Source: Synechococcus sp. HK05 (GTDB taxonomy: Bacteria; Cyanobacteriota; Cyanobacteriia; PCC-6307; Cyanobiaceae). Taken from it: a DNA stretch of 64,000 nt. A program made the position numbers and the translations under genes. Location of the stretch: the NCBI RefSeq assembly GCF_019104765.1, contig NZ_JAHRXJ010000007.1, positions 1-64,000 on the forward strand. Reading direction: 5' to 3'. Under the pieces are notes generated by a model, which made no database searches, was not told the DNA's origin, and saw nothing but the letters and a program-made list of their open reading frames with translations. Every line of letters starts with the position of its first letter. Position 1 is the stretch's first letter. This document shows, piece after piece, positions 1 to 64,000 of this stretch.

Positions 1-74
1 ACCACGGCATCAGCGGCGACGCCGGCGTGATCGCCAACAACTACATCGACTACGCGATCGCCGCTCTGGTCTGA
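1..74 (+). CDS. cpcA: phycocyanin alpha subunit, C-terminal fragment
   Basis: Only the last 23 residues and stop are in the window; the 5' part lies upstream. The fragment contains HGISGDAG and ends YIDYAIAALV, which matches the conserved C-terminus of phycocyanin alpha chains, the light-harvesting protein of phycobilisome rods. The terminator that follows and the lyase genes cpcE and cpcF downstream support the assignment. It could equally be the R-phycocyanin (rpcA) variant of phycoerythrin-containing strains; the tail alone cannot separate them. Confidence 0.8.
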   Translation, partial: HGISGDAGVIANNYIDYAIAALV

Positions 75-108
75 TTTTCAGATCGAAGCGCAACCGCGAG
101 TTGCCCCG

Positions 109-135
109 AGCCCCCCGCAACGGGGGCTTTTTTTG
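109..135 (+). terminator. intrinsic terminator after cpcA
   Basis: The C-rich arm at 111-116 and the G-rich arm at 121-127 form a short GC stem around a GCAA loop, followed by a run of seven T (128-134). It lies 35 bases after the phycocyanin stop. It should end most cpc operon transcripts, so cpcE-cpcF would be read by partial read-through or their own promoter. Confidence 0.85.
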
Positions 136-165
136 TTGCATCCGTGCGCCGTGGGGCCGGCGGCG

Positions 166-1071
166 ATGGCAGCATCAGCAGCGCCATCGTTTTGGGCCAT
201 GGCCGCCGGCGACGCCGACCCATCGATCCCGGGCAACGGAGATCCGATCAGTGAAGAGGAGGCGCTGCGCCGCCTGCGCCTCACCGACGACCCCTCCGCG
301 CAGTACTACGCGGCCTGGTGGCTGGGCCGGAACCGCAGCAGCCATCCCGATGCGGTGCCCCTGCTGCAGGAGGCGTTGCGCCAGCGCCGCCCCCGTGACC
401 CCGGCGCGGGGGTGGAAGAAAACGCCGTTGCGCGCAACGCGGCCCGGGCCCTCGGCAAGCTCGGCCTCCCGGCCCAGGCGGCGATTCCCGATCTGCTGGC
501 CACCCTCGAGGACGACGATCACGGCCTGCGCGAAGCAGCGGCCCGCGCCCTCGGTGACCTGCGCGCTCAAGCGGCGGTGGACCCCCTGCGCCGGCGTTTG
601 GCCAGTGGCCCGGCGGTGGCCGGAGCCCAGCAACCCGGCACCCCCCGCTTGCAGGAACCCTGTGAAGCCCTCCTGGAAGCCCTCGGGGAGATCGGTGTGG
701 CGGAGCCGCCGGTGTTGGCGGTGATCGAACCGTTTGTGGCCCATGAGCGGCCGTTGATCCGTAGCGCCGCCTGCCGGGCCCTGCTCCAGCTCACCCAGGA
801 GCGCCGCTGGGGTGAGCAGCTGGTGCAACTCCTGCAACATCAACAGCTGCAGGTGCGGCGCGCAGCTCTGATGGATCTGGGGGCGGCTGGTTGGCGGGAG
901 GCTCTTGAACCCATTGCTGCCACCCTGGCGGAGAACAGCCTCAAGTTGATTGCCCTGCGGGGTTTGGTGGAGCAAGGCGGTGGTTGGGCCGCTGCCGGCG
1001 GCCCATCGCCCAGGGCTGTGCCCGATGCAGCCACCGTGGCTGTACTCGATGCGATGGATGCCTTGCTGTGA
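166..1071 (+). CDS. cpcE: phycocyanobilin lyase subunit alpha (CpcE)
   Basis: CpcE is one half of the CpcE/CpcF heterodimer that attaches the bilin to the alpha-phycocyanin cysteine. The protein is built of HEAT-like repeats (ALGKLG, ALGDLR, DLGAAG segments). Near the N-terminus it has EEEALRRLRLTDD and YYAAWWLGRNR, which is the CpcE signature region. The start is uncertain: ATG 166 (301 residues) is used here, ATG 199 is possible, and a TTG at 133 falls inside the terminator and is unlikely. The gene overlaps cpcF by GTGA, so the two subunits are translationally coupled. An RpcE-type lyase acting on R-phycocyanin is an alternative. Confidence 0.85.
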   Translation: MAASAAPSFWAMAAGDADPSIPGNGDPISEEEALRRLRLTDDPSAQYYAAWWLGRNRSSHPDAVPLLQEALRQRRPRDPGAGVEENAVARNAARALGKLGLPAQAAIPDLLATLEDDDHGLREAAARALGDLRAQAAVDPLRRRLASGPAVAGAQQPGTPRLQEPCEALLEALGEIGVAEPPVLAVIEPFVAHERPLIRSAACRALLQLTQERRWGEQLVQLLQHQQLQVRRAALMDLGAAGWREALEPIAATLAENSLKLIALRGLVEQGGGWAAAGGPSPRAVPDAATVAVLDAMDALL

Positions 1072-1745
1072 GCCTGTCTGTTGTGACCCCATCGGATGTA
1101 ACGGCCCTGGTGGCGGCCGTGCAGAGCGCCGACAGTGCTCTGGGCCTGCTGCAGGCCACGCAAGCCCTGGCGGCCTCAGCGCACCCGGACGGCGCCGCCT
1201 GCCTGGTGGAGGTGCTCGGCTTCAACAATCCAGGCGCCGCCGTGGCGGCCGTGGATGGCCTGATCGCCATCGGCGTGCCCGCGGTTGACACGATCCTCAC
1301 CAACATCGACGGCTACAACTACGGCGCTCGTGCCTGGGCCGTGCGTGCCCTGGCTGGCATTGGTGACGTGCGGGGCCTGGAGGTGCTCGAGGATGCCCTC
1401 GGCAAGGACATCGGCCCCAGCGTGCGCCGCGCTGCTGCGCGGGGACTGGGCCAACTGCGCCTCGATGATTTGGCGCTCCCGCAGCGCCGTGCCGTGGCTG
1501 AGCGCTGCCTGCAGGCGCTGGTGGAGGGCTGCCGCGATGGCGAGTGGGTGGTGCGTTACGCCGTGGTGGTGGGGCTGGAATCGCTGGCGCCCGCCGTGCA
1601 TCCCGCGCTGGCGGAGGGGCCTGCTGCCCAGCAGCGACTGCATGAGGCCCTGATCGGTTTGTGCCGCAACGCCACAGAGGAGGCGCCTGTGGTGCAGCTC
1701 AGAGCCGCGCTGGCCCTGCAGCGCCTGGGGGTGAGCCATGGCTGA
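1068..1745 (+). CDS. cpcF: phycocyanobilin lyase subunit beta (CpcF)
   Basis: This is the partner of CpcE in the heterodimeric alpha-phycocyanin bilin lyase. It is an all-helical HEAT-repeat protein with typical repeats such as AVRALAGIGD and RRAAARGLGQLRL. I chose GTG 1068 because it overlaps the cpcE stop (GTGA), giving 225 residues, near the usual CpcF length. GTG 1083 is an alternative. The 3' end overlaps the next gene by eight bases, so cpcE, cpcF and the phosphatase look like one transcription unit. Confidence 0.85.
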   Translation: MSLSVVTPSDVTALVAAVQSADSALGLLQATQALAASAHPDGAACLVEVLGFNNPGAAVAAVDGLIAIGVPAVDTILTNIDGYNYGARAWAVRALAGIGDVRGLEVLEDALGKDIGPSVRRAAARGLGQLRLDDLALPQRRAVAERCLQALVEGCRDGEWVVRYAVVVGLESLAPAVHPALAEGPAAQQRLHEALIGLCRNATEEAPVVQLRAALALQRLGVSHG

Positions 1746-2226
1746 GCAGCGCATCTTGTTTGTGTGCCTCGGCAACATCTGCCGTTCACCGGCCGCCGAG
1801 GGGGTGTTTCTGCACCTGATCGCCAGCGAAGGCCTGGAGGATCGCTTTGTGGTGGATAGCGCCGGCACCGGTGGCTGGCACGTGGGCAACCCCGCTGATC
1901 GGCGCATGCGCGCCGCCGCCGAGCGCCGCGGCATTCACCTGCCCAGCCGCGCTCGCCAGATCGAGCTGGCGGATTTCAGGGCGTTTGATCGCATCCTCAC
2001 CATGGATGACGACAACCTGCGCAACGTGCGCTCCCTGGCCCGTGAACTCGGGGATCGGCCCGGTCTGGCGCGGATCGAGCCGATGACCAGCCACTGCCGC
2101 CAGCACCGGGCCAGCGAGGTGCCCGATCCTTACTACGGGGGCGAGCAGGGCTTCGAGCATGTGCTCGATCTGCTGGAAGATGCCTGCGGGGGCTTGCTGG
2201 AGAGCCTGTTGCGCGAGCAGCGCTAG
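1738..2226 (+). CDS. low-molecular-weight protein-tyrosine phosphatase
   Basis: This is a small cytoplasmic phosphatase of the LMW-PTP/arsenate-reductase fold. The catalytic P-loop CLGNICRS (CX5R) sits near residues 10-17, and the general-acid loop is present as DPYYGG near residue 124. The length of 162 residues fits the family. The start overlaps the end of cpcF, so it is probably co-transcribed with the lyase genes. That link is positional; a role in phycobilisome metabolism is not shown. Its stop overlaps the stop of the convergent panC-cmk gene. Confidence 0.88.
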   Translation: MAEQRILFVCLGNICRSPAAEGVFLHLIASEGLEDRFVVDSAGTGGWHVGNPADRRMRAAAERRGIHLPSRARQIELADFRAFDRILTMDDDNLRNVRSLARELGDRPGLARIEPMTSHCRQHRASEVPDPYYGGEQGFEHVLDLLEDACGGLLESLLREQR

Positions 2227-3779
2227 GCCACCGGCTCCGGCCAGGCGTCGTGGGGCACCCGCTGGCGGAACAGCTGAACCAGCTGCTCGATCACCGCATC
2301 AATGCTCAGGCCATCGGTGATCAGCTCCAGTGCATCGTCGGCCTGGGTGAGCGGCGCCACCTCCCGGGTGGAATCGAGGTGGTCGCGTTCGGCGATCTGG
2401 GCTTCGAGCTCCGCCAGGGCCGGTACGGCGAAGCCGCGCTGCTCCAGATCGAGGGCGCGGCGGCGGGCTCGTTCGGCCACGGTGGCGGTGAGGAACACCT
2501 TCAGTTCGGCATCGGGGAACACGGCGGTGCCGATGTCGCGTCCTTCGGCCACCAGGCCGCCCCGCTCCCCCATGGCTTGCTGCTGGCGGGTGAGCGCTTC
2601 GCGCACGCAGCCATGGGCCGCCACCACCGACACCTGGGCAGTCACCTCCGGTGATCGGATGGCCTCGGTCACGTCGTGACCGTTCACGCTCACGCGCTGG
2701 CTGCCGGCGGCTGCGGTGCTCAACTGCAGATCGAGGCCGTCTAGCAGCGGTGCCACGGCGGCCGCATCGCTGACGTCCGCGCCGCTTTGCTGCACCAGCC
2801 AAGTCACCGCCCGGTACATGGCGCCGGTATCGAGATAGATCAGCCCAAGCCGCTCGGCAAAGGCGCGGGTCACGGTGCTTTTGCCGGCTCCGGCAGGGCC
2901 ATCGATGGCAACAATCGCGGCTCGGCTCATCAGAAACACGTGGTCGATTAGGCGGCTGGGGCCGCAGTGGGCGGCGGCGGCCAGCAGGGTGAGGCCCGTG
3001 AGCGTGCTGCGGGGCTGCAGGCTGCGGGGGCACACCGCTTCTACATAGTCGAGCACCAGGCCGGCCTGCTCGAGCTGTTGCCGCACCTGCTTCAGTTTGG
3101 GGGCGAGCGCACTGCCAGGGGGCATGGCGTCGGCGGCAGCAGCCCGCAGGGCCAGGGGCAACGCGCTGGCCTGCTGGCGCTGCTCCGGGCTGAGGTAGCT
3201 GTTGCGCGAGCTCAGGGCCAGGCCGTCGGGCTCCCGCAGGGTGGGGCAGCCCACCACCTGCACCGGCAGCCCCAGATCGGCAGCCACACGCTGCAGGATC
3301 ACCAGCTGTTGCCAGTCTTTCTCGCCAAGGAGCAGCTGATCCGGCCGGATCAGCCCCAAGAGGCGGCCCACCACCGTGGCGACGCCATCGAAGTGGCCGG
3401 GGCGATGGCGGCCGCACAGGCCCGCCTGCAGGGATTGCGGTGGCTGGATGCGGGTGAGCTCAGCCTCACCGGCGGGATAGAGCTCCTCCACACTCGGGGC
3501 GAACAGCGCATCGGCGCCAGCGGCTTCGGCCAGCTCGGCATCGCGCTCGAGCTGGCGGGGGTAGCGGCCGAAGTCTTCGTTGGCTCCGAACTGCAGCGGG
3601 TTGACAAACACGCTCACCAGCACCAGCGGCTGCCGGCCCGCCTGCGGGCGCCCAGCCCGGGCGATCAGGCTCTGGTGCCCTGCATGCAGGGCGCCCATGG
3701 TGGGCACGAAATGGATCGGTGCCGCACCGATGCTGCGGCGCCAGGCCTCCAGATCGGTGCAGCGGCGCAGCAGGCGCAC
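2223..3779 (-). CDS. panC/cmk: bifunctional pantoate-beta-alanine ligase / cytidylate kinase
   Basis: This is a fused enzyme found in cyanobacteria. The N-terminal PanC half (about residues 1-280) joins pantoate and beta-alanine to make pantothenate. It shows PTMGALHAGH (HxGH nucleotide-binding motif), GEKDWQQL and LSSRNSYLS. The C-terminal half (about 285-515) is CMP kinase, starting AIVAIDGPAGAGKSTVTRAF with the Walker A loop, followed by LDTGAMYRAVTWL. A second methionine at the domain junction matches the start of stand-alone Cmk proteins. The gene is convergent with the phosphatase gene and their stop codons overlap by two bases. Confidence 0.95.
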   Translation of the reverse strand: MRLLRRCTDLEAWRRSIGAAPIHFVPTMGALHAGHQSLIARAGRPQAGRQPLVLVSVFVNPLQFGANEDFGRYPRQLERDAELAEAAGADALFAPSVEELYPAGEAELTRIQPPQSLQAGLCGRHRPGHFDGVATVVGRLLGLIRPDQLLLGEKDWQQLVILQRVAADLGLPVQVVGCPTLREPDGLALSSRNSYLSPEQRQQASALPLALRAAAADAMPPGSALAPKLKQVRQQLEQAGLVLDYVEAVCPRSLQPRSTLTGLTLLAAAAHCGPSRLIDHVFLMSRAAIVAIDGPAGAGKSTVTRAFAERLGLIYLDTGAMYRAVTWLVQQSGADVSDAAAVAPLLDGLDLQLSTAAAGSQRVSVNGHDVTEAIRSPEVTAQVSVVAAHGCVREALTRQQQAMGERGGLVAEGRDIGTAVFPDAELKVFLTATVAERARRRALDLEQRGFAVPALAELEAQIAERDHLDSTREVAPLTQADDALELITDGLSIDAVIEQLVQLFRQRVPHDAWPEPVA

Positions 3780-3814
3780 GGGCTCTTGCGGCTGAAAGCG
3801 ACCCTACCGGGCCA

Positions 3815-3848
3815 GCAAAAAGCCCACCGGCGTGGGGCCAGTGGGCTG
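3815..3848 (-). terminator. intrinsic terminator after rlpA
   Basis: The arms 3821-3827 and 3841-3847 (AGCCCAC/GTGGGCT) form a 7-bp stem. On the minus strand the stem is followed by a T tract (3816-3820 reads AAAAA on the plus strand). It lies about 20 bases after the rlpA stop and separates it from panC-cmk. Confidence 0.7.
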
Positions 3849-3868
3849 AAGGAATGCCGGGGAAGCGT

Positions 3869-4402
3869 TCAGGGCTGGAGCACTTCCAGCTTCACGTTGG
3901 CGATGCCGCTGGAGATCAACCCCAGGCTGTTGGCGGCGCCATGGGCCAGGTCGATCACGCGGTTGCCATGGAAGGGGCCGCGGTCGTTGATGCGCACGAT
4001 GGCGCTGCGGCCGTTGCCGAGGTTGGTCACCCGCACCTTCGTGCCGAACGGCAGGGTGCGGTGGGCCGCGGTGAGGGTGCCGGGGCGAAACACTTCACCA
4101 TTGGCAGTGCGGTTTCCAAAGAAGCCGGGTCCATACCAGCTGGCCTGGCCCTGACTCACCGACTTCACCCGTGGCTGCTGTGGGGGTGTCGCGATCGGGA
4201 GTGTGGGTGCGGCGGGTTTGATCGGAAGCTCGTCTGAAGGCTCGGCCGACTCGAGGCTGGGCTCCACGCTGCGGATAGCCAGGTCGATGGAGGGGCTGCC
4301 AGCTTCAGCAGCAACGCGGCCGGTGGTGGCGAAGGCCGGGGGCAGACCAGTGCTGCCGGAGAGCAACAGGGCCGAACCACCAAGGAGACAGAGGCGACGC
4401 AT
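3869..4402 (-). CDS. rlpA: RlpA-like septal ring lytic transglycosylase domain protein
   Basis: This is a secreted double-psi beta-barrel protein related to RlpA, which cleaves or binds peptidoglycan. The first 25 or so residues are a signal sequence (MRRLCLLGGSALLLSG then PAFAT). A Pro-rich linker follows, then the RlpA core with QGQASWYGPGFFG, TAAHRTLPFGTKVRV and RINDRGPF, where the Asp of the last motif is the conserved acid. No SPOR domain is present, so it is the short form (177 residues). The gene is followed by its own terminator and faces a 414-base gap before purM. Confidence 0.88.
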   Translation of the reverse strand: MRRLCLLGGSALLLSGSTGLPPAFATTGRVAAEAGSPSIDLAIRSVEPSLESAEPSDELPIKPAAPTLPIATPPQQPRVKSVSQGQASWYGPGFFGNRTANGEVFRPGTLTAAHRTLPFGTKVRVTNLGNGRSAIVRINDRGPFHGNRVIDLAHGAANSLGLISSGIANVKLEVLQP

Positions 4403-4816
4403 AACAAGCGAAACTCGCCGCGATCAACGCAGCAGCCACGAAGAAGGGATGTGGCCCATCAACCTCGGAGCAATTCGGATTAGGCATCGCAGCAATTGCA
4501 AGCCTTTTCTGAACTGAAGGGATGACGGAGTTCCTATCGGCAATTAACGACGCAGCAAAGTTACTGGTCGTTCTCGGATGATTTGGTCTGCAATCGCACA
4601 GCTTGGATTGATCAGCATTTGCGATCAAATCTCGAACTAACGGCCATCGCAGGGATCTGCGGGGTTGACAAGAGGGTGGATGGATCACGGCCGCTGATTA
4701 CCTCGATAAGCGGGGCTGATCGAAGTGCGTGCCAATTGGGCGGCCGGCTGCGGAATTGGCGTTCGCGGCGGCCCCTTGGCGGGGCAGGATCGAAGAACCC
4801 GTGAGTGGTTGCAGGG
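4403..4816. other. intergenic region between rlpA and purM
   Basis: This 414-base gap separates two divergent genes, so it must carry both promoters. It is visibly more AT-rich than the flanking genes. A TTGACA at 4665-4670 could be a -35 for purM, but no convincing -10 follows at the right distance. Two tiny overlapping ORFs (4522-4581 and 4578-4640, 19 and 20 codons, ATGA overlap) have no recognisable product. No RNA gene or repeat was recognised. Confidence 0.5.
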
Positions 4817-5851
4817 ATGGACTACCGCACAGCCGGCGTTGATGTGGAGGCGGGGCGCGCGTTCGTCGAGCGCATTCGCTCGAGTGTTGAGTCCACGCGC
4901 CGGCCTGAGGTGTTGGGCGGCTTGGGTGGTTTCGGTGGCCTCTGTCGCCTGCCCCAGGGCATGCGCAAGCCGCTGTTGGTGTCAGGCACCGACGGTGTGG
5001 GCACCAAGTTGGAGCTGGCTCAGGCCCATGGCCGTCACCACGGTGTGGGCATTGATCTGGTGGCGATGTGCGTCAACGACGTGATCACCAGTGGAGCCCA
5101 GCCCCTGTTCTTCCTCGACTACATCGCCACTGGCAAGCTCACCCCCGAGGCGATGGCCCAGGTGGTGGAAGGCATTGCCGATGGTTGCCGCCAGAGCGGT
5201 TGTGCCCTGCTGGGGGGTGAAACCGCTGAGATGCCTGGCTTCTATGGCCCTGGTCGCTACGACCTGGCGGGCTTCTGTGTGGCTGTGGTGGAAGAAGACG
5301 AGCTGATCGACCCGGCGCGGGTGCAGGCCGGCGATCGCATCGTGGCGGTGGCCAGCAGCGGCGTGCACAGCAATGGCTTCAGCCTGGTGCGCCGCATCCT
5401 GGAGATGCGCGGGGTCACGCCCGACACCTGCCTGAGCCCCGGCGGTCCGGCTGTGCTCGATGCGCTTCTGGCGCCCACTGTGTTGTACGCCTCGCTGGTG
5501 CAGGCCCTGCTGGCGGATGGCGTGGAGCTGCACGGCATGGCCCACATCACCGGTGGCGGTCTGCCGGAAAACCTGCCGCGCTCCTTGCCTGCCGGTCTGC
5601 ATGCCCGCCTTGATGCCGGTAGCTGGGAGCGTCCGGCCCTGTTCCGTTGGTTGCAGGAGAACGGGGAGGTGCCGGAGGCCGACCTCTGGAACACCTTCAA
5701 TCTTGGTGTGGGCTTCTGTTTGGTGCTGCCCGAGTCGGCCGTGGAGGGGGCCCTGCAGGTTTGCCTGCGCCAGGGCCATCAGGCCTGGGTGCTGGGCCAG
5801 GTGGAGCCTGGTTCAGCTGGATCGGCGCCCCTGGCTGGATTGCCGTACTGA
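4817..5851 (+). CDS. purM: phosphoribosylformylglycinamidine cyclo-ligase (AIR synthetase)
   Basis: This cytosolic enzyme closes the imidazole ring in purine synthesis (FGAM + ATP to AIR). Motifs include [13 protein letters not shown], the family's ATP/substrate-binding segment, and [31 protein letters not shown] and [13 protein letters not shown] follow. ATG 4817 ([10 protein letters not shown]) is preferred. A GTG four codons upstream (4805) is also open but adds nothing conserved. The gene stands alone, with 173 bases to the next. Confidence 0.95.
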
Positions 5852-6024
5852 TTCAGGGGCTCCAGCTGCCAAATTGCATCAGCCTGGCGTTTGCACCAGG
5901 TGAAGTGGCTTCAGCCCATTAGGGTCTGGGCACTACGGCGCGGTTTCGATTTTTGGCCGCGCCGGGCCTGATTGTTCGGCAACGCAGAACTCAGTGCATA
6001 GGTTTTGTTCTTCATAGGTTTGAG

Positions 6025-6702
6025 ATGTCGTTAAACGGCTCGCTTTTAAACGCTTCAACCCGGATCACCCGCCGCCGCAGCTCTGCAGGCCCGATCCCGC
6101 CTAATCGCCCGCTCCGCCCGCGCGACGCCTACCCCAGCCGCAGCAGCGTGCGGCCCACCTTCCTCACCTTGCGCGACCACGGCAAGGTGTTCGTGGCGGA
6201 TCTGCCCCGCCTCTCCGATGGCCAGCTGGCTCATGTGGGTAAGGAAGCCCGAGAAGTGCTCGAGAGCATCAGCCGCCGCCTCGAGGAGCTGGATCAGCAG
6301 CTGCAGCTCTCCCCTCAGGAGCAGGAAACCCGCATCCGCGCCGCCACCAAGCGCGACGTCACCGAGCGCTTCATTCGCGCTGTGGAAGAAGAGCAGGAGC
6401 AGCGCCGCACCAACCCCGCTCTGAAGGCGGCAGCTGGTGAATCCCTGGCCCGGGCCTTTTTGGAGATCGCCCGCCACCGCTTGCCCGGCGCCACTTTCGA
6501 CTCCCTGCTACAGGAAGCGCTCACCGCCTGCGATGAGGGCCCAGCTTCGGCGGACGAGCCCGCCGCTCCGGCCCCGCTGGAAGCGCCTCGCCCCCGCTTG
6601 GTGTCGTTGAGCCGGCCGGCTGAGGCGGCGGAAGCCCCGGAGCGCGAGCGCATGCCCGTGGTGCTCACCCCGGACCCCTCGCCCCAAATGGGCCAGGCCT
6701 GA
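6025..6702 (+). CDS. conserved cyanobacterial-type hypothetical protein, coiled coil
   Basis: I do not recognise a named family. The 225-residue product has a basic, Arg/Pro/Ser-rich N-terminus (about 1-45), then FLTLRDHGKVFVADLPRL. A strongly helical charged stretch follows (about 60-150) with heptad-like Leu and many Glu/Arg, a probable coiled coil. The C-terminal tail is Pro/Ala-rich and disordered-looking. There is no signal peptide or membrane segment. ATG 6025 follows a TTTGAG; the frame is open upstream to 5953. Its stop is directly adjacent to the stop of the convergent aldo/keto reductase gene. Codon use resembles the neighbours, which favours a real gene. Confidence 0.7.
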   Translation: MSLNGSLLNASTRITRRRSSAGPIPPNRPLRPRDAYPSRSSVRPTFLTLRDHGKVFVADLPRLSDGQLAHVGKEAREVLESISRRLEELDQQLQLSPQEQETRIRAATKRDVTERFIRAVEEEQEQRRTNPALKAAAGESLARAFLEIARHRLPGATFDSLLQEALTACDEGPASADEPAAPAPLEAPRPRLVSLSRPAEAAEAPERERMPVVLTPDPSPQMGQA

Positions 6703-7683
6703 TCAGGCGCTCTGGAAGGGATTGGCTGGCATCCGCGGGGCATCTGCCGCCAACGCCACTTGATCGAGGCTGCGGCGCTCCTCGCTGCTGAGCTCCCAGC
6801 TGAGCGCTGCGGCGGTGGCCTCCACCTGTGCAACGCTGCGTAGCCCTGGGATCGGCATGGCGCCGTGGGCGCGGCACCAGTTGAGGGCTACGGCGGCCAG
6901 GCCGCCGGGCCGGCCTGCGCTGATCTCCTGCAGGCGCTGCCGCAGCGGCTGCATCTGCGGCTCAAGCCGCAGGAACAGACTGCGGCGCGTACCGGTGAGT
7001 GGCCGGCTCGCGGCTGGTTCCCTGCGGCTCAGCAATCCCAGGGCCAGGGGGCTGTAGGCGATCAGCTCAATCTCGAGCTCACGGCATACCTCGGCCACGC
7101 CACCCGGCTGGATCGGTTGCGGTGCCAGCAGTGAGAGTTGCACCTGCAGACTGCGTAGGGGCACGCCCTGGTCCGCCAGGCGCCGGTGCAGCAGGCGCAG
7201 CCGCTTGGGCCCCACATTGGAGATGCCGAGGCTTTCCACGGCCCCGTTGCGCACCAGCTCGGCCAGGCCATCGAGCAAGGGCCCTTCCTGCCAGGGGGCA
7301 TAGCGGGCCGTACTCCAGTGCAACTGCACCCGTTTCATTTGGCCCTGCAGCCGTTCCTGGGAGGCGGCGAAGGCGCGGCGGTAGCCCTGGCGGCCCAGGC
7401 GCCAGGGGAAGGGGGCCAGCTTGGTGGCAATGCACAGCTGGCGGCGCTGCTCGGCCGGCGCGGCCAGGGCGAAGCGCCCCAGCAGCGCTTCGCTGCGCCC
7501 GTTCAGCCGGCCTGTGCCATAGGAATCAGCCGTGTCGAAAAAGAGGAGCCCCCGCTCCAGGCAGCGTTGGAAGGTGGCGGCCAAAGCGTCGTCGTCGCGC
7601 TTGGGGTCGTAGCCCCACAGGAATTGGTTGCCCCAGGCCCAGGTTCCCACCCCAATCCCGGGTTGTCCGCTGCCGCTTGCCAT
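6703..7683 (-). CDS. aldo/keto reductase
   Basis: This is an NADPH-dependent oxidoreductase of the AKR TIM-barrel superfamily; the substrate is unknown. All four catalytic residues are visible: Asp50 and Tyr55 in FFDTADSYGTG, Lys88 in IATKLAPFP and His122 in RVQLHW. The Asp and Tyr fall at the classic AKR positions 50 and 55 when the ATG at 7683 (MASGSGQPGIGVG) is used, which supports that start over the one 21 bases upstream. The start codon overlaps the start of a divergent small gene (shared CATG). Confidence 0.9.
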   Translation of the reverse strand: MASGSGQPGIGVGTWAWGNQFLWGYDPKRDDDALAATFQRCLERGLLFFDTADSYGTGRLNGRSEALLGRFALAAPAEQRRQLCIATKLAPFPWRLGRQGYRRAFAASQERLQGQMKRVQLHWSTARYAPWQEGPLLDGLAELVRNGAVESLGISNVGPKRLRLLHRRLADQGVPLRSLQVQLSLLAPQPIQPGGVAEVCRELEIELIAYSPLALGLLSRREPAASRPLTGTRRSLFLRLEPQMQPLRQRLQEISAGRPGGLAAVALNWCRAHGAMPIPGLRSVAQVEATAAALSWELSSEERRSLDQVALAADAPRMPANPFQSA

Positions 7684-7903
7684 GATCGAGCCAGTCGGGG
7701 CCATCTCTGCGGTGAATTCTCTGCCCAGTTCTGCCGCGGCCGCGGGCGCTGCTCAGCTCGCCACCGGTGCGGCTGATGCCCCGCAGTCCGGCGAGGTTGC
7801 GCCCCACGCGGTGGCCGATCCAGTGCTTTGCGGTCATTGCGGCCGCACCGCCAGCAATGGACTGGTGTGCATTGGCGCCTGTGTGGCCGATTCCGGCTAC
7901 TGA
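7682..7903 (+). CDS. small Cys-rich conserved protein
   Basis: This is a 73-residue protein whose N-terminal two thirds are Ala-rich and low in complexity. The C-terminus is CGHCGRTASNG followed by CIGACVADSGY, giving a CxxC...CxxxC arrangement that looks like a metal or Fe-S site or a short zinc knuckle. I recall similar short C-terminal motifs in marine picocyanobacterial small proteins but cannot name a family. ATG 7682 shares bases with the divergent reductase start; GTG 7712 would avoid that. The stop overlaps the next start (TGATG), suggesting translational coupling with the secreted protein downstream. Confidence 0.6.
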   Translation: MIEPVGAISAVNSLPSSAAAAGAAQLATGAADAPQSGEVAPHAVADPVLCGHCGRTASNGLVCIGACVADSGY

Positions 7904-8415
7904 TGCGGCCAAGAGTCTTCCGCTGCACCGCCTTGGCGGTCGCCGCATTGCTGGCCAGTCCGGCGGGCCCAGCACCGGCGGCCGATGCCTTTGGGCGTTG
8001 GCGCACCCGGCCCAACAGCTGTGTGGTGGAGCACGGGGCGGCCCCCAGGCTGCGCTGCCAGGAATTGCAGTTGGATCAGCGCAGCCCTGAGGTGCTGCGC
8101 CTCAGCGTGCAAGCCGAGGCCAAGGAGCCCGGTGTACTGATCCGGTTGACGCTGGTGGGTGCGCTGGCGGAAGGCAGCGAGCCCATGGCCTGCCGCAACG
8201 GCAGTTGTTCGCTGAAACGCGGGCTCAGCATCAGCTTGGTGAGCTTCAGCCTGGCCCGTTTCGATGGGCGTGGATTGGTCCAGGGCCTGCCGCGCACCTG
8301 GTCGGCCCAGGGGAGTTGTCAGATCGACCCCAGCGAACTGCGCTGCGAAGCCCTGAATGTCGCCCTCGCGGAGGCTGGTGAGCCGCCATGGACGATCTCA
8401 GCGCAACTGCGCTGA
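7903..8415 (+). CDS. predicted secreted protein of unknown function
   Basis: This 170-residue product has an N-terminal signal sequence (MRPRVFRC, a hydrophobic ALAVAALLASPAG core, then an APAADA cleavage-like site). The mature part holds six cysteines spread over beta-like sequence (SCVVEHG, LRCQEL, MACRNGSCSLKRG, SCQIDPSELRCE), which fits disulfide bonding outside the cytoplasm. I recognise no family. The start codon overlaps the stop of the Cys-rich gene, so the pair is probably one unit. The 3' end is convergent with tRNA-Cys. Confidence 0.7.
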   Translation: MRPRVFRCTALAVAALLASPAGPAPAADAFGRWRTRPNSCVVEHGAAPRLRCQELQLDQRSPEVLRLSVQAEAKEPGVLIRLTLVGALAEGSEPMACRNGSCSLKRGLSISLVSFSLARFDGRGLVQGLPRTWSAQGSCQIDPSELRCEALNVALAEAGEPPWTISAQLR

Positions 8416-8426
8416 GGTGTAACGAG

Positions 8427-8497
8427 AGGCGGCACCCAGATTCGAACTGGGGGTAAAGGATTTGCAATCCTCTGCCTTACCACTTGGCCATGCCGCC
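8427..8497 (-). tRNA. tRNA-Cys (GCA)
   Basis: Read on the minus strand, the acceptor GGCGGCA pairs with TGCCGCC and the discriminator is U, as expected for tRNA-Cys. The anticodon loop is TTGCAAA (anticodon GCA) on a GAGGA stem, and the T arm contains GTTCGAAT. Length is 71 bases, without an encoded CCA. It converges with the secreted protein gene and sits just upstream of the LpxB-related gene on the other strand. Confidence 0.95.
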
Positions 8498-8539
8498 GGG
8501 CGGGAGCAAACTCCCAGGGCGGATCGTATCAGTCACGGG

Positions 8540-9790
8540 ATGCCCGGCCGTTTGCTGGTGCTGAGCAACGGCCATGGGGAAGACCTCATCGCGTTGCGGG
8601 TGCTCCAGGCCCTTCACCGCCGCCGGCCGGAGCTGGAGATCGCGGTGATGCCCTTGGTGGGAGAGGGCGGCGCCTTCGCTGCCGCGGAGGCTGCCGGGGT
8701 GCTCCGCCGGGTGGGCCCGCGCCGCCACCTGCCCAGTGGCGGCTTTAGCAACCAGAGCCTGCGGGGCCTGGTGGCTGATCTCTGGGCTGGCGTGCTCGCG
8801 CTGAGCTGGCGCCAATGGCGCCTGGTGCGCCGCTGGGGGCGCCGCGGTGAACCTGTGCTGGCTGTGGGGGATCTGCTGCCGCTGCTGCTCGCCTGGGGCA
8901 GCGGGGCTCCCTACGGCTTCATCGGCACCCCTAAGAGCGACTACACCTGGGCCAGTGGTCCGGGCTCTGCGGGGCTGGCGGCCCTGTATCACCGCTGCAA
9001 GGGCAGCGAGTGGGACCCCTGGGAATGGGCGCTGATGGCGGCGCGGCGCTGCCGTCTGGTCGCGATGCGTGACGCCCTCACCGCCCGCGGCCTGCGGCGG
9101 CATGGCGTGCGGGCCCTGGCGCCCGGCAACCCGATGATGGATGGTCTGCGGGCTGAACCCCTCCCGGCAGAGCTCAGCAGCTATCGCCGCCTGCTGCTCC
9201 TGGGGGGAAGCCGCATGCCCGAGGCCCTGGGCAATCTGCGCCGGTTGCTGGAGGCCTTGGCGTTGCTTGAAAACCCCGATCCCCTGTTGGTGTTAGCCCC
9301 CTGCGGCTCCAGGCCGGCCCCAGGTGACTGGGCGCCGCTGCTGGGCGGCCTGGGCTTCGAGCCGGCGGCTGCACCACCGCAGTTGCATGCGGCAGCGGCC
9401 TGGCGGCGTGGACGTGTGCTGCTGGTGGTGGGCCCTGGGCGATTCGCGGCCTGGGCCGGCTGCGCTGAGCTGGGCTTGGCGGCGGCGGGCACGGCCACCG
9501 AGCAGCTGGTGGGCCTGGGGGTGCCGGCCCTGTCGCTGCCGGGGCCCGGCCCCCAGTTCAAGGTGGGGTTTGCCCAGCGCCAGAGCCGCCTGCTTGGGGG
9601 CTCGGTGGCGGTGTGCCGTACGCCGGAGGTGTTGGCCAGGCGCCTGGAGCTGTTGCTGCACGATCCGCAGCGGCGGGATGCCCTGGGGCGGATCGGCCGG
9701 CGCCGCATGGGAGCCGCCGGCGGTAGTGAAGCGTTGGCGCGGCTGCTGGAGCAGCGCCTGCTCGAGCCGGTTGCAGGTCAGGCGGGATGA
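8540..9790 (+). CDS. lipid-A-disaccharide synthase-related protein
   Basis: This 416-residue protein resembles the cyanobacterial LpxB-related family (TIGR03492 type), a glycosyltransferase-B-like group that is not the true LpxB. Visible features are an N-terminal LLVLSNGHGEDLIALRVLQ segment, a GGFSNQSLRGLVADLWAG helix, YGFIGTPKSDYTW and LAPGNPMMDGL. The C-terminal nucleotide-sugar-binding-like region contains GTATEQLVGLGVPALSLPG. ATG 8540 matches the N-terminal motif and clears the tRNA-Cys gene; the frame is open further upstream. The substrate is unknown, with a role in the outer membrane or cell envelope likely only by analogy. Confidence 0.8.
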   Translation: MPGRLLVLSNGHGEDLIALRVLQALHRRRPELEIAVMPLVGEGGAFAAAEAAGVLRRVGPRRHLPSGGFSNQSLRGLVADLWAGVLALSWRQWRLVRRWGRRGEPVLAVGDLLPLLLAWGSGAPYGFIGTPKSDYTWASGPGSAGLAALYHRCKGSEWDPWEWALMAARRCRLVAMRDALTARGLRRHGVRALAPGNPMMDGLRAEPLPAELSSYRRLLLLGGSRMPEALGNLRRLLEALALLENPDPLLVLAPCGSRPAPGDWAPLLGGLGFEPAAAPPQLHAAAAWRRGRVLLVVGPGRFAAWAGCAELGLAAAGTATEQLVGLGVPALSLPGPGPQFKVGFAQRQSRLLGGSVAVCRTPEVLARRLELLLHDPQRRDALGRIGRRRMGAAGGSEALARLLEQRLLEPVAGQAG

Positions 9791-9815
9791 TGGCGCTACG
9801 CCTTCAGCAGCCCGC

Positions 9816-10073
9816 ATGGCAGCGCCCCAGGACAAGGACTACGTGATTGCCTGCGGAAAGCTGGCCAGCGCTTTGAGCATCAGCATTGCCGCCGCCCGCC
9901 GCAAGGTGGATCTGGTGGCGGCCCGTGAGGATGTGCGTGACAACGCCGGGCGCCTGCTCATCGCGCAGCGGCTGCTGGTGGAGAGCGAAGGCGTAGGCCA
10001 GGAATCCAGGCAGTTGCTCGACGTGCTCCTGGAAGCGGTGAAGGAAGAGGAGAACTACCTGGGCGACGACTGA
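9816..10073 (+). CDS. small conserved picocyanobacterial hypothetical protein
   Basis: This is an 85-residue, helix-rich acidic protein beginning MAAPQDKDYVIACGKLASAL and ending NYLGDD. It has no membrane segment, signal or metal motif, and a single cysteine at residue 13. I recall similar short proteins in Prochlorococcus and Synechococcus but no function. It follows the LpxB-related gene by 25 bases on the same strand and is convergent with the RNase D-like gene seven bases after its stop. ATG 9816 is the only sensible start. Confidence 0.75.
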   Translation: MAAPQDKDYVIACGKLASALSISIAAARRKVDLVAAREDVRDNAGRLLIAQRLLVESEGVGQESRQLLDVLLEAVKEEENYLGDD

Positions 10074-10080
10074 GCCCGGC

Positions 10081-10785
10081 TCAGCTGCGGTGCTCAAAGA
10101 TGGCGCCGAAGCGGCCGCGATCGAGCTCGGCGATCACTGGGATGCACTGGAAGCTGCGCTGCGCCAGATCCAGGCGTTCTTCGCGCTCGAGCATCTGGAT
10201 CAGTCGCTCGCGGGCCGGCAGCAGATAGCGCACATCGTTGGCGGCATAGGCCAGCTGCGCCTCGCTGAGTTCTTCCACCCGCCCCCAGTCGCTGCTCTGG
10301 GCACCCTTGTCGAGCTCCACGCCGCAGAGCTCATTCACCAGCTCCTTGAGGCCATGGCGGTTGGTGTAGGTGCGCGCCAGGCGGCTGGCCACCTTGGTGC
10401 AGAACAGAGGCTGCACGGCGATGCCGAGGCCTTCGCCCAGGGCTGCCACATCGAAGCGGGCGAAGTGGAACACCTTCACGATGGCCGGGTGCTCCATCAG
10501 TTGTTTGAGCAGCGGGGCTTCGCTCTGGCCCCGCAGGATGCGGATGCAGCACACGTTGTCCTGGTCGTCGCTGATCTGCACCAGGCAGAGGCGATCGCGG
10601 CCATGCACCAGGCCCATCGCTTCGGTGTCCACCGCTAGGGCGCTGGAGCGGCCCAGGAGCTCATGCCATTCCGGTGTGAGATCGCCATCGAGCACGGCGA
10701 AGCGGGCCGGGCTGGAGCCGGCGGCCGGTGCAGCGGGACCGCTGGATTGGGAGCTGGTCAAGGTGAGGGCGGGAGCTGGAGCCAT
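10081..10785 (-). CDS. RNase D-like 3'-5' exonuclease
   Basis: This is a DEDD-superfamily exonuclease domain of the RNase D type, acting on structured RNA 3' ends. The motifs are visible in order: VDTEAMGL (Exo I, Asp and Glu), FHFARFDVAAL (Exo II, Asp), and LAYAANDVRYLL (Exo III, Tyr and Asp of DEDDy). It is only 234 residues and lacks the C-terminal HRDC domains of E. coli RNase D, the usual short bacterial form. The N-terminal 30 residues are low-complexity. ATG 10785 is used; ATG 10815 is also in frame. Confidence 0.88.
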   Translation of the reverse strand: MAPAPALTLTSSQSSGPAAPAAGSSPARFAVLDGDLTPEWHELLGRSSALAVDTEAMGLVHGRDRLCLVQISDDQDNVCCIRILRGQSEAPLLKQLMEHPAIVKVFHFARFDVAALGEGLGIAVQPLFCTKVASRLARTYTNRHGLKELVNELCGVELDKGAQSSDWGRVEELSEAQLAYAANDVRYLLPARERLIQMLEREERLDLAQRSFQCIPVIAELDRGRFGAIFEHRS

Positions 10786-10892
10786 CGTCGCGGACCGCCG
10801 GCCGCGCACCGGCAAAACCCAAGATCATCTTTCGCTCTTGAAAATCGAAATGAGACTGCGCTAGCAGGTGGGTGTGCCGCTGGGTTGTTGTG

Positions 10893-11366
10893 ATGCGATC
10901 CCCCTGCTCCCCGGGGCTTTCGGGTCTTGGAGCGATTCGAGCCTTTTTTGAGCAGCCGCCCATTCAGCATCTGGGTCTCGAGCTGGCTGTCTGCTGGATT
11001 CTCGAGTGCTTGCTCGAGCACGACAGCTACCCCACCGCGCTGATGCACGACCTGTGCGATGCGCACCCGAAGCTGCGGTTGTCGGAAACGGTGCTGCAGC
11101 AGTCGATCCATTTCCTCGATCACGAGGGGGCGATCAGCACCTACAGCCAGCGCTGCCCCAGTCGAGGTCGGCCTCGGCGGATGCTGCACCTGCTGGATGA
11201 GCACCGCGCCGCCGCCCAGGAGCTGATGACGCCGTGGCGGCACTGGCTTGAGGAGAATGAAGCGCATCTGCACGGCGGCGCGCATGCCCCCAGCCCTGGG
11301 TTCCACCCTGCTGCTCACCCTGCTCCTGGCTGTCGGCCTGGTGTTCTTCCTGCGGGCCGCCAGTAA
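10893..11366 (+). CDS. PadR-like winged-helix transcriptional regulator
   Basis: This is a 157-residue predicted DNA-binding protein. Residues about 20-110 look like a PadR winged helix: LELAVCWILECLLEHDSYPTALMHDLC is the first helices, LRLSETVLQQSIHFLDHEG the recognition region, and SRGRPRRMLHLLDEH the wing with its typical R-R-x-L-x-L pattern. Targets are unknown. PadR-type proteins in cyanobacteria include Pex, a clock modifier, but I cannot say this is its orthologue. ATG 10893 is preferred to GTG 10872. The 3' end overlaps the next gene by 83 bases, and the last 25 or so residues may be non-conserved. Confidence 0.7.
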   Translation: MRSPCSPGLSGLGAIRAFFEQPPIQHLGLELAVCWILECLLEHDSYPTALMHDLCDAHPKLRLSETVLQQSIHFLDHEGAISTYSQRCPSRGRPRRMLHLLDEHRAAAQELMTPWRHWLEENEAHLHGGAHAPSPGFHPAAHPAPGCRPGVLPAGRQ

Positions 11367-11838
11367 AGACCGCACCACCGTGGTGGAGGTGCGCTCGTCC
11401 CGTCCACCCCTCGAAGTGCTGCCGGTGATGGCCGACTGGCTCAAGCAGCGCGGTTGGCTCGAGCAGGAGAGCAATCCTGAGCGGCGTCTGCTGCGCTTCC
11501 GCGGCCAGGTGCAGGCCAGCGGCGGCTTGGCGGTGTTGCTGTCGCTGCTGGGTGGCGTGGGGGCCGGCTGCCTGGGGCTGGTGCTACGTCAGCTGATGCC
11601 GCCGTTGCAGTGGTGGCCGCTGCTCTTGATCGGCTTGGGGCCCCTCGCCGGGGTGCTGTATCGCCGCCGCGCCGCCCGCGCTGAAGTGGTGGAGCTGCGC
11701 CTGATCAGCCACGACCAGGCCACCGGCAGTGCCCTGCGCCTCCGTGCCCACCGCGATGAGCTGATTGCGCTGGAGCAGGAATTGGGGCCCCAGCTGGGGC
11801 TGTTCAGCGATGGGAATCTGCTGAGCTCCCCGATCTGA
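11284..11838 (+). CDS. CCB2/CCB4-like cofactor assembly membrane protein (DUF2930 type)
   Basis: This 184-residue membrane protein resembles the cyanobacterial/plastid family that assembles the extra c-type heme (heme ci) of cytochrome b6. There is one membrane helix at the N-terminus (LLLTLLLAVGLVFFLRA) followed by the conserved-looking SKDRTTVVEV. Two more hydrophobic stretches lie in the middle (about residues 75-130) with GPLAGVLYRRRA at their end, then a soluble C-terminal tail. ATG 11284 puts the first helix at the N-terminus. It overlaps the PadR-like gene, so the two may be coupled. The assignment is from remembered family features, not a search. Confidence 0.65.
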   Translation: MPPALGSTLLLTLLLAVGLVFFLRAASKDRTTVVEVRSSRPPLEVLPVMADWLKQRGWLEQESNPERRLLRFRGQVQASGGLAVLLSLLGGVGAGCLGLVLRQLMPPLQWWPLLLIGLGPLAGVLYRRRAARAEVVELRLISHDQATGSALRLRAHRDELIALEQELGPQLGLFSDGNLLSSPI

Positions 11839-11873
11839 GCCAGAGTGATCAGCTGACATCGCCGCCGTCACGC

Positions 11874-12710
11874 ATGGCCTGCCCGACTGGCCTTCGCCGC
11901 AGTGTGTTGTTGGCAGGGTTGCTTCTGGGCACCCTGGGCCTGGCGGCAGCGGCCGAGGCCCCCGCACCCCGCAGTGGCGGCACGGATCCGCTCACCGGCG
12001 TGCGCAGCCGCCTCCAGCGTGATTGGGTCGGGCGCCGCGCCGTCGGGCGTGAGGTGGAGATTCTGGTGATGGCCGGCCATGCGGATTCCCAGGGCATTCC
12101 CGGTGCCGGAACCTCCGGTGCTGCGGTGGATCTGGCCGGTGCCCGGCCCATGCAGCCCGGCATCCGCGACGAGCTCTATTGGAATCTCGAGGTGGCCCGG
12201 CGGGTGGTGGAGCTGGGCCGGCAGCGCGGGCTCAACATCCGCTTCTACGACCCGCAAGTGCGCACGATCCACAACGGCGACGACCCCCGCACCAATTGGA
12301 GTGTGGGCAAGGCCCATGCCGCCGCCGGGGGCTATGCCCTCGAGATTCACTTCGACGCCTACGGCCCGGATGGGGTGGGATCCGGTGTGATCCCGGCGCT
12401 GCATCGCCCCCACAGCAGCCTTGACGAAAGCCTGGCCCAGGCATTCGGCGGCTACCCACGCCAGTTCCGCGGCGGCCTCGGCGGCCCCCGCCGCGGCATC
12501 ACGATCCTGGAAATCGGCAAGCTCGAGGCCCCGCTGGAGCCGGCGCTGCGCAATCCAGCCAGCCGCGAGCAGGCCCTCGCTGCGATCACTGCACGGGTGG
12601 TGAATGCCCTGGAGTTGGGGGTGGGCGGCGTGGCTGAACCCACCGCCGCCGCCGCTCCAACGCCTGCTTCAGTTCACAGCCCCGTGGGGCTGGCAACGGC
12701 CGATCAATGA
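11874..12710 (+). CDS. secreted N-acetylmuramoyl-L-alanine amidase-like protein
   Basis: This 278-residue product starts with a signal sequence ([22 protein letters not shown]). The core follows the zinc amidase (Amidase_3) layout. [10 protein letters not shown] holds a first His, [16 protein letters not shown] a helix with Glu, [10 protein letters not shown] a second His, and [12 protein letters not shown] a late Glu where family members have the catalytic Glu. The sequences around these are atypical, so activity is inferred rather than seen. A role in peptidoglycan trimming is likely by fold. The last 42 bases overlap the convergent hemF gene. Confidence 0.65.
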
Positions 12711-13763
12711 GGCGTCGCCCAGCCAGTTCTGGGGCTTGGTGAACAGCTCGGTGAGCAGCGCTTCGCGGCTGCCGGCCTCGGGCTGATAGCCGTATTCCCA
12801 GCGCACCAGCGGCGGCAGCGACATCAGGATCGATTCGGTGCGGCCGTTGGTTTGCAGACCAAAGATGGTGCCGCGGTCGAACACGAGGTTGAACTCCACA
12901 TAGCGGCCGCGGCGGTAGAGCTGGAACTGGCGTTCACGCTCGCCGTAGGGGGTGTGCTGCCGCTTTTCAGCGATCGGCACATAGCTCGGCAGGAAGGCGT
13001 TGCCGCAGGCGCTGGCCAGAGCGAACAGCTGCTCCCAGCTTTGGGGTTGGGCGCCCACCCGCTGGCCGGCCGCGGCGGCGGGACCGGCGGGGTTCTGGCC
13101 TTTGTAGAGCACGCCGCGGGGGTCTTGGTAGTCGTAGAAGATGCCGCCCACGCCGCGGGTTTCATCGCGGTGCTTCAGATAGAAGTATTCGTCGCACCAG
13201 GGTTTGAAAACCTCATAAAACGAGGGGTTCACGCAGTCGCAGGCGCTTTTGAGGGTGCTGTGGAAATGCTTGGCGTCGTCGAGGAAGGGGTAGTAAGGGG
13301 TGAGGTCGGCGCCGCCGCCGAACCACCACACCGGGCCCGCCTCGAAATAGCGGTAGTTGAGGTGAACGGTGGGGATGTAGGGGTTGCGCGGGTGCAGCAC
13401 CATCGAGGTGCCGGTGGCGAACCAGCGATGGCCCTTGGCCTCCGGGCGCTGGTTCAGGATCGATGGGGGCAGTTCGCTGCCCTCCACCTCCGAGAAGTTC
13501 ACACCGCCCTGCTCAAACACGCGGCCGCCCTTCATCACGCGCGAGCGTCCGCCGCCGCCCTCAGGCCGCACCCAGCTTTCTTCGGCAAAGCGGCCGGTGC
13601 CGTCGAGTTGCTCGAGGCCGGAGCAGATCGAATCCTGCAGGCCCATCAGCAGCGCCTTGGCCCGCTCCCGCGAATCCGCTGGCGGTGCCTCCAGCGCCGG
13701 GGCAGCCGCGGCAGGGGTGCTGCCCAGCTTGGCTTTGGCTCGCGACAGCAGGCCCTTCAACAT
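12669..13763 (-). CDS. hemF: oxygen-dependent coproporphyrinogen III oxidase
   Basis: This is the aerobic enzyme of heme and chlorophyll synthesis that converts coproporphyrinogen III to protoporphyrinogen IX. Recognisable blocks are [46 protein letters not shown] and [10 protein letters not shown], followed by [20 protein letters not shown] and [11 protein letters not shown] near the C-terminus. Length (364) is usual for cyanobacterial HemF with a short Ala-rich N-terminal extension. It diverges from mrp across 178 bases and converges with the amidase-like gene. Confidence 0.96.
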
Positions 13764-13941
13764 TCAGTGCAACCCCAGCGGGGCTCCGGCAAACCGCCTC
13801 ACCTTTTCAGCTCAACCAGCCGGCGCACAAGCTTTCGAGAGAGTTCGTGATCACGATGGCGGGATGCCGTTGGCCGGGCGTTGCTGGCCGCTAAGGCTTC
13901 TGGCCATCGCTTCTAGGATCCGGGTTCTTTCCTCCCGCCCG

Positions 13942-15048
13942 ATGGCCAGCGCTGATCAGGCCTTAGCCCAGGCCCTCGCCGCCCTCGAGCCCCTCACCGA
14001 TGCCGGCAGCGGTCGCAGCCTGCTGGAGCTGCAGTGGATTCAGCAGGTGCGCGTGCAGAACAACCGGGTGGTGTTCCGCTTGGCTCTGCCCGGCTATGCC
14101 AATGCCCAGCGCGAGCGCATCGCGGCTGATGCCCGCGGTGCCCTGCTGCAGGTGGGCGGTATCGAGGATGTGCAGATTGAGCTGGCACCTCCGCCGGCTC
14201 CGGCGGCCGCCCATCAGCAGGCGCCGATCGGTGCGGCCGGCCATGGCGGCGGCGGCCCTGAGAAGCAGTCGATCCCAGGCGTGAAGCAGGTGATTGCCGT
14301 GAGCAGCGGCAAAGGCGGTGTGGGCAAGAGCACCGTGGCCGTGAACCTCGCCTGTGCCCTGGCGGCCTCCGGCCTGAAGGTGGGCCTGCTCGATGCGGAT
14401 ATCTACGGCCCCAATGCCCCCACGATGCTCGGGGTGGCGGATCAAACGCCCGAGGTGCAGGGCAGCGGCAACACCCAGATCCTCACGCCGCTGGAGAGCT
14501 GCGGCATCGCCATGGTGTCGATGGGGCTGTTGATCGATGCCCATCAGCCGGTGATCTGGCGTGGGCCGATGCTCAACGGCATCATTCGCCAGTTCCTGTA
14601 TCAGGTGGAGTGGGGTGAGCGCGACGTGCTCGTGGTGGATCTGCCCCCGGGAACCGGCGACGCCCAGCTCAGCCTCGCCCAGGCGGTGCCCATGGCGGGC
14701 GTGATCATCGTGACCACGCCGCAGATGGTGTCGCTGCAGGATGCACGCCGTGGCTTGGCGATGTTCCAGCAGCTTGGGGTGCCGGTGCTGGGGGTGGTGG
14801 AAAACATGACCGCCTTCATCCCGCCCGATGCGCCTGAGAAGCGCTACGAGCTGTTCGGCTCCGGTGGCGGCGCTCAGTTGGCTCAGGAGAGCGGGGTGCC
14901 GCTGCTGGCGCAGTTGCCGATGGAGCTGGCGGTGGTGCAGGGCGGAGATGGCGGCCGCCCGGCGGTGCTCAGTGCACCCGAATCGGCTACAGCCCAGGCT
15001 TTTCGTGATCTGGCAGCACGCCTGCTGCCACTGGCGGCCCCCGCATGA
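13942..15048 (+). CDS. mrp: Mrp/ApbC-family P-loop protein (Fe-S carrier-like)
   Basis: This 368-residue protein combines an N-terminal MIP18/DUF59-like domain (about 1-90) and an Mrp/NBP35 ATPase domain. The P-loop is the deviant Walker A SSGKGGVGKST, followed by LLDADIYGPNAPTMLG and VVDLPPGTGDAQLSLAQ. Members carry Fe-S clusters to client proteins. Here the usual CxxC pair after the NM segment is absent (ENMTAFIPPDAPEKRYELFG), and I see only two cysteines in the whole protein. ATG 13942 is the natural start of the DUF59 part. The gene overlaps rodA by ATGA. Confidence 0.9.
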   Translation: MASADQALAQALAALEPLTDAGSGRSLLELQWIQQVRVQNNRVVFRLALPGYANAQRERIAADARGALLQVGGIEDVQIELAPPPAPAAAHQQAPIGAAGHGGGGPEKQSIPGVKQVIAVSSGKGGVGKSTVAVNLACALAASGLKVGLLDADIYGPNAPTMLGVADQTPEVQGSGNTQILTPLESCGIAMVSMGLLIDAHQPVIWRGPMLNGIIRQFLYQVEWGERDVLVVDLPPGTGDAQLSLAQAVPMAGVIIVTTPQMVSLQDARRGLAMFQQLGVPVLGVVENMTAFIPPDAPEKRYELFGSGGGAQLAQESGVPLLAQLPMELAVVQGGDGGRPAVLSAPESATAQAFRDLAARLLPLAAPA

Positions 15049-16331
15049 CCCTGCTGGGGCTCTGGGGCCGGCGCCGCAGCGCCCTGTTCGCCGCCGGTGG
15101 CTCCCGCCGTCGCCGCTGGGTGGATCGCGTCGACAAGCTGCTGTGGTGGATTCCCCTGGCGATGATCTTCGTGTCGGGGATCCTGATCGCCAGCACCCAG
15201 CGCCAGGCGGATTACGCCGATTGGTATCAGCACTGGGTGACGGCGGCAGTGGGGTTGGTAATTGCCCTGGGCCTGGCGCGGGTGCCCGTGGAGAGCATCA
15301 CCCGCTGGCCCTGGGTGATCTATGGCGTCACCGTGGCCAGCTTGGTTGCGGTGCGGGTGGTGGGGGTGAGTGCCCTCGGCGCCCAGAGCTGGATCAACAT
15401 CGCCGGCTTCAATGTCCAGCCCTCGGAATTCGCCAAGATCGGCGCGATCCTGCTGCTGGCGCGCGTGCTCTCACGCCATCCGGTGGAGCGCCCGGTGGAT
15501 CTGGTGCGCCCGGTGGCGATCATCAGCTTCCCCTGGCTGCTGGTGCTGGTGCAGCCCGATCTGGGCACCTCACTGGTGTTCGGTGCATTGCTGTTGGTGA
15601 TGATGTTCTGGTCGGGGATGCCCGGCAGCTGGGTGGTGCTCTTTCTCTCCCCGGTGATCACCGCGATCGTGGCCGGGGTGTTCCCCTGGTTGCTGCTGGC
15701 CTGGATTCCGGCGATGGGGCTCGTGGCTTGGAAGAGTCTTCCTTGGAAGCGGGTTGGGCTTTCGCTCGTGCTGGCGGTGCAAGGGGTGTTTGCGGTGGCC
15801 ACCCCCTGGCTGTGGAACAACTTCCTGCAGCCCCACCAGCGCGACCGCCTCACGCTCTTCCTCGATCCCAACAAAGACCCCCTCGGCGGCGGCTATCACC
15901 TGTTGCAAAGCACCGTGGGCATCGGATCCGGTGGTGTGTTCGGCACTGGGCTGTTGCAGGGTCATCTCACCCTGTTGCGCTTCATCCCGGAGCAGCACAC
16001 CGATTTCATCTTCAGCGCCCTGGGTGAGGAGCTCGGCTTTGTGGGCTCGGTGCTGGCGGTGCTCGGGTTTGTGTTCTGGATCTGGCGCCTGCTGCAGATC
16101 GCCGGCAAAGCCCGTACGGATGTGGAGTCGCTGGTGGTGGTCGGCGTGGGGGCGATGGTGATGTTTCAGGTGGTGGTGAACATCAACATGACCATTGGCC
16201 TCGGTCCGATCACCGGCATCCCCCTGCCCTGGTTGAGCTACGGCCGCTCGGCGATGTTGGTGAACTTCATCGCCCTGGGCCTGTGTGCCTCGGCGGCTCG
16301 CCGCGGCGCCCAGAGGCTGCCCCGCTGGTGA
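15045..16331 (+). CDS. rodA: RodA/FtsW-family SEDS peptidoglycan polymerase
   Basis: This is a polytopic membrane glycosyltransferase for cell-wall elongation. It is 428 residues with about ten hydrophobic segments. Family motifs are GAQSWINIAGFNVQPSEFAK (essential-loop region), VLVQPDLGTSLVF (conserved Asp), FIPEQHTDFIFSALGEELGF and GIPLPWLSYGRSAML. The start overlaps the mrp stop and the stop overlaps the kinase start, so the three genes are tightly coupled. RodA is preferred to FtsW because of its overall pattern and the absence of an ftsQ/murG neighbourhood. Confidence 0.92.
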   Translation: MTLLGLWGRRRSALFAAGGSRRRRWVDRVDKLLWWIPLAMIFVSGILIASTQRQADYADWYQHWVTAAVGLVIALGLARVPVESITRWPWVIYGVTVASLVAVRVVGVSALGAQSWINIAGFNVQPSEFAKIGAILLLARVLSRHPVERPVDLVRPVAIISFPWLLVLVQPDLGTSLVFGALLLVMMFWSGMPGSWVVLFLSPVITAIVAGVFPWLLLAWIPAMGLVAWKSLPWKRVGLSLVLAVQGVFAVATPWLWNNFLQPHQRDRLTLFLDPNKDPLGGGYHLLQSTVGIGSGGVFGTGLLQGHLTLLRFIPEQHTDFIFSALGEELGFVGSVLAVLGFVFWIWRLLQIAGKARTDVESLVVVGVGAMVMFQVVVNINMTIGLGPITGIPLPWLSYGRSAMLVNFIALGLCASAARRGAQRLPRW

Positions 16332-17704
16332 GCGCCTCAGGGCCCGCGAGTTTGGAGCAGCTGCGGCAGCGGCTGGCGGAGGGGGTGCCGCCCGGTTGCA
16401 GCGACGACGACAGCGTGCGCCGCCAGTGGTGGGCGGCCCTCGCCACCTTGCAAGAGGATTTTTTGCTGCCCCTTGGGGCGCAGCAGGGGGTGTGGCTCGC
16501 GGCACCATTGCCGGCCTTGCACGAGCCGGATCTGTTGCAGCAGTTGCAGGGTTGGGTGTGGGCGCCGGCGGAGCTGGGTGATTTGCTGCAGGCCGGCTCT
16601 CCCCTGTTGCCGCCTGGGCTCAGCAGTGCACCGGCCCGAGCGGCGGGCGGCTTCCAGCGCCAGCCGCTCCTGGAGGCCGATGGCACGGATCCGCTGCTGC
16701 TGGTGCTCACCCCGCGCCTGCAGGTAGCCATGGCGCTCCTGGGCGAGAGCGGCCAGCGGCGGCTGGTGGTGCGCTTTGACCCGCCCACGCTCTCAGCGGC
16801 CCTGAGCCTGCTGGATGAGCGCTTGCAGCACACCGATCCCCAGCAGGGGCAGCGGCTGCGCCAGGCGATTCAGGCGCTGGGGCCGTTACAGAGCGATGAG
16901 CAGCTGGCCCAGCGCTTCTGGCCGCGGCTGGCGGAACGGCTGGCGGCCATGGCCCCAAGCCTCACCCTCCAGCCTCTCGTGCACCGCAGCAGCACCACTG
17001 ATGCCAGCGCCAGCACGGGCCCGAGCAGTGAGCTGGCGCTGCTGGAGGCCCTTACCCATGAGGTGCGCACACCGCTGGCCACGATCCGCACCCTGATCCG
17101 CTCGCTGCTGCGCCGCAGCGATTTGCCGGCTCTGGTGCGCCAGCGTTTGCAGCAGATCGATGGTGAATGCAGCGAACAGATCGATCGCTTTGGCCTGATC
17201 TTTCTGGCGGCGGAGCTGCAGCGCCAGCCGGGCAGCGCTGAGCCCCCGCAAGCGCTGGCCCGCACCGATCTGGCCCGGCTGCTGGAGCAGCTGGAGCCGG
17301 TGTGGCGTCAGCAGTTGCTGCGCCGCAGCCTTGCGATCGAATTGAGCTGCAGCCCGGAGTTGCCGCCCGTGCTCAGCGATCCGGCGCGGCTTGAAACCGT
17401 GCTCGGCGGCCTGGTGGATCGCTTTAGCCGCGGGCTACCTGCCGGGGCGGTAGTGCGCCTGAGCCTGCAGCCCGCCGGCGCCCGTTTGAAGCTGCGCTTC
17501 AGCGCCAGCGAGGCGGTGCTCGTGGAGCTGGCTGAGCCGGCGGCCGCGGAGCGGGTGGGGCCGGTGTTGAGCTGGAATCCGGGCACCGGCAGCCTGCAGC
17601 TCAGCCGTCAGGCCACCCAGCGGTTGTTCCATAGCCTCGGGGGGCGGTTGGCGGAGCGGGCCGGCAACGATCTCACTGTGTTTTTCCCGGTGGCACAGGC
17701 CTGA
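16328..17704 (+). CDS. sensor histidine kinase-like protein with degenerate ATP-binding domain
   Basis: This 458-residue protein has a long N-terminal sensory region without membrane helices, then a HisKA-type dimerisation helix with ALTHEVRTPLATIRTLI (phospho-acceptor His about residue 244). The C-terminal ATPase region begins DPARLETVLGGLVDR, but the N-box asparagine is missing, no DxGxG box is visible, and only a vestige of the G2 box (GTGSLQLSRQATQRLF) remains. Autophosphorylation is therefore doubtful. GTG 16328 overlaps the rodA stop (GTGA). No response regulator is adjacent. A light- or envelope-linked signalling role is speculation. Confidence 0.8.
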   Translation: MSASGPASLEQLRQRLAEGVPPGCSDDDSVRRQWWAALATLQEDFLLPLGAQQGVWLAAPLPALHEPDLLQQLQGWVWAPAELGDLLQAGSPLLPPGLSSAPARAAGGFQRQPLLEADGTDPLLLVLTPRLQVAMALLGESGQRRLVVRFDPPTLSAALSLLDERLQHTDPQQGQRLRQAIQALGPLQSDEQLAQRFWPRLAERLAAMAPSLTLQPLVHRSSTTDASASTGPSSELALLEALTHEVRTPLATIRTLIRSLLRRSDLPALVRQRLQQIDGECSEQIDRFGLIFLAAELQRQPGSAEPPQALARTDLARLLEQLEPVWRQQLLRRSLAIELSCSPELPPVLSDPARLETVLGGLVDRFSRGLPAGAVVRLSLQPAGARLKLRFSASEAVLVELAEPAAAERVGPVLSWNPGTGSLQLSRQATQRLFHSLGGRLAERAGNDLTVFFPVAQA

Positions 17705-17826
17705 ACCCGAGCGGTTTGTTGACGGGTGTGAAGACCCCGCAGCGCCGGGCTGTTGGCCCCAAAACACGGTGCTAGCTTCCGGTCGAAACGGTCTGCGGTC
17801 CGCCGACTCCCCTCTCCGGAACAGCC

Positions 17827-18249
17827 ATGGCATTGAGCGGTCAACTCCCGAAGTACATCGGCAGCACGGGCGGTCTGCTCAACGCCGCTGAAACCGAAGA
17901 GAAGTACGCCATCACCTGGACCAGCAGCAAGGTTCAGGCGTTCGAGCTCCCCACCGGTGGTGCCGCCCACATGAACGAGGGCGAAAACATCATGTATTTC
18001 GCTCGTAAGGAACAGTGCCTGGCCCTGGGCACCCAGCTGCGCACCAAGTTCAAGCCCCGCATCGAGGACTACAAGATCTACCGGATCTTCCCCGGCGGCG
18101 ACACTGAATTCCTGCACCCCAAAGATGGTGTGTTCCCCGAGAAGGTGAACGAGGGCCGTCCGATGGTGGGTCACAACGCTCGCCGCATCGGTCAGAACGG
18201 CAACCCCGCCAGCATCAAGTTCACCGGCAAGAACACCTTCGATTCCTGA
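17827..18249 (+). CDS. psaD: photosystem I reaction center subunit II
   Basis: PsaD is the stromal-side extrinsic PSI subunit that docks ferredoxin and stabilises PsaC. The sequence is highly conserved: [73 protein letters not shown] and [16 protein letters not shown]. Length is 140 residues, normal for cyanobacteria. It is a single-gene unit with a 122-base upstream gap and a strong terminator. Codon use is visibly biased toward C-ending codons, as in the highly expressed ribosomal genes. Confidence 0.98.
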
Positions 18250-18304
18250 GGCTGGCTCAGCCCGCCCCAGCGTCCTGCGGCGGGGCGATCAACCTCTATA
18301 AAGG

Positions 18305-18329
18305 CGGGGCCAGGCGCCCCGTTTTTTTT
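18305..18329 (+). terminator. intrinsic terminator after psaD
   Basis: CGGGGC (18305-18310) pairs with GCCCCG (18316-18321) around a CAGGC loop, followed by eight T (18322-18329). It lies 56 bases after the psaD stop. The trpE start is only 17 bases further, so trpE must rely on read-through or a promoter inside the psaD 3' region. Confidence 0.85.
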
Positions 18330-18345
18330 GCCTGCACGCCCCGTG

Positions 18346-19866
18346 ATGCCTTCTCCCGACCGCGCCACTGTTCTGGCCCAGGCTGAGGCGGGCAGCAGCT
18401 TTATTCCGATCTGGCGCACCTGGCCGGCGGATCTGGAAACACCGCTCACCACCTGGCTGAAGGTGGGTGCCGGCAGCGACCACGGCGTGCTGCTGGAGAG
18501 CGTGGAGGGCGGTGAGCGCATCGGCCGCTGGAGCTTTGTGGTGAGCGATCCGCTCTGGACCCTCACCGTGCGCGGCGATCAGGCGGAGCAGTGCTGGCGT
18601 GATGGCCGCGGCCATACCCTCCAGGGCAATCCCTTTGATCTGCTGCGCGAGGCGCTGCAGCCTTACACCCCCTCCACCATTCCCGGGCTGCCGCCGGTGG
18701 GGCAGTTGTTTGGCTTCTGGGGCTATGAGCTGATCCGCTGGATCGAGCCCAGCGTGCCCGTGCATCCCACCAACCCCGCAGGCCCTCCGGATGGTTGCTG
18801 GATGTTGGCCGACAGCCTGTTGGTGTTCGATCAGGTGAAGCGGCAGATCACGGCCGTGGCCTATGTGGATTGCAGCGCTGGCGCTGATCCGGCCGCCGCG
18901 TACGACGCGGCCATGCAACGCCTCGACGGCCTGGAGCAGCGCATGCATGCGCCCCTGCCGCCCGGTCTCACGCCCCTGGACTGGCGCGAGTCGCCCACGG
19001 CGGAGCTGCCCACCACCAGCAACCGCACCCGGGAGGATTTTGAGGCGGCGGTGCTCAGCGCCAAGGAGCACATTGCCGCTGGAGATGTGTTCCAGCTGGT
19101 GATCAGCCAGCGGCTGGAAACCGAGGTGCAGCGCGAGCCCTTCGAGCTCTATCGCAGCCTGCGGATGGTGAACCCATCTCCCTATATGGCGTTCTTCAAC
19201 TTCGGCGGCTGGCACCTGATCGGCTCCAGCCCCGAGGTGATGGTGAAGGCTGAGCCCATGGCCGATGGCAGCGGCCGGGTGAAGGCTTCCCTGCGGCCGA
19301 TTGCCGGCACCCGCCCCCGCGGTGTGGATGAGGCGGAAGACCAGGTCCTGGAAGCGGATCTGCTGGCCGACCCCAAGGAGCGGGCGGAGCACGTGATGCT
19401 GGTGGATCTGGGCCGCAACGACCTCGGCCGCGTCTGCCAGCCCGGCAGCGTGAGTGTGAGTGAACTGATGGTGATCGAGCGCTACTCCCATGTGATGCAC
19501 ATCGTGAGTGAAGTGGAAGGGCTGCTGGATCCCTCTCGCGACGTGTGGGATCTGCTGATGGCCTCCTTCCCGGCGGGCACGGTGAGCGGCGCCCCCAAGA
19601 TCCGCGCCATGCAGCTGATTCATGCCCTGGAGCACGATGCGCGCGGGCCCTATTCCGGCGTCTACGGCGCCATGGATCTCAGCGGTGCCCTCAACACCGC
19701 CATCACCATCCGCACGATGGTGGTGCTGCCGGCCCAGAACGGGGGCTGGCGGGTGCAGGTGCAGGCGGGCGCCGGGCTGGTGGCGGATTCGGTGCCGGCA
19801 TCGGAGTTTCAAGAAACCCTCAACAAGGCCCGCGGCATGCTCAAAGCTCTGGCCTGCCTGGCATGA
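18346..19866 (+). CDS. trpE: anthranilate synthase component I
   Basis: TrpE converts chorismate and ammonia or glutamine nitrogen to anthranilate, the first tryptophan step. The 506-residue product shows the feedback (Trp-binding) LLES motif in HGVLLESVEGGERIGRW. Chorismate-domain blocks include HIAAGDVFQLVISQR, IAGTRPRG, RNDLGRV, VSGAPKIRAM and GPYSGVYGAM. ATG 18346 is chosen; a TTG upstream falls in the psaD terminator. The stop overlaps the gshA start (ATGA). Anthranilate versus aminodeoxychorismate synthase rests on the LLES motif and length. Confidence 0.95.
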   Translation: MPSPDRATVLAQAEAGSSFIPIWRTWPADLETPLTTWLKVGAGSDHGVLLESVEGGERIGRWSFVVSDPLWTLTVRGDQAEQCWRDGRGHTLQGNPFDLLREALQPYTPSTIPGLPPVGQLFGFWGYELIRWIEPSVPVHPTNPAGPPDGCWMLADSLLVFDQVKRQITAVAYVDCSAGADPAAAYDAAMQRLDGLEQRMHAPLPPGLTPLDWRESPTAELPTTSNRTREDFEAAVLSAKEHIAAGDVFQLVISQRLETEVQREPFELYRSLRMVNPSPYMAFFNFGGWHLIGSSPEVMVKAEPMADGSGRVKASLRPIAGTRPRGVDEAEDQVLEADLLADPKERAEHVMLVDLGRNDLGRVCQPGSVSVSELMVIERYSHVMHIVSEVEGLLDPSRDVWDLLMASFPAGTVSGAPKIRAMQLIHALEHDARGPYSGVYGAMDLSGALNTAITIRTMVVLPAQNGGWRVQVQAGAGLVADSVPASEFQETLNKARGMLKALACLA

Positions 19867-21020
19867 GCTACCCCCTGTTGCTCAAGGGCTTCGAGGTGGA
19901 GCTCTACACCGGCCGCGCCGACGGCACGGTGGTGGGTTGCTCAGCCGAGGCGGCTGAGGCCTTGGAGGGGTTTGTGACCGAACCCGATTGCCGCAATCTC
20001 GAATACACCACACCGCCGGAGGCCGGCTACGCCGCCCAGCTGGAGCTGCTGCTGGAGCCGCGCCGGCGCCTGCGCTGCTGGTTGGCCGATCGGGAGCTCA
20101 CGCTGCTGCCCGGCAGCACCCTGAGCACGGGCGATAGCCGCCGCTTCGAGCGCTCCGATCCAGCCAACCCGTATCACGCCTACATCGAGGCCACCTACGG
20201 CACCCGGGTGGTGACGGCCAGCGTGCACATCAACCTGGGCCTCACCGAGATGGAGGCCCTGTTTGCCGCCTGCCGACTGGTGCGCTGTGAGGCGGCGCTG
20301 CTGCTGGCCCTCAGTGCCAGTTCACCATTCCTCGATGGGGTCGCCACCGGCGCCCATTCCCAGCGGTGGCTGCAGTTCCCGCTCACCCCAGAGCAGGTGC
20401 CGCTGTTTGAGAGCCATCAGCACTACGTGCGCTGGGTGGAGGAGCAGCTGCAGCTGGGCACCATGCAAAACGTGCGCCATCTCTGGACGTCCGTTCGCCC
20501 CAATGGCGATAACCGGCCCCACGATCTCAACCGGCTGGAGATCCGCATCTGCGATCTGATCGCCGATCCGCTCCAGCTTCTGGCTATCACGGCCTTCGCC
20601 GAGCTGCGCATTCAGCAGTTGCTGCGTGATCCCCAGGCTCACGACCCACTGCACGCCAGCGCCCTGAGCCTCGAGCAGCTGGCTGAGCTGGCCGATGCCA
20701 ATGATCGGGCTGCGGCCCGCAGCAGCCTCGATGCAGAGCTGCGGCATTGGCGCCATGGGGAACCGCTGCTGGCCCGCCAGTGGTTGGCTACGGAGCTGCA
20801 GGCGTTGGCCCCCCTGGCCCAGCAGCTGGAGCTGGAGCGCTGGCTGGCGCCCTTGCACAGCCTGCTTCAGGATGGAAACCAGGCGCAGCAGTGGCTCTCA
20901 GCTCATGCCGCTGGTGCGGCCGTGGCGCCCTTAATCGCGGCTGGCGCTGCCGCGATGGCCCAGCGGGAAGGCGAGCTCACGGCCGTGCTTGCGACAGACG
21001 GCGCAGCCGCTTTGGGATGA
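19863..21020 (+). CDS. gshA: glutamate-cysteine ligase, cyanobacterial type
   Basis: This enzyme makes gamma-glutamylcysteine, the first step of glutathione synthesis. The 385-residue protein matches the cyanobacterial GshA family (TIGR02048 type). It opens [21 protein letters not shown] and contains [36 protein letters not shown] and [33 protein letters not shown] and [10 protein letters not shown] follow. ATG 19863 overlaps the trpE stop, and the stop overlaps the ppc start (ATGA), so trpE-gshA-ppc are translationally coupled. Confidence 0.93.
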
Positions 21021-24000
21021 TCATGGCCAACGTCTCTGCCTCGCACAGTTCCATGGGGCTCACCCTCACCGCCAACGAAGCCTCTGCTGTCGCGGTTGAG
21101 CCCCGGGTCACGCGTCTGCTCGATGAGCGCCTCGAGCTGGTGGAAGACCTTTGGCAGACGGTGCTGCGTAGTGAATGTCCGGCGCAGCAGGCGGAGCGGC
21201 TGCTGCGCATGAAGGAGTTGAGCTGTGAGGTGGATGGGGTGCCCGGCGACGCCTCCAGCTCAGAAGCCGCCGAGCGCTCCACCGCCGAAATCATCGAACT
21301 GATCCGCGCTATGGATCTGGCGGAGGCCATTGCCGCCGCCCGAGCGTTTTCGCTCTATTTCCAGCTGGTGAACATCCTCGAGCAACACATCGAGGAAGAC
21401 AGCTACCTGGCGAGCCTGCGGGCCCACCACCCTGAGGATCTCAATGATCCCTTTGTGCCGCCCCTCGCCAGCCAGAGCGAGCCAGCCACCTTCCGCGAGT
21501 TGTTCACGCGCCTGCGGGCCCTGGGGGTTCCTCCTGCCCAGATCGAACAGCTGCTGGTGGAGCTCGACATCCGCCTGGTGTTCACAGCCCACCCCACCGA
21601 GATCGTGCGCCACACGGTGCGCCACAAGCAGCGGCGGGTGGCCACGCTGATTCAGCAGCTGCAGCAAAGCCAGCCCACCAACCTCAACGATCATCAGAAT
21701 CTGCGCCTGCAGCTTGAGGAGGAAATCCGGCTGTGGTGGCGCACCGATGAGCTGCATCAGTTCAAGCCATCGGTGCTGGATGAAGTGGATTACGCCCTCC
21801 ACTACTTCCAACAGGTGCTCTTCGGCGCCATGCCGCAGCTCCGGCAGCGCATCCGGAATGCCCTCACCGCCACCTACCCCGATGTGGCGCCCCCCAGCGA
21901 TGCCTTCTGCACCTTCGGCTCCTGGGTGGGCTCCGATCGCGATGGAAACCCCTCGGTGACGCCTGACATCACCTGGCGCACCGCTTGCTACCAGCGCCAG
22001 CTGATGCTCGAGCGCTACGTGGCGGCTGTGGGTGATCTGCGCGATCAGCTCAGCATCTCGATGCAGTGGAGCCAGGTGAGCGCACCGCTGCTCGAATCGC
22101 TGGAGATGGACCGGCTGCGCTTCCCCGAGATTTACGAGGAGCGCGCCGCCCGCTACCGGCTCGAGCCCTACCGCCTGAAGCTCAGCTATGTGCTTGAGCG
22201 GCTGCGGCTCACCCATCAACGCAACCAGCAGCTGGCCAGCGCCGGCTGGGAAGCTCCCGGTGAAACCCGTCCGCCGCTGCCGGAATTCGGCCAGGGCGTG
22301 CTGGCGGCAGCACCGGCGCCGGAGCTCCACTACGCCACGGTGACTGAATTCCGCACCGATCTGGAGCTGATCAACGACAGCCTTCAGGGCACCGGCCTCA
22401 CGTGTGAGCCCCTGGAAAACCTGATCGCCCAGGTGCATACCTTTGCTTTCTGCCTGGCCAGCCTCGATATCCGCCAGGAGAGCACCCGCCACAGCGATGC
22501 TCTTGATGAGCTCAGCCGCTACCTGCAGCTGCCGGTGCCCTACGGCGAGATGGAGGAGGCGCAGCGGGTGGAGTGGTTGCTCACCGAACTGCAGACCCGC
22601 CGGCCGCTGATCCCGCCGGCGGTGCAGTGGAGCCCGGCCACCGCCGAAACCTTCGACGTGCTGCGGGTGGTGCATCGCCTCCAGCAGGAATTCGGCAGCC
22701 GCATCTGCCGCACCTATGTGATCTCGATGAGTCACACGGTGTCGGATCTGCTGGAGGTGTTGCTGCTGGCTAAAGAGGCCGGCCTGGTGGATCCGATGGC
22801 CCAGCGCTCCGATCTGCTGGTGGTGCCGTTGTTTGAAACGGTGGAAGACCTCAAGGCTGCTCCGGCGGTGATGGAGCGGCTGTTCAGCGAACCCTTCTAC
22901 CGGCAGCTGATTGCCAGCACCAGCCCCACCGGCAAGCCGCTGCAGGAGCTGATGCTCGGCTATTCCGACAGCAACAAGGATTCCGGCTTCCTCTCCAGCA
23001 ACTGGGAGATCCATCAAGCCCAGATAGCGCTGCAGCAGCTGGCCACCCGCCACAGCGTGGCCTTGCGCATCTTCCACGGCCGCGGCGGCTCCGTGGGCCG
23101 GGGCGGGGGTCCGGCTTATCAGGCGATCCTGGCCCAGCCCAGCGGCACCCTCAACGGCCGTATCAAGATCACCGAGCAGGGGGAAGTGCTCGCCTCCAAA
23201 TACTCCCTGCCCGAGCTGGCGCTCTACAACCTCGAAACCGTGTCGACGGCGGTGATTCAGAACAGCCTGATCACCAGCCATGTGGATGAAACCCCCGACT
23301 GGAACGAGCTGATGGCCCGGCTGGCGGCCTCCTCTCGCAGCCATTACCGCGCCCTGGTGCACGAGAACCCTGATCTGGTGGCCTTCTTCCAGCAGGTCAC
23401 CCCGATCGAGGAGATCAGCAAGCTGCAGATCTCCAGCCGCCCGGCCCGCCGCAAGAGCGGCGCCAAAGACCTCTCCAGCCTGCGGGCGATCCCCTGGGTG
23501 TTTGGTTGGACCCAGAGCCGTTTCCTGCTGCCCAGTTGGTTTGGCGTGGGCGCCGCCCTGCAGGAGGAGCTCGACAGCGACCCCGGGCAGCTGGAGCTGT
23601 TCCAGCAGCTGTATCAGCGCTGGCCCTTCTTCCGGATGTTGATCTCCAAGGTGGAGATGACTCTCTCCAAGGTGGATTTGGATCTGGCCCATCACTACGT
23701 GCGCTCCCTGGGGCGGCCGGAGCTGCGGGAGGCCTTCGAGCAGATCTTTGGCGTGATCGCCAAGGAATTTGCGCTCACCCGCGATCTGGTGCTGGCGATC
23801 ACCGGCCATCAGCGGTTGCTGGACGGAGACCCGGCCCTGCAGCTCTCGGTGGAGCTGCGCAACCGCACGATCATTCCCCTGGGCTATCTGCAGGTGGCGC
23901 TGCTGCGGCGCCTGCGCGATCAGAACCGCCAACCCCCCATGAGTGAAGCCGCCGCCAGCGACGACGGCCGCACCTACAGCCGCAGCGAGCTGCTGCGGGG

Positions 24001-24052
24001 TGCCCTGCTCACCATCAATGGCATCGCCGCCGGCATGCGCAACACCGGTTGA
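21017..24052 (+). CDS. ppc: phosphoenolpyruvate carboxylase
   Basis: This is the anaplerotic CO2-fixing enzyme (PEP + bicarbonate to oxaloacetate). At 1011 residues it is full length. The catalytic segments are present: [13 protein letters not shown] (catalytic His), [27 protein letters not shown], and [14 protein letters not shown], the Gly-rich loop with catalytic Arg. It ends [12 protein letters not shown], the canonical C-terminus. ATG 21017 overlaps the gshA stop; ATG 21023 is two codons on. The GNAT gene follows after nine bases. Confidence 0.97.
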
Positions 24053-24061
24053 GGACGCGCG

Positions 24062-24529
24062 GTGCTCGACTCCCTGTTGATCCCCTTCCGGTCGCAGCCT
24101 CAGGCTCCGGCGCTACCACCGGGCTACAGCCTCTCCAGTGAGTTGCCGCCCCTGGCGGAGGAGCTCAATGCCCTGCTCGTGGCCTGTGGGGATCCCAGCC
24201 GCCCCCTCCCTCGCTTGGAGGCGGCGCTGCAGCGCAGCACCTGGCAGCTGAGCGTGCGTGATGCCTCCGGTGCGCTGGTGGGCTTTGTGCGCGTCACCAG
24301 CGACCTGGCCCTCAACGCCAACCTCTGGGATCTCAGTGCCCATCCCGGCGATGCTCAGCAGGAGCAGCTGATGACCGTGTTGGTGTACACCGCTCTGAGC
24401 CGGCTGCGGCGGGAGCTGCCGGGCTGCAGCATTTCGGTGGCGGCGGCGCCGATGGCCCAGGAGGCCCTCAAACGCCACGGCTTTGTGGTAGATCCCGGCG
24501 GCATCCGCGCCATGGGGCTCAGCCTCTGA
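24062..24529 (+). CDS. GNAT-family N-acetyltransferase
   Basis: This 155-residue protein has the acetyl-CoA-dependent GNAT fold. LSVRDASGALVGFVRVTSD is beta strands 2-4, LWDLSAHPGDAQQEQLMTVLVYTAL corresponds to the strand plus acetyl-CoA-binding helix (with a weak Q/RxxGxG/A motif), and QEALKRHGFVVDPGGIRAMGL is the C-terminal half. The substrate is unknown. It starts with GTG, preceded by GAGGA overlapping the ppc stop, a good ribosome site that supports co-translation with ppc. Confidence 0.8.
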   Translation: MLDSLLIPFRSQPQAPALPPGYSLSSELPPLAEELNALLVACGDPSRPLPRLEAALQRSTWQLSVRDASGALVGFVRVTSDLALNANLWDLSAHPGDAQQEQLMTVLVYTALSRLRRELPGCSISVAAAPMAQEALKRHGFVVDPGGIRAMGLSL

Positions 24530-24537
24530 GCAGGCAC

Positions 24538-24562
24538 AAAAAAAACCCCGCCGGAGCAGGGC
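24538..24562 (-). terminator. intrinsic terminator after tRNA-Arg
   Basis: On the minus strand CCCTGC pairs with GCGGGG (one G-U) around TCCG and is followed by eight T (24538-24545 is all A on the plus strand). It lies 30 bases after the tRNA 3' end and also sits just past the convergent GNAT gene. Confidence 0.75.
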
Positions 24563-24592
24563 TGAGTGGTGAGTGGGCTACTCCGAACCTCA

Positions 24593-24666
24593 CGAGCATG
24601 GAGGGACTCGAACCCCCGACACTCAGAACCGGAATCTGATGCTCTATCCAACTGAGCTACATGCCC
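24593..24666 (-). tRNA. tRNA-Arg (CCG)
   Basis: On the minus strand the acceptor GGGCATG pairs with CATGCTC (one G-U), and the discriminator is G. The anticodon loop TTCCGGT gives anticodon CCG on a TCAGA/TCTGA stem; the T arm contains GTTCGAGTC. Length is 74 bases without an encoded CCA. Its promoter must lie in the 55 bases shared with the recF upstream region. Confidence 0.95.
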
Positions 24667-24721
24667 TCGCGGGAGCAGCACCTCACGGGCTTTACCTTAG
24701 CCGTCAGAGCGCCCCAGACCC

Positions 24722-25831
24722 ATTCGGCTGCATCGCCTGGAGCTGCGCCAGTTCCGCAACTACAGCGGCCTGAGCCTCGCCTTCGAGGCGCCGCGGTTGC
24801 TGGTGATCGGCCGCAATGGCGAGGGCAAATCCAACCTGCTTGAAGCGGTGGAGCTGCTCGGCAGCCTGCGCTCCCATCGCTGCAGCAGCGATCGTGATCT
24901 GATCCGTCAGGGAGAGCGCCAGGCGTTGATCAGCGCCAGCTGTGAAGGTGGTGATCTGCTGGAGCTTGAGCTGCGCCGCCAGGGGGGGCGGCAGGCGCGG
25001 CGCAACGGCAAGGTGCTCGAGCGCCAGCATGAGCTGATCGGTCCATTGCGCTGCGTGGGGTTCAGTGCCCTCGACCTGGAGCTCGTGCGGGGGGAGCCGG
25101 CCTTGCGGCGCCAGTGGCTCGATCGGGTGGTGCTGCAGCTGGAGCCGGTGTATGCCGAACTGCTCAGCCGCTATGGCCGCCTGTTGCGCCAGCGCTCGCA
25201 GCTGCTGCGCCGCGGTTTGGGGGCGGGGATGCAACCGGAGTTGCTGGAGGCCTTCGATCAGCAGATGGCCCTGATCGGCACCCGCCTGCATCGCCGCCGC
25301 CTACGGGCGCTGCGGCGGCTGCAGCCACTGGCGGCTGCCTGGCAGGAGCGCCTCAGCGGTGGCCGCGAGCAGCTGCAGCTGCGTTATCAGCCAGGCAGCC
25401 AGCTCGACGGGGAGGAGGCGGAGGGCCCGTGGCGCGATGCACTGCTGGAGCAACTGCGGCAGCAGCGGCCCGAGGAGCTGCGGCTGGGCCAGTGCAGTGT
25501 GGGGCCCCATCGCGATGAAGTGGCCCTGGAGCTGGGGGAGCAGCCGGCCCGCCGCTATGGATCAGCGGGGCAGCAGCGCACCCTGGTGCTGGCCCTGAAG
25601 CTGGCGGAGCTGGAGCTGGTGCACCAGCTCTGGGGCGAGCCGCCCCTGCTGCTGCTCGACGACGTGTTGGCGGAGCTGGATCCGGGCCGGCAGCAGCTGT
25701 TGCTGGAGGCTGTGGGAGAGGGCCATCAGTGCCTGGTGAGCGCTACGCACCTGGGGGCGTTCAGCGGCGGCTGGCACCAGCGTTCTCAAGTGGTGACCGT
25801 TGAGGCTGGGTCGCTGCAGCCTGGCCAGTAA
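24722..25831 (+). CDS. recF: DNA replication and repair protein RecF
   Basis: RecF is an SMC/ABC-like ATPase that loads RecA at gaps with RecO and RecR. Visible elements are Walker [15 protein letters not shown], the signature-like [18 protein letters not shown] and Walker [17 protein letters not shown]. The typical N-terminal strands [14 protein letters not shown] are encoded from 24728 on, upstream of the first standard start codon (GTG 24797), and the frame is closed by TAG at 24698. Between these there is no ATG, GTG or TTG ahead of the conserved strands, so ATT 24722 (369 residues) is proposed, with CTG 24728 as alternative. Diverges from tRNA-Arg. Confidence 0.88.
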
Positions 25832-25858
25832 GGTGATTTGCTGTTTTGCCTGGATCTG

Positions 25859-26335
25859 ATGACCCAAGCGGCCTGCCTCCACCCCAACCCGGGATGGACC
25901 GGAGCTGAGACTTTCTCCGCAAGCCCCCAAGCACCCAGTGCCACCGAGATGGTGGGTAAACACTGCATTCTCGAGCTCTACAACTGCGATCCCGCCAAGC
26001 TCGACGACGAGGCTTTCCTCAGGAACGCCATCACCACCGCTGCGAAGCGTGCTGGCGCCACTCTCCTGAACCTGATCACCCACCGGTTTGACCCCCAGGG
26101 TGTGACGGGGCTGGCTCTACTGGCTGAATCCCATATCTCCATCCACACCTGGCCTGAATCGGGCTACGCGGCTGTGGACGTGTTCACCTGCGGTGACCAC
26201 ACCATGCCCGAACGGGCTTGCATCGTGCTCAGCGAAGAGCTCGACGCCGGCAACTACAAGCTCAAGAGCTTCCGCCGCGAAACCCCCGGTTGCGTGGCTG
26301 GTGCAGAGCGGGAACCGGCTCTGGCTGCCGCCTGA
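25859..26335 (+). CDS. speD: S-adenosylmethionine decarboxylase proenzyme
   Basis: This pyruvoyl enzyme makes decarboxylated AdoMet for spermidine synthesis. The prokaryotic class motif is [19 protein letters not shown]: the Ser in ESH (about residue 91) is the self-cleavage site that becomes the pyruvoyl group, and the His follows. FTCGDH supplies the conserved Cys and Asp/His. The 158-residue length includes about 30 extra N-terminal residues; the core begins at [13 protein letters not shown], so translation could start there. It is followed by a strong terminator. Confidence 0.93.
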
Positions 26336-26355
26336 AGCCCCCACGGCCCCACCGC

Positions 26356-26380
26356 AGCCCCTCCCTCGGGAGGGGCTTTT
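26356..26380 (+). terminator. intrinsic terminator after speD
   Basis: AGCCCCTC (26356-26363) pairs with GAGGGGCT (26370-26377) and is followed by TTTT. It is 20 bases after the speD stop and separates it from the convergent antiporter gene. Confidence 0.8.
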
Positions 26381-26418
26381 GATTGGCATGGAGCGCGCCG
26401 GTTGCTCAACGCCGCAGC

Positions 26419-27600
26419 TCAGTGCCGCAGCTCCGTCGGCGATTTCAGCAGCCGGGTTGCAGCGGCTGGGAACACCATCACCGTGAGCATGGCGCCGGCC
26501 ACCAGCAGGGTGGATTGGCTGGCCGTGAGCACCTGGCGCTGCAGCGCCAGCACAGCGATCGCGACCACCAGCGGCAGCTGCGTGCCGCAGTCGAGGGCGA
26601 GGGCCAGGCGCGCCCGCTGCGGCAGCCAGGGGCGATCCAGCCACCACATGGGGCCGCCGCGCACCAGCAGCATCAGCGCAGCCACCACCGGAATCCAGGC
26701 GATGGCCAGGGGATCGTTGCCCAGGGCGCTGAAATCGAGGAGCATCCCGGAATGGATGAAAAAGAGCGGAATCAGAAAGCCGCTCCCCAGCCCATCGAGG
26801 CGATCAGCCAGGGCTTGCTGATGGGATGGATTGGTGCCGAAGCGCAGCAGCACCCCAGTGACCAACGCCCCCAGCACCAGGTTGATCTGCACCAGGTTGC
26901 TGATCACCACCATCAACACCAGCAACCCCATCACCAGGCGGATCGGCAGCTGGGCTGAATCGTGCATGGTGCGCTCGACAAAGCCTTCCCAGCGGTGCCG
27001 GTGGCGGATCACCAGCCACAGCAGCAGGGCGCAGAGTCCGCTGAAGCCGAGGATGGCCAGCACCTGATCCGCCAGGCGATCAGCCCGGGCCACCACCAGG
27101 CTGAGCAGCAGGGTGGGCATCACCTCGCCGAAGCCTGCCGCTACCACGAGGGTTTGGCCGTAGCCATCTGGGAGCGAGCCGCGATCGCGCAGCAGGGGCT
27201 GCACCACGCCCAGGGCCGTGGTGCAGAGCGCCAAGGCCACCCACGGCCAAGCAGCACCGGGAAATGCCCCCACCGCCACCAGCCCAGCAGCGGCCACCAC
27301 GGCCAAGCCCGCCGAAGCCAGCCAGCCCTTCCAGGCGAGCTTCAGGGCCCGGCCTCGCACCATCTCCGGCTCCACTTCAAAGCCGGCCCGCAGGAACAGC
27401 ACGGCCATCCCCAGCGTGGAGATCATCGAGATCACCGGGCCGTTGCTGTCGAGGTTGAAGCCATGGGGGCCGATGGCGATGCCGAGCAGCAGCTCCAGCA
27501 CCGGTGCTGGCAGGGCGAGCCAGGGCAGCAGGGACGGCAGCCAGGCCGCCAGCGCCACAGCCACAAACAACGTGGCGATCTGGACCTCGTGGCCTTGCAT
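26419..27600 (-). CDS. CPA2-type cation:proton antiporter
   Basis: This 393-residue membrane protein has about eleven to twelve hydrophobic segments and no soluble C-terminal domain. The family core is recognisable: LLLGIAIGPHGFNL, ISTLGMAVLFLRAGFEVE and LALCTTALGVVQPLLRD. A second half contains LIPLFFIHSGMLLDF and LALDCGTQLPLVVAIAVLAL. It probably exchanges Na+ or K+ for protons across the plasma or thylakoid membrane; ion specificity cannot be read. The start is one base from the upstream larE stop, so the two genes form an operon on this strand. Confidence 0.85.
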   Translation of the reverse strand: MQGHEVQIATLFVAVALAAWLPSLLPWLALPAPVLELLLGIAIGPHGFNLDSNGPVISMISTLGMAVLFLRAGFEVEPEMVRGRALKLAWKGWLASAGLAVVAAAGLVAVGAFPGAAWPWVALALCTTALGVVQPLLRDRGSLPDGYGQTLVVAAGFGEVMPTLLLSLVVARADRLADQVLAILGFSGLCALLLWLVIRHRHRWEGFVERTMHDSAQLPIRLVMGLLVLMVVISNLVQINLVLGALVTGVLLRFGTNPSHQQALADRLDGLGSGFLIPLFFIHSGMLLDFSALGNDPLAIAWIPVVAALMLLVRGGPMWWLDRPWLPQRARLALALDCGTQLPLVVAIAVLALQRQVLTASQSTLLVAGAMLTVMVFPAAATRLLKSPTELRH

Positions 27601-27601
27601 C

Positions 27602-28465
27602 TCAGAGCTGCGGCAGGGCTCGGTTGAGCTTGCCGCTCACCAGACCCTCCAGATCGAGGCTCACGGCGGTGAAGCCCAGCTCGAGGAAGGCCGCCACCAG
27701 CGTTGGCCGCAGCTGCGCGTCGAGCAGGGCTGGTAACTGATCGGTCGGGAGTTCGATGCGAGCAGCCTCCCCTTGGCTGCGGACCCGCAGCTCCGTAAAG
27801 CCGCGCTGGCGCAGCCAGGCTTCGGCGCGGGCCACCCGCTGCAGGCGTTCGGCGCTGATCGCTTCGCCGTAGGGAAAGCGTGAAGCCAGGCAGGGCTGCG
27901 CTGGCTTGTCCCACCAGGGGAAGCCCAGGGCCTTGGAGATGGCGCGCACCCCCGCTTTGCTGATGCCCAGCTCCGCCAGGGGGGAGATCACGCCGCGCTC
28001 CTGGGCGGCGCGGATGCCGGGCCTGTGATCGCCCAGATCGTCGTGGTTCACCCCATCGAGCACCACGGCGGCCTGGAATCCTTCAGCGGTCGCCGACTCG
28101 CGCATCTGGGCCAGCAGGGTGTGGAGCTCTCGTTTACAGGCGTAGCAACGATCGGCCGGATTGCTGCTGTAAGCCGGATCATTCAGCTCTGAGGTGGCGA
28201 TCTCGCGGTGGGCGATGCCCATCCATTGCGCCTGCAGCTGGGCCTCCTGCCGCAGGTGGGGCGCCAGCGCCGGGGACACGCCTGTGATCGCCAGGGCACG
28301 AGCCCCCAATTGTTCTGCCGCGATCGCCGCCACCAGGGCGCTATCCACCCCGCCGGAATAGGCCACCAAGGCGGCCGGCTGGCGAGCGATGCTGGCGCGC
28401 AGCTCCGCCAGGGCTTGCTGCCAAGCGGGCTCGAGCCCGTCCACGGTGGGGTGCTGTGCCGGCAT
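27602..28465 (-). CDS. larE: LarE-like PP-loop sulfurtransferase
   Basis: This is an ATP-pyrophosphatase family protein (287 residues) of the LarE type, which adds sulfur to a pyridinium dinucleotide in making the nickel-pincer cofactor. The PP-loop is VAYSGGVDSALVA near residue 38. Three cysteines are well placed: Cys107 and Cys110 in NPADRCYACKRELH, and Cys192 in PCLASRFPYGE. GVNHDDLGDHRPG is a family block. No larB or larC is nearby, so the actual product is uncertain. It is co-transcribed with the antiporter. Confidence 0.85.
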   Translation of the reverse strand: MPAQHPTVDGLEPAWQQALAELRASIARQPAALVAYSGGVDSALVAAIAAEQLGARALAITGVSPALAPHLRQEAQLQAQWMGIAHREIATSELNDPAYSSNPADRCYACKRELHTLLAQMRESATAEGFQAAVVLDGVNHDDLGDHRPGIRAAQERGVISPLAELGISKAGVRAISKALGFPWWDKPAQPCLASRFPYGEAISAERLQRVARAEAWLRQRGFTELRVRSQGEAARIELPTDQLPALLDAQLRPTLVAAFLELGFTAVSLDLEGLVSGKLNRALPQL

Positions 28466-28535
28466 CAGCGCTGCAAACCGTTGGCGATGGCGCTCCAGAC
28501 GCCGTCGTTAGAGTCCGACGGTAAGTGGCTTGGCC

Positions 28536-29720
28536 ATGGCCCCGCAGGCAACTTCCGCCACCACAACCAGCCGCGGCACCGGGCGTGGCATCGGCATTCG
28601 CACCGCCGCCGGCAGCAGCGAGCGCAGCCACGGCCAGCTGCATGTGTACGACGGTGAGGGCAAGGGCAAGAGCCAGGCGGCGCTTGGCGTGGTGCTGCGC
28701 ACGATCGGCCTGGGCATCTGCGAGCAGAAGCAAACCCGCGTGCTGCTGCTGCGCTTCCTCAAGGGGCCTGGCCGCGCCTACGACGAAGACGCCGCCATCG
28801 AGGCCCTGCAGCAGGGTTTCCCCCATCTGATCGATCAGGTGCGCACCGGCCGCGGCGAGTTTTTCGGGGCCGATGAGATCACCCGTATTGATCTTCAGGA
28901 GGCCGAGCGCGGCTGGACCATCGCCAAGGGCGCCATCGCCAGCGACCTCTATTCGGTGGTGGTGCTCGATGAGCTCAACCCGGTGCTCGATCTGGGGCTG
29001 CTCGATGCCGACGACGTGGTGCGCACCCTGGCGGCCAAGCCCCCGGGCATGGAAGTGATCGTGACGGGCCGCGGCGCCCCGCGTTCGCTGGTGCAGATCG
29101 CCGATCTCCACTCGGAGATGCGCGCCCATCGCCGCCAAGACACCCCGCCCGCCGACGCTGCGGCCGGCATCGATGGCATTGAGGTGTACACCGGTGAGGG
29201 CAAGGGCAAATCCACCAGTGCCCTGGGCAAGGCCCTGCAAGCGATCGGCCGCGGCATCTCCCAAGACAAAAGCCATCGGGTGTTGATCCTGCAGTGGCTC
29301 AAGGGCGGCAGCGGCTACACCGAAGACGCAGCGATTGCGGCTCTGCGCGAGAGCTATCCCCACCTGGTGGATCACCTGCGCTCTGGTCGCGACGCGATTG
29401 TGTGGCGCGGTCAGCAGCAGCCGATCGATTACGTGGAAGCGGAGCGCGCCTGGGAGATCGCCCGCGCCGCGATCTCCAGTGGCCTCTACAAAACGGTGAT
29501 CCTTGATGAGATCAACCCCACGGTGGACCTCGAGCTGCTGCCGGTGGAGCCGATCGTGCAAACGCTGCTGCGCAAGCCCTCGGAAACCGAGGTGATCCTC
29601 ACGGGCCGTTGCAAGCACCCGCCGGCCTATTTCGATCTGGCCTCAGTGCACTCCGAGATGGTGTGCCACAAGCATTACGCCGAGCGGGGCGTTGATCTCA
29701 AGCGCGGGGTGGATTACTGA
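28536..29720 (+). CDS. tandem CobA/CobO-type corrinoid adenosyltransferase-like P-loop protein
   Basis: This 394-residue protein is made of two homologous P-loop domains of the ATP:corrinoid adenosyltransferase (BtuR/CobA) type. Domain 1 (about 35-200) has YDGEGKGKSQAALG, LLLRFLKGPG and VVLDELNPVLDLGLL. Domain 2 (about 210-394) has YTGEGKGKSTSALG, LILQWLKGGSGYTEDAA and VILDEINPTVDLELL. Both keep Walker A and the LDE(L/I)NP Walker B. The family transfers adenosyl to Co(I) corrinoids for B12 coenzymes; whether both halves are active is unknown. The first 35 residues are low-complexity. ATG 28536 is used. It converges on the MoeB-like gene. Confidence 0.82.
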   Translation: MAPQATSATTTSRGTGRGIGIRTAAGSSERSHGQLHVYDGEGKGKSQAALGVVLRTIGLGICEQKQTRVLLLRFLKGPGRAYDEDAAIEALQQGFPHLIDQVRTGRGEFFGADEITRIDLQEAERGWTIAKGAIASDLYSVVVLDELNPVLDLGLLDADDVVRTLAAKPPGMEVIVTGRGAPRSLVQIADLHSEMRAHRRQDTPPADAAAGIDGIEVYTGEGKGKSTSALGKALQAIGRGISQDKSHRVLILQWLKGGSGYTEDAAIAALRESYPHLVDHLRSGRDAIVWRGQQQPIDYVEAERAWEIARAAISSGLYKTVILDEINPTVDLELLPVEPIVQTLLRKPSETEVILTGRCKHPPAYFDLASVHSEMVCHKHYAERGVDLKRGVDY

Positions 29721-29738
29721 GGGCCGTAGCCCTCAGTA
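29715..29738. terminator. perfect inverted repeat between convergent stops
   Basis: TACTGAGGGC (29715-29724) and GCCCTCAGTA (29729-29738) form a 10-bp perfect stem with a CGTA loop. It covers the TGA stops of both the CobA-like gene (29718-29720) and the opposing MoeB-like gene (29733-29735). No T tract follows on either strand, so it may be a bidirectional weak terminator or an mRNA-protecting hairpin. Confidence 0.55.
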
Positions 29739-30905
29739 GCGCGGCACGCTCGGATCCACCTCTTGGCTCCAGGCGTCGATGCCGCCGGCCACGTTGATGC
29801 CCTCGATGCCGTGGCGCTTGAGGGCGATTAGGGCCTTGGCGCTGCGGCCGCCCAGTTTGCAGTGCACGTAGAGGGTCTTGCCGGCGGCGAGTTCCTTCAC
29901 GCGATCAACAGCGGTGCCGTTTTCGATCTGATCGAGCGGGATCAAGGTGGCGCCGGGGATCACGCCGATTTCGGCTTCGGGTGGGTTGCGCACGTCGATC
30001 AGCACCATCCCCGAGGTGTCGCCATCGAGCAGGGTCTTCAATTCGCTGACGCTGATGCTCTCCACCGCGCCGGCCTCTTCCTGCCCGGGGGCGGTGCCGC
30101 CCACGCCGCAGAACTCCTGATAGTCGATCAGTTTCTCGATCACCGGGCGCTCGGGGTTGGGCCGCAGCTTCAGCTCGCGGAACTTCATGCCCAGGGCATC
30201 GAACAGCAGCAGGCGGCCGCTGAGGGTGGTGCCGATGCCGGTGATGATCTTCACGGCCTCGGTGGCCTGGATCACGCCAATGATTCCGGGCAGCACGCCC
30301 ACCACGCCGCCTTCAGCGCAGGAGGGCACCATGCCCGGCGGCGGCGGCTCGGGGAACAGGTCGCGGTAGTTGGGGCTTTCGGCATCCAGGTTGAACACCG
30401 TGGCCTGGCCTTCAAAGCGGAAGATCGAGCCGTACACGTTGGGCTTGCCCAGCAGCACGCAGGCGTCGTTCACCAGGTAGCGGGTGGGGAAGTTGTCCGT
30501 GCCGTCGCAGACGATGTCGTACGGGCGGATGATCTCCAGGGCGTTCTCACTGGTGAGCGCCGTTTCGTAGAGATCCACCTGGCAGTGGGGGTTGATCTCG
30601 AGGATGCGCGCTTTGGCCGATTCGATCTTGGGCTTGCCTACCCAGCTGGTGCCGTGGATCACCTGCCGCTGCAGGTTGGAGTGATCCACTACATCGAAAT
30701 CCACGATGCCGATCCGGCCCACGCCGGCAGCCGCCAGATAGAGCAGCAGCGGTGAACCCAGGCCGCCGGTGCCCACGCACAGCACCGAGGAGGCCTTGAG
30801 GCGCTTCTGCCCCTCCATGCCCACTTCCGGCAGGATCAGGTGGCGCGCAAAGCGGGCCACCTCATCGGGGCTGAGCTCGATGCCGGTGGTGTCGGGGGGA
30901 AGCAT
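29733..30905 (-). CDS. moeB: MoeB/ThiF-like adenylyltransferase fused to rhodanese domain
   Basis: This is an E1-like enzyme that activates the C-terminus of a small sulfur-carrier protein (MoaD/ThiS type), with a C-terminal sulfurtransferase domain. The E1 part (about 1-260) has GTGGLGSPLLLYLAAAG, DFDVVDHSNLQRQ, CDGTDNFPTRYLVND and SCAEGGVVGVLPG. The rhodanese part (about 285-390) has LIDVRNPPEAEIG and active-site loop VHCKLGGRSAKAL. The CxxC pairs that bind zinc in E. coli MoeB and MOCS3 are replaced here (NYRDLF, NPERPVI). A JAMM peptidase gene lies 27 bases upstream on the same strand, a pairing seen in sulfur-carrier systems. Confidence 0.9.
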   Translation of the reverse strand: MLPPDTTGIELSPDEVARFARHLILPEVGMEGQKRLKASSVLCVGTGGLGSPLLLYLAAAGVGRIGIVDFDVVDHSNLQRQVIHGTSWVGKPKIESAKARILEINPHCQVDLYETALTSENALEIIRPYDIVCDGTDNFPTRYLVNDACVLLGKPNVYGSIFRFEGQATVFNLDAESPNYRDLFPEPPPPGMVPSCAEGGVVGVLPGIIGVIQATEAVKIITGIGTTLSGRLLLFDALGMKFRELKLRPNPERPVIEKLIDYQEFCGVGGTAPGQEEAGAVESISVSELKTLLDGDTSGMVLIDVRNPPEAEIGVIPGATLIPLDQIENGTAVDRVKELAAGKTLYVHCKLGGRSAKALIALKRHGIEGINVAGGIDAWSQEVDPSVPRY

Positions 30906-30932
30906 GGGGCGAGCGAAACGCTGTCCAGCTCC

Positions 30933-31430
30933 CTACTCTCCCAAATGCTCGGCCCCTGGCGCCGCCGGTTGCGGCTCAATCGCGAGTTCCTTGGGATCTG
31001 CAAGGTGTGGGGGAGCGCCTCCCACCTCCGGCATCCACCAAGCCCGCAGGTGCGCAGGGGGCGGTTCCAGGCCGCTGCGGATCACCATCAAGGTGGGGCC
31101 GACGCAGCGTTGTCGGTCGGTGGCCGATGGCACGGCGGCACTGGTGGGATGGCTGTGGGCAGCCCCGAGCACCGTGAGGGCGCGGTTGCGGCACCAGCGC
31201 TGGGCCAGCAGCTGCTCGCGTGGGTCGAGGCTGAAGCGCTGCCGCCGTTCCTCGGCCGGCGTCCACACGTTGCGGCAAGGCCAGATCCATTGCACCCGCA
31301 GCGTTGTGTGGCTGTGGGTCCCCAGCAGCAGCGCGCAGCCCTCCTCAGGCTCTGCGGCCCGCAGCGTGCGTTCGAGAACGATCAGGCAATGCCCACCGAA
31401 CTGCAGGCGCTCTGGCGTTAGTGCACGCAC
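30933..31430 (-). CDS. JAMM/MPN-family metallopeptidase (Mov34-like)
   Basis: This 165-residue protein has the JAMM zinc-peptidase layout: Glu in EPEEGCALLLG, then AHSHPTSAAVPSATDRQ with HSHP, the following Ser and Asp. Family members of this small type trim C-terminal extensions from ubiquitin-like sulfur carriers or cleave isopeptide bonds. The C-terminal 40 residues are Pro-rich and not conserved-looking. It starts at GTG 31430 with AAGG eight bases upstream. It precedes the MoeB-rhodanese gene by 27 bases, so a joint role in sulfur-carrier maturation is a reasonable inference. Confidence 0.82.
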   Translation of the reverse strand: MRALTPERLQFGGHCLIVLERTLRAAEPEEGCALLLGTHSHTTLRVQWIWPCRNVWTPAEERRQRFSLDPREQLLAQRWCRNRALTVLGAAHSHPTSAAVPSATDRQRCVGPTLMVIRSGLEPPPAHLRAWWMPEVGGAPPHLADPKELAIEPQPAAPGAEHLGE

Positions 31431-31459
31431 CCGGATACCTTATGGCGAAGTAATAATTC

Positions 31460-31837
31460 ATGACCTGGCCGATGACCGTCGAGACCCCCGACCTCAAGGA
31501 CCAGGCCAGCCCTGACGCAGAGGAGTCCGGCGCCAGCTTCACCGAGCGCTACAGCGAGGTGCTCAGCAAGGTGAACGAGACCCTCGACAAGGTGGATTGG
31601 AGCCAGATGGGCCGCATCGGCAAGGGTGTGGGCGTTCTGGTGGTGGTGATCGTTGCCCAGGTGCTGATTAAAGGCGTGATCGACACCATCAACCTTCTGC
31701 CCGTGGTGCCCGGCCTGCTGGAACTGCTGGGCCTGGTGGTGGTGGGCCAGTGGAGCTGGCAGAACCTCACCACCAGCGACAAGCGCTCGGCGGTGATCAC
31801 CAAGGTGCAGACCCTCCGCAAGGAATACCTCGGCTAA
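31460..31837 (+). CDS. curT: CAAD-domain (CURT-like) thylakoid membrane protein
   Basis: This 125-residue protein has an acidic, disordered N-terminus. An amphipathic helix follows (ASFTERYSEVLSKVNETLDK), then two hydrophobic helices (VGVLVVVIVAQVLIKGVIDT and PGLLELLGLVVVGQWSWQN). The C-terminal helix ends KVQTLRKEYLG. This is the CAAD architecture of cyanobacterial CurT and plant CURT1, which bend thylakoid margins. The same domain also occurs fused to some cyanobacterial aminoacyl-tRNA synthetases, but here it stands alone. ATG 31472 is an alternative start. Divergent from the JAMM gene. Confidence 0.85.
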   Translation: MTWPMTVETPDLKDQASPDAEESGASFTERYSEVLSKVNETLDKVDWSQMGRIGKGVGVLVVVIVAQVLIKGVIDTINLLPVVPGLLELLGLVVVGQWSWQNLTTSDKRSAVITKVQTLRKEYLG

Positions 31838-31862
31838 GCCAGGTTCGTTCCACCCATCGTCG

Positions 31863-32765
31863 TCAGCTCCAGGTGCGCAGTAGTGCCTGGATGCTGGCGG
31901 CGCTTTGCTGCCAGTAGCCACCACCAAACAGGTTGGCGTGGTTGAGCATGTGATACAGGTTGTATAGCTCCACGCGCTGGAGGTGGCCTGCCGGTAGGGG
32001 CCATTCCTGGCTGTAGCCCTCAAAGAAGGCGGCCGGAAAGCCGCCGAATAGGCGTGCCATCGCCAGATCCACCTCGCGATCCGCGCGGTAGACCGCTGGA
32101 TCAAACACGGCGCTGCCGCCGCCGCGGAGCAAGCCAGCATTGCCGCTCCAAAGATCGCCGTGCACCAGGCAGGCCTCCGGCTGATGGCCTGCCAGCCAGT
32201 GGGGCACCTGCTCCAGCAAGGCCTCCGCCTGGGGCAGGGCGCGGCCCGCGTTGGCCGCCAGCTGCAGCTGCACGCCTAAGCGCTGCTCGCTGAAAAAGCT
32301 TGCCCAGCTGCTGCGCCAGCTGTTGTGTTGCGGGCCAGAGCCGATGAAGTTGCTCTGATGCCAGCCGAAGCGTCCATCGCTGCTGGCCAGGCCGGCGCGG
32401 TGCAGCCGGGCGAGGCCTTGGCCCAGCTCCTGCCAGCCCTGCTGACTGCCGCCGCCCAGCTCCAGCCAGCTCAGCAGCAACACGGCCTCACCCTCCAGTT
32501 CCGCAAGGGCCAGGGGTTCAGGAATCGAGGGACCTGGCGCCGCCGTTGGCTCCAGCGCCGCGGCCGCGCTCAAGGCGGCCAGACCATCAGCCTCGGCCTC
32601 AAGCACGGGCAGAAGTGCGGCGCGGTTGGTTTTGGCAAAGCGCCGGCTGCCATCTCGGAGATCCAGCTGCCAGGCGCGATGGATGCAGCCGCCACCCACC
32701 GGCTGCATGGCCGCCAGCTCGAGCCCCTGCTGCGCCAGCCAGCGCGCCATCACCTGCTGCTGCAT
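31863..32765 (-). CDS. fructosamine kinase family protein
   Basis: This 300-residue kinase of the APH/choline-kinase fold is in the group that phosphorylates fructosamines or ribulosamines on glycated proteins. Motifs are GGCIHRAWQLDLRDGSRRFAK (nucleotide loop with Lys), SDGRFGWHQSNFIGSGPQ, the catalytic loop CLVHGDLWSGNAG, and the metal-binding FDPAVYRADREVDLAM. NLYHMLNHANLFGGGY is a typical C-terminal block. ATG 32765 or ATG 32750 may be the start. It is divergent from crtD, 36 bases away. Confidence 0.9.
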   Translation of the reverse strand: MQQQVMARWLAQQGLELAAMQPVGGGCIHRAWQLDLRDGSRRFAKTNRAALLPVLEAEADGLAALSAAAALEPTAAPGPSIPEPLALAELEGEAVLLLSWLELGGGSQQGWQELGQGLARLHRAGLASSDGRFGWHQSNFIGSGPQHNSWRSSWASFFSEQRLGVQLQLAANAGRALPQAEALLEQVPHWLAGHQPEACLVHGDLWSGNAGLLRGGGSAVFDPAVYRADREVDLAMARLFGGFPAAFFEGYSQEWPLPAGHLQRVELYNLYHMLNHANLFGGGYWQQSAASIQALLRTWS

Positions 32766-32801
32766 GGCCACTCCCGACGCGCGCGCTGCCAGCATGCCGC
32801 G

Positions 32802-34304
32802 ATGGTGAGCCGTTGTGATGTGGCGGTGGTGGGGGGCGGCATTGCCGGTCTCACCGCCGCAGCGGTGTTGGCCGCTGAGGGGCTGCAGGTGGAGCTGCTG
32901 GAGGCCCATAGCCAGAGCGGCGGCTGCGCGGGCACGTTCCGCCGTGGCCCGTACACCTTTGATGCCGGCGCCACCCAGGTGGCGGGGTTTGAGCCGGGCG
33001 GGATCCACGAGCGCCTGTTTCGCCACTTCAACCTGCCGTTGCCAGCGGCTACTCCGCTGGATCCCGGCTGCAGCGTGCAGCTGGCTGGGGAGCACCAGCC
33101 CATCGCCCTGTGGCGCGATCCCCAGCGCTGGCAGCAGGAGCGGCAGCGCGAGTTCCCCGGCAGTGAGCGTTTCTGGCAGCTCTGTGGCTGGTTGCACCGC
33201 AGCAACTGGGCGTTTGCGGGCCGGGATCCGGTGCTTCCTCCCCGCAGCCTCTGGGATCTGCGCCAGCTGCTGGGTGCTGTTGGCCCCGGCAGCCTCGCCA
33301 GTGGGGTGCTGGTGGGCGCCACGGTGGCCGATCTGCTGGTGCTTTGCGGTTGCGGCCGCGATCAGCGCTTGCGGCGCTTCCTCGATCTGCAGCTGAAGCT
33401 CTATTCCCAGGAGCCCGCCGATCGCACCGCTGCCCTCTACGGGGCCACTGTGTTGGCCATGGCCCAGGCACCGCTGGGCCTTTGGCATCTGCAGGGCTCG
33501 ATGCAGGCGCTCAGCAGCGCCCTCGAGCAGGCCCTGGCCCAGGCGGGTGGCCGCCTGCGGCTTCGCCACCGCGTGCAGCGCCTAACGCCCGTGGCCGCTG
33601 GCTGGCAGCTGGAGGGGCAGGCGGCTGCGCAGCGGCCCTTTGCCCTGCAGGCCGATCAGGTGGTGAATACCTTGCCGCCCCAGCTGCTGCCGGAGCTGTT
33701 GGGCCCGGCTCTGCCCGAGGCCTATCGCCAGCGGATTGCGGCCTTTCCCGATCCCTCCGGTGCGCTGGTGCTCTACGGCGCCGTGCCGAGGGATTGCCTG
33801 CCCCAGGATCTGGGTTTGCATGCCCAGCTGGAGTGGGCTGAGCCCGGCAACCTGTTCGTATCGATCAGTGCTGAGGGCGATGGCCGCGCCCCCGCCGGCC
33901 AGGCCACCGTGATCGCCAGCGTGTTCACCCCCGCCAAGCCCTGGTTTGGCTTGGCCGAGGCCGACTATCAAGCGCGCAAACAGCAGGCCCTGACGGGCAT
34001 TCAGGCTGGCTTGCAGCAGTTGCTCGGCCTGCGGCCCGAGACCTACCTGCATGCGGAGCTGGCCACGCCCCGGGGCTTTGCCGGTTGGACGGGCCGGCCC
34101 TTTGGTTTTGTGGGGGGGCTTGGGCAGCACCCGAGCCGCTTTGGCCCGTTTGGGCTGGCCAGTCGCACGCCGCTGCCGGGGCTTTGGCTCTGCGGTGATG
34201 CGATCTATCCGGGTGAGGGCACGGCCGGGGTGAGCCTTTCGGCCTTCACCGCCTGCCGGCAGCTGTTGGAGGCCCGTGGCCGAGAGCTGCAGCTGGCGCC
34301 TTAG
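32802..34304 (+). CDS. crtD: CrtD-type carotenoid C-3',4' desaturase
   Basis: This is an FAD-dependent amine-oxidase-fold carotenoid enzyme of 500 residues. It begins CDVAVVGGGIAGLTAAAVLA (dinucleotide-binding fold) with LLEAHSQSGGCAGTFRRG, and ends LWLCGDAIYPGEGTAGVSLS, the FAD-binding C-terminal motif. The overall pattern fits the cyanobacterial CrtD family (TIGR02733 type), which desaturates the 3',4' bond in making myxol-type carotenoids. CrtO/CruA-type or CrtISO relatives are alternatives. ATG 32802 directly precedes the FAD motif. The stop overlaps that of the convergent tyrA. Confidence 0.82.
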   Translation: MVSRCDVAVVGGGIAGLTAAAVLAAEGLQVELLEAHSQSGGCAGTFRRGPYTFDAGATQVAGFEPGGIHERLFRHFNLPLPAATPLDPGCSVQLAGEHQPIALWRDPQRWQQERQREFPGSERFWQLCGWLHRSNWAFAGRDPVLPPRSLWDLRQLLGAVGPGSLASGVLVGATVADLLVLCGCGRDQRLRRFLDLQLKLYSQEPADRTAALYGATVLAMAQAPLGLWHLQGSMQALSSALEQALAQAGGRLRLRHRVQRLTPVAAGWQLEGQAAAQRPFALQADQVVNTLPPQLLPELLGPALPEAYRQRIAAFPDPSGALVLYGAVPRDCLPQDLGLHAQLEWAEPGNLFVSISAEGDGRAPAGQATVIASVFTPAKPWFGLAEADYQARKQQALTGIQAGLQQLLGLRPETYLHAELATPRGFAGWTGRPFGFVGGLGQHPSRFGPFGLASRTPLPGLWLCGDAIYPGEGTAGVSLSAFTACRQLLEARGRELQLAP

Positions 34305-35191
34305 AGGAATTCGGGGCGCAAGGCCTGGCAGTGCTCCAGCCGTTGCTGCAAGGCCGGCCAGGCGTTCCGCTCCACCAGTGCTTCCAGCTCGCCCAGCTGC
34401 TGGCGGTACTGCCGGATGGCTTCCAGTACGGCGCCTTGATTGCAGCGGGCCATCAGGGTGCCCAGTTCTGGGTTGCCCCCACCGATGCGGCTGGTGTCGG
34501 CGAAGCCACTGGAGGCCAGTTGCCGCACCAAGGCCCCGGCGCCAGCCGCCTGGCCGCCCTGGTCTGCTGCCTCCAGCAGCGCTGCGCTCACCAGCACCGG
34601 CATGTGCGAAATCAGAGCCACGGCCTGGTCGTGGGCCGCGGCAGCGCAGCAGAGCCACTGCGCCCGCACGGCCTGAGCGAGCTCCTGCACCAGGGCCAGA
34701 GCGGCAGGGGCGGTGCTGGCGGTGGGGGTTGCAACCCAGGGGCGGCTCGCGAACAGGCCCCGCAGGCCCGCCTCCACGCCCGCTTCAGCGGTGCCGGCCA
34801 TCGGATGGCTGGCCACGAAGCGCGGATGCAGCGGCTCCCAGCGTTCAAGCACCGGCCGTTTCACCGAGCCCACATCGGTGATCACCGCCTCCCTGGGCAG
34901 GGCAGCCAGGAGTTCTGTCGGCGGATCCAGGAGGCGATCGAGGGGCAGGGCCAGCACGATCAGCCCGCAGCCCTGCAGCACCGCTGGATCGGTGTCGATC
35001 CGATTGGCCAGCTGGCGCTCCCGGGCCCGCTCGGCGGTGCGTTCGCGATGCACCAGGGCCCGCACCTCCAGGCCGGCGGCCTGCAGATCCAGTCCCAGCG
35101 ACCCACCGATCAGCCCCAGCCCCACCAGGCCCACGGGCCGTTCGTGCAGGGCGCCCGTGCCCTGGGCGGGCTCCCCTTGGCTGGATGTCAT
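34301..35191 (-). CDS. tyrA: prephenate/arogenate dehydrogenase
   Basis: This enzyme makes hydroxyphenylpyruvate or tyrosine from prephenate or arogenate; cyanobacterial members usually prefer arogenate with NADP. The 296-residue protein starts its Rossmann fold with VGLVGLGLIGGSLGLDL, then has LALPLDRLL and ITDVGSVK. SHPMAGTAEAGVEAG (catalytic His region), SHMPVLVSAAL and GFADTSRIGGGNPELG follow. There is no ACT or chorismate-mutase domain. It diverges from the DinG-like gene by 41 bases if that gene starts at 35233. Confidence 0.92.
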   Translation of the reverse strand: MTSSQGEPAQGTGALHERPVGLVGLGLIGGSLGLDLQAAGLEVRALVHRERTAERARERQLANRIDTDPAVLQGCGLIVLALPLDRLLDPPTELLAALPREAVITDVGSVKRPVLERWEPLHPRFVASHPMAGTAEAGVEAGLRGLFASRPWVATPTASTAPAALALVQELAQAVRAQWLCCAAAAHDQAVALISHMPVLVSAALLEAADQGGQAAGAGALVRQLASSGFADTSRIGGGNPELGTLMARCNQGAVLEAIRQYRQQLGELEALVERNAWPALQQRLEHCQALRPEFL

Positions 35192-35232
35192 CTCTGAACA
35201 GTGGCTTTGGGCCAGCTTCCTACGCTTTCACG

Positions 35233-36666
35233 ATGCTGGAAGCGCGGGCCCACCATCAACTCAAGGCGCTGCTCCGCCAGGCCGGTGAACCGCGCTGGCC
35301 CCACCACCTCACCTTGAGCCGCCTGGTGGCCCGCAGCCTGCGCCGCGGCGACCAGACCCTGATCCGCCTGGCTCCAGGCAGTGATCCCAGCTGGCTGCTG
35401 GGGTTGCTGGTGCCCCTGGCGCTGCACCCCCAGAGCGTGGCGATGGTGGTGAGCCCGGCCCTGCGGCAGCGCCTGCTGAAGGTGGAGTTGCCGCGGCTGG
35501 AGGCCGTGGGCCTCCATCTGGCCTGCTGGGAAGGGTCCCAGCCCCCACCAGCCGGCCGCTTGTGGTTGCTCCAGCACGAGCAACTCGCCCAGGCCTGGGC
35601 CAGCGGGGCCCTGGTGGATCAGCAGTTGGTGGTGCCGGAAGGGGAATGGCTCGAGCCGCTCCTGCGGGACGCCTTGGCCGTGGTGATCGACACCGACCAC
35701 TGGGAGCAGCTGCGCCGCAGCCTGCCTTCAGCGGCGGCGAGCCTGCTGCAGTTGCATGAACGGCTCAGCCGACGCTTGCTGGCCCGGCCTTGTGGCCCCC
35801 ATCAGCAGGTGGCGATCGCGCCGGAGGAGGAAGCGCCCCTGCGGCAGCTGTTAGCAGTTTTGGGCCCCCTGCCCGAGCCCTGGCCGCGCTGGCTGGAGAG
35901 CGCTGGCGAGGGCTGGACCAGCTGGGCCCGGGTGAATCCCACCGTGTTGCAGTGGCAATGGCATCGCCAGCCGCTCCAGCCCCTGGCGGAATTGCCTGGG
36001 TTGCTGCACGGCCGCGGCGTGGTGCTGGTGGGTCCCTGGCCGGAAGCCCAGGGCCCGGTGCTCGGTTTCACCCCCCAGGTGGAGCTGAGCCTGGCGGACC
36101 CGCCACTGCTGGATCCCCTGCCGCTGTTTGCGCCCCAGGGGCAGCCCCTGCCCAATGCCCCCCACTACGACACCCATCTGCTCGATCAGTGCCGGCGACT
36201 GGTGCTGGGGCAGAGCGGTCTCACGGTGGTGCTGGTGGATGACGAAGGCCAGCGCCTGCGGCTCACCAGTGCCCTTGCGGCTGAATTCGGCACCCGGGTG
36301 GGGCATCAGCTCACGGCCCCGGAGAGCAACGGGGTGGTTTGTTGTGGCTGGAGTTGGTGGCTCGAGCACCAGGCGCGCCTGCCCTTGCCGGCGCAGCTGG
36401 TGGCGGCCACCTTGCCGATCGCCAGCCTGGAGGATCCCCTCACGGCGGCCCGGGTCGCGGCGCTGCGCCAGCGAGGTCGGGATTGGTTCCGGGAGCTGCT
36501 GCTGCCGGAGGCACTGCAGCGGCTGCAGTTGGCTGTGGCCGGCGTGCGCCGCAACAGCGGTCTGCTGGCGGTGCTGGATGGGCGCCTGCGACGCCGGGGC
36601 TGGGGGCGCACGGTGCTGGAAGCTCTGGAACCCTGGGTGGCGTTGACGCGGTTGCGACCCGATTGA
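35233..36666 (+). CDS. DinG-like helicase-related protein with decayed ATPase motifs
   Basis: This 477-residue protein aligns by eye to the DinG/XPD-type helicase layout, but key motifs are lost. At the Walker A position it reads LAPGSDPSWLLGLLVPLAL (residues about 46-64) instead of a GTGKT loop, and at the DEAH position it reads VVIDTDHWEQL (153-156 DTDH). The C-terminal part retains helicase-like LPLPAQLVAATLPIASLEDP, FRELLLPEALQRLQLAVAG and LLAVLDGRLRRRGWGRTVLE. No Fe-S cysteine cluster is visible. Probably no ATP-driven unwinding; perhaps a DNA-binding or regulatory remnant. ATG 35233 is chosen over ATG 35185, which would overlap tyrA. Confidence 0.75.
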   Translation: MLEARAHHQLKALLRQAGEPRWPHHLTLSRLVARSLRRGDQTLIRLAPGSDPSWLLGLLVPLALHPQSVAMVVSPALRQRLLKVELPRLEAVGLHLACWEGSQPPPAGRLWLLQHEQLAQAWASGALVDQQLVVPEGEWLEPLLRDALAVVIDTDHWEQLRRSLPSAAASLLQLHERLSRRLLARPCGPHQQVAIAPEEEAPLRQLLAVLGPLPEPWPRWLESAGEGWTSWARVNPTVLQWQWHRQPLQPLAELPGLLHGRGVVLVGPWPEAQGPVLGFTPQVELSLADPPLLDPLPLFAPQGQPLPNAPHYDTHLLDQCRRLVLGQSGLTVVLVDDEGQRLRLTSALAAEFGTRVGHQLTAPESNGVVCCGWSWWLEHQARLPLPAQLVAATLPIASLEDPLTAARVAALRQRGRDWFRELLLPEALQRLQLAVAGVRRNSGLLAVLDGRLRRRGWGRTVLEALEPWVALTRLRPD

Positions 36667-36702
36667 GCCCCTTACCCTGGGGCGCTGATGCGAACCGGCT
36701 CG

Positions 36703-36948
36703 ATGGGAGAGGCCAAGCGCCGCGCTGATCAGGGATTGCCCCCGCGGCCCAAGCCAGCGAAGACCAAGCCTGTCGATACCTCACCGCGCCTGGCCCCCTG
36801 GTTGCCCCTCACCCAGCGCCAGGGCGAGCAATTTGTGCAGATCACCACCCGCGGTGCCTGGGTGGGGATCGCGGCGTTGGTGCTGTTTTGGGTGATTGTG
36901 CGCTTCGTTGGACCAGCTGCGGGCTGGTGGACCCTGGCGGACGGCTGA
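36703..36948 (+). CDS. DUF2839-type small membrane protein
   Basis: This 81-residue protein begins MGEAKRRADQGLPPR, with a basic Pro/Lys linker, then WLPLTQRQGEQFVQITTRGAWVG. One membrane helix (IAALVLFWVIVRFVG) and a PAAGWWTLADG tail follow. This matches my memory of the cyanobacterial DUF2839 family; the function is unknown. The start at 36703 fits the family N-terminus better than ATG 36688. It follows the DinG-like gene by 36 bases. Confidence 0.78.
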   Translation: MGEAKRRADQGLPPRPKPAKTKPVDTSPRLAPWLPLTQRQGEQFVQITTRGAWVGIAALVLFWVIVRFVGPAAGWWTLADG

Positions 36949-37052
36949 TCCCGATGCGTCGGCAAACGGTGACAGAGCAGCCGCGCTGAGTATTCCTACC
37001 CACGCAATCCTGAAGAAAAGCTTAGGATCGGAGCATTCACTGCTCTGCGCTC

Positions 37053-37391
37053 ATGTTCGCGCGTCTTGCTGAGCACTACCGATCGGTTGTTGAAGACCTG
37101 GTGATGAGCCTTCGTGCTCTCGCCGATGGCTTGCAGCAACAAGGATTTGCTGCCACTTGCTATGTCTGCGGCGATGACCGTGACGGTCACGGTGCCTCGT
37201 TTGTGGCCGATCTGGGCGATGGCCACATGGTGCGTTTTCTCGTGTCGGATTACGGGATCAGCTGGGTGGAATCCCGCAATGGCCACGAGCTGGTGAAATT
37301 TGAAGGTGCCGAGGCCATTCAGGAGCTCGAGCGCGTTGCCGCTGCTCTTCACTGCCAACCGGCCCCCATTGCCTCGGCTGTGGGCGCCTGA
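37053..37391 (+). CDS. DUF1815 family protein
   Basis: This 112-residue soluble protein matches the cyanobacterial DUF1815 family. It begins MFARLAEHYRSVVEDLVMSL, then has GFAATCYVCGDD (CxxC), HMVRFLVSDYGISWVE and KFEGAEAIQELERVAAAL. The function is unknown; the CxxC could be redox-active or bind metal. It is a single gene between DUF2839 (104-base gap) and a bidirectional terminator. Codon use matches the region. Confidence 0.85.
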   Translation: MFARLAEHYRSVVEDLVMSLRALADGLQQQGFAATCYVCGDDRDGHGASFVADLGDGHMVRFLVSDYGISWVESRNGHELVKFEGAEAIQELERVAAALHCQPAPIASAVGA

Positions 37392-37434
37392 AGCGCTTCA
37401 CCGTTGTTGCAGGCTGTTGAAGGCAAGCCTGAGG

Positions 37435-37466
37435 AAAAGCCCCCGCCGTAGAGCGGGGGCTTTTTA
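37435..37466. terminator. bidirectional terminator between DUF1815 gene and recA
   Basis: AGCCCCCGC (37439-37447) and GCGGGGGCT (37453-37461) form a 9-bp perfect stem with a 5-base loop. T's follow on the plus strand (37461-37465), and the AAAA at 37435-37438 gives T's on the minus strand. It serves both convergent genes. Confidence 0.88.
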
Positions 37467-37498
37467 TTGCGCTGGTCTGCGACCACTCCCCGCTGGCT

Positions 37499-38629
37499 TC
37501 AGCTGGCGGCCGGCACTGCCTCCTCGCTCGTGCTGGCAGCGCCGCCGCTGGCGGCCAGGCGAGCAGCGGCGGCGGCCACAGGTTTGAGGGAGTCGCTGGT
37601 TTCGCTCAGCTTCTCGCGCACCTGGCGCTCGATCTTCTCCTTGGGCTCGGGGTTCTGCTCGAGCCAGGTGATCGTGTTGTCGCGGCCCTGGCCGATGTTG
37701 TCGCCTTCGTAGCTGTACCAGGCGCCCTTGCGCACCACCACGCCGTTTTCTTCGGCAAGATCCAGCAGGCAGCCCACGGTGCTGATGCCGCGGCCGAACA
37801 GGATGTCGAACTCAGCGATCCGGAACGGCGGCGCCACCTTGTTTTTGGCCACCTTCACCTTGGCGCGGATGCCGTATTCCTCCGTGCCGCGCTTGAGGGT
37901 CTGGATGCGGCGGATGTCGAGGCGCACCGACGCGTAGAACTTCAGGGCATTACCGCCGGTGGTGGTTTCGGGGTTGCCGTAGGTCACGCCGATCTTCTGG
38001 CGCAGCTGGTTGAGGAAGATCACGGTGCAGCCGGATTTGCCGATGTTGCCGGTGATCTTGCGCATGGCCTGGCTCATCAGGCGGGCCTGGCTACCGACCG
38101 CCAGATCGCCCATTTCGCCTTCGATTTCAGCGCGGGGGGTGAGGGCGGCCACCGAGTCGACCACCACGATGTCAACGGCGGCGGAGCGCACCAGCTGATC
38201 GACGATCTCCAGCGCCATCTCGCCGGTGTCGGGCTGGGACACCAGCAGATTTTCGATATCCACGCCCAGGGCGGCGGCGTAGACCGGATCCAGGGCGTGT
38301 TCAGCGTCGACGAAGGCTGCAACGCCACCGCGGCGTTGCACCTCGGCGATGGCGTGCAGGGTGAGGGTGGTTTTACCGGAACTTTCCGGGCCGTAGATCT
38401 CCACCACCCGGCCCTTGGGGTAACCCCCGCCCAGGGCGAGGTCGAGGGTGAGGGCGCCGGTGGGGCTGGTCTCGATCCGCATGCGCGAGGCATCCCCCAG
38501 GCGCATGATCGAGCCCTTGCCGAAGTTGCGTTCGATCTGGTTGAGCACCAGGCCCAGGGCCTTGTCGCGCTCGGGATTGGTGTTGGAGGCGCCAGCGGCG
38601 GTGCTGCTGGTTTTGGTGTCGGCTGGCAT
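37499..38629 (-). CDS. recA: recombinase RecA
   Basis: RecA is the strand-exchange ATPase of homologous recombination and SOS induction. Its hallmarks are all present: [10 protein letters not shown], Walker [62 protein letters not shown], and loop L2 [11 protein letters not shown] with [20 protein letters not shown]. Length is 376, with an Ala/Ser-rich, poorly conserved C-terminal tail. The N-terminal 20 residues are also low-complexity. A LexA-like palindrome lies 135 bases upstream. Confidence 0.98.
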
Positions 38630-38763
38630 GTCTGCGATTCAGCGATGGGGGCAGGCCGCGGTGCAGGGAGCCGGCGGAACCGGGCTCATCCTGGGCGACC
38701 TCATCTACAGAAGTGCCACCGCAGGCGCCAGATGTTTCACCGCTGCCGGCTCCACCTGGCTGT

Positions 38764-38777
38764 AGTACAGGCGTACG
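38764..38777 (-). promoter_or_regulatory. candidate LexA (SOS) box upstream of recA
   Basis: The site contains two GTAC half-sites (38765-38768 and 38773-38776) separated by four bases: AGTACAGGCGTACG. It fits the cyanobacterial LexA consensus RGTACNNNDGTWCB at every position except the D base, which is C here. It lies in the gap between recA and the HAD gene, 135 bases before the recA start. No clear -10/-35 could be assigned. Confidence 0.5.
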
Positions 38778-38785
38778 CTAGCGGA

Positions 38786-39538
38786 TCAGGGCCAGCTCGC
38801 CAGGGGTGCGGCGAACTGCTCCGGGTCCAATGGGCTGATGCCGGCCGGCAGATTCGCCAGGTCGCCGGGGGAGAGGTAGCCCCAGGTGACCAGGTAGCAG
38901 CGCACCGCTTCCAGCCCAGCGGTGCTGCGCACGCGCTCGAGGGTGGGTCGGCGATCTTCCACAAACCAGATCGGGCGCGATTGCTGGCGGCTCAGCTGCA
39001 GCAGCACCTCGGGCTTGCTGCCCTGTTCATGGCCATCCACCGCTTCGGGCTGCAGACCGTAGGCCTGCAGCAGCTCCTGGGCGAAGGCCCCCCCCTTGGT
39101 GGTGAGCACCCGCCAGGGGGTGCCTCCTTGGCTCAGGGCCTGCAGCCGTGTGATCACGCCGGGGTAGGGCTGGTGCAGGGCCAACCAGGCCTCGGGGTGG
39201 CTGGCGATCGCTTGTTGGCGCAGCTCCTCGAGGCTGCGTTGCAGGGTGTGGGGCTCGAGCTGCCAGCGCACCAGCGCAGCCTGGAGATGGCGCTCGTAAT
39301 GCTGGAGGTAATCGGCCAGGTTGAGCTCGGGCCTGGAGAGCTCCAGGGCGGCCAGCACCATTTCCCAGCCCTTGTGGATCAGCGGCCTCAGCTGGCTGAA
39401 CGCGGGGGGTGCCTGCTCGGGCAGCGTGCGCTCGGGGCAGAGCGCCAGGGCTGCGCGGCGAGCGCTCCACCAGTACTCGGCCATGCCGTCCACCAGCACG
39501 CCATCAAAATCGAACACCAGCAGTGGCGCATCAGCCAT
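38786..39538 (-). CDS. HAD-superfamily hydrolase
   Basis: This 250-residue protein begins MADAPLLVFDFDGVLVDG, giving motif I DFDGV with the nucleophile Asp. Motif II is VLTTKGG (Thr), motif III is the Lys region GSKPEVLLQL, and the acidic motif IV is FVEDRRPTLE. A helical cap lies between motif I and II. It is probably a small-molecule phosphatase; the substrate cannot be read. It is encoded between tRNA-Gln and recA on the same strand. Confidence 0.85.
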   Translation of the reverse strand: MADAPLLVFDFDGVLVDGMAEYWWSARRAALALCPERTLPEQAPPAFSQLRPLIHKGWEMVLAALELSRPELNLADYLQHYERHLQAALVRWQLEPHTLQRSLEELRQQAIASHPEAWLALHQPYPGVITRLQALSQGGTPWRVLTTKGGAFAQELLQAYGLQPEAVDGHEQGSKPEVLLQLSRQQSRPIWFVEDRRPTLERVRSTAGLEAVRCYLVTWGYLSPGDLANLPAGISPLDPEQFAAPLASWP

Positions 39539-39556
39539 GGCTGGAAGCTCGGAAAA

Positions 39557-39628
39557 CTGGGCCGCTAGGATTCGAACCTAGGAATGGCGGGACCAAAACC
39601 CGCTGCCTTACCACTTGGCGACGGCCCA
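39557..39628 (-). tRNA. tRNA-Gln (TTG)
   Basis: On the minus strand the acceptor TGGGCCG pairs with CGGCCCA, with discriminator G. The anticodon loop TTTTGGT on a GCGGG/CCCGC stem gives anticodon TTG. The T arm contains GGTTCGAATCC. Length is 72 bases. The U at position 1 is usual for bacterial tRNA-Gln. It lies 18 bases upstream of the HAD gene on the same strand. Confidence 0.95.
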
Positions 39629-39747
39629 ACGAGTCGCTCAGGTCAGGCGCCGAAGCGCTGCTGTGCGAGCACTCAGATAGTTACCCACAGCGGGTCGACC
39701 TTCGTCAATCTCGGCGGCCAATCTCGGGCCTCCTCCTGCCTCCGCCA

Positions 39748-41418
39748 TCAGCGCGGAAAGATGCGCAGCCGCTGCTGGCGGCCGCTGCCGAAGTCGGCCG
39801 AGGTCAGCTGATAGCGGGCAGCCAGCTCCGCCTGCAGGCGACGCACCCGCTCGCTGCGGGGCAGCAATTCCACCGGTTGCCCCTTGGCCAGCACGAGCTG
39901 CTCCACGGCCAGGCGGCACTCCTCCAGGGCGGCCAGATCGTCGTCGGCGCCGCTGCGGCCCGGCTCGGCCTGGGGGGGCTCCGCCGGCTCCCGGCGCTGC
40001 AGCAGCCGCTCGAGGCCCCGTTGCACCTGCGGAAGGGTGTCGGCCTTGATCACCAGGATCGGCACGCCGGCCTGTTGGGCCCGGCGCCGCAGCTCCGGTT
40101 GCTGGCCCAGGTGCTGCCGTAGGGCCAGCACCACATCGGCCTCTTCCACGGCATCCACGCACTGCACCGGCAGGCGGCGGCTGCGGATCGCCTGCTCCAG
40201 CAACAGCGCACTCACGCCCACCCTGTAGAGCAGCAGTGGCGCCTGGGGGGCGGCGGCCTTGGCTTCATCCACTGCCTCGGCGGGCGCGGGAGCGGCCACT
40301 GGATCCGGCAGGGGCACCGGAGCCAGTTCGCGAGGGCGGCGCGGCAGCGGCGGCCGTCCGCCCTGGGCCGGTTCTGGGCGGATCAGGGCCTGGGGCGGGC
40401 TCGGTTCCTGGAGGTGCAGGCGGCCATCGCCATCGAGTTCGCGCACCTGCGGCCGCGGCAGCTGGCCGCGCAGCAGCAGATCCACGGTGCGGGCCACATC
40501 GCGATGCACCAGCCAGCGGTGGCGGCTGTGCATCTCCACCGCCAGGGGGAAGGTGGGCTCGGCGGCGCGCTCCAGCACGGTTTTCTGGGTGCGCCGTCGC
40601 CGGGCTTCCTCATCACCGAGGGTCACCGATTCGATGCCCCCCACCAGATCGCTGAGGGTGGGGTTCTTCACCAGGTTGGCGAGCTCGTTGCCGTGGGCTG
40701 TGGCCACGAGCATCACGCCCCGCTCGGCGATGGTGCGCGCCGCCTGCGCTTCGAGCTCCGTGCCGATTTCATCGATCACGATGACTTCCGGCATGTGGTT
40801 TTCCACCGCCTCGATCATCACCTGGTGCTGCAGTTCGGGACGGGCCACCTGCATGCGCCGGGCCCGGCCGATGGCGGGGTGGGGAATGTCGCCATCGCCG
40901 GCGATCTCGTTGCTGGTGTCGATCACCACCACCCGCTTGCCCAGGTCATCGGCCAGCACCCGGGCGATCTCGCGCAGGGCGGTGGTTTTGCCCACGCCGG
41001 GGCGGCCCATCAGCAGCAGCGATTGGCCCGAATCCATCAGATCCCGCACCATCGCCACCGTGCCGAACACGGCCCTCCCCACCCGGCAGGTGAGTCCCAC
41101 GATCGTGCCGGTGCGGTTGCGGATGGCGCTGATGCGGTGCAGGGTGCGCTCGATGCCGGCGCGGTTGTCGCCGCCGAAGGCCCCCAGTTGCTCCACCACG
41201 GCGGCCAGATCGGCCCGCTCCACCACCGCCTCGCCGAGGCTCACGGCCCGGCCGGGGTAGCGGGCCTCCGGCACCCGGCCCAGATCGAGCACCACTTCCA
41301 ACAGCTGCTCGCGCGCCTCCACGGGTGCCAGCGCCTGCCGCACGGCCTCGGGCAACACCTCCAGCAGGCGGTCGAGATCGTCGGTGATGCGCTGGGGGGT
41401 GATTGGAGCGGAAACCAT
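39748..41418 (-). CDS. ycf45: Ycf45-like AAA ATPase with C-terminal R3H domain
   Basis: This 556-residue protein belongs to the Ycf45/SpoIIIAA-like ATPases of cyanobacteria and plastids. An N-terminal region (1-110) is followed by [21 protein letters not shown]. Walker A is [18 protein letters not shown] and Walker B is [14 protein letters not shown], with [20 protein letters not shown] next. A Pro/Ala linker (about 320-390) leads to a C-terminal part ending in an R3H-like nucleic-acid-binding segment ([21 protein letters not shown] region). The role is unknown; single-stranded nucleic-acid binding is inferred. ATG 41418 (MVSAPITPQ) is preferred to ATG 41451. Confidence 0.85.
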
Positions 41419-41473
41419 CACAGAGGGCGGAACCGGCGGACGCGCCGGCATTCCTGGACTGGCGTTCTAGCCA

Positions 41474-42520
41474 TCAGCGGCGCTGCCAGGGCGCCAGGAG
41501 GGCCTGGGCCAGGTTCAGGGCCTGCTCGAACAGCTCCGGGCAGTCCCGCAGCAACCCGCCGTGCGCTTCGGCCTCTAGCAGCAACGGTTGCAGCAGGCTG
41601 CGGGCCATGCCGCCGAAGGCCACACCCGCCGCACCCGCCCCGGCGGAGAGCAGCTCAGCGGTGTGGGCGTTGGTGCCGCCAGCCAGCTGCAGGGGGCCTG
41701 GCGGGGCCCAGGGGCGGATCGCCTCCAACAGCTTCACGGCGGAGCGGGCCGTGCCGGCACCCACATCACCGCTCATCGGCCGGCCATCGAGTTGCCAGAG
41801 CGGCCGGAACCCTGCCGCGCGCAGCAGGGCAAAGCGCTGCCATAGCTCCGCCGCCAGTTCGCGCGCGCTGAGGGGGCTGGTTTGGGCGCCGGCGGCCCCG
41901 GAGCCGCCCTGGGCCCCGCGCTCGAGGCCGCAGCTCACCGCCAGGCGCTGGAGGCGTATCCCGCTGGCCTGCACCTGCTGCAGCCGTTGGGCAAAGGCCT
42001 CCTGGCGGCCCGCCTGGGTGTGCAACTCCACCGCATCGGGTTGCACGCTGGCCAGCAGCTGCGGCACCACCTCGGGGCTGAGCAGCACCTGCTGCTCATC
42101 GATCAGGCCCAGGGGGCAGGCGGGCAGGCAGCGGCCGCAGCCGTAACAGCGCTCTGCCAACACACCGCCGCTGGGGCCGATGGCCAGGGCTGGACAAACC
42201 CGTTGGCAGGGCCTGAGGCAGTCGCTTGGGCAGCGCTGGGGATCAAAGCTCGCCTTGCGGAAATGGGGATCGGCCCCGTCGCTGAGGCTGAGCATCAGCC
42301 AGGGTCTGGCGGCGCCGCGTGCCTCAGCCCAGGCCATGCCGCGCCGCGCTGCGGCGGCCACGGCGGCATTGGCGGCTACATCAATGCAGTGCACGCCGGC
42401 GAGGCTGTACACGGCGCATAGATCTTCGATCGCGGCCAGGTCTTGATTGCCGGCGCCGCAGATCAGTTTCACGAAGCGGCCGGCCGCCAGGGCGGCTTCG
42501 GCAGCCGCCAGCGTGCTCAA
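41474..42520 (-). CDS. ldpA: LdpA, light-dependent period Fe-S protein
   Basis: In Synechococcus elongatus LdpA carries Fe-S clusters and passes redox/light information to the circadian clock. This 348-residue protein opens with [21 protein letters not shown], then has two ferredoxin-type cysteine clusters: [14 protein letters not shown] (about residues 97-110) and [12 protein letters not shown] (about 124-135). The C-terminal half is TIM-barrel-like with [11 protein letters not shown] and GVAFGGMAR. The start overlaps the ndhN stop (ATGA), so it is translationally coupled to an NDH-1 subunit, which fits a redox-sensing job. Confidence 0.88.
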
Positions 42521-42984
42521 GCGGCCTGGGCGAGCACCGAAGCCAGCGGCTGCCAGCGCAGGGACCGGGCACCACCCAGCTCCACCACGATCTTCAGGCG
42601 CGGTTCACGGCGGGTGAGCTCAAGCAGGGCGGCCAGTTCGGCCTGGGAGAGCACCTGGCCTTCCAGCAGCCAAAGCAGCACCGGCGCGTTGCCATCAAAG
42701 AGGTGGCCGAGCTGGGGGGCGGCCATCTGCACCTCACCCACCGCTGCGCCACGACCCACACTTTGGTGGCCGAGGTGGGGCGGGCGCACACCGTGTTGCT
42801 GCAGCAGGAAGGCTTCTGGATCCCCCAGCCCCCGAGCTGAGGTGATCTGGGCTCGGTAGCCCGCGGCGCGCATACGGCGCAGCAGGCGCGTTTCGGCTCC
42901 ACCTTCTAAAGGTGCGTAGAGGGCGAGAGCGCCAGCCCGCTCCAGCTCCTGGCGGAATCCGCGGCCGGTGAGCAGCAGGGGCAT
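42517..42984 (-). CDS. ndhN: NAD(P)H-quinone oxidoreductase subunit N
   Basis: NdhN is a peripheral subunit specific to the cyanobacterial/chloroplast NDH-1 complex, which drives respiration, cyclic electron flow and CO2 uptake. The 155-residue protein begins [20 protein letters not shown] and contains [57 protein letters not shown] and [14 protein letters not shown] follow. Its end is [20 protein letters not shown] 42984 matches the family N-terminus; ATG 43059 adds a non-conserved 25 residues. The gene overlaps ldpA downstream. Confidence 0.92.
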
Positions 42985-43391
42985 GGGCTGAGCGGGATGT
43001 TGGGGGCGAGTCTGGCAGGACACCGCCGGGCCATGGGGTGTCGGTCGGTGAGATACCATGTTCGCTTGTGCAATTGCAACTGTGCCCGTCCGCTAGCCGG
43101 GCCTCCAGCGCACTGCACAAAGGTCGCCAGTGGTGGCGGCCTTCCCGGGCCTGTGTGGCTCTCTTGAGTCACCGGGAAACTGCTGAATCTGATGACCGGC
43201 TCCTTCACGGGTTCCGCTCGTCCCAGCAAGTCCCAGCCCCCGCTGTTTCGACGCTGCTAGCCCAACCGAATCTGCGTGCTGCTCCCCGGATCACTCCGGA
43301 AGCGGCCCATCCGATACGGCCCCACGGCGCAACCCGATTCAGCCACGCCACTCCAGAGGAGTGGTGGTCCTGCTGGCGTTTCTCCCTCCAT
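42985..43391. promoter_or_regulatory. divergent promoter region and long ribosomal-operon leader
   Basis: This 407-base region separates ndhN (minus) from rplC (plus) and encodes no recognisable protein. It must hold the promoter of the whole ribosomal cluster. Two hairpins stand out near its end: CCGGA/TCCGG (43286-43299) and CCACTCC-AGA-GGAGTGG (43348-43364), the latter 28 bases before the rplC ATG. A long structured leader is where ribosomal-protein autoregulation would act, but I recognise no known leader class. No convincing -10/-35 pair was found. Confidence 0.5.
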
Positions 43392-44039
43392 ATGTCCATC
43401 GGCATTCTTGGGAAGAAACTGGGCATGTCCCAGTTCTTCGACGACGAAGGCAGATCCATCCCGGTCACCGTGATCGAGGCGGGTCCCTGCCGGATTACCC
43501 AACTCAAAACCGACAGCACCGACGGCTACACCGCCGTTCAGCTGGGCTTCGGTGACATCCGCGAGAAGCTCGTCAACAAGCCGGCCAAGGGTCACCTGGC
43601 CAAGTCCGGCAGCGAGCCTCTGCGCCACCTGAAGGAATACCGCGTCGATTCCGTCGACGGTCTGGAGCTCGGTAGCGCAATCACCGTGGCCGCCTTTGAG
43701 GCGGGCCAGAAGGTCGATGTGAGCGGCGACACCATTGGTCGTGGTTTCGCTGGTTATCAGAAGCGTCACGGCTTCAGCCGCGGCCCCATGACCCACGGTT
43801 CGAAGAACCACCGCGAACCGGGTTCCACCGGCGCCGGCACCACCCCGGGCCGCGTCTACCCCGGTAAGCGCATGGCTGGTCGCTACGGCGGCAAGCAAAT
43901 CACCACCCGCGGCCTCGTGATCCTGAAAGTGGATGCCGAGCGCAACCTGCTCGTGGTGAAGGGCTCGGTGCCCGGTAAGCCCGGCGCCCTGCTGAACATC
44001 CTCCCCGCCAAGCGGGTGGGCGCTAAAGCCGCGAACTGA
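43392..44039 (+). CDS. rplC: 50S ribosomal protein L3
   Basis: L3 binds 23S rRNA near the peptidyl transferase centre and is an early assembly protein. The sequence starts [20 protein letters not shown] and contains [20 protein letters not shown] and [20 protein letters not shown], the hallmark loop. Length 215 is usual. ATG 43392 is set by homology; no Shine-Dalgarno is visible (TTTCTCCCTCCAT upstream). It is the first gene of the cluster, as in other cyanobacteria where rpsJ sits elsewhere. Confidence 0.98.
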
Positions 44040-44050
44040 GGAGGACAGAG

Positions 44051-44686
44051 ATGGCTAACTGTGTTGTTCGCGATTGGCAGGGCAAGGAGGCCGGCAAGGC
44101 CAGCCTTGAGCTGAAGGTCGCCAAGGAAACGTCCGCCAAGGATCTGGTACACCGCGCTGTGGTGCGTCAGCTGGCCCACGCCCGTCAGGGCACGGCCAGC
44201 ACCCTCACCCGCGCTGAGGTGGCCGGCGGTGGTCGCAAGCCCTACAAGCAGAAGGGCACCGGTCGCGCCCGTCAGGGTTCGATCCGCACCCCCCTGCGTC
44301 CCGGTGGTGGCGTGGTGTTCGGGCCCAAGCCCCGCACCTACAACCTGGCGATGAATCGTAAGGAGCGTCGCCTCGCCCTGCGCACCGCCCTGATGAGCCG
44401 CGCTGCGGACATCACCGTGGTGAAGGGTTTCGCCGCTGGTCTGGACACCCCCAAGACCAAGGAGATCACCGCAGCCCTGAGCCGCTTCGGCATCGCCGAT
44501 GGCGCCAAGGTGCTGCTGGTGCTGGATGCCCCCAGCGAGGTGGTGCGCCGCTCGGTGCGCAACCTTGAAAAGGTGAAGCTGATCGCCGCTGATCAGCTCA
44601 ACGTGTTCGATCTGCTCCACGCCAACGCCCTGGTGGTGAGCGAGGAAGCGCTCGCGAAGATTCAGGAGGTCTACGGCGATGACTGA
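44051..44686 (+). CDS. rplD: 50S ribosomal protein L4
   Basis: L4 lines the exit tunnel; in E. coli it also represses its own operon. The 211-residue product has [39 protein letters not shown], and [25 protein letters not shown] sits 8 bases upstream of the ATG. The stop overlaps the rplW start by eight bases. It is a candidate regulator for the long leader upstream of rplC, by analogy only. Confidence 0.98.
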
Positions 44687-44981
44687 ACGCTTTAAAGGTC
44701 GTCTGGCGGATGTGATCCGCCGGCCGCTGATCACCGAGAAGGCCACCCGGGCCATCGAGCAGAACCAGTACACCTTCGAGGTGGACCATCGGGCGGCCAA
44801 GCCCGACATCAAGGCCGCCGTCGAGCAGCTGTTCGACGTCAAGGTCGTCGGCGTCAGCACCATGAATCCCCCGCGCCGCACCCGTCGCGTGGGCCGTTTC
44901 GCCGGCAAGCGTGCCCAGGTGAAGAAGGCCGTGGTGCGCCTGGCCGATGGCAACGCCATCCAGCTCTTCCCTGAAGCCTGA
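44679..44981 (+). CDS. rplW: 50S ribosomal protein L23
   Basis: L23 is the tunnel-exit protein that docks trigger factor and SRP. The 100-residue sequence has [39 protein letters not shown] and the loop/tail [19 protein letters not shown]. It starts inside the end of rplD, with an AGGAG site in rplD coding sequence (44666-44670). Confidence 0.98.
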
Positions 44982-44996
44982 GGGGTTTAACGAATC

Positions 44997-45860
44997 ATGG
45001 GAATCCGTAAGTACCGCCCCATCACCCCCGGCACCCGCACCCGTGTCGCCAGCGACTTCGCTGAAGTCACCGGCCGCGGGCGCGAGCGGGGCCTGGTGGT
45101 GGCCAAGCACCAGCGCAAGGGCCGCAACAACCGCGGCGTGATCACCTGCCGCCACCGTGGCGGTGGCCACAAGCGCCTTTATCGCGTCGTTGATTTCCGT
45201 CGCGACAAGCACGGCGTGGTCGCCAAGGTGGCCGCGATCCACTACGACCCGCACCGCAACGCCCGCCTGGCGCTGCTCTTCTACGCCGATGGCGAGAAGC
45301 GCTACATCCTGGCTCCGGCCGGTGTAGCGGTGGGCTCCACCGTGGTGTCGGGCCCTGAGGCTCCGATCGAGAACGGCAACGCGCTGCCTCTCTCCGCCAT
45401 CCCCCTCGGCTCCAGCGTTCACTGCGTTGAGCTGTACGCCGGTCGCGGCGGCCAGATGGTGCGCACCGCCGGTGCCAGTGCCCAGGTGATGGCCAAGGAA
45501 GGCGATTACGTCGCCCTCAAGCTGCCCTCCACCGAGGTGCGCCTGGTGCGCCGTGAGTGCTACGCCACCCTCGGCGAAGTGGGTAACTCCGAAGTGCGCA
45601 ACACCAGCCTGGGTAAGGCCGGTCGTCGTCGCTGGCTCGGTCGTCGCCCTCAGGTGCGAGGCAGCGTGATGAACCCCTGCGATCACCCCCACGGTGGTGG
45701 CGAGGGCCGCGCTCCGATCGGCCGCTCCGGCCCTGTCACCCCCTGGGGCAAACCGGCCCTGGGTCTCAAGACCCGCAAGCGGAACAAACCCAGCAATCGG
45801 TTTGTGCTCCGGAAACGTCGTCGCACCTCCAAGCGGAGCCGCGGCGGACGCGATTCGTGA
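44997..45860 (+). CDS. rplB: 50S ribosomal protein L2
   Basis: L2 is a primary 23S-binding protein needed for subunit joining and peptidyl transfer. Its 287 residues start [20 protein letters not shown] and include [20 protein letters not shown]. The conserved C-terminal [20 protein letters not shown] contains the essential His, and the tail is basic. It is separated from rpsS by 35 bases. Confidence 0.98.
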
Positions 45861-45895
45861 TCCAACTCACCGCTTTGCTGTTCGTTTAAACCGCT

Positions 45896-46171
45896 ATGGG
45901 ACGCTCTCTCAAAAAAGGTCCGTTTATTGCCGACAGCCTTCTGCGGAAGGTTGAAAAGCAGAACGCGGCCGGTGACAAGTCCGTGATCAAGACCTGGTCG
46001 CGCGCTTCCACCATCCTGCCGATGATGATCGGCCACACGATTGCCGTTCACAACGGCAAGGCTCACGTGCCCGTCTACGTGACGGAGCAGATGGTGGGCC
46101 ACAAGCTCGGGGAATTTGCGCCGACGCGCAACTTCCGCGGCCACATCAAGGACAAGAAAGGAGGCCGCTGA
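45896..46171 (+). CDS. rpsS: 30S ribosomal protein S19
   Basis: S19 sits in the 30S head near the A-site finger. The 91-residue product starts [20 protein letters not shown] and has the conserved [20 protein letters not shown] and [20 protein letters not shown], ending in [10 protein letters not shown]. The AGGAGG inside its last codons (46158-46163) serves the next gene, rplV, whose ATG is 4 bases after the S19 stop. Confidence 0.98.
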
Positions 46172-46175
46172 GGAC

Positions 46176-46529
46176 ATGGCAAACACCTCATCCACCACTG
46201 CCCAGGCCCACGGCCGTTTCATTCGGGGCTCTGCCTCGAAGGTGCGCCGGGTGCTCGATCAGATCCGTGGTCGCAGCTATCGCGACGCGCTGATCATGCT
46301 CGAGTTCATGCCCTACCGCTCCACCGGCCCGATCACCAAGGTGCTGCGCAGTGCGGTGGCCAATGCCGAGCACAACCTGGGTCTCGATCCTTCTTCACTC
46401 GTGATCGCTTCCGCCACGGCGGACATGGGTCCGGTGATGAAGCGCTATCGCCCCCGCGCCCAGGGTCGCGCCTACGCGATCCAGAAAAAGACCTGCCACA
46501 TCAGCATTGCTGTGGCTCCTGCCGCCTGA
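46176..46529 (+). CDS. rplV: 50S ribosomal protein L22
   Basis: L22 has a long beta-hairpin that reaches into the exit tunnel. The 117-residue product has [39 protein letters not shown], and the hairpin/tail [23 protein letters not shown] 46176 follows the rpsS stop; the frame is also open upstream inside rpsS but without homology. Confidence 0.97.
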
Positions 46530-46548
46530 CCCCCGAGGACACCGACCG

Positions 46549-47277
46549 ATGGGACACAAGATCCATCCAACCGGACTGCGCCTGGGGATCACCCAGGAGC
46601 ACCGGTCCCGCTGGTATGCCCCCAGCAAGACCTATCCGACCCTTCTTCAAGAAGACGATCGGATCCGCAAGTTCATCCACAAGAAGTACGGCGCCGCTGG
46701 CATCAGCGACGTGGTGATCGCCCGCAAGGCTGATCAGCTCGAAGTGGAACTCAAAACCGCCCGCCCCGGCGTGCTCGTTGGCCGTCAGGGCAGCGGCATC
46801 GAGGAGCTGCGCAGCGGCATCCAGAAAACCATTGGTGATTCCGCCCGTCAGGTGCGGATCAACGTGGTGGAAGTGGAGCGCGTCGACGCCGACGCCTACC
46901 TGCTGGCTGAGTACATCGCCCAGCAACTGGAGAAGCGCGTGGCCTTCCGCCGCGTGATGCGCATGGCCATCCAGCGCGCCCAGCGCGCTGGCGTGCTCGG
47001 CCTCAAGATCCAGGTGAGCGGCCGCCTCAACGGCGCCGAGATCGCTCGGACCGAGTGGACCCGCGAAGGCCGCGTGCCCCTGCACACCCTCCGCGCCGAC
47101 ATCGATTACGCCACCAAGGTGGCCACCACCACCTACGGGGTGCTGGGAATCAAGGTGTGGGTGTTCAAGGGCGAAGTGCTGCCCGGCAACAAGGACAAGG
47201 TGCCCGTGGGTGCAGCGCCGAAGCGCCGCGCCAGCCGCCGGCCCCAACAGTTCGAAGACCGTTCGAACGAAGAGTGA
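46549..47277 (+). CDS. rpsC: 30S ribosomal protein S3
   Basis: S3 forms part of the mRNA entry channel and has helicase-like function. The 242-residue protein starts [20 protein letters not shown]. The KH domain is present with [19 protein letters not shown] (GxxG). The C-terminal domain includes [20 protein letters not shown] and [23 protein letters not shown] 46549 is set by homology. Confidence 0.98.
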
Positions 47278-47293
47278 TCAGGAGGCCTGAACC

Positions 47294-47755
47294 ATGCTGA
47301 GTCCAAGACGCGTCAAATTCCGTAAGCAGCAGCGCGGCCGCATGCGCGGTGTCGCCACCCGTGGCAACACCATCGCCTTCGGTGAGTTCGCTCTGCAGGC
47401 CCAGGAGTGCGGGTGGATCACCTCCCGTCAGATTGAGGCCAGCCGCCGTGCCATGACCCGCTACGTGAAGCGGGGCGGAAAGATCTGGATCCGGATCTTC
47501 CCCGACAAGCCGGTGACCATGCGCCCCGCTGAAACCCGTATGGGTTCCGGTAAGGGCAACCCCGAGTTCTGGGTGGCCGTGATCAAGCCCGGTCGCATCC
47601 TGTTCGAGATGGGCGGTGCCGACATCACCCCCGAGATCGCCAAGGAAGCCATGCGCCTGGCGCAGTACAAGCTGCCCGTGAAGACCAAGTTCCTGACCCT
47701 CGCGGATCAGGACGCTGCCCAGGCTGCCGAAGCGGCCACCACCGTGGAGTCCTGA
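47294..47755 (+). CDS. rplP: 50S ribosomal protein L16
   Basis: L16 helps position A-site tRNA. The sequence starts [19 protein letters not shown] and contains [40 protein letters not shown] and [20 protein letters not shown]. It is 153 residues, with a short Ala-rich extension at the C-terminus compared with the usual 135-140. AGGAGG lies 9 bases upstream of the ATG. Confidence 0.98.
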
Positions 47756-47757
47756 CC

Positions 47758-47967
47758 ATGGCCCGTCCCGACATCGCCGAGGTGCGCAAGCTTTCCGACG
47801 GCGACATCACCACCCAGATCGACGACACCCGTCGCGAGCTGTTCACCCTTCGCTTTGAGCAGGCCACCCGCCGTCTCGAGCAACCGCACCGCTTCAAGGC
47901 CGCCCGCATCAAGCTGGCCCAGCTGCTGACGGTGCAAACGGAGCGCCAGCGCTCCGCCGCTTCCTGA
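47758..47967 (+). CDS. rpmC: 50S ribosomal protein L29
   Basis: L29 is a two-helix protein at the tunnel exit next to L23. The 69-residue product has [20 protein letters not shown] and [20 protein letters not shown], typical of the family. It begins two bases after the rplP stop, so it is translationally coupled to rplP. Confidence 0.96.
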
Positions 47968-47984
47968 TCCCCTACGTAACCGTT

Positions 47985-48236
47985 ATGGCAACCAAGGAAA
48001 GGGTCGGCACCGTCGTCAGCGACAAGATGGACAAGACCGTGGTGGTGGCGGTGGAAAACCGCTTCCCTCACCCCATCTATCAAAAGACGGTGAGCCGCAC
48101 CAAGCGCTACAAGGCGCACGACGAGGAGAACACCTGCAAGGTGGGTGACCGCGTCCGCATCACCGAGACCCGTCCCCTCAGCCGCACCAAGCGCTGGGCC
48201 GTGGCCGAGGTGCTGAACAAAAGCAGCGCCAGCTGA
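47985..48236 (+). CDS. rpsQ: 30S ribosomal protein S17
   Basis: S17 is a primary 16S-binding OB-fold protein. Its 83 residues include [40 protein letters not shown] and [20 protein letters not shown], the core S17 motif. It is in the canonical place between rpmC and rplN. Confidence 0.98.
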
Positions 48237-48248
48237 GGAGATCTCCCG

Positions 48249-48614
48249 ATGATTCAACAGGAAACATTCCTCAACGTCGCTGATAACAGCGGCGCCAAGC
48301 GCATCCAGTGCATCCGTGTGCTGGGCACCAACCGTCGCTACGCCCACGTGGGCGATGTGATCGTGGCCGCCGTCAAAGACGCCATGCCCAACATGGGCGT
48401 GAAGAAGTCGGATGTGGTGAAGGCCGTGGTGGTCCGCACCAAGGCCACCCTGCGTCGCGTCAACGGCAACTCGATCCGCTTTGACGACAACGCTGCCGTG
48501 ATCCTCGGCACTGACAACAACCCCAAGGGCACCCGCGTCTTCGGTCCTGTGGCACGCGAACTGCGCGACCGCAACTTCACCAAGATCGTGTCCCTCGCTC
48601 CGGAGGTGATCTGA
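48249..48614 (+). CDS. rplN: 50S ribosomal protein L14
   Basis: L14 contacts the 30S subunit and binds the silencing factor RsfS. The 121-residue sequence starts [20 protein letters not shown] and has [40 protein letters not shown] and [20 protein letters not shown]. Fully typical. rplX starts one base after its stop. Confidence 0.98.
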
Positions 48615-48615
48615 G

Positions 48616-48972
48616 ATGGCGACTGCCACCCCTAAAGCCAAGGCTCAGGTGCGCACCAAGATGCGCATCAAAAAGGGCGACACCGTGCAGGTGATCAGCG
48701 GTAAGGACAAGGGCAAGACCGGTGAGGTCCTGCGCACCCTTCCCTACGAGAACCGCGTGGTGGTGCAGGGTGTGAACCTGCGCACCCGCCACGTCAAGCC
48801 CACCCAGGAGGGCGAGACCGGCCGCATCGTCACCGAGGAAGCGTCCCTGCACGCGTCCAACGTGATGCTCTATTCCACCGACAAAAAGGTGGCCAGCCGC
48901 GTGGAAATCGTGGTGGAGAAAGACGGCACCAAGAAGCGCCGCCTCAAGAAAACCGGCGAGATCCTCGACTGA
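48616..48972 (+). CDS. rplX: 50S ribosomal protein L24
   Basis: L24 initiates large-subunit assembly at the tunnel exit. The KOW motif is [20 protein letters not shown], followed by [20 protein letters not shown] and [20 protein letters not shown]. The 118 residues include a Thr/Ala N-terminal extension of about 15 residues. A 66-base gap follows before rplE. Confidence 0.97.
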
Positions 48973-49038
48973 TCTTCCTCTCTATCAACCTTGTCCGCCT
49001 TCTGACCAAGCCCAGAAGCGCAACCCCTGTCCCCCGTC

Positions 49039-49578
49039 ATGTCCCTTAAACAGAACTATCGGGAGAAGATCCAGCCCAAGCTGCTCAAGGATCTCAACCT
49101 CTCGAACATTCACGAAGTCCCCAAGCTGGTCAAAGTGACCGTCAACCGGGGCCTCGGTGAAGCCGCCCAGAATGCCAAGGCCCTCGAGGCCTCCATCGAG
49201 GAGCTGGCCACGATCACCGGTCAAAAGGTGAATGTGACCCGCGCCAAGAAAGCCATCGCCGGCTTCAAGATCCGTCAGGGCATGCCGATCGGTGTGGCCG
49301 TCACCCTGCGTGGCGACCGCATGTATGCGTTCCTCGAGCGTCTGATCCATCTGGCTCTGCCGCGCATCCGCGATTTCCGCGGTGTGAGCGACAAGAGCTT
49401 TGACGGTCGGGGCAACTACACCCTTGGGGTGAAGGAGCAAATCATTTTCCCTGAGATCTCCTTCGACAAGATCGATGCCATCCGGGGCATGGACATCACC
49501 ATCGTGACCACTGCCCGTAACGACGAAGAGGGCCGGGCCCTCCTCCGCGAGATGGGAATGCCGTTCCGCAGTAACTGA
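49039..49578 (+). CDS. rplE: 50S ribosomal protein L5
   Basis: L5 carries 5S rRNA and touches P-site tRNA. Its 179 residues include [60 protein letters not shown] and [20 protein letters not shown]. In many bacteria rpsN (S14) follows; here rpsH follows directly, so rpsN is elsewhere, as is normal in cyanobacteria. Confidence 0.98.
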
Positions 49579-49597
49579 GCCCTCTTCGGACCCGACC

Positions 49598-49999
49598 ATG
49601 GCTAATCACGACCCGATTTCCGACATGCTCACCCGCATCCGCAATGCGAGTGAGAAACGTCACCAATCCACCAAGGTGCCTGCATCGCGCATGGCACGCA
49701 GCATCGCCAAGGTGCTGCAGCAGGAGGGTTTCATCGCCGAGATCTCTGAAGAGGGTGAAGGCGTTGAGAAGCACCTCGTGCTCGAACTCAAGTACAGCGG
49801 CAAGCACCGTCAGCCGCTGATCCGCACCGTGCAGCGCGTCAGCAAGCCCGGTCTGCGCATCTACAAGAACACCCGCCAGCTCCCCAAGGTGCTGGGCGGT
49901 CTCGGCGTGGCCATCATCTCCACCTCCAAAGGTGTGATGAGCGACCGCGATGCCCGCAAGCAGGGTGTCGGCGGCGAAGTGCTCGCTTACGTCTACTGA
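49598..49999 (+). CDS. rpsH: 30S ribosomal protein S8
   Basis: S8 is a primary 16S-binding protein and, in E. coli, the spc operon repressor. Its 133 residues start [20 protein letters not shown] after MANH and contain [20 protein letters not shown] and [20 protein letters not shown], ending GGEVLAYVY. Canonical position between L5 and L6. Confidence 0.98.
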
Positions 50000-50015
50000 T
50001 CAGGGAGGTTGATCC

Positions 50016-50555
50016 ATGTCTCGTATTGGTAAAGCGCCGATTCCCGTTCCGGGCGGCGTCACCGTCACCCTCAGCGGTCTCGACGTCAAAGTCAAAGGCC
50101 CCAAAGGTGAACTGAGCCGCACCCTCCCCGACGGTGTGACCATTGCCCAGGACGGCAGCACCCTCGTGGTGGCTCCCGCCAGCGACAACCGTCGCTCCCG
50201 TGAGCGCCATGGCCTCTGCCGCACCCTCGTCGCCAACATGGTGGAAGGGGTGAGCAAGGGCTACACCCGCAAGCTCGAGATCGTTGGTGTGGGCTACCGC
50301 GCCGCCGTTCAAGGCAAGAAGCTGGTGGTGAGCGCTGGCTATAGCCACCAGGTGGAGATGGTGCCTCCCGACGGCGTGACCTTCGCCGTGGATGGCAACA
50401 CCACCGTGCTCGTCTCCGGTGCCGACAAGGAACTGGTGGGCAACGAAGCAGCCAAGGTTCGCGCCATTCGTCCGCCTGAGCCCTACAAGGGCAAGGGCAT
50501 CAAGTACGAGGGTGAACGCATCCTGCGTAAGGCCGGTAAGACCGGTAAGAAATGA
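50016..50555 (+). CDS. rplF: 50S ribosomal protein L6
   Basis: L6 lies near the factor-binding site. The 179-residue product starts [20 protein letters not shown] and has [20 protein letters not shown] and the C-terminal [20 protein letters not shown] signature. An AGGGAGG ribosome site lies 11 bases before the ATG. Confidence 0.98.
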
Positions 50556-50587
50556 GGTCTGCCTGAGCGTCGTTACCCTGTACTGCC

Positions 50588-50953
50588 ATGTCCACACTGT
50601 CCCGCAAGCAGCAGACGCAGAAACGCCACCGGCGTCTGCGTCGCAATCTCTCCGGCACCGCCGCGCGTCCGCGCCTGGCCGTGTTCCGCTCCAACAACCA
50701 CATCTACGCGCAGCTCATCGACGACGATGCGCAGAGCACCCTCTGCTCTGCCTCCACCGTCGATAAGGAGCTGCGCTCCAACGTCTCGGCTGCTGCCACC
50801 TGCGATGCTTCCGTCGCCGTTGGTCAACTGGTGGCCAAGCGTGCCCTGGCTAAGGGCATCCAACAGGTGGTCTTCGATCGAGGCGGCAACCTGTACCACG
50901 GCCGTGTCAAGGCCTTGGCTGACGCCGCCCGGGAAGCGGGCCTTCAGTTCTGA
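50588..50953 (+). CDS. rplR: 50S ribosomal protein L18
   Basis: L18 binds 5S rRNA and brings it to the 50S central protuberance. The 121 residues include [40 protein letters not shown] and [20 protein letters not shown]. Complete and typical. Confidence 0.98.
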
Positions 50954-50967
50954 TCCCTGCTCTCACC

Positions 50968-51609
50968 ATGACCGAAACCAACGACCAGATCCAGTCCAAC
51001 GACATCCCGGGCGCGGCTGATGTTCCTGCAGCGGCCGAAGGCCAGCAGGAGCGCCGTGGTGGCCGGGGCGAGGGCCGGGGTGACCGCCGCGGCCGTGGCC
51101 GTGACAACCGCCGTGGCCAGGAGCGTGACTCCGAGTGGCAAGAGCGCGTGGTGCAAATCCGCCGCGTCTCCAAGACCGTGAAAGGCGGTAAGAAGATGAG
51201 CTTCCGGGCCATCGTTGTTGTCGGCAACGAGAAGGGCCAGGTGGGCGTGGGCGTCGGCAAGGCCGGCGATGTGATCGGCGCTGTCCGTAAGGGCGTGGCC
51301 GATGGCAAGAAGCACCTGGTGAAGGTGCCCCTCACCCGTCATTCCTCGATCCCCACCCTTGGCAATGGTCGCGACGGCGCCGCCAGCGTGCTGATTCGCC
51401 CCGCTGCCCCGGGTACCGGTGTGATCGCGGGCGGTTCGATCCGCACGGTGCTGGAGCTCGCCGGCATCAAGAATGTGCTGGCCAAGCGCCTCGGCTCGAA
51501 GACCCCCCTCAACAACGCCCGCGCCGCCATGGATGCCCTGGCCGGCCTGCGCACCCACAAGGAGACCGCCAAGGAGCGTGGCATCTCCCTCGAGCAGATC
51601 TACTCCTGA
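50968..51609 (+). CDS. rpsE: 30S ribosomal protein S5
   Basis: S5 controls decoding accuracy at the mRNA channel. This form has a long N-terminal extension (about 50 residues) rich in Gly, Arg and Glu, then the conserved core: [40 protein letters not shown] and [20 protein letters not shown]. It ends [12 protein letters not shown]. The 213-residue length and extension are usual for cyanobacteria. rpmD (L30), which often follows, is absent. Confidence 0.98.
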
Positions 51610-51617
51610 GGATTGCC

Positions 51618-52070
51618 ATGACGTCGCTCAATCTCCAATCCCTCGCCCCCCAAAAGGGCGCCCGTCGCCGCAAGCTCCGTAAGGGTCGTGGCATCGCCGC
51701 CGGCCAAGGTGCCAGCTGCGGTTTCGGGATGCGCGGTCAGAAGTCCCGCTCGGGTCGTCCCACCCGTCCGGGCTTCGAAGGTGGTCAGATGCCTCTGTAC
51801 CGCCGGGTGCCGAAGCTCAAGCACTTCACCGTGATCAACCCCAAGAACTTCACGGTGATCAACGTGGGCAAGCTGGCTGAGCTCAAGGCCGGCAGCACCG
51901 TCAACATCGACAGCCTCGTGAAAGACGGCATCGTCACCAGCCCCAAGCACCCCCTGAAGGTGCTCGGCACCGGCGACCTCAAGGTGAAGCTCACCGTTCA
52001 GGCTGCTGCCTTCACCGCCAGCGCCCGCGAGAAGATCGAGGCTGCAGGTGGCTCCTGCGAAGTGATCTGA
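51618..52070 (+). CDS. rplO: 50S ribosomal protein L15
   Basis: L15 is a late-assembly 50S protein. Its 150 residues include [40 protein letters not shown] and [17 protein letters not shown], the Gly-rich N-terminal signature. It sits eight bases after rpsE. A hairpin with a T tract separates it from secY. Confidence 0.98.
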
Positions 52071-52110
52071 GCTTCGGCTTGGTTCTGACCCCGACCCATT
52101 AGCGTCGGTG

Positions 52111-52150
52111 CCGCCTGGCGGAGCCTCCCGGCTTCTCCAGGCGGTTTTTT
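52111..52150 (+). terminator. terminator-like hairpin between rplO and secY
   Basis: CCGCCTGG (52111-52118) pairs with CCAGGCGG (52137-52144); the stem extends inward with GGAG/CTTC-type pairs after one mismatch. Six or more T follow (52145-52150). It is inside the operon, 40 bases after rplO and 25 before secY, so it probably lowers secY-adk transcription relative to the ribosomal genes. Confidence 0.7.
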
Positions 52151-52175
52151 GTTCTCCGTTCTCCGCCCGCCCGTC

Positions 52176-53492
52176 ATGCTCGTCAGCCGGGGTCGCAACC
52201 CCAGTGCCGGTGAAATCATCACCCAGCTGATTCAGGCCAAGGATCTGCGCAACCGCGTGCTGATCACCCTTGGCTTGCTCCTGTTGGTGCGTCTGGGGAT
52301 TTACATCCCCGTTCCCGGCATCGATCGGGCCGCCTTTCAGGACTTCATCGCCCGTGGCGGTCAGCTGATCGGCTTCCTTGACATCTTCACCGGGGGTGGC
52401 ATCTCCACCCTCGGGGTGTTCGGTCTGGGAATTCTTCCGTTCATCAACGCCTCGATCATCCTGCAGCTGCTCACGTCTGCGCTGCCGCAGCTGGAGGATC
52501 TGCAGAAGAACGAGGGTGAGGCGGGGCGCCGCAAGATCGCCCAGTACACCCGCTATGTGGCCTTGGGCTGGGGCATCCTCCAAAGCGTGGTGTTCGCCCT
52601 GATCCTGCGCCCCTATGCCACCGCCGGCACCTCTGAGCTGGTGTTTGTGCTGCAGACCGCCGTCGCCCTGGTGACGGGTTCGATGGTGGTGATGTGGATC
52701 AGTGAGGTGATCACCGAGCGCGGTATTGGCCAGGGCGCCTCGCTGGTGATCTACCTCAACATCGTGGCCACCTTGCCGCGGGCGCTGGGCTCCACGATTG
52801 AGCTCGCCCAGAGCGGCGATCGCAGCACCGTGGGCGGCATCGTGGTGCTTGTGGCCGTGTTCCTGATCACGATCGTGGGCATCGTGTGCGTGGAGGAGGG
52901 CAGCCGCCGCATCCCGATCGTGAGCGCCAAGCGTCAGGTAGGCGGTGCCAGTCTGTCTGCTCGCCAGAGCTATCTGCCCCTGAAGCTCAATGCCGGCGGC
53001 GTGATGCCAATCATTTTCGCCTCGGCTGTGGTGTTCCTGCCGCTCACCATTGCCAACATCACCAAGCAGCCCTGGCTGATCAACATCGCCGCGGCCCTCA
53101 GCCCCAACAGCGGTACACCCTGGCTGTATGCGCTGCTGTTTTTTGCGCTGATCATCGGCTTCTCGTTCTTTTACGCCACCCTCACGATCAACCCCGTGGA
53201 TGTGGCCACCAACCTGAAGCGCTCCGGTGTGGCCATCCCAGGCGTGCGTCCTGGCTCGGCCACCGCTGGATACCTCAGCGGTGTGCAAAATCGGCTCACC
53301 CTGCTGGGTGCTTTGTTCCTCGGTGCAGTGGCGATCATCCCCTCGGCGGTGGAATCGGCCACCCAGGTGAAAACCTTCCAGGGCCTCGGTGCCACCAGCC
53401 TGCTGATCCTGGTAGGCGTGGCGATCCAAACCGCCAAACAGCTTCAAACCGCTGTGATCTCCCAGCGCTACGAGGGCATGGTGCGCCAGTGA
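52176..53492 (+). CDS. secY: preprotein translocase subunit SecY
   Basis: SecY is the membrane channel of the Sec translocon, serving plasma and thylakoid membranes. The 438-residue protein has ten hydrophobic segments. Motifs include YIPVPGIDRAAFQDF (first loop), FTGGGISTLGVFGLGILPFI (plug region) and QLEDLQKNEGEAGRRKIAQY. VEEGSRRIPIVSAKRQVGG is the cytosolic loop. ATG 52176 (MLVSRGRNPSAG) is preferred to an upstream start nine codons earlier that falls after the T tract. Confidence 0.97.
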   Translation: MLVSRGRNPSAGEIITQLIQAKDLRNRVLITLGLLLLVRLGIYIPVPGIDRAAFQDFIARGGQLIGFLDIFTGGGISTLGVFGLGILPFINASIILQLLTSALPQLEDLQKNEGEAGRRKIAQYTRYVALGWGILQSVVFALILRPYATAGTSELVFVLQTAVALVTGSMVVMWISEVITERGIGQGASLVIYLNIVATLPRALGSTIELAQSGDRSTVGGIVVLVAVFLITIVGIVCVEEGSRRIPIVSAKRQVGGASLSARQSYLPLKLNAGGVMPIIFASAVVFLPLTIANITKQPWLINIAAALSPNSGTPWLYALLFFALIIGFSFFYATLTINPVDVATNLKRSGVAIPGVRPGSATAGYLSGVQNRLTLLGALFLGAVAIIPSAVESATQVKTFQGLGATSLLILVGVAIQTAKQLQTAVISQRYEGMVRQ

Positions 53493-53560
53493 GCGCGAGC
53501 TGAGCTCTCAGCCTTCCTTCCTGTTTTTCCCCTTCCCGTTCCGTCGTTCGCCGTTCTGTC

Positions 53561-54109
53561 ATGAAGCAACGCCTTCTCTTCCTCGGTCCTCCCGGTGCCG
53601 GCAAGGGCACGCAGGCCCAGCGCCTGGCGGAAAGCCAGGGTCTGTTGCACCTGTCCACCGGTGATCTGCTGCGGGCTGAAGTGGCCGCCGGCAGTGAGCT
53701 GGGCAAGGAAGCCGAGGCGGTGATGGCCCGCGGCGAGCTGGTGAGCGATGCGCTGGTGCTGGCCATCGTGCGCAGCCGTCTGCAGGCCCACAGCGGCGGC
53801 TGGTTGCTCGATGGCTTCCCCCGCAACGTGGCCCAGGCCGATGCCCTCGCGGCGCTGCTCGCGGAACTCGGCCAGCAGATTGAGCTGGTGGTGCTGATGG
53901 AGCTCGACGATTCGGTGCTGGTGCAGCGCCTGCTCTCCCGCGGCCGCGCCGACGACAACGAAGCGGTGATCCGCCACCGCCTCGAGGTGTACCGCCAGCA
54001 GACCGAGCCCCTGATCGCTTACTACCGCGAGCGTGGCCTGATTGCTCCGGTGGAAGCCGCCGGTACGGTGGAGGAGATCGGAGCGCGGATCGCTCAGGTG
54101 CTGGCTTGA
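53561..54109 (+). CDS. adk: adenylate kinase
   Basis: Adk interconverts 2 ADP with ATP + AMP. The 182-residue short form has P-loop [36 protein letters not shown] and [17 protein letters not shown] reduced lid ([18 protein letters not shown]) replaces the long lid of the E. coli enzyme. This short form is common in cyanobacteria. It follows secY in the canonical order. Confidence 0.97.
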
Positions 54110-54155
54110 CCGCTGTGGTAGGGTCGTCGTTTGCAAAATTGGAGAGACCGCTCCC

Positions 54156-54269
54156 ATGAAGGTGCGTGCCTCGGTCAAGAAAATGTGCGACAAGTGCCGG
54201 GTGATTCGTCGCCACGGCCGGGTGATGGTGATTTGCGCCAACCCCAAGCACAAGCAGCGCCAGGGTTGA
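54156..54269 (+). CDS. rpmJ: 50S ribosomal protein L36
   Basis: This is a 37-residue zinc-ribbon protein: [20 protein letters not shown], then a second Cys/His pair ([12 protein letters not shown]) giving the CxxC...CxxxxH zinc ligands. GGAGAG lies upstream. The stop codon sits in the loop of a CCAGGG/CCCTGG hairpin. infA, which often neighbours rpmJ, is not present here. Confidence 0.97.
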
Positions 54270-54276
54270 TCCCTGG
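54260..54276 (+). other. hairpin spanning the rpmJ stop
   Basis: CCAGGG (54260-54265) and CCCTGG (54271-54276) form a 6-bp perfect stem with TTGAT as loop; the TGA stop (54267-54269) is inside the loop. No T tract follows, so it is more likely an mRNA structure than a terminator. Confidence 0.5.
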
Positions 54277-54290
54277 TTGAGTCTTGCCAT

Positions 54291-54310
54291 CGGCCTTCGG
54301 GCCAACCCCT
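54291..54310 (+). other. UUCG-type hairpin upstream of rpsM
   Basis: GGCC-TTCG-GGCC (54292-54303) would fold as a very stable UUCG tetraloop in RNA, followed by AACCCCT. A nearly identical element (GGCCTTCGGCCAACCCCT) occurs upstream of rpsK at 54721-54738. The repeat suggests a shared processing or regulatory signal, though short GC hairpins can arise by chance here. Confidence 0.4.
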
Positions 54311-54337
54311 CCCCTGCTCACCCTATCGTTAGTTTCT

Positions 54338-54703
54338 GTGGCTCGGATTGCCGGCGTTGATATTCCTCGCGACAAGAGGATCGAAATCGCCCTCACCTAT
54401 GTGTACGGGATTGGCCTGACCACGGCCCAAAAAATCCTGGCCAAAACCGGTGTTAACCCCGACACCCGCGTGAAAGACCTCGACGACGCCGACGTGCAGA
54501 AGCTGCGCGGCGCGGCTGAGTCGTACACCCTGGAAGGCGACCTGCGCCGCCAGGAAGGCATGGCGATGAAGCGCCTGCAAGACATTGGTTGCGTTCGCGG
54601 CCGTCGTCACCGTGCCGGCCTGCCCGTGCGTGGTCAGCGCACCCGCACCAATGCCCGCACCCGCCGCGGCGCCCGTAAGACCGTTGCCGGTAAGAAGAAG
54701 TAA
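54338..54703 (+). CDS. rpsM: 30S ribosomal protein S13
   Basis: S13 is in the 30S head and contacts P-site tRNA and the 50S. It starts with GTG at 54338 (family N-terminus [20 protein letters not shown] directly follows); no in-frame ATG precedes it closely. [40 protein letters not shown] and [18 protein letters not shown] complete the 121-residue protein. The non-ATG start is set by homology. Confidence 0.97.
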
Positions 54704-54720
54704 GGCCTGACCTTGCTTCC

Positions 54721-54738
54721 GGCCTTCGGCCAACCCCT
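54721..54738 (+). other. GGCCTTCGGCC hairpin upstream of rpsK
   Basis: A short stem with a TTC(G) loop followed by AACCCCTTC lies 18 bases after the rpsM stop. It resembles the element at 54291-54310. The 130-base rpsM-rpsK gap is otherwise unremarkable and has no ORF. Confidence 0.4.
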
Positions 54739-54833
54739 TCGCACCTGCCGTTCGGTTCCCGTAGGGCACCGGCGTCACCAGGTCGCCCCCCTCAGTTCCC
54801 TGATCACCTCCCTGCTGTTGCAGGGCTTTATCC

Positions 54834-55226
54834 ATGGCCAAGCCCGCCAAGAAATCCGGCGCTAAGAAGACCAAGCGGAATGTGCCCAATGGTGTGGCGC
54901 ACATTCAGAGCACCTTCAACAACACCATCGTTTCGATCACCGACACCGCTGGTGAAGTGATCTCTTGGAGCTCCGCTGGAGCCAGTGGTTTCAAGGGCGC
55001 CCGTAAGGGCACTCCCTTCGCCGCTCAGACCGCCGCAGAAGCAGCCGCCCGTCGCGCCCTTGAGCAGGGGATGCGCCAGATCGAGGTGCTGGTGCGCGGT
55101 CCTGGTTCCGGCCGTGAAACCGCCATCCGTGCTCTGCAGGTGGCTGGCCTGGAGATCACCCTGATTCGCGACGTCACCCCCCTGCCCCACAACGGCTGCC
55201 GCCGCTCCAAGCGTCGCCGGGTCTGA
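54834..55226 (+). CDS. rpsK: 30S ribosomal protein S11
   Basis: S11 lines the mRNA exit region of the platform. The 130 residues include [40 protein letters not shown] and the C-terminal [15 protein letters not shown]. Fully typical. It is preceded by a 130-base gap with a small hairpin. Confidence 0.98.
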
Positions 55227-55283
55227 TCCGACGTTTTGCCCCGCCCCAGAGGGGGCTCCTCCTCTTCTTTCGAGCTTCAGACC

Positions 55284-56222
55284 GTGTTGCAGTACCAGAT
55301 CGATCGGGTTGAACACCAGATCGCCGACGACCGTTCCCAGACCGGCGTCTTTGTGATCGGCCCCCTTGAGCGGGGCCAGGCCATCACCCTCGGCAACTCC
55401 CTGCGCCGCGTGCTGATGGGAGCCCTCGAGGGCAGCGCCATCACCGCCGTGCGCATCGCCGGCGTGAACCACGAATACGCCACCGTTCCCGGTGTGCGCG
55501 AAGACGTTCTCGACATCCTGCTGAACTGCAAAGACATCGCCGTCAGCAGCCGCACCCGCGAGCTGGAGATCGGTCGTCTGGTGGCCAACGGTCCTTGCAC
55601 CGTCACCGCCTCTGACCTGCAGTTCTCCTCGCAGGTGAACGTGATCGACGGCGACCGTCCGATCGCCACCGTGGCCGACGGCTACAGCCTCGAGCTCGAA
55701 GTGCACGTGGAGCGTGGCGTGGGTTATCGCCCGGTGGATCGCCGCAGCGAAGACACCAGCGCCATCGATCTGCTTCAGATCGATGCCGTGTTCATGCCGG
55801 TGCGCCGCGTGAACTACAGCGTGGATGAAACCGCAGTGGGCGAAGGCGGCTCTGCCCGCGAGCGCCTGCGCCTGGAGATCGAAACCGATGGCTCCGTCAC
55901 CCCTGACGACGCCATGGCCCAGGCCGCCAATCAGTTGATTGCGCTGTTCCAGCCCCTGGCCAGCCTCACCATGGTGGATGAGCCCGGCCTTGAGCCCGAG
56001 CCCTCCGCTGAAGCGCAGATCCCCCTCGAGGAGCTGAACCTCTCGGTTCGCGCCTACAACTGCCTCAAGCGTGCCCAGGTCAACTCCGTGTCTGATCTGA
56101 TGGGCTTCAGCTACGAAGATCTGCTGGAGATCAAGAACTTCGGCTCCAAGTCGGCCGATGAAGTGATCGAAGCGCTGGAGCGCATCGGCATCTCCCTGCC
56201 CCAGAGCCGCACCAGCGCCTGA
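55284..56222 (+). CDS. rpoA: DNA-directed RNA polymerase alpha subunit
   Basis: Alpha dimerises to seed RNA polymerase assembly, and its C-terminal domain binds UP elements and regulators. The N-terminal domain has [20 protein letters not shown] and [17 protein letters not shown]; the C-terminal domain has [20 protein letters not shown] and [23 protein letters not shown] 55284 gives the family N-terminus ([11 protein letters not shown]) and 312 residues; ATG 55236 would add 16 non-conserved residues. Confidence 0.97.
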
Positions 56223-56273
56223 TCGAGCGCGAGTCGTTTCCTTTTCTGTTCACACCAACCCTCCGCATCCGTC

Positions 56274-56624
56274 ATGCGCCACCAGTGCCGAGTTCCCAAG
56301 CTGGGACGCCCCGCTGACCAACGCAAAGCCATGCTGCGCGCCCTCACCACGCAGCTGATCCGCGAAGGTCGCCTCACCACCACCAAGGCCCGCGCCAAGG
56401 CCCTGCGCGATGAAGCCGAGCGCATGATCAGCTTGGCTAAGGACGGCAGCCTCGCCGCCCGTCGCCGCGCCATCGGCTACATCTACGACAAGCAGCTCGT
56501 GCACGCCCTGTTCGACAAGGCTCAAGAGCGTTACGGCGATCGGAACGGCGGCTACACCCGCATCATCCGCACCGTGCCCCGCCGCGGCGACAATGCCGAG
56601 ATGGCGATCATCGAGCTGGTCTGA
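56274..56624 (+). CDS. rplQ: 50S ribosomal protein L17
   Basis: L17 lies at the back of the tunnel exit. Its 116 residues start [20 protein letters not shown] and contain [20 protein letters not shown] and [20 protein letters not shown], ending EMAIIELV. It is in its usual place after rpoA. Confidence 0.98.
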
Positions 56625-56659
56625 TTCAGCTTCAGCGTTTCAACCGCCGCGCGTGATCC

Positions 56660-57565
56660 ATGGATCCGCGCGGCTTTGTTGTGTCTGGCCCTTGTGCCTT
56701 GAGCGTTGTGGAACCGTCTGCCCCTCCCCTCACCCCCGCAGTACGGCGCATCGCGCTCTGCCTGCAATACGACGGTGCCCCCTACTGCGGCTGGCAGCGG
56801 CAGCCCCGTGATCCCAGCGTTCAGGAAACCCTCGAGACGGCCATTGCCGCCCTGGATCCCCGCCGCCCGCTGAGCGTGCAGGCCGCGGGGCGCACCGACA
56901 CCGGTGTGCACGCGGCCGCTCAAGTGGTGCACTTCGATGCCGAAGGGCCTATCCCCGCCCAGCGCTGGCCAGCCGCCTTGAATGGCCGGTTGCCCGCCAG
57001 CATCCGTGTGCGTGCTGGGGCCGAGGTGCCGGCCGACTGGCATGCCTGCTTCAGTGCCAGCTACCGGCGCTACCGCTACACGCTGTACAACGCCCGCCTG
57101 CCCAATCTGTTTCTGGCGCCCTGGAGCTGGCATCGCTACCAGCTGCGCCTCGATGAGCAGCGGATGCGCCAGGCCCTCGAGGGCATGCTTGGCGAGCATG
57201 ATTTCGCGGCGTTTGAGCGCGCCGGCAGCTCCCGCTCTCATTCGCGCACGACCCTTCAGGAGGTGTCGGTGGAGCGCCGGGGCGATCTGATCGAGGTGGA
57301 GCTCCAGGCCAGCGGTTTCCTCTACGGCATGGTGCGCTTGGTGATGGGCCAGCTGGTGGCGGTGGGGGAGCAGCGCCTGAGCCTGGCGGCCTTCGAGCAG
57401 CGTTGGCGCAGCGGTGCCCGCCATGAAGTGAAGGAAGCCGCACCACCCCACGGGCTCACCCTGTTGCGGGTGGGTTACCCCACGGCGGTGTTCCCTGATG
57501 CCGCCTGGTATGATTGCCAACCGCGGTATTTGCTGGAGTGTTCCGACTCTCCGCCCCGCGCCTGA
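56660..57565 (+). CDS. truA: tRNA pseudouridine(38-40) synthase
   Basis: TruA modifies U38-U40 in tRNA anticodon arms. The 301-residue protein has [20 protein letters not shown], the catalytic Asp in [19 protein letters not shown] (about residue 80), and [37 protein letters not shown] follows near the C-terminus. The N-terminal 25 residues are not conserved; GTG 56708 (VEPSAPPL) is a likely alternative start. The last residues are followed by an inverted repeat CGCCTGA/TCAGGCG. Confidence 0.94.
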
Positions 57566-57742
57566 TCCAGCCCTCCGCGAAGGGGGCGTGTCAGGCGGCG
57601 AGGTAGGGTCGCTCCACGAGCTTCAGACGTCCGAGTGATCGGATGCCCTGCCGTCCCAGTCCAGACCTCCCGTCCAGACACCCTGTCCCGCCCCCTGTTC
57701 GCTTGAGCAGTGGAGCTCTTACCGATCCGGCCCGCCGGTGCG

Positions 57743-58195
57743 ATGAACAAGACTCTCGTTCCCCCTCAGGATCCCTCCAGTCGCCAGTGGTACCTGGTGG
57801 ATGCTGAGAACCAGACCCTCGGCCGTCTCGCCAGCGAAGTGGCATCGGTGCTCCGGGGCAAGAACAACCCCAACTTCGCTCCTCACATTGATGCCGGCGA
57901 TTTCGTCGTGGTGATCAATGCCGAGAAGGTGAAGGTCAGCGGTAACAAGTTCACGGAGAAGGTCTACCGCCGTCACTCGGGTCGTCCCGGTGGCATGAAG
58001 ACCGAATCCTTTGCTGCGCTCCAGGCGCGCATTCCCGAGCGGATCATCGAGAAGGCCGTGAAGGGCATGCTGCCCCACAACGCCCTCGGTCGTCAGCTGT
58101 TCCGCAAGCTGAAGGTGTACAAGGGTGCTGAGCATCCCCACGCCGCCCAGCAGCCCCAGGCCCTCGCCCTCGATCCCGCCGCTTCCGCCCAATGA
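57743..58195 (+). CDS. rplM: 50S ribosomal protein L13
   Basis: L13 is an early 50S assembly protein. The 150-residue product starts [20 protein letters not shown] and has [20 protein letters not shown] and [36 protein letters not shown] and [19 protein letters not shown] follow. ATG 57743 matches the family; an ATG 11 codons upstream is unlikely. The 177-base gap before it can hold a promoter. It overlaps rpsI by ATGA. Confidence 0.97.
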
Positions 58196-58593
58196 GCACC
58201 AACTCCGTCGTCTACTGGGGAACCGGCCGCCGCAAGACAGCAGTCGCTCGCGTGCGCGTGGTTCCCGGCACCGGCACCGTGACCATCAATGGTCGCCCCG
58301 GTGACAACTACCTCAACTACAACCCCGTTTACCTGGCGGCCGTCACCGCTCCGTTGCAGACCCTGGGTCTGGCCAGCGAGTACGACATCCTGGTGAACGT
58401 GCGCGGCGGTGGCCTCACTGGCCAGGCCGATGCGATCAAGCAGGGTGCAGCCCGTGCGCTGTGCGAGCTCTCCCCCGAGAACCGCAAGCCCCTCAAGACC
58501 GAAGGCCACCTCAGCCGCGACCCCCGCGCCAAGGAGCGTCGTAAGTACGGCCTGAAGAAAGCCCGTAAGGCTCCTCAGTTCTCCAAGCGCTGA
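58192..58593 (+). CDS. rpsI: 30S ribosomal protein S9
   Basis: S9's C-terminal tail touches P-site tRNA. Its 133 residues include [40 protein letters not shown] and [20 protein letters not shown], ending QFSKR as is canonical. Translationally coupled to rplM by ATGA overlap. Confidence 0.98.
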
Positions 58594-58625
58594 TTCCGCT
58601 TCAGCTCCTCAGCTCCGTATTCGTC

Positions 58626-58871
58626 ATGCCGAAGGCCGAAATCCATCCCACCTGGTATCCCGATGCCAAGGTGATCTGCAACGGAGAGGTGGTGATGACC
58701 ACCGGCTCCACCTCGCCCGAACTCCACGTGGATGTGTGGAGCGGCAACCACCCCTTCTATACCGGCACCCAGAAGATCCTCGACACCGAGGGTCGTGTGG
58801 ATCGCTTCATGCGCAAGTACGGCATGGGCGGTGCAGCTGCTGCCGATGCCAAGGCCGACGCCAAGGCCTGA
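58626..58871 (+). CDS. rpmE: 50S ribosomal protein L31
   Basis: The 81-residue sequence starts MPKAEIHPTWYPDAKVICNG and has TGSTSPELHVDVWSGNHPFY, FYTGTQKILDTEGRVDRFMR and a short Ala/Asp/Lys tail. It has one cysteine only (VICNG), so it is the zinc-free form. It is followed by a strong terminator. Confidence 0.96.
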   Translation: MPKAEIHPTWYPDAKVICNGEVVMTTGSTSPELHVDVWSGNHPFYTGTQKILDTEGRVDRFMRKYGMGGAAAADAKADAKA

Positions 58872-58920
58872 GCGGTGCGTTTCTGATCTCCGCAGCGCCT
58901 GCGCTGTGGTGTTGAGCATG

Positions 58921-58949
58921 AGCCGGGTGCTTCAGGGCACCCGGCTTTT
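58921..58949 (+). terminator. intrinsic terminator after rpmE
   Basis: AGCCGGGTGC (58921-58930) pairs with GCACCCGGCT (58937-58946), a 10-bp perfect stem around TTCAGG, followed by TTTT. It lies 50 bases after rpmE and probably ends most ribosomal-cluster transcripts; prfA starts 70 bases further on. Confidence 0.88.
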
Positions 58950-59018
58950 CGCTGTTCAATCCTCGATCGCTGATCCTGTTCTGCGCCCGCTTCCTGATCG
59001 GGCTCGTCTCCTTCCAGC

Positions 59019-60116
59019 ATGGATGCCTCCTTTCTGAGCGAGCGTCTCGACGCGGCGCGCACCACCTTCAACACGCTCGAGCGGCAGCTGGCAGATCCCG
59101 ATGTGGCTGCCAATCCCGCTCAGCTGGAGCCGATTGCCCGGGAGCGGGCCCGGCTCGAGCCGCTGGTGATGGGCTACGCCGAACTGCAGACCCTCCAAGG
59201 CCAGGAGCAGCAGGCGCGCGAGCTGCTGCGCGAAAGCCGCGGTGATCTTGATCTCGAAGCCCTGGCCCAGGAGGAACTGGCCGACCTCACCACTCGGATT
59301 GCTGCCCTCGAGGAGCAGCTCACCCTGGCGCTGTTGCCCCGCGACCCGCGCGATGAGCGCAGCGTGATGCTCGAGATCCGCGCTGGTGCCGGCGGCGATG
59401 AGGCGGCGCTCTGGGCCGGTGATCTGGCGCGGATGTATGAGCGCTATGCCCAGGCCGTGGGCTGGAAGGTGCAGCCGGTGAGCGCCTCTGAGGCCGAGCT
59501 GGGCGGCTACAAGGAATTGATCCTGGCGATCAAGGGCGACGGCGTGTTCAGCCAGCTGAAGTTTGAGGCCGGCGTGCACCGGGTGCAGCGGGTGCCGGCC
59601 ACCGAATCCCAGGGCCGGGTGCACACCTCCACCGCCACGGTGGCGGTGATGCCGGAGGCCGATCCGGTGGAGGTGCAGATCGATCCGGGCGATCTGGAGA
59701 TCAGCACGGCCCGCTCCGGCGGTGCCGGTGGCCAGAACGTGAACAAGGTGGAAACGGCGGTGGATCTGCTGCACAAACCCACCGGCATTCGTGTGTTTTG
59801 CACCCAAGAGCGCTCGCAGTTGCAGAACCGGGAGCGGGCCCTGGAGATCCTGCGGGCCAAGCTCTACGAGCGCGAACTGGCGGCGGCCAACGCTGAGGAG
59901 CGCTCCGCTCGCCTGGCCCAGGTGGGCACCGGCGATCGCAGCGAAAAAATCCGCACCTACAACTACAAAGACAACCGCACCACCGATCACCGCCTCGGCC
60001 GCAACTTCTCGCTGGAGCCGGTGTTGCAGGGGCAGCTGGCGGAGCTGATCGGGGCCTGTGTGTCGGCGGATCAGCGGCGGCAGCTGGAGGAGCTGGCGCA
60101 GCAGGCCGGGGGCTGA
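59019..60116 (+). CDS. prfA: peptide chain release factor 1
   Basis: RF1 reads UAA and UAG and triggers peptide release. The 365-residue protein has the catalytic GGQ in [20 protein letters not shown], and [20 protein letters not shown] plus [18 protein letters not shown] before it. The codon-recognition PxT-like region lies in the VQRVPATES block (PAT, as in RF1). [20 protein letters not shown] follows. ATG 59019 is the clear start after the rpmE terminator. Confidence 0.97.
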
Positions 60117-60129
60117 TCCTCGTCTGCGC

Positions 60130-60657
60130 TCAGGCGGCGAGCTCCTGGCCGCTGTCGTCCCAGCCCTGCACGTACTTCGCCCATTCGTGGTGCTGCCCCC
60201 GAGCCATTTGGCGCTGGGCCTCAAACAAGGGCCCGCTGAGCGGCCGCCGCGGTGGTTGAAGCAGCACCATGCCCGCTTCTCGGGGCGTGCGGTTGCCCTT
60301 GTGCACGTTGCAGCGCAGGCAGGCGGTGGTCACGTTGTCCCAGCTGTGGCTGCCGCCGCGGCTGCGGGGCATCACATGATCGATGGAGAGGCGTTCGCTT
60401 TCGCTGCCGCAGTACTGGCAGCGGTGGCCGTCGCGCTGGAACAGGTTGCGGCGGGTGAGCGGCAGCGCCCGGAAGGGCACCCGCACGAACTGGCGCAGTC
60501 GGATCACCGTGGGCCGATGCAGGCCGGGGCGCAGCTGCAGATCCGCCGCGTGCTCGAGCCCTTCCGCCTTCCCTTTCAGCACCATCACAGTGGCGCGCCG
60601 CCAGCTCGTGATGTTGAGCGGCTCGTAGGAGGCGTTGAGAACCAGCACGTGGCCCAT
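60130..60657 (-). CDS. HNH endonuclease family protein
   Basis: This 175-residue protein begins GHVLVLNASYEPLNITSWRR and contains an HNH zinc-nuclease module. CQYCGSESERLSIDHVMPRS holds the first CxxC and the DH pair, and the WDNVTTACLRCNVHKGNR segment supplies the Asn, the second CxxC and the final His. This type is widespread in cyanobacteria as a stand-alone gene, with no intron or phage genes nearby. Its substrate and role are unknown; it may be a housekeeping or repair nuclease. It converges with prfA, 13 bases apart. Confidence 0.88.
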   Translation of the reverse strand: MGHVLVLNASYEPLNITSWRRATVMVLKGKAEGLEHAADLQLRPGLHRPTVIRLRQFVRVPFRALPLTRRNLFQRDGHRCQYCGSESERLSIDHVMPRSRGGSHSWDNVTTACLRCNVHKGNRTPREAGMVLLQPPRRPLSGPLFEAQRQMARGQHHEWAKYVQGWDDSGQELAA

Positions 60658-60758
60658 GGGAGAGGCACCCTGGCAGCCCTGGAATTGCTTGCCATGCTAA
60701 GGGCCTTCATCTGGAATGCGATGCATCCCCGCTTACGCTTTCTCCGACGCCACGCCGG

Positions 60759-61958
60759 ATGACAGAAGCCTCCCCGGCCATCAGCCCCTCGGGTGATCCC
60801 TGGCCCCACCCACGCCAGCGGGCCTGGGTTGAGGTGTGCGAAGCCGCGGTGCAGCGCAATGCCCGCACCCTTATGCGCTCCCTGGCGCCGGGTTGCAACC
60901 TGATGGCGGTGGTGAAGGCGGATGGCTATGGCCATGGCGCCGTACCGGTGGCTCGCGCTGCTGCCGCCGGAGGTGCCAGTTGTTTCGGTGTGGCCACTCT
61001 GCAGGAAGGGGTGGAGCTGCGCCAGGCGGGTCTTCTTCAGCCGGTGCTGGTGCTCGGCAACCTCACCCAGCCTGAGGAGTTGCGCGCCTGCCTGCACTGG
61101 CAGCTGATGCCCACCCTCAGCGGCATGCGCGAGGCCCTGCTCTGCCAGAACCTGGCGGCTGGTAGCGGCCGACCGATGGCGGTGCAGCTCAAGCTCGATA
61201 CCGGTATGGCGCGCCTGGGGGCTCCCTGGCAGGAGGGCCGGCGTCTGGTGGAGGCCATCTCCGGCCTGGAGGCTGTGGAGCTGGCCGGTCTCTATTCCCA
61301 TCTAGCCGATGCCGATGCCCCAGGTCTGGAGCTCGATTCCCTTACCGCCCTGCAACAGCAACGCTTCGAGCAGGTGTTGATTGGCGTACAGCAGGCGGGC
61401 CTGGCCAGCGGCTGCCGTCATCTGGCCAACTCCGCCGGCACCTTGCGCTCAGCCCAGCTCCACTACGACATGGTGCGTGTGGGCCTGGCCCTCTATGGCC
61501 ACAGGCCAGCCCTCCATCTCGGCGCAGACCTGGAGTTGCAGCCGGCCATGCAGGTGCGGGCACGCGTGAGCCTGATCCGCGAGGTTCCAGCGGGTGTGGG
61601 AGTGAGCTACGGCCATCGCTTCACCACCCGGCGCCCCAGCCGTCTGGCGGTGGTGGGGATTGGCTACGCCGATGGCGTGCCGCGCCTGCTCTCCAACCGC
61701 CTGCAGGTGCTGCACCAGGGGCAGCTGATCCCCCAGGTGGGAGCCATCACCATGGACCAGCTGGTGCTGGATGTCACGGATCAGCCGGCCGTGGAGGTCG
61801 GCAGTGTGGTAACCCTGCTGGGGGAGGACGGAGGCGCCGTGATCGACCCTCAAGCCTGGAGTGAGCCGATGGGCACGATCCCATGGGAGATCCTTTGTGG
61901 GTTTAAGCATCGCTTGCCTCGGCTGCCCCAGCGATGCGCTTCCGGGCTCATGGACTGA
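60759..61958 (+). CDS. alr: alanine racemase
   Basis: Alr is a PLP enzyme that makes D-alanine for peptidoglycan. The 399-residue protein has the PLP lysine in LMAVVKADGYGHGAV (Lys about residue 53), KLDTGMARLG, GLYSHLADAD, and the catalytic Tyr region PAGVGVSYGHRFTTRRP. IGYADGVPRLLSNR and GAITMDQLVLDVT lie in the C-terminal domain. ATG 60759 includes a 20-residue extension. It diverges from the HNH gene across 101 bases and is 18 bases before tRNA-Ser. Confidence 0.95.
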   Translation: MTEASPAISPSGDPWPHPRQRAWVEVCEAAVQRNARTLMRSLAPGCNLMAVVKADGYGHGAVPVARAAAAGGASCFGVATLQEGVELRQAGLLQPVLVLGNLTQPEELRACLHWQLMPTLSGMREALLCQNLAAGSGRPMAVQLKLDTGMARLGAPWQEGRRLVEAISGLEAVELAGLYSHLADADAPGLELDSLTALQQQRFEQVLIGVQQAGLASGCRHLANSAGTLRSAQLHYDMVRVGLALYGHRPALHLGADLELQPAMQVRARVSLIREVPAGVGVSYGHRFTTRRPSRLAVVGIGYADGVPRLLSNRLQVLHQGQLIPQVGAITMDQLVLDVTDQPAVEVGSVVTLLGEDGGAVIDPQAWSEPMGTIPWEILCGFKHRLPRLPQRCASGLMD

Positions 61959-61976
61959 TAGGATGGGCTGGCCGCT

Positions 61977-62065
61977 GGAGAGGTGGCTGAGTGGTTGAAA
62001 GCGGCTCCCTGCTAAGGAGTTACAGGAGGCAACTTCTGTCGAGGGTTCGAATCCCTCCCTCTCCG
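61977..62065 (+). tRNA. tRNA-Ser (GCT)
   Basis: The acceptor GGAGAGG pairs with CCTCTCC, with discriminator G. The anticodon loop CTGCTAA gives GCT on a GCTCC/GGAGT stem. There is a long variable arm (TACAGGAGG...CTTCTGTCG), as required for tRNA-Ser, and the T arm has GGTTCGAATCC. It is 89 bases and class II. The sharp drop in GC starts right after its 3' end, making it the likely integration site of the island that follows. Confidence 0.95.
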
Positions 62066-62076
62066 TTGACTGATCG

Positions 62077-62096
62077 CTGTTAATTCCCTGTTAATT
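62077..62096. repeat. short direct repeat after tRNA-Ser
   Basis: CTGTTAATT occurs at 62077-62085 and again at 62088-62096, an 11-base period. It lies 12 bases after the tRNA 3' end in the AT-rich junction. It could be an integrase/excisionase arm site or chance. Confidence 0.35.
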
Positions 62097-62107
62097 AGCA
62101 GCAATCC

Positions 62108-62139
62108 ATGTACCCTTCCTTCAGGTACATCAGCTTTTT
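62108..62139 (+). terminator. hairpin with T tract upstream of the hlyD-like gene
   Basis: ATGTACC (62108-62114) pairs with GGTACAT (62124-62130), followed by CAGC and five T (62135-62139). It is placed to terminate tRNA-Ser transcripts. The GTG proposed as start of the next gene is the base right after the T's. Confidence 0.5.
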
Positions 62140-63519
62140 GTGCGCTTCAGCGTTAAGCCAACACACAAGCAGCCCTTTCAGATTCTGCGCCCTCCGTTGC
62201 TTGCTGTCGCAGGTGGAGTCGTTGTCGTGTCTGCGGGTCTTTTGGCGTGGGCGCTCACGGCACAGATCCCTGTAACGATCAACGGACTTGGAACGCTTAC
62301 ACCACTCGATAGTATCTTCTCGGTTATTTCTCCAGGTAACGGTGCAGTTCTTTATCCCATTCACTTAAGCCAGGGGCAGTACCAGTATAAACCCCCTGCT
62401 TGGAGCCGTCAGGCCTATTTATATCTTCAAGAGCCCGGAAAGCTGTCCGATGGTGAGCTTTATTCATTGATCGGCAAAGTGATAGCTTCTGTTGGGATTT
62501 ATGATTCCGAACGCTTCCCGATTGCGAGCGCCAATTCTGGCCTCGCTAGCGATCGCGACGACTATAGACTGCAATTTAAAGAACATGATGTCATCGCAAT
62601 TGTTGACAACGAGGCATCTCGAACTAGTCTTGCCAGTGCATTGCTTGCTCTCACGGCCTCAATAGAGCTCTATCAGGAAGTGCAGCAATCTCAGAAGTTA
62701 ACACTCGACTACAAATCTGAGATGGTTCAAAAGCAGAAAGATATGCTCAAGTCGTATGCCATGCTTTTCCGGGAGGGGGCTATAGGTCGCGCGGCATATC
62801 TAGAGCAACAACTTGCTTTTAGCAACACCAAGTCGGACAAGGCTGCCACCTTGTCAACACTCAATGACATTAAAAGGCAGATATCCCAGAATAAAGTGGA
62901 TCTAAAGAATGCCTTTGCCGAGTTTTTGCGTTCTTCCGTTATCTTTGCAAACGATCCGGGCAGCGTTGATCAATTCGTCGCGCCACAGTGGTCTGATGTT
63001 CAGCCGGGCGAAGAAATCATGGCGATTACATGGAGTAAGCGTATTCAGCCGAACACGATTCCGGTTTTTGTTAATCCACAAGCATCTACCCTTGTATCGC
63101 TTGGCAATACATCGATTGCAACTCCAGCTGGTTTCAGCACTGCTGAGATCGGTGGCATCAAAGGTGTTGTAACGAGCATTGGAACCCAGCCTTTGAGCTT
63201 GGCTCAAATTTCTAAACGATTAGGGTCGGCAGGACTTGCAGAAACCTTAGGCCCTCAAGGCGGGTATCAAGTGAATGTAAAGCTTGAGCGGGAAGATTCA
63301 ACATCAAATCTATTAAATATGCCACCACAAAATCGTGGTGGTTTTATTTGGAACAATCGATCGAACCCACCTCTGCCGCCACGTGAGGGAATGGTCCTCA
63401 ACGTGCAAATTACATCCAGGCGTCGCACTCCTCTAGAGATGCTGATTCCTGCAGTGAAAGAATTCACAGGCTTTGCTGTGCCGCAGCGCCTTCAGTCTCT
63501 CGGAAGCAGCCCTCAGTAA
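62140..63519 (+). CDS. NHLP-type HlyD/membrane-fusion secretion protein
   Basis: This 459-residue protein has one membrane helix (about 18-40, LLAVAGGVVVVSAGLLAWAL) followed by IPVTINGLGTLTPLDSIFSV, the start of an HlyD lipoyl-like half as in the NHLP leader-peptide export proteins (TIGR03794 type). A coiled-coil region (about 160-265) and a C-terminal region with GGIKGVVTSIGTQPLS complete it. An unusual 65-70 residue stretch (about 77-145) interrupts the lipoyl-like half. It starts at GTG 62140, without a clear ribosome site, just after a hairpin. Codon use and GC are clearly unlike the chromosome. It would bridge the ABC transporter downstream. Confidence 0.75.
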   Translation: MRFSVKPTHKQPFQILRPPLLAVAGGVVVVSAGLLAWALTAQIPVTINGLGTLTPLDSIFSVISPGNGAVLYPIHLSQGQYQYKPPAWSRQAYLYLQEPGKLSDGELYSLIGKVIASVGIYDSERFPIASANSGLASDRDDYRLQFKEHDVIAIVDNEASRTSLASALLALTASIELYQEVQQSQKLTLDYKSEMVQKQKDMLKSYAMLFREGAIGRAAYLEQQLAFSNTKSDKAATLSTLNDIKRQISQNKVDLKNAFAEFLRSSVIFANDPGSVDQFVAPQWSDVQPGEEIMAITWSKRIQPNTIPVFVNPQASTLVSLGNTSIATPAGFSTAEIGGIKGVVTSIGTQPLSLAQISKRLGSAGLAETLGPQGGYQVNVKLEREDSTSNLLNMPPQNRGGFIWNNRSNPPLPPREGMVLNVQITSRRRTPLEMLIPAVKEFTGFAVPQRLQSLGSSPQ

Positions 63520-63529
63520 GGCAGAGCTC

Positions 63530-64000
63530 ATGATGTTTCGCTTCATCCGATCAATCTGGAAGAAAAAAACACCACTAGTTCTGCAGTATGAAGTTGCAGA
63601 GTGTGGCGCTGCCTCGCTTTCGATGGTGCTGCGTTACTACGGGTTATTTCTGCCGCTCTCCCAGTTGCGTTATGAATGCGGCGTGAGCCGAGATGGCAGC
63701 AATCTGCTGAATATTAAGAATGCAGCACAACGCTTTTGCTTAAAAGCCTCAGGTGTACGAGCCAATCCAGAAGAACTGTTGGCGCAAGACAATATCTTCC
63801 CGTGTATTTGCTGGTGGGACTTTAATCATTTTCTTGTTGTTGAAGGAGTGCGCAAGAATAAGGTTCTTATTGTGGATCCAGCGAAGGGGCGTTATGGCGT
63901 TACGCCATTAGATTTTGCCCGGCATTTCTCAGGCATTGCCTTGCTCCTCACCCCAGATACAGGCTTTGCTCCTGCAGGCAAGCCTGAGCGAGAGTTTCGA
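63530..64000 (+). CDS. NHLP-type peptidase C39/ABC transporter, N-terminal part
   Basis: The gene is open to the window end (157 codons seen), starting at ATG 63530 or 63533, ten bases after the secretion-protein stop. The visible part is a C39 leader peptidase: LQYEVAECGAASLSMVLRYY with the catalytic Cys and the preceding Gln, then CWWDFNHFLVVEG with the catalytic His, and LIVDPAKGRYGV with the Asp. In this family the peptidase is fused to an ABC exporter that cuts after a GG site and exports the peptide. The membrane and ATPase domains must lie beyond 64000. AT-rich, as in the previous gene. Confidence 0.88.
   Translation, partial: MMFRFIRSIWKKKTPLVLQYEVAECGAASLSMVLRYYGLFLPLSQLRYECGVSRDGSNLLNIKNAAQRFCLKASGVRANPEELLAQDNIFPCICWWDFNHFLVVEGVRKNKVLIVDPAKGRYGVTPLDFARHFSGIALLLTPDTGFAPAGKPEREFR

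Follow-up and report, generated by a model that had tools for sequence, protein, structure and literature searches.

An AT-rich island with a bacteriocin-type exporter at tRNA-Ser(GCU) in Synechococcus sp. HK05

The insert and its genes

The DNA analyzed here (the window) consists of positions 1-64,000 of the forward strand of contig NZ_JAHRXJ010000007.1 (GCF_019104765.1) from Synechococcus sp. HK05. This contig, C7, has 88669 bp and is one of 14 in a genome of 2.53 Mb. The host is a freshwater picocyanobacterium near Vulcanococcus; when its alanine racemase-like gene, alr, was compared, the closest named matches were two metagenome genomes assigned to Vulcanococcus sp., at 89% identity, and other metagenome genomes shared 88%. 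Near the right end of the window an intact tRNA-Ser(GCU) gene is followed by an AT-rich insert. The features of this region, inside the window and beyond it on C7, are as follows.

60759..61958, + strand: alr, alanine racemase-like, conserved left flank (open reading frame)
61976..62066, + strand: tRNA-Ser(GCU), intact, left edge of the island (ARAGORN)
62067..64000, no strand: left part of the AT-rich insert, within the window (GC content; empty site in relatives)
62140..63519, + strand: hlyD, periplasmic adaptor, GTG start (open reading frame; NHLM_micro_HlyD below cut-off; 56% identical to the protein of genome G475)
63530..65779 (the window ends at 64000), + strand: abc1, C39-peptidase ABC transporter (Pfam Peptidase_C39, ABC_membrane and ABC_tran; NHLM_micro_ABC1)
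65779-67971, + strand: abc2, second ABC transporter, lacking the peptidase (NHLM_micro_ABC2, 468 bits, cut-off 709)
68082-68315, - strand: pepA, candidate precursor (bacteriocin_sig, 15.9 bits, cut-off 15.7, E 0.015)
68371-68658, - strand: pepB, candidate precursor (no family match)
68695-69287, - strand: partial hydrolase copy in the insert (the protein match reaches 69287)
69491-69769, - strand: pepC, candidate precursor (lactococcin G-alpha model, E 0.0027, below cut-off)
69910-70893, - strand: hydrolase, conserved GC-rich right flank (Pfam PF13354, E 2.6e-14)
75186-75488, - strand: pepD, candidate precursor in the second AT-rich block (lactococcin G-beta model, E 0.00037, below cut-off)
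75773-75924, - strand: remnant of a pepB-like start (sequence comparison)
76154-77617, + strand: histidine kinase (Pfam scan)
77616-78311, + strand: response regulator (Pfam scan)
78457-78675, - strand: pepE, candidate precursor, inner ATG picked by eye (no Pfam match)
79103-79351, - strand: pepF, candidate precursor, Nif11-like leader by eye (no Pfam match)
79474-79626, - strand: pepG, candidate precursor (no Pfam match)

Up to position 61500, the 123 segments of 500 bp had a mean GC of 0.673 (sd 0.032, minimum 0.592), and the four segments from 62001 to 64000 had a GC of 0.474-0.510 (z -5.1 to -6.3). The initial annotation had described a turn to AT-rich DNA right behind the tRNA together with a shift in codon use. 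Both were confirmed, the latter by a third-position GC that goes from about 0.8 (alr, 0.79; prfA, 0.84) to 0.5 (hlyD, 0.47; abc1, 0.53; abc2, 0.50). Past the window, the low-GC tract reaches approximately 69900 with the GC-rich partial hydrolase copy at 68801-69200 as its sole interruption, and the insert, with about 49% GC vs 67% before the tRNA, ends on the same contig at approximately 69908, within an alr-hydrolase gap of 7957 bp. The proposal that the tRNA marks the edge of an island whose cargo runs beyond 64000 is supported by this extent and by the vacancy of the site in most relatives. Both properties expected of a genomic island, host-unlike composition and presence or absence at the same site among close relatives, were found. 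The insert holds a three-gene exporter (hlyD, abc1 and abc2) and three small genes for proteins with double-glycine leaders. Promoter-like sites were not in excess (6 found, 6.6 expected), and terminator-like sites numbered 13 (9.2 expected, sd 3.3).

The two genes at first read as a peptide secretion pair hold up, one coding for an HlyD-like adaptor and the other for an ABC transporter with a C39 peptidase, but the secretion genes number three rather than two. The Peptidase_C39 domain of Abc1 (E 4.8e-36) occupies residues 14-143 and is followed by the ABC domains; the Pfam scan reported no N-terminal cNMP domain, so that the protein is of the short type. Abc1 matched over its full length (residues 5-733, E 5.4e-69) the solved bacteriocin transporter structure 4ry2 (PCAT1), and the hits ranked above 4ry2 in that search matched mainly the ATPase part. 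Both the domains and the full-length match speak for a transporter that cleaves double-glycine precursors and exports them. Compared with a PCAT1-type peptidase-containing transporter, the HK05 system adds a second ABC protein and an HlyD, for a cell with two membranes. The exporter was also considered as a defence system and rejected, PADLOC giving ATPase-type matches only (best, mad3, E 3.1e-32).

The best NCBIfam families for all three genes are those of the NHLP export cassette (TIGR03794, TIGR03796, TIGR03797), with near-full-length matches for both transporters, but all scores are below the curated cut-offs: 70.3 bits (E 1.4e-19) vs 156.2 for the HlyD protein, which had no Pfam match at E 0.001, 552 vs 853 for Abc1, and the values listed above for Abc2. 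As a control, the marine-type transporters of genome G466 also scored below the NHLP cut-offs (694 and 555 bits). In the available text of Wang, Fewer and Sivonen (2011; PMC3140520), group V cyanobacterial bacteriocin clusters contain HlyD, a short C39-peptidase ABC transporter and a second ABC transporter lacking the peptidase, this last one with a CAP_ED (cNMP-binding) domain. The HK05 cassette has the same three-gene transport layout and several double-glycine precursors nearby; it differs from that description in the precursors of the island, which match neither NHLP nor Nif11 models, and in having a kinase and a regulator. Since no CAP_ED domain was detected in Abc2 (Pfam scan, E 0.001), we call the cassette group V-like and do not file it as a member. 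Our literature searches found no paper joining Vulcanococcus and bacteriocin, and none on bacteriocin, genomic island, tRNA-Ser and cyanobacteria together.

Alignment placed double-glycine leaders in PepA, PepB and PepC, a feature shared with class II bacteriocin precursors, and PepA is just over the bacteriocin_sig cut-off. No bacteriocin family scored above its cut-off for PepB, PepC or PepD, and the cores of the candidate precursors matched no known bacteriocin family over its cut-off; the cores of PepB and PepC, hydrophobic and rich in Gly and Ala, presumably resemble those of class II bacteriocins. No immunity gene was recognized among the frames viewed. The double-glycine pattern is loose (18 frames on C7, nine of them before 61500), and its hits were therefore chosen by eye. 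A profile of PepA-PepD matched strongly these four proteins in the HK05 genome; the remaining matches were weak (E 0.06 or worse) and came from G475 (4), G064 (3), G009 (1), G385 (2) and HK05 itself (3). By eye, the four of G475 are small double-glycine frames and the two of G385 show no such leader. Across 121 genomes of the family, PepC was found in HK05, and the single further hit, in G084, is weak (E 0.009) and contains an internal stop.

Several further observations concern the precursors. A stretch of about 90 bases is common to the regions upstream of pepB, pepC and the decayed precursor (C7 68660-68800, 69770-69913 and 75801-75924) and is perhaps a shared upstream control element. PepA, PepD and a G475 precursor (L150:19530-19811) have, by eye, like leader features and a short near-end motif of the type FPxMPG or PKMPG. 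Elsewhere in the HK05 genome, an AT-rich region of contig C4 at about 216.7-221.4 kb (L153:6700-11414) holds a tyrosine recombinase, an IS481-like transposase and three double-glycine precursors, of which the one tested is a Nif11 protein (Pfam E 9e-19).

The hydrolase is followed, in order, by genes for an NlpC/P60 protein, a DUF819 protein, a glycosyltransferase, a HEAT-repeat protein (below the Pfam cut-off) and psaL. Bases 68695-69277 of the insert repeat 69809-70391, the end of the hydrolase region, with 95% identity; against seven aligned relatives, the two copies are 68-74% identical, far less than to each other. A simple tandem duplication fails as an explanation, the sequences after the two copies, pepB and pepC, being unlike as DNA. 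Incoming DNA that carried a hydrolase end and was joined by one homologous exchange would explain the partial copy.

A second AT-rich block, 5 kb beyond the island in the interval bounded by psaL and a membrane protein gene at 80133, contains the kinase, the regulator, pepD and the candidates pepE, pepF and pepG. This interval measures 5.2 kb in HK05, 2.6 kb in G064, and 2.5 kb of GC-rich DNA in G475. In G064 (L010), the psaL-glycosyltransferase interval is mostly one 728-aa frame where HK05 has the second block. A 152-base stretch of the block is 79% identical to the start of pepB and its upstream region and looks like a decayed precursor gene. This remnant ties the two AT-rich blocks together.

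The tRNA-Ser site in related genomes

Among the 121 family genomes surveyed, alr was found in 110, the hydrolase in 109 and this HlyD in 7, HK05 included. The six other HlyD proteins are 22-28% identical to it and, in the four of those genomes that have alr, lie far from that gene or on another contig. At E 1e-20, HlyD was found in nine of 386 phylum genomes (HK05 included), all of the same family. Both flanks share a contig in 86 of the 121 family genomes, four of these alr matches being distant (31-33%). The gap between them is 158-486 bp in 41 of the 86 and 166-196 bp in the four congeners of the set; the six gaps longer than that of HK05 (10.9-15.7 kb) belong to other genera. The exporter was absent from all 31 named loci with both flanks (of 43 named loci), whose gaps span 147-914 bp and in 23 cases do not exceed 500 bp.

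Within the genus, the hydrolase is present in 23 of 25 genomes. Apart from HK05, 17 of these have alr at a distance of 1.5 kb or less, four are occupied (G475, G487, G489 and G491), and G477 has no alr in the 1.5 kb behind the hydrolase. The closest genus genome by hydrolase (85%), G064, has an empty site, where the tRNA is followed by a hairpin and a T run that are missing in HK05. A universal exporter pair of normal composition at this tRNA, which would have spoken against an island, was not seen, and G475 was the only other congener found to have the exporter there.

The cargo of the occupied sites differs. G487 has 10 kb with the type I restriction genes hsdM, hsdS and hsdR, the 4.5 kb insert of G489 includes an EamA transporter, and that of G491 measures 1.9 kb. 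Fourteen more family loci with gaps of 0.8-5.0 kb have differing contents, named by eye (a transposase-like frame for G044, genes resembling transferases for G061, and for G091 core genes, psaL among them, that have been rearranged), and the tRNA is intact in all 14. This varied cargo at one tRNA, from an exporter to type I restriction and other genes, makes the site a hotspot, and its reuse can be read directly from the genomes compared.

At E values up to 1e-80, Abc1 was found in 3 of the 25 genus genomes. In G475 the order is alr, tRNA-Ser, hlyD (56% protein identity to HK05), abc1 (65%), abc2 (63%), response regulator (68%), histidine kinase (48%) and hydrolase, the kinase start overlapping the hydrolase stop, and the GC of the insert is 0.43-0.57. 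Here the gene order itself links regulator and exporter; the kinase and regulator of HK05 are homologous to this exporter-adjacent pair but lie 8 kb from the exporter. The left junctions of the two genomes scored 16 when aligned (shuffles: mean 15.4, maximum 22), so that the sequences between tRNA and hlyD are unlike. The third genome, G476, has another exporter subtype (36%), which joins marine-type cassettes in the Abc1 tree. In this tree HK05 and G475 form a fully supported sister pair, which a cassette of G385 (G385:C1, 1.12 Mb) joins next, and the long branches make the deeper joins unsure.

No precursor was seen in the G475 island; candidate precursors of this genome are found at 0.80, 0.93-0.94 and 1.42-1.43 Mb, and the exporter at 2.02 Mb. 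Some 600 kb away from the exporter, a stretch of lower GC (L150, G475:C1:1419767-1431811) contains about eight double-glycine frames by eye, the last adjoining a tRNA-Val gene. One frame at 1.42 Mb (L150:7767-8096, - strand) has a double-glycine leader fused directly to a domain matching Pfam Thioredoxin (E 5.6e-16) and is a candidate exported redox enzyme. Another, at 0.934 Mb (L155:4224-4568, + strand), combines such a leader with a peptidyl-prolyl isomerase of the FKBP type (Pfam FKBP_C, E 3.4e-34).

Origin and role of the island

Insertion at a tRNA gene typically leaves a second copy of the tRNA end at the opposite border. The initial annotation had noted the lack of an integrase in the window, which holds for the whole of C7 (no match to PF00589, the tyrosine recombinase family searched; five elsewhere in the genome), and had suggested a downstream search for an integrase and a tRNA-Ser 3′-end repeat; both were looked for and neither was found. 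The best match of the last 20 tRNA bases within the insert was 13/20, no better than in shuffles (mean 13.3, maximum 16), and ungapped searches with the last 12-25 bases gave, for exact copies of 12-20 bases and for near-copies of 25 bases, nothing above chance that could serve as a right att site. The insert contigs of G487, G489 and G491 have no PF00589 match either, and the nearest one in G475 is more than 70 kb away. With neither a tyrosine recombinase on the contig nor a tRNA-end repeat, integration by an integrase is unsupported. A tblastn search of a plasmid collection with HlyD found no match, and the 7 pattern hits in IMG/VR, a search that reaches close relatives only, include no relative. 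Homologous exchange within the conserved flanking genes seems to us more probable than an integrase that was later lost.

We lean, with limited confidence, toward an island of variable cargo that extends from tRNA-Ser(GCU) to the hydrolase, carries in HK05 a bacteriocin-type exporter, and was exchanged through recombination in its flanks rather than by an integrase. This explanation is based on the empty sites, the composition, the exporter domains and 4ry2 match, the leaders, the exporter with kinase and regulator in G475, the other cargo in G487, G489 and G491, the lack of PF00589 and of a tRNA repeat, and the 95% copy of the hydrolase end. Counted against it are the NHLP scores below cut-off, the lack of a bacteriocin family above cut-off for PepB-PepD and of a recognized immunity gene, the G475 island with no precursor, the distance of the HK05 kinase and regulator from the exporter, and the unlike left junctions. 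From these observations we infer secretion, regulation, an antibacterial role and the way of entry. The C39 domain of Abc1 would cut the small precursors, encoded in the island and in the second AT-rich block, behind Gly-Gly; Abc1 and Abc2 would move the peptides over the inner membrane, and HlyD would connect to an outer-membrane channel encoded elsewhere. The histidine kinase and response regulator of the second block probably control this system, the peptides are most likely bacteriocins against related cells, and gain and loss of the cargo probably occur through homologous recombination in the conserved genes that flank it.

The locus could instead be the remnant of an integrative element that targets tRNA genes, a tycheposon or similar, which lost its recombinase and right att repeat later. 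The insert starts directly behind the tRNA 3′ end, and contig C4 has a recombinase beside double-glycine precursors. In the available text of PMC10872708, tRNA-bordered elements with a tyrosine recombinase are described in other plankton, and the HK05 island shares with these tycheposons and flexible islands the tRNA border, the variable cargo and the patchy presence in relatives; it differs in lacking a tyrosine recombinase on its contig and a detectable tRNA repeat. As PF00589 is also missing near four other occupied sites, and the same site takes up differing cargo with no recombinase nearby, we regard such a remnant as quite unlikely. The sister position of the HK05 and G475 exporters, at the same site and both AT-rich, would also fit an old island of their common ancestor, lost in most congeners and kept AT-rich, rather than a recent transfer; their proteins are 56-65% identical vs 88% for alr. 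However, many lineage losses would be needed (17 of 22 other genus genomes are empty, including G064), the G475 order differs in having the regulator beside the exporter and no precursors, and the sequences from tRNA to hlyD are unlike, which leaves this history possible but rather unlikely.

Where the role of the peptides is concerned, the kinase and regulator that accompany the exporter and the lack of a recognized immunity gene would suit signals or surface peptides as well, and the function of the related prochlorosins is given as unknown in the available text of PMC10783134. Against this stand the weak lactococcin-type matches of PepC and PepD and the defence system found as other cargo at the same site. 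The cores of PepB and PepC, with their presumed likeness to class II bacteriocins, also point to bacteriocins, and we consider signals or surface peptides somewhat improbable. Beyond the preferred reading of an exchanged island with a bacteriocin-type exporter, G475, with the exporter at the same tRNA, encodes the leader-thioredoxin and leader-isomerase proteins described above. On this basis the exporter may be a general secretion route of the genus that also serves whole redox and folding enzymes with double-glycine leaders, and the site may swap outward-acting programmes (secretion or restriction) between strains with no integrase, a reading that we offer tentatively and think doubtful.

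The site is a tRNA-adjacent hotspot that is reused by different cargo with no recognizable tyrosine recombinase. The locus couples a defined exporter with candidates for its precursors and its regulator, and matched relatives with an empty site are at hand; with this set, secretion, killing and strain-to-strain transfer become testable in freshwater cyanobacteria.
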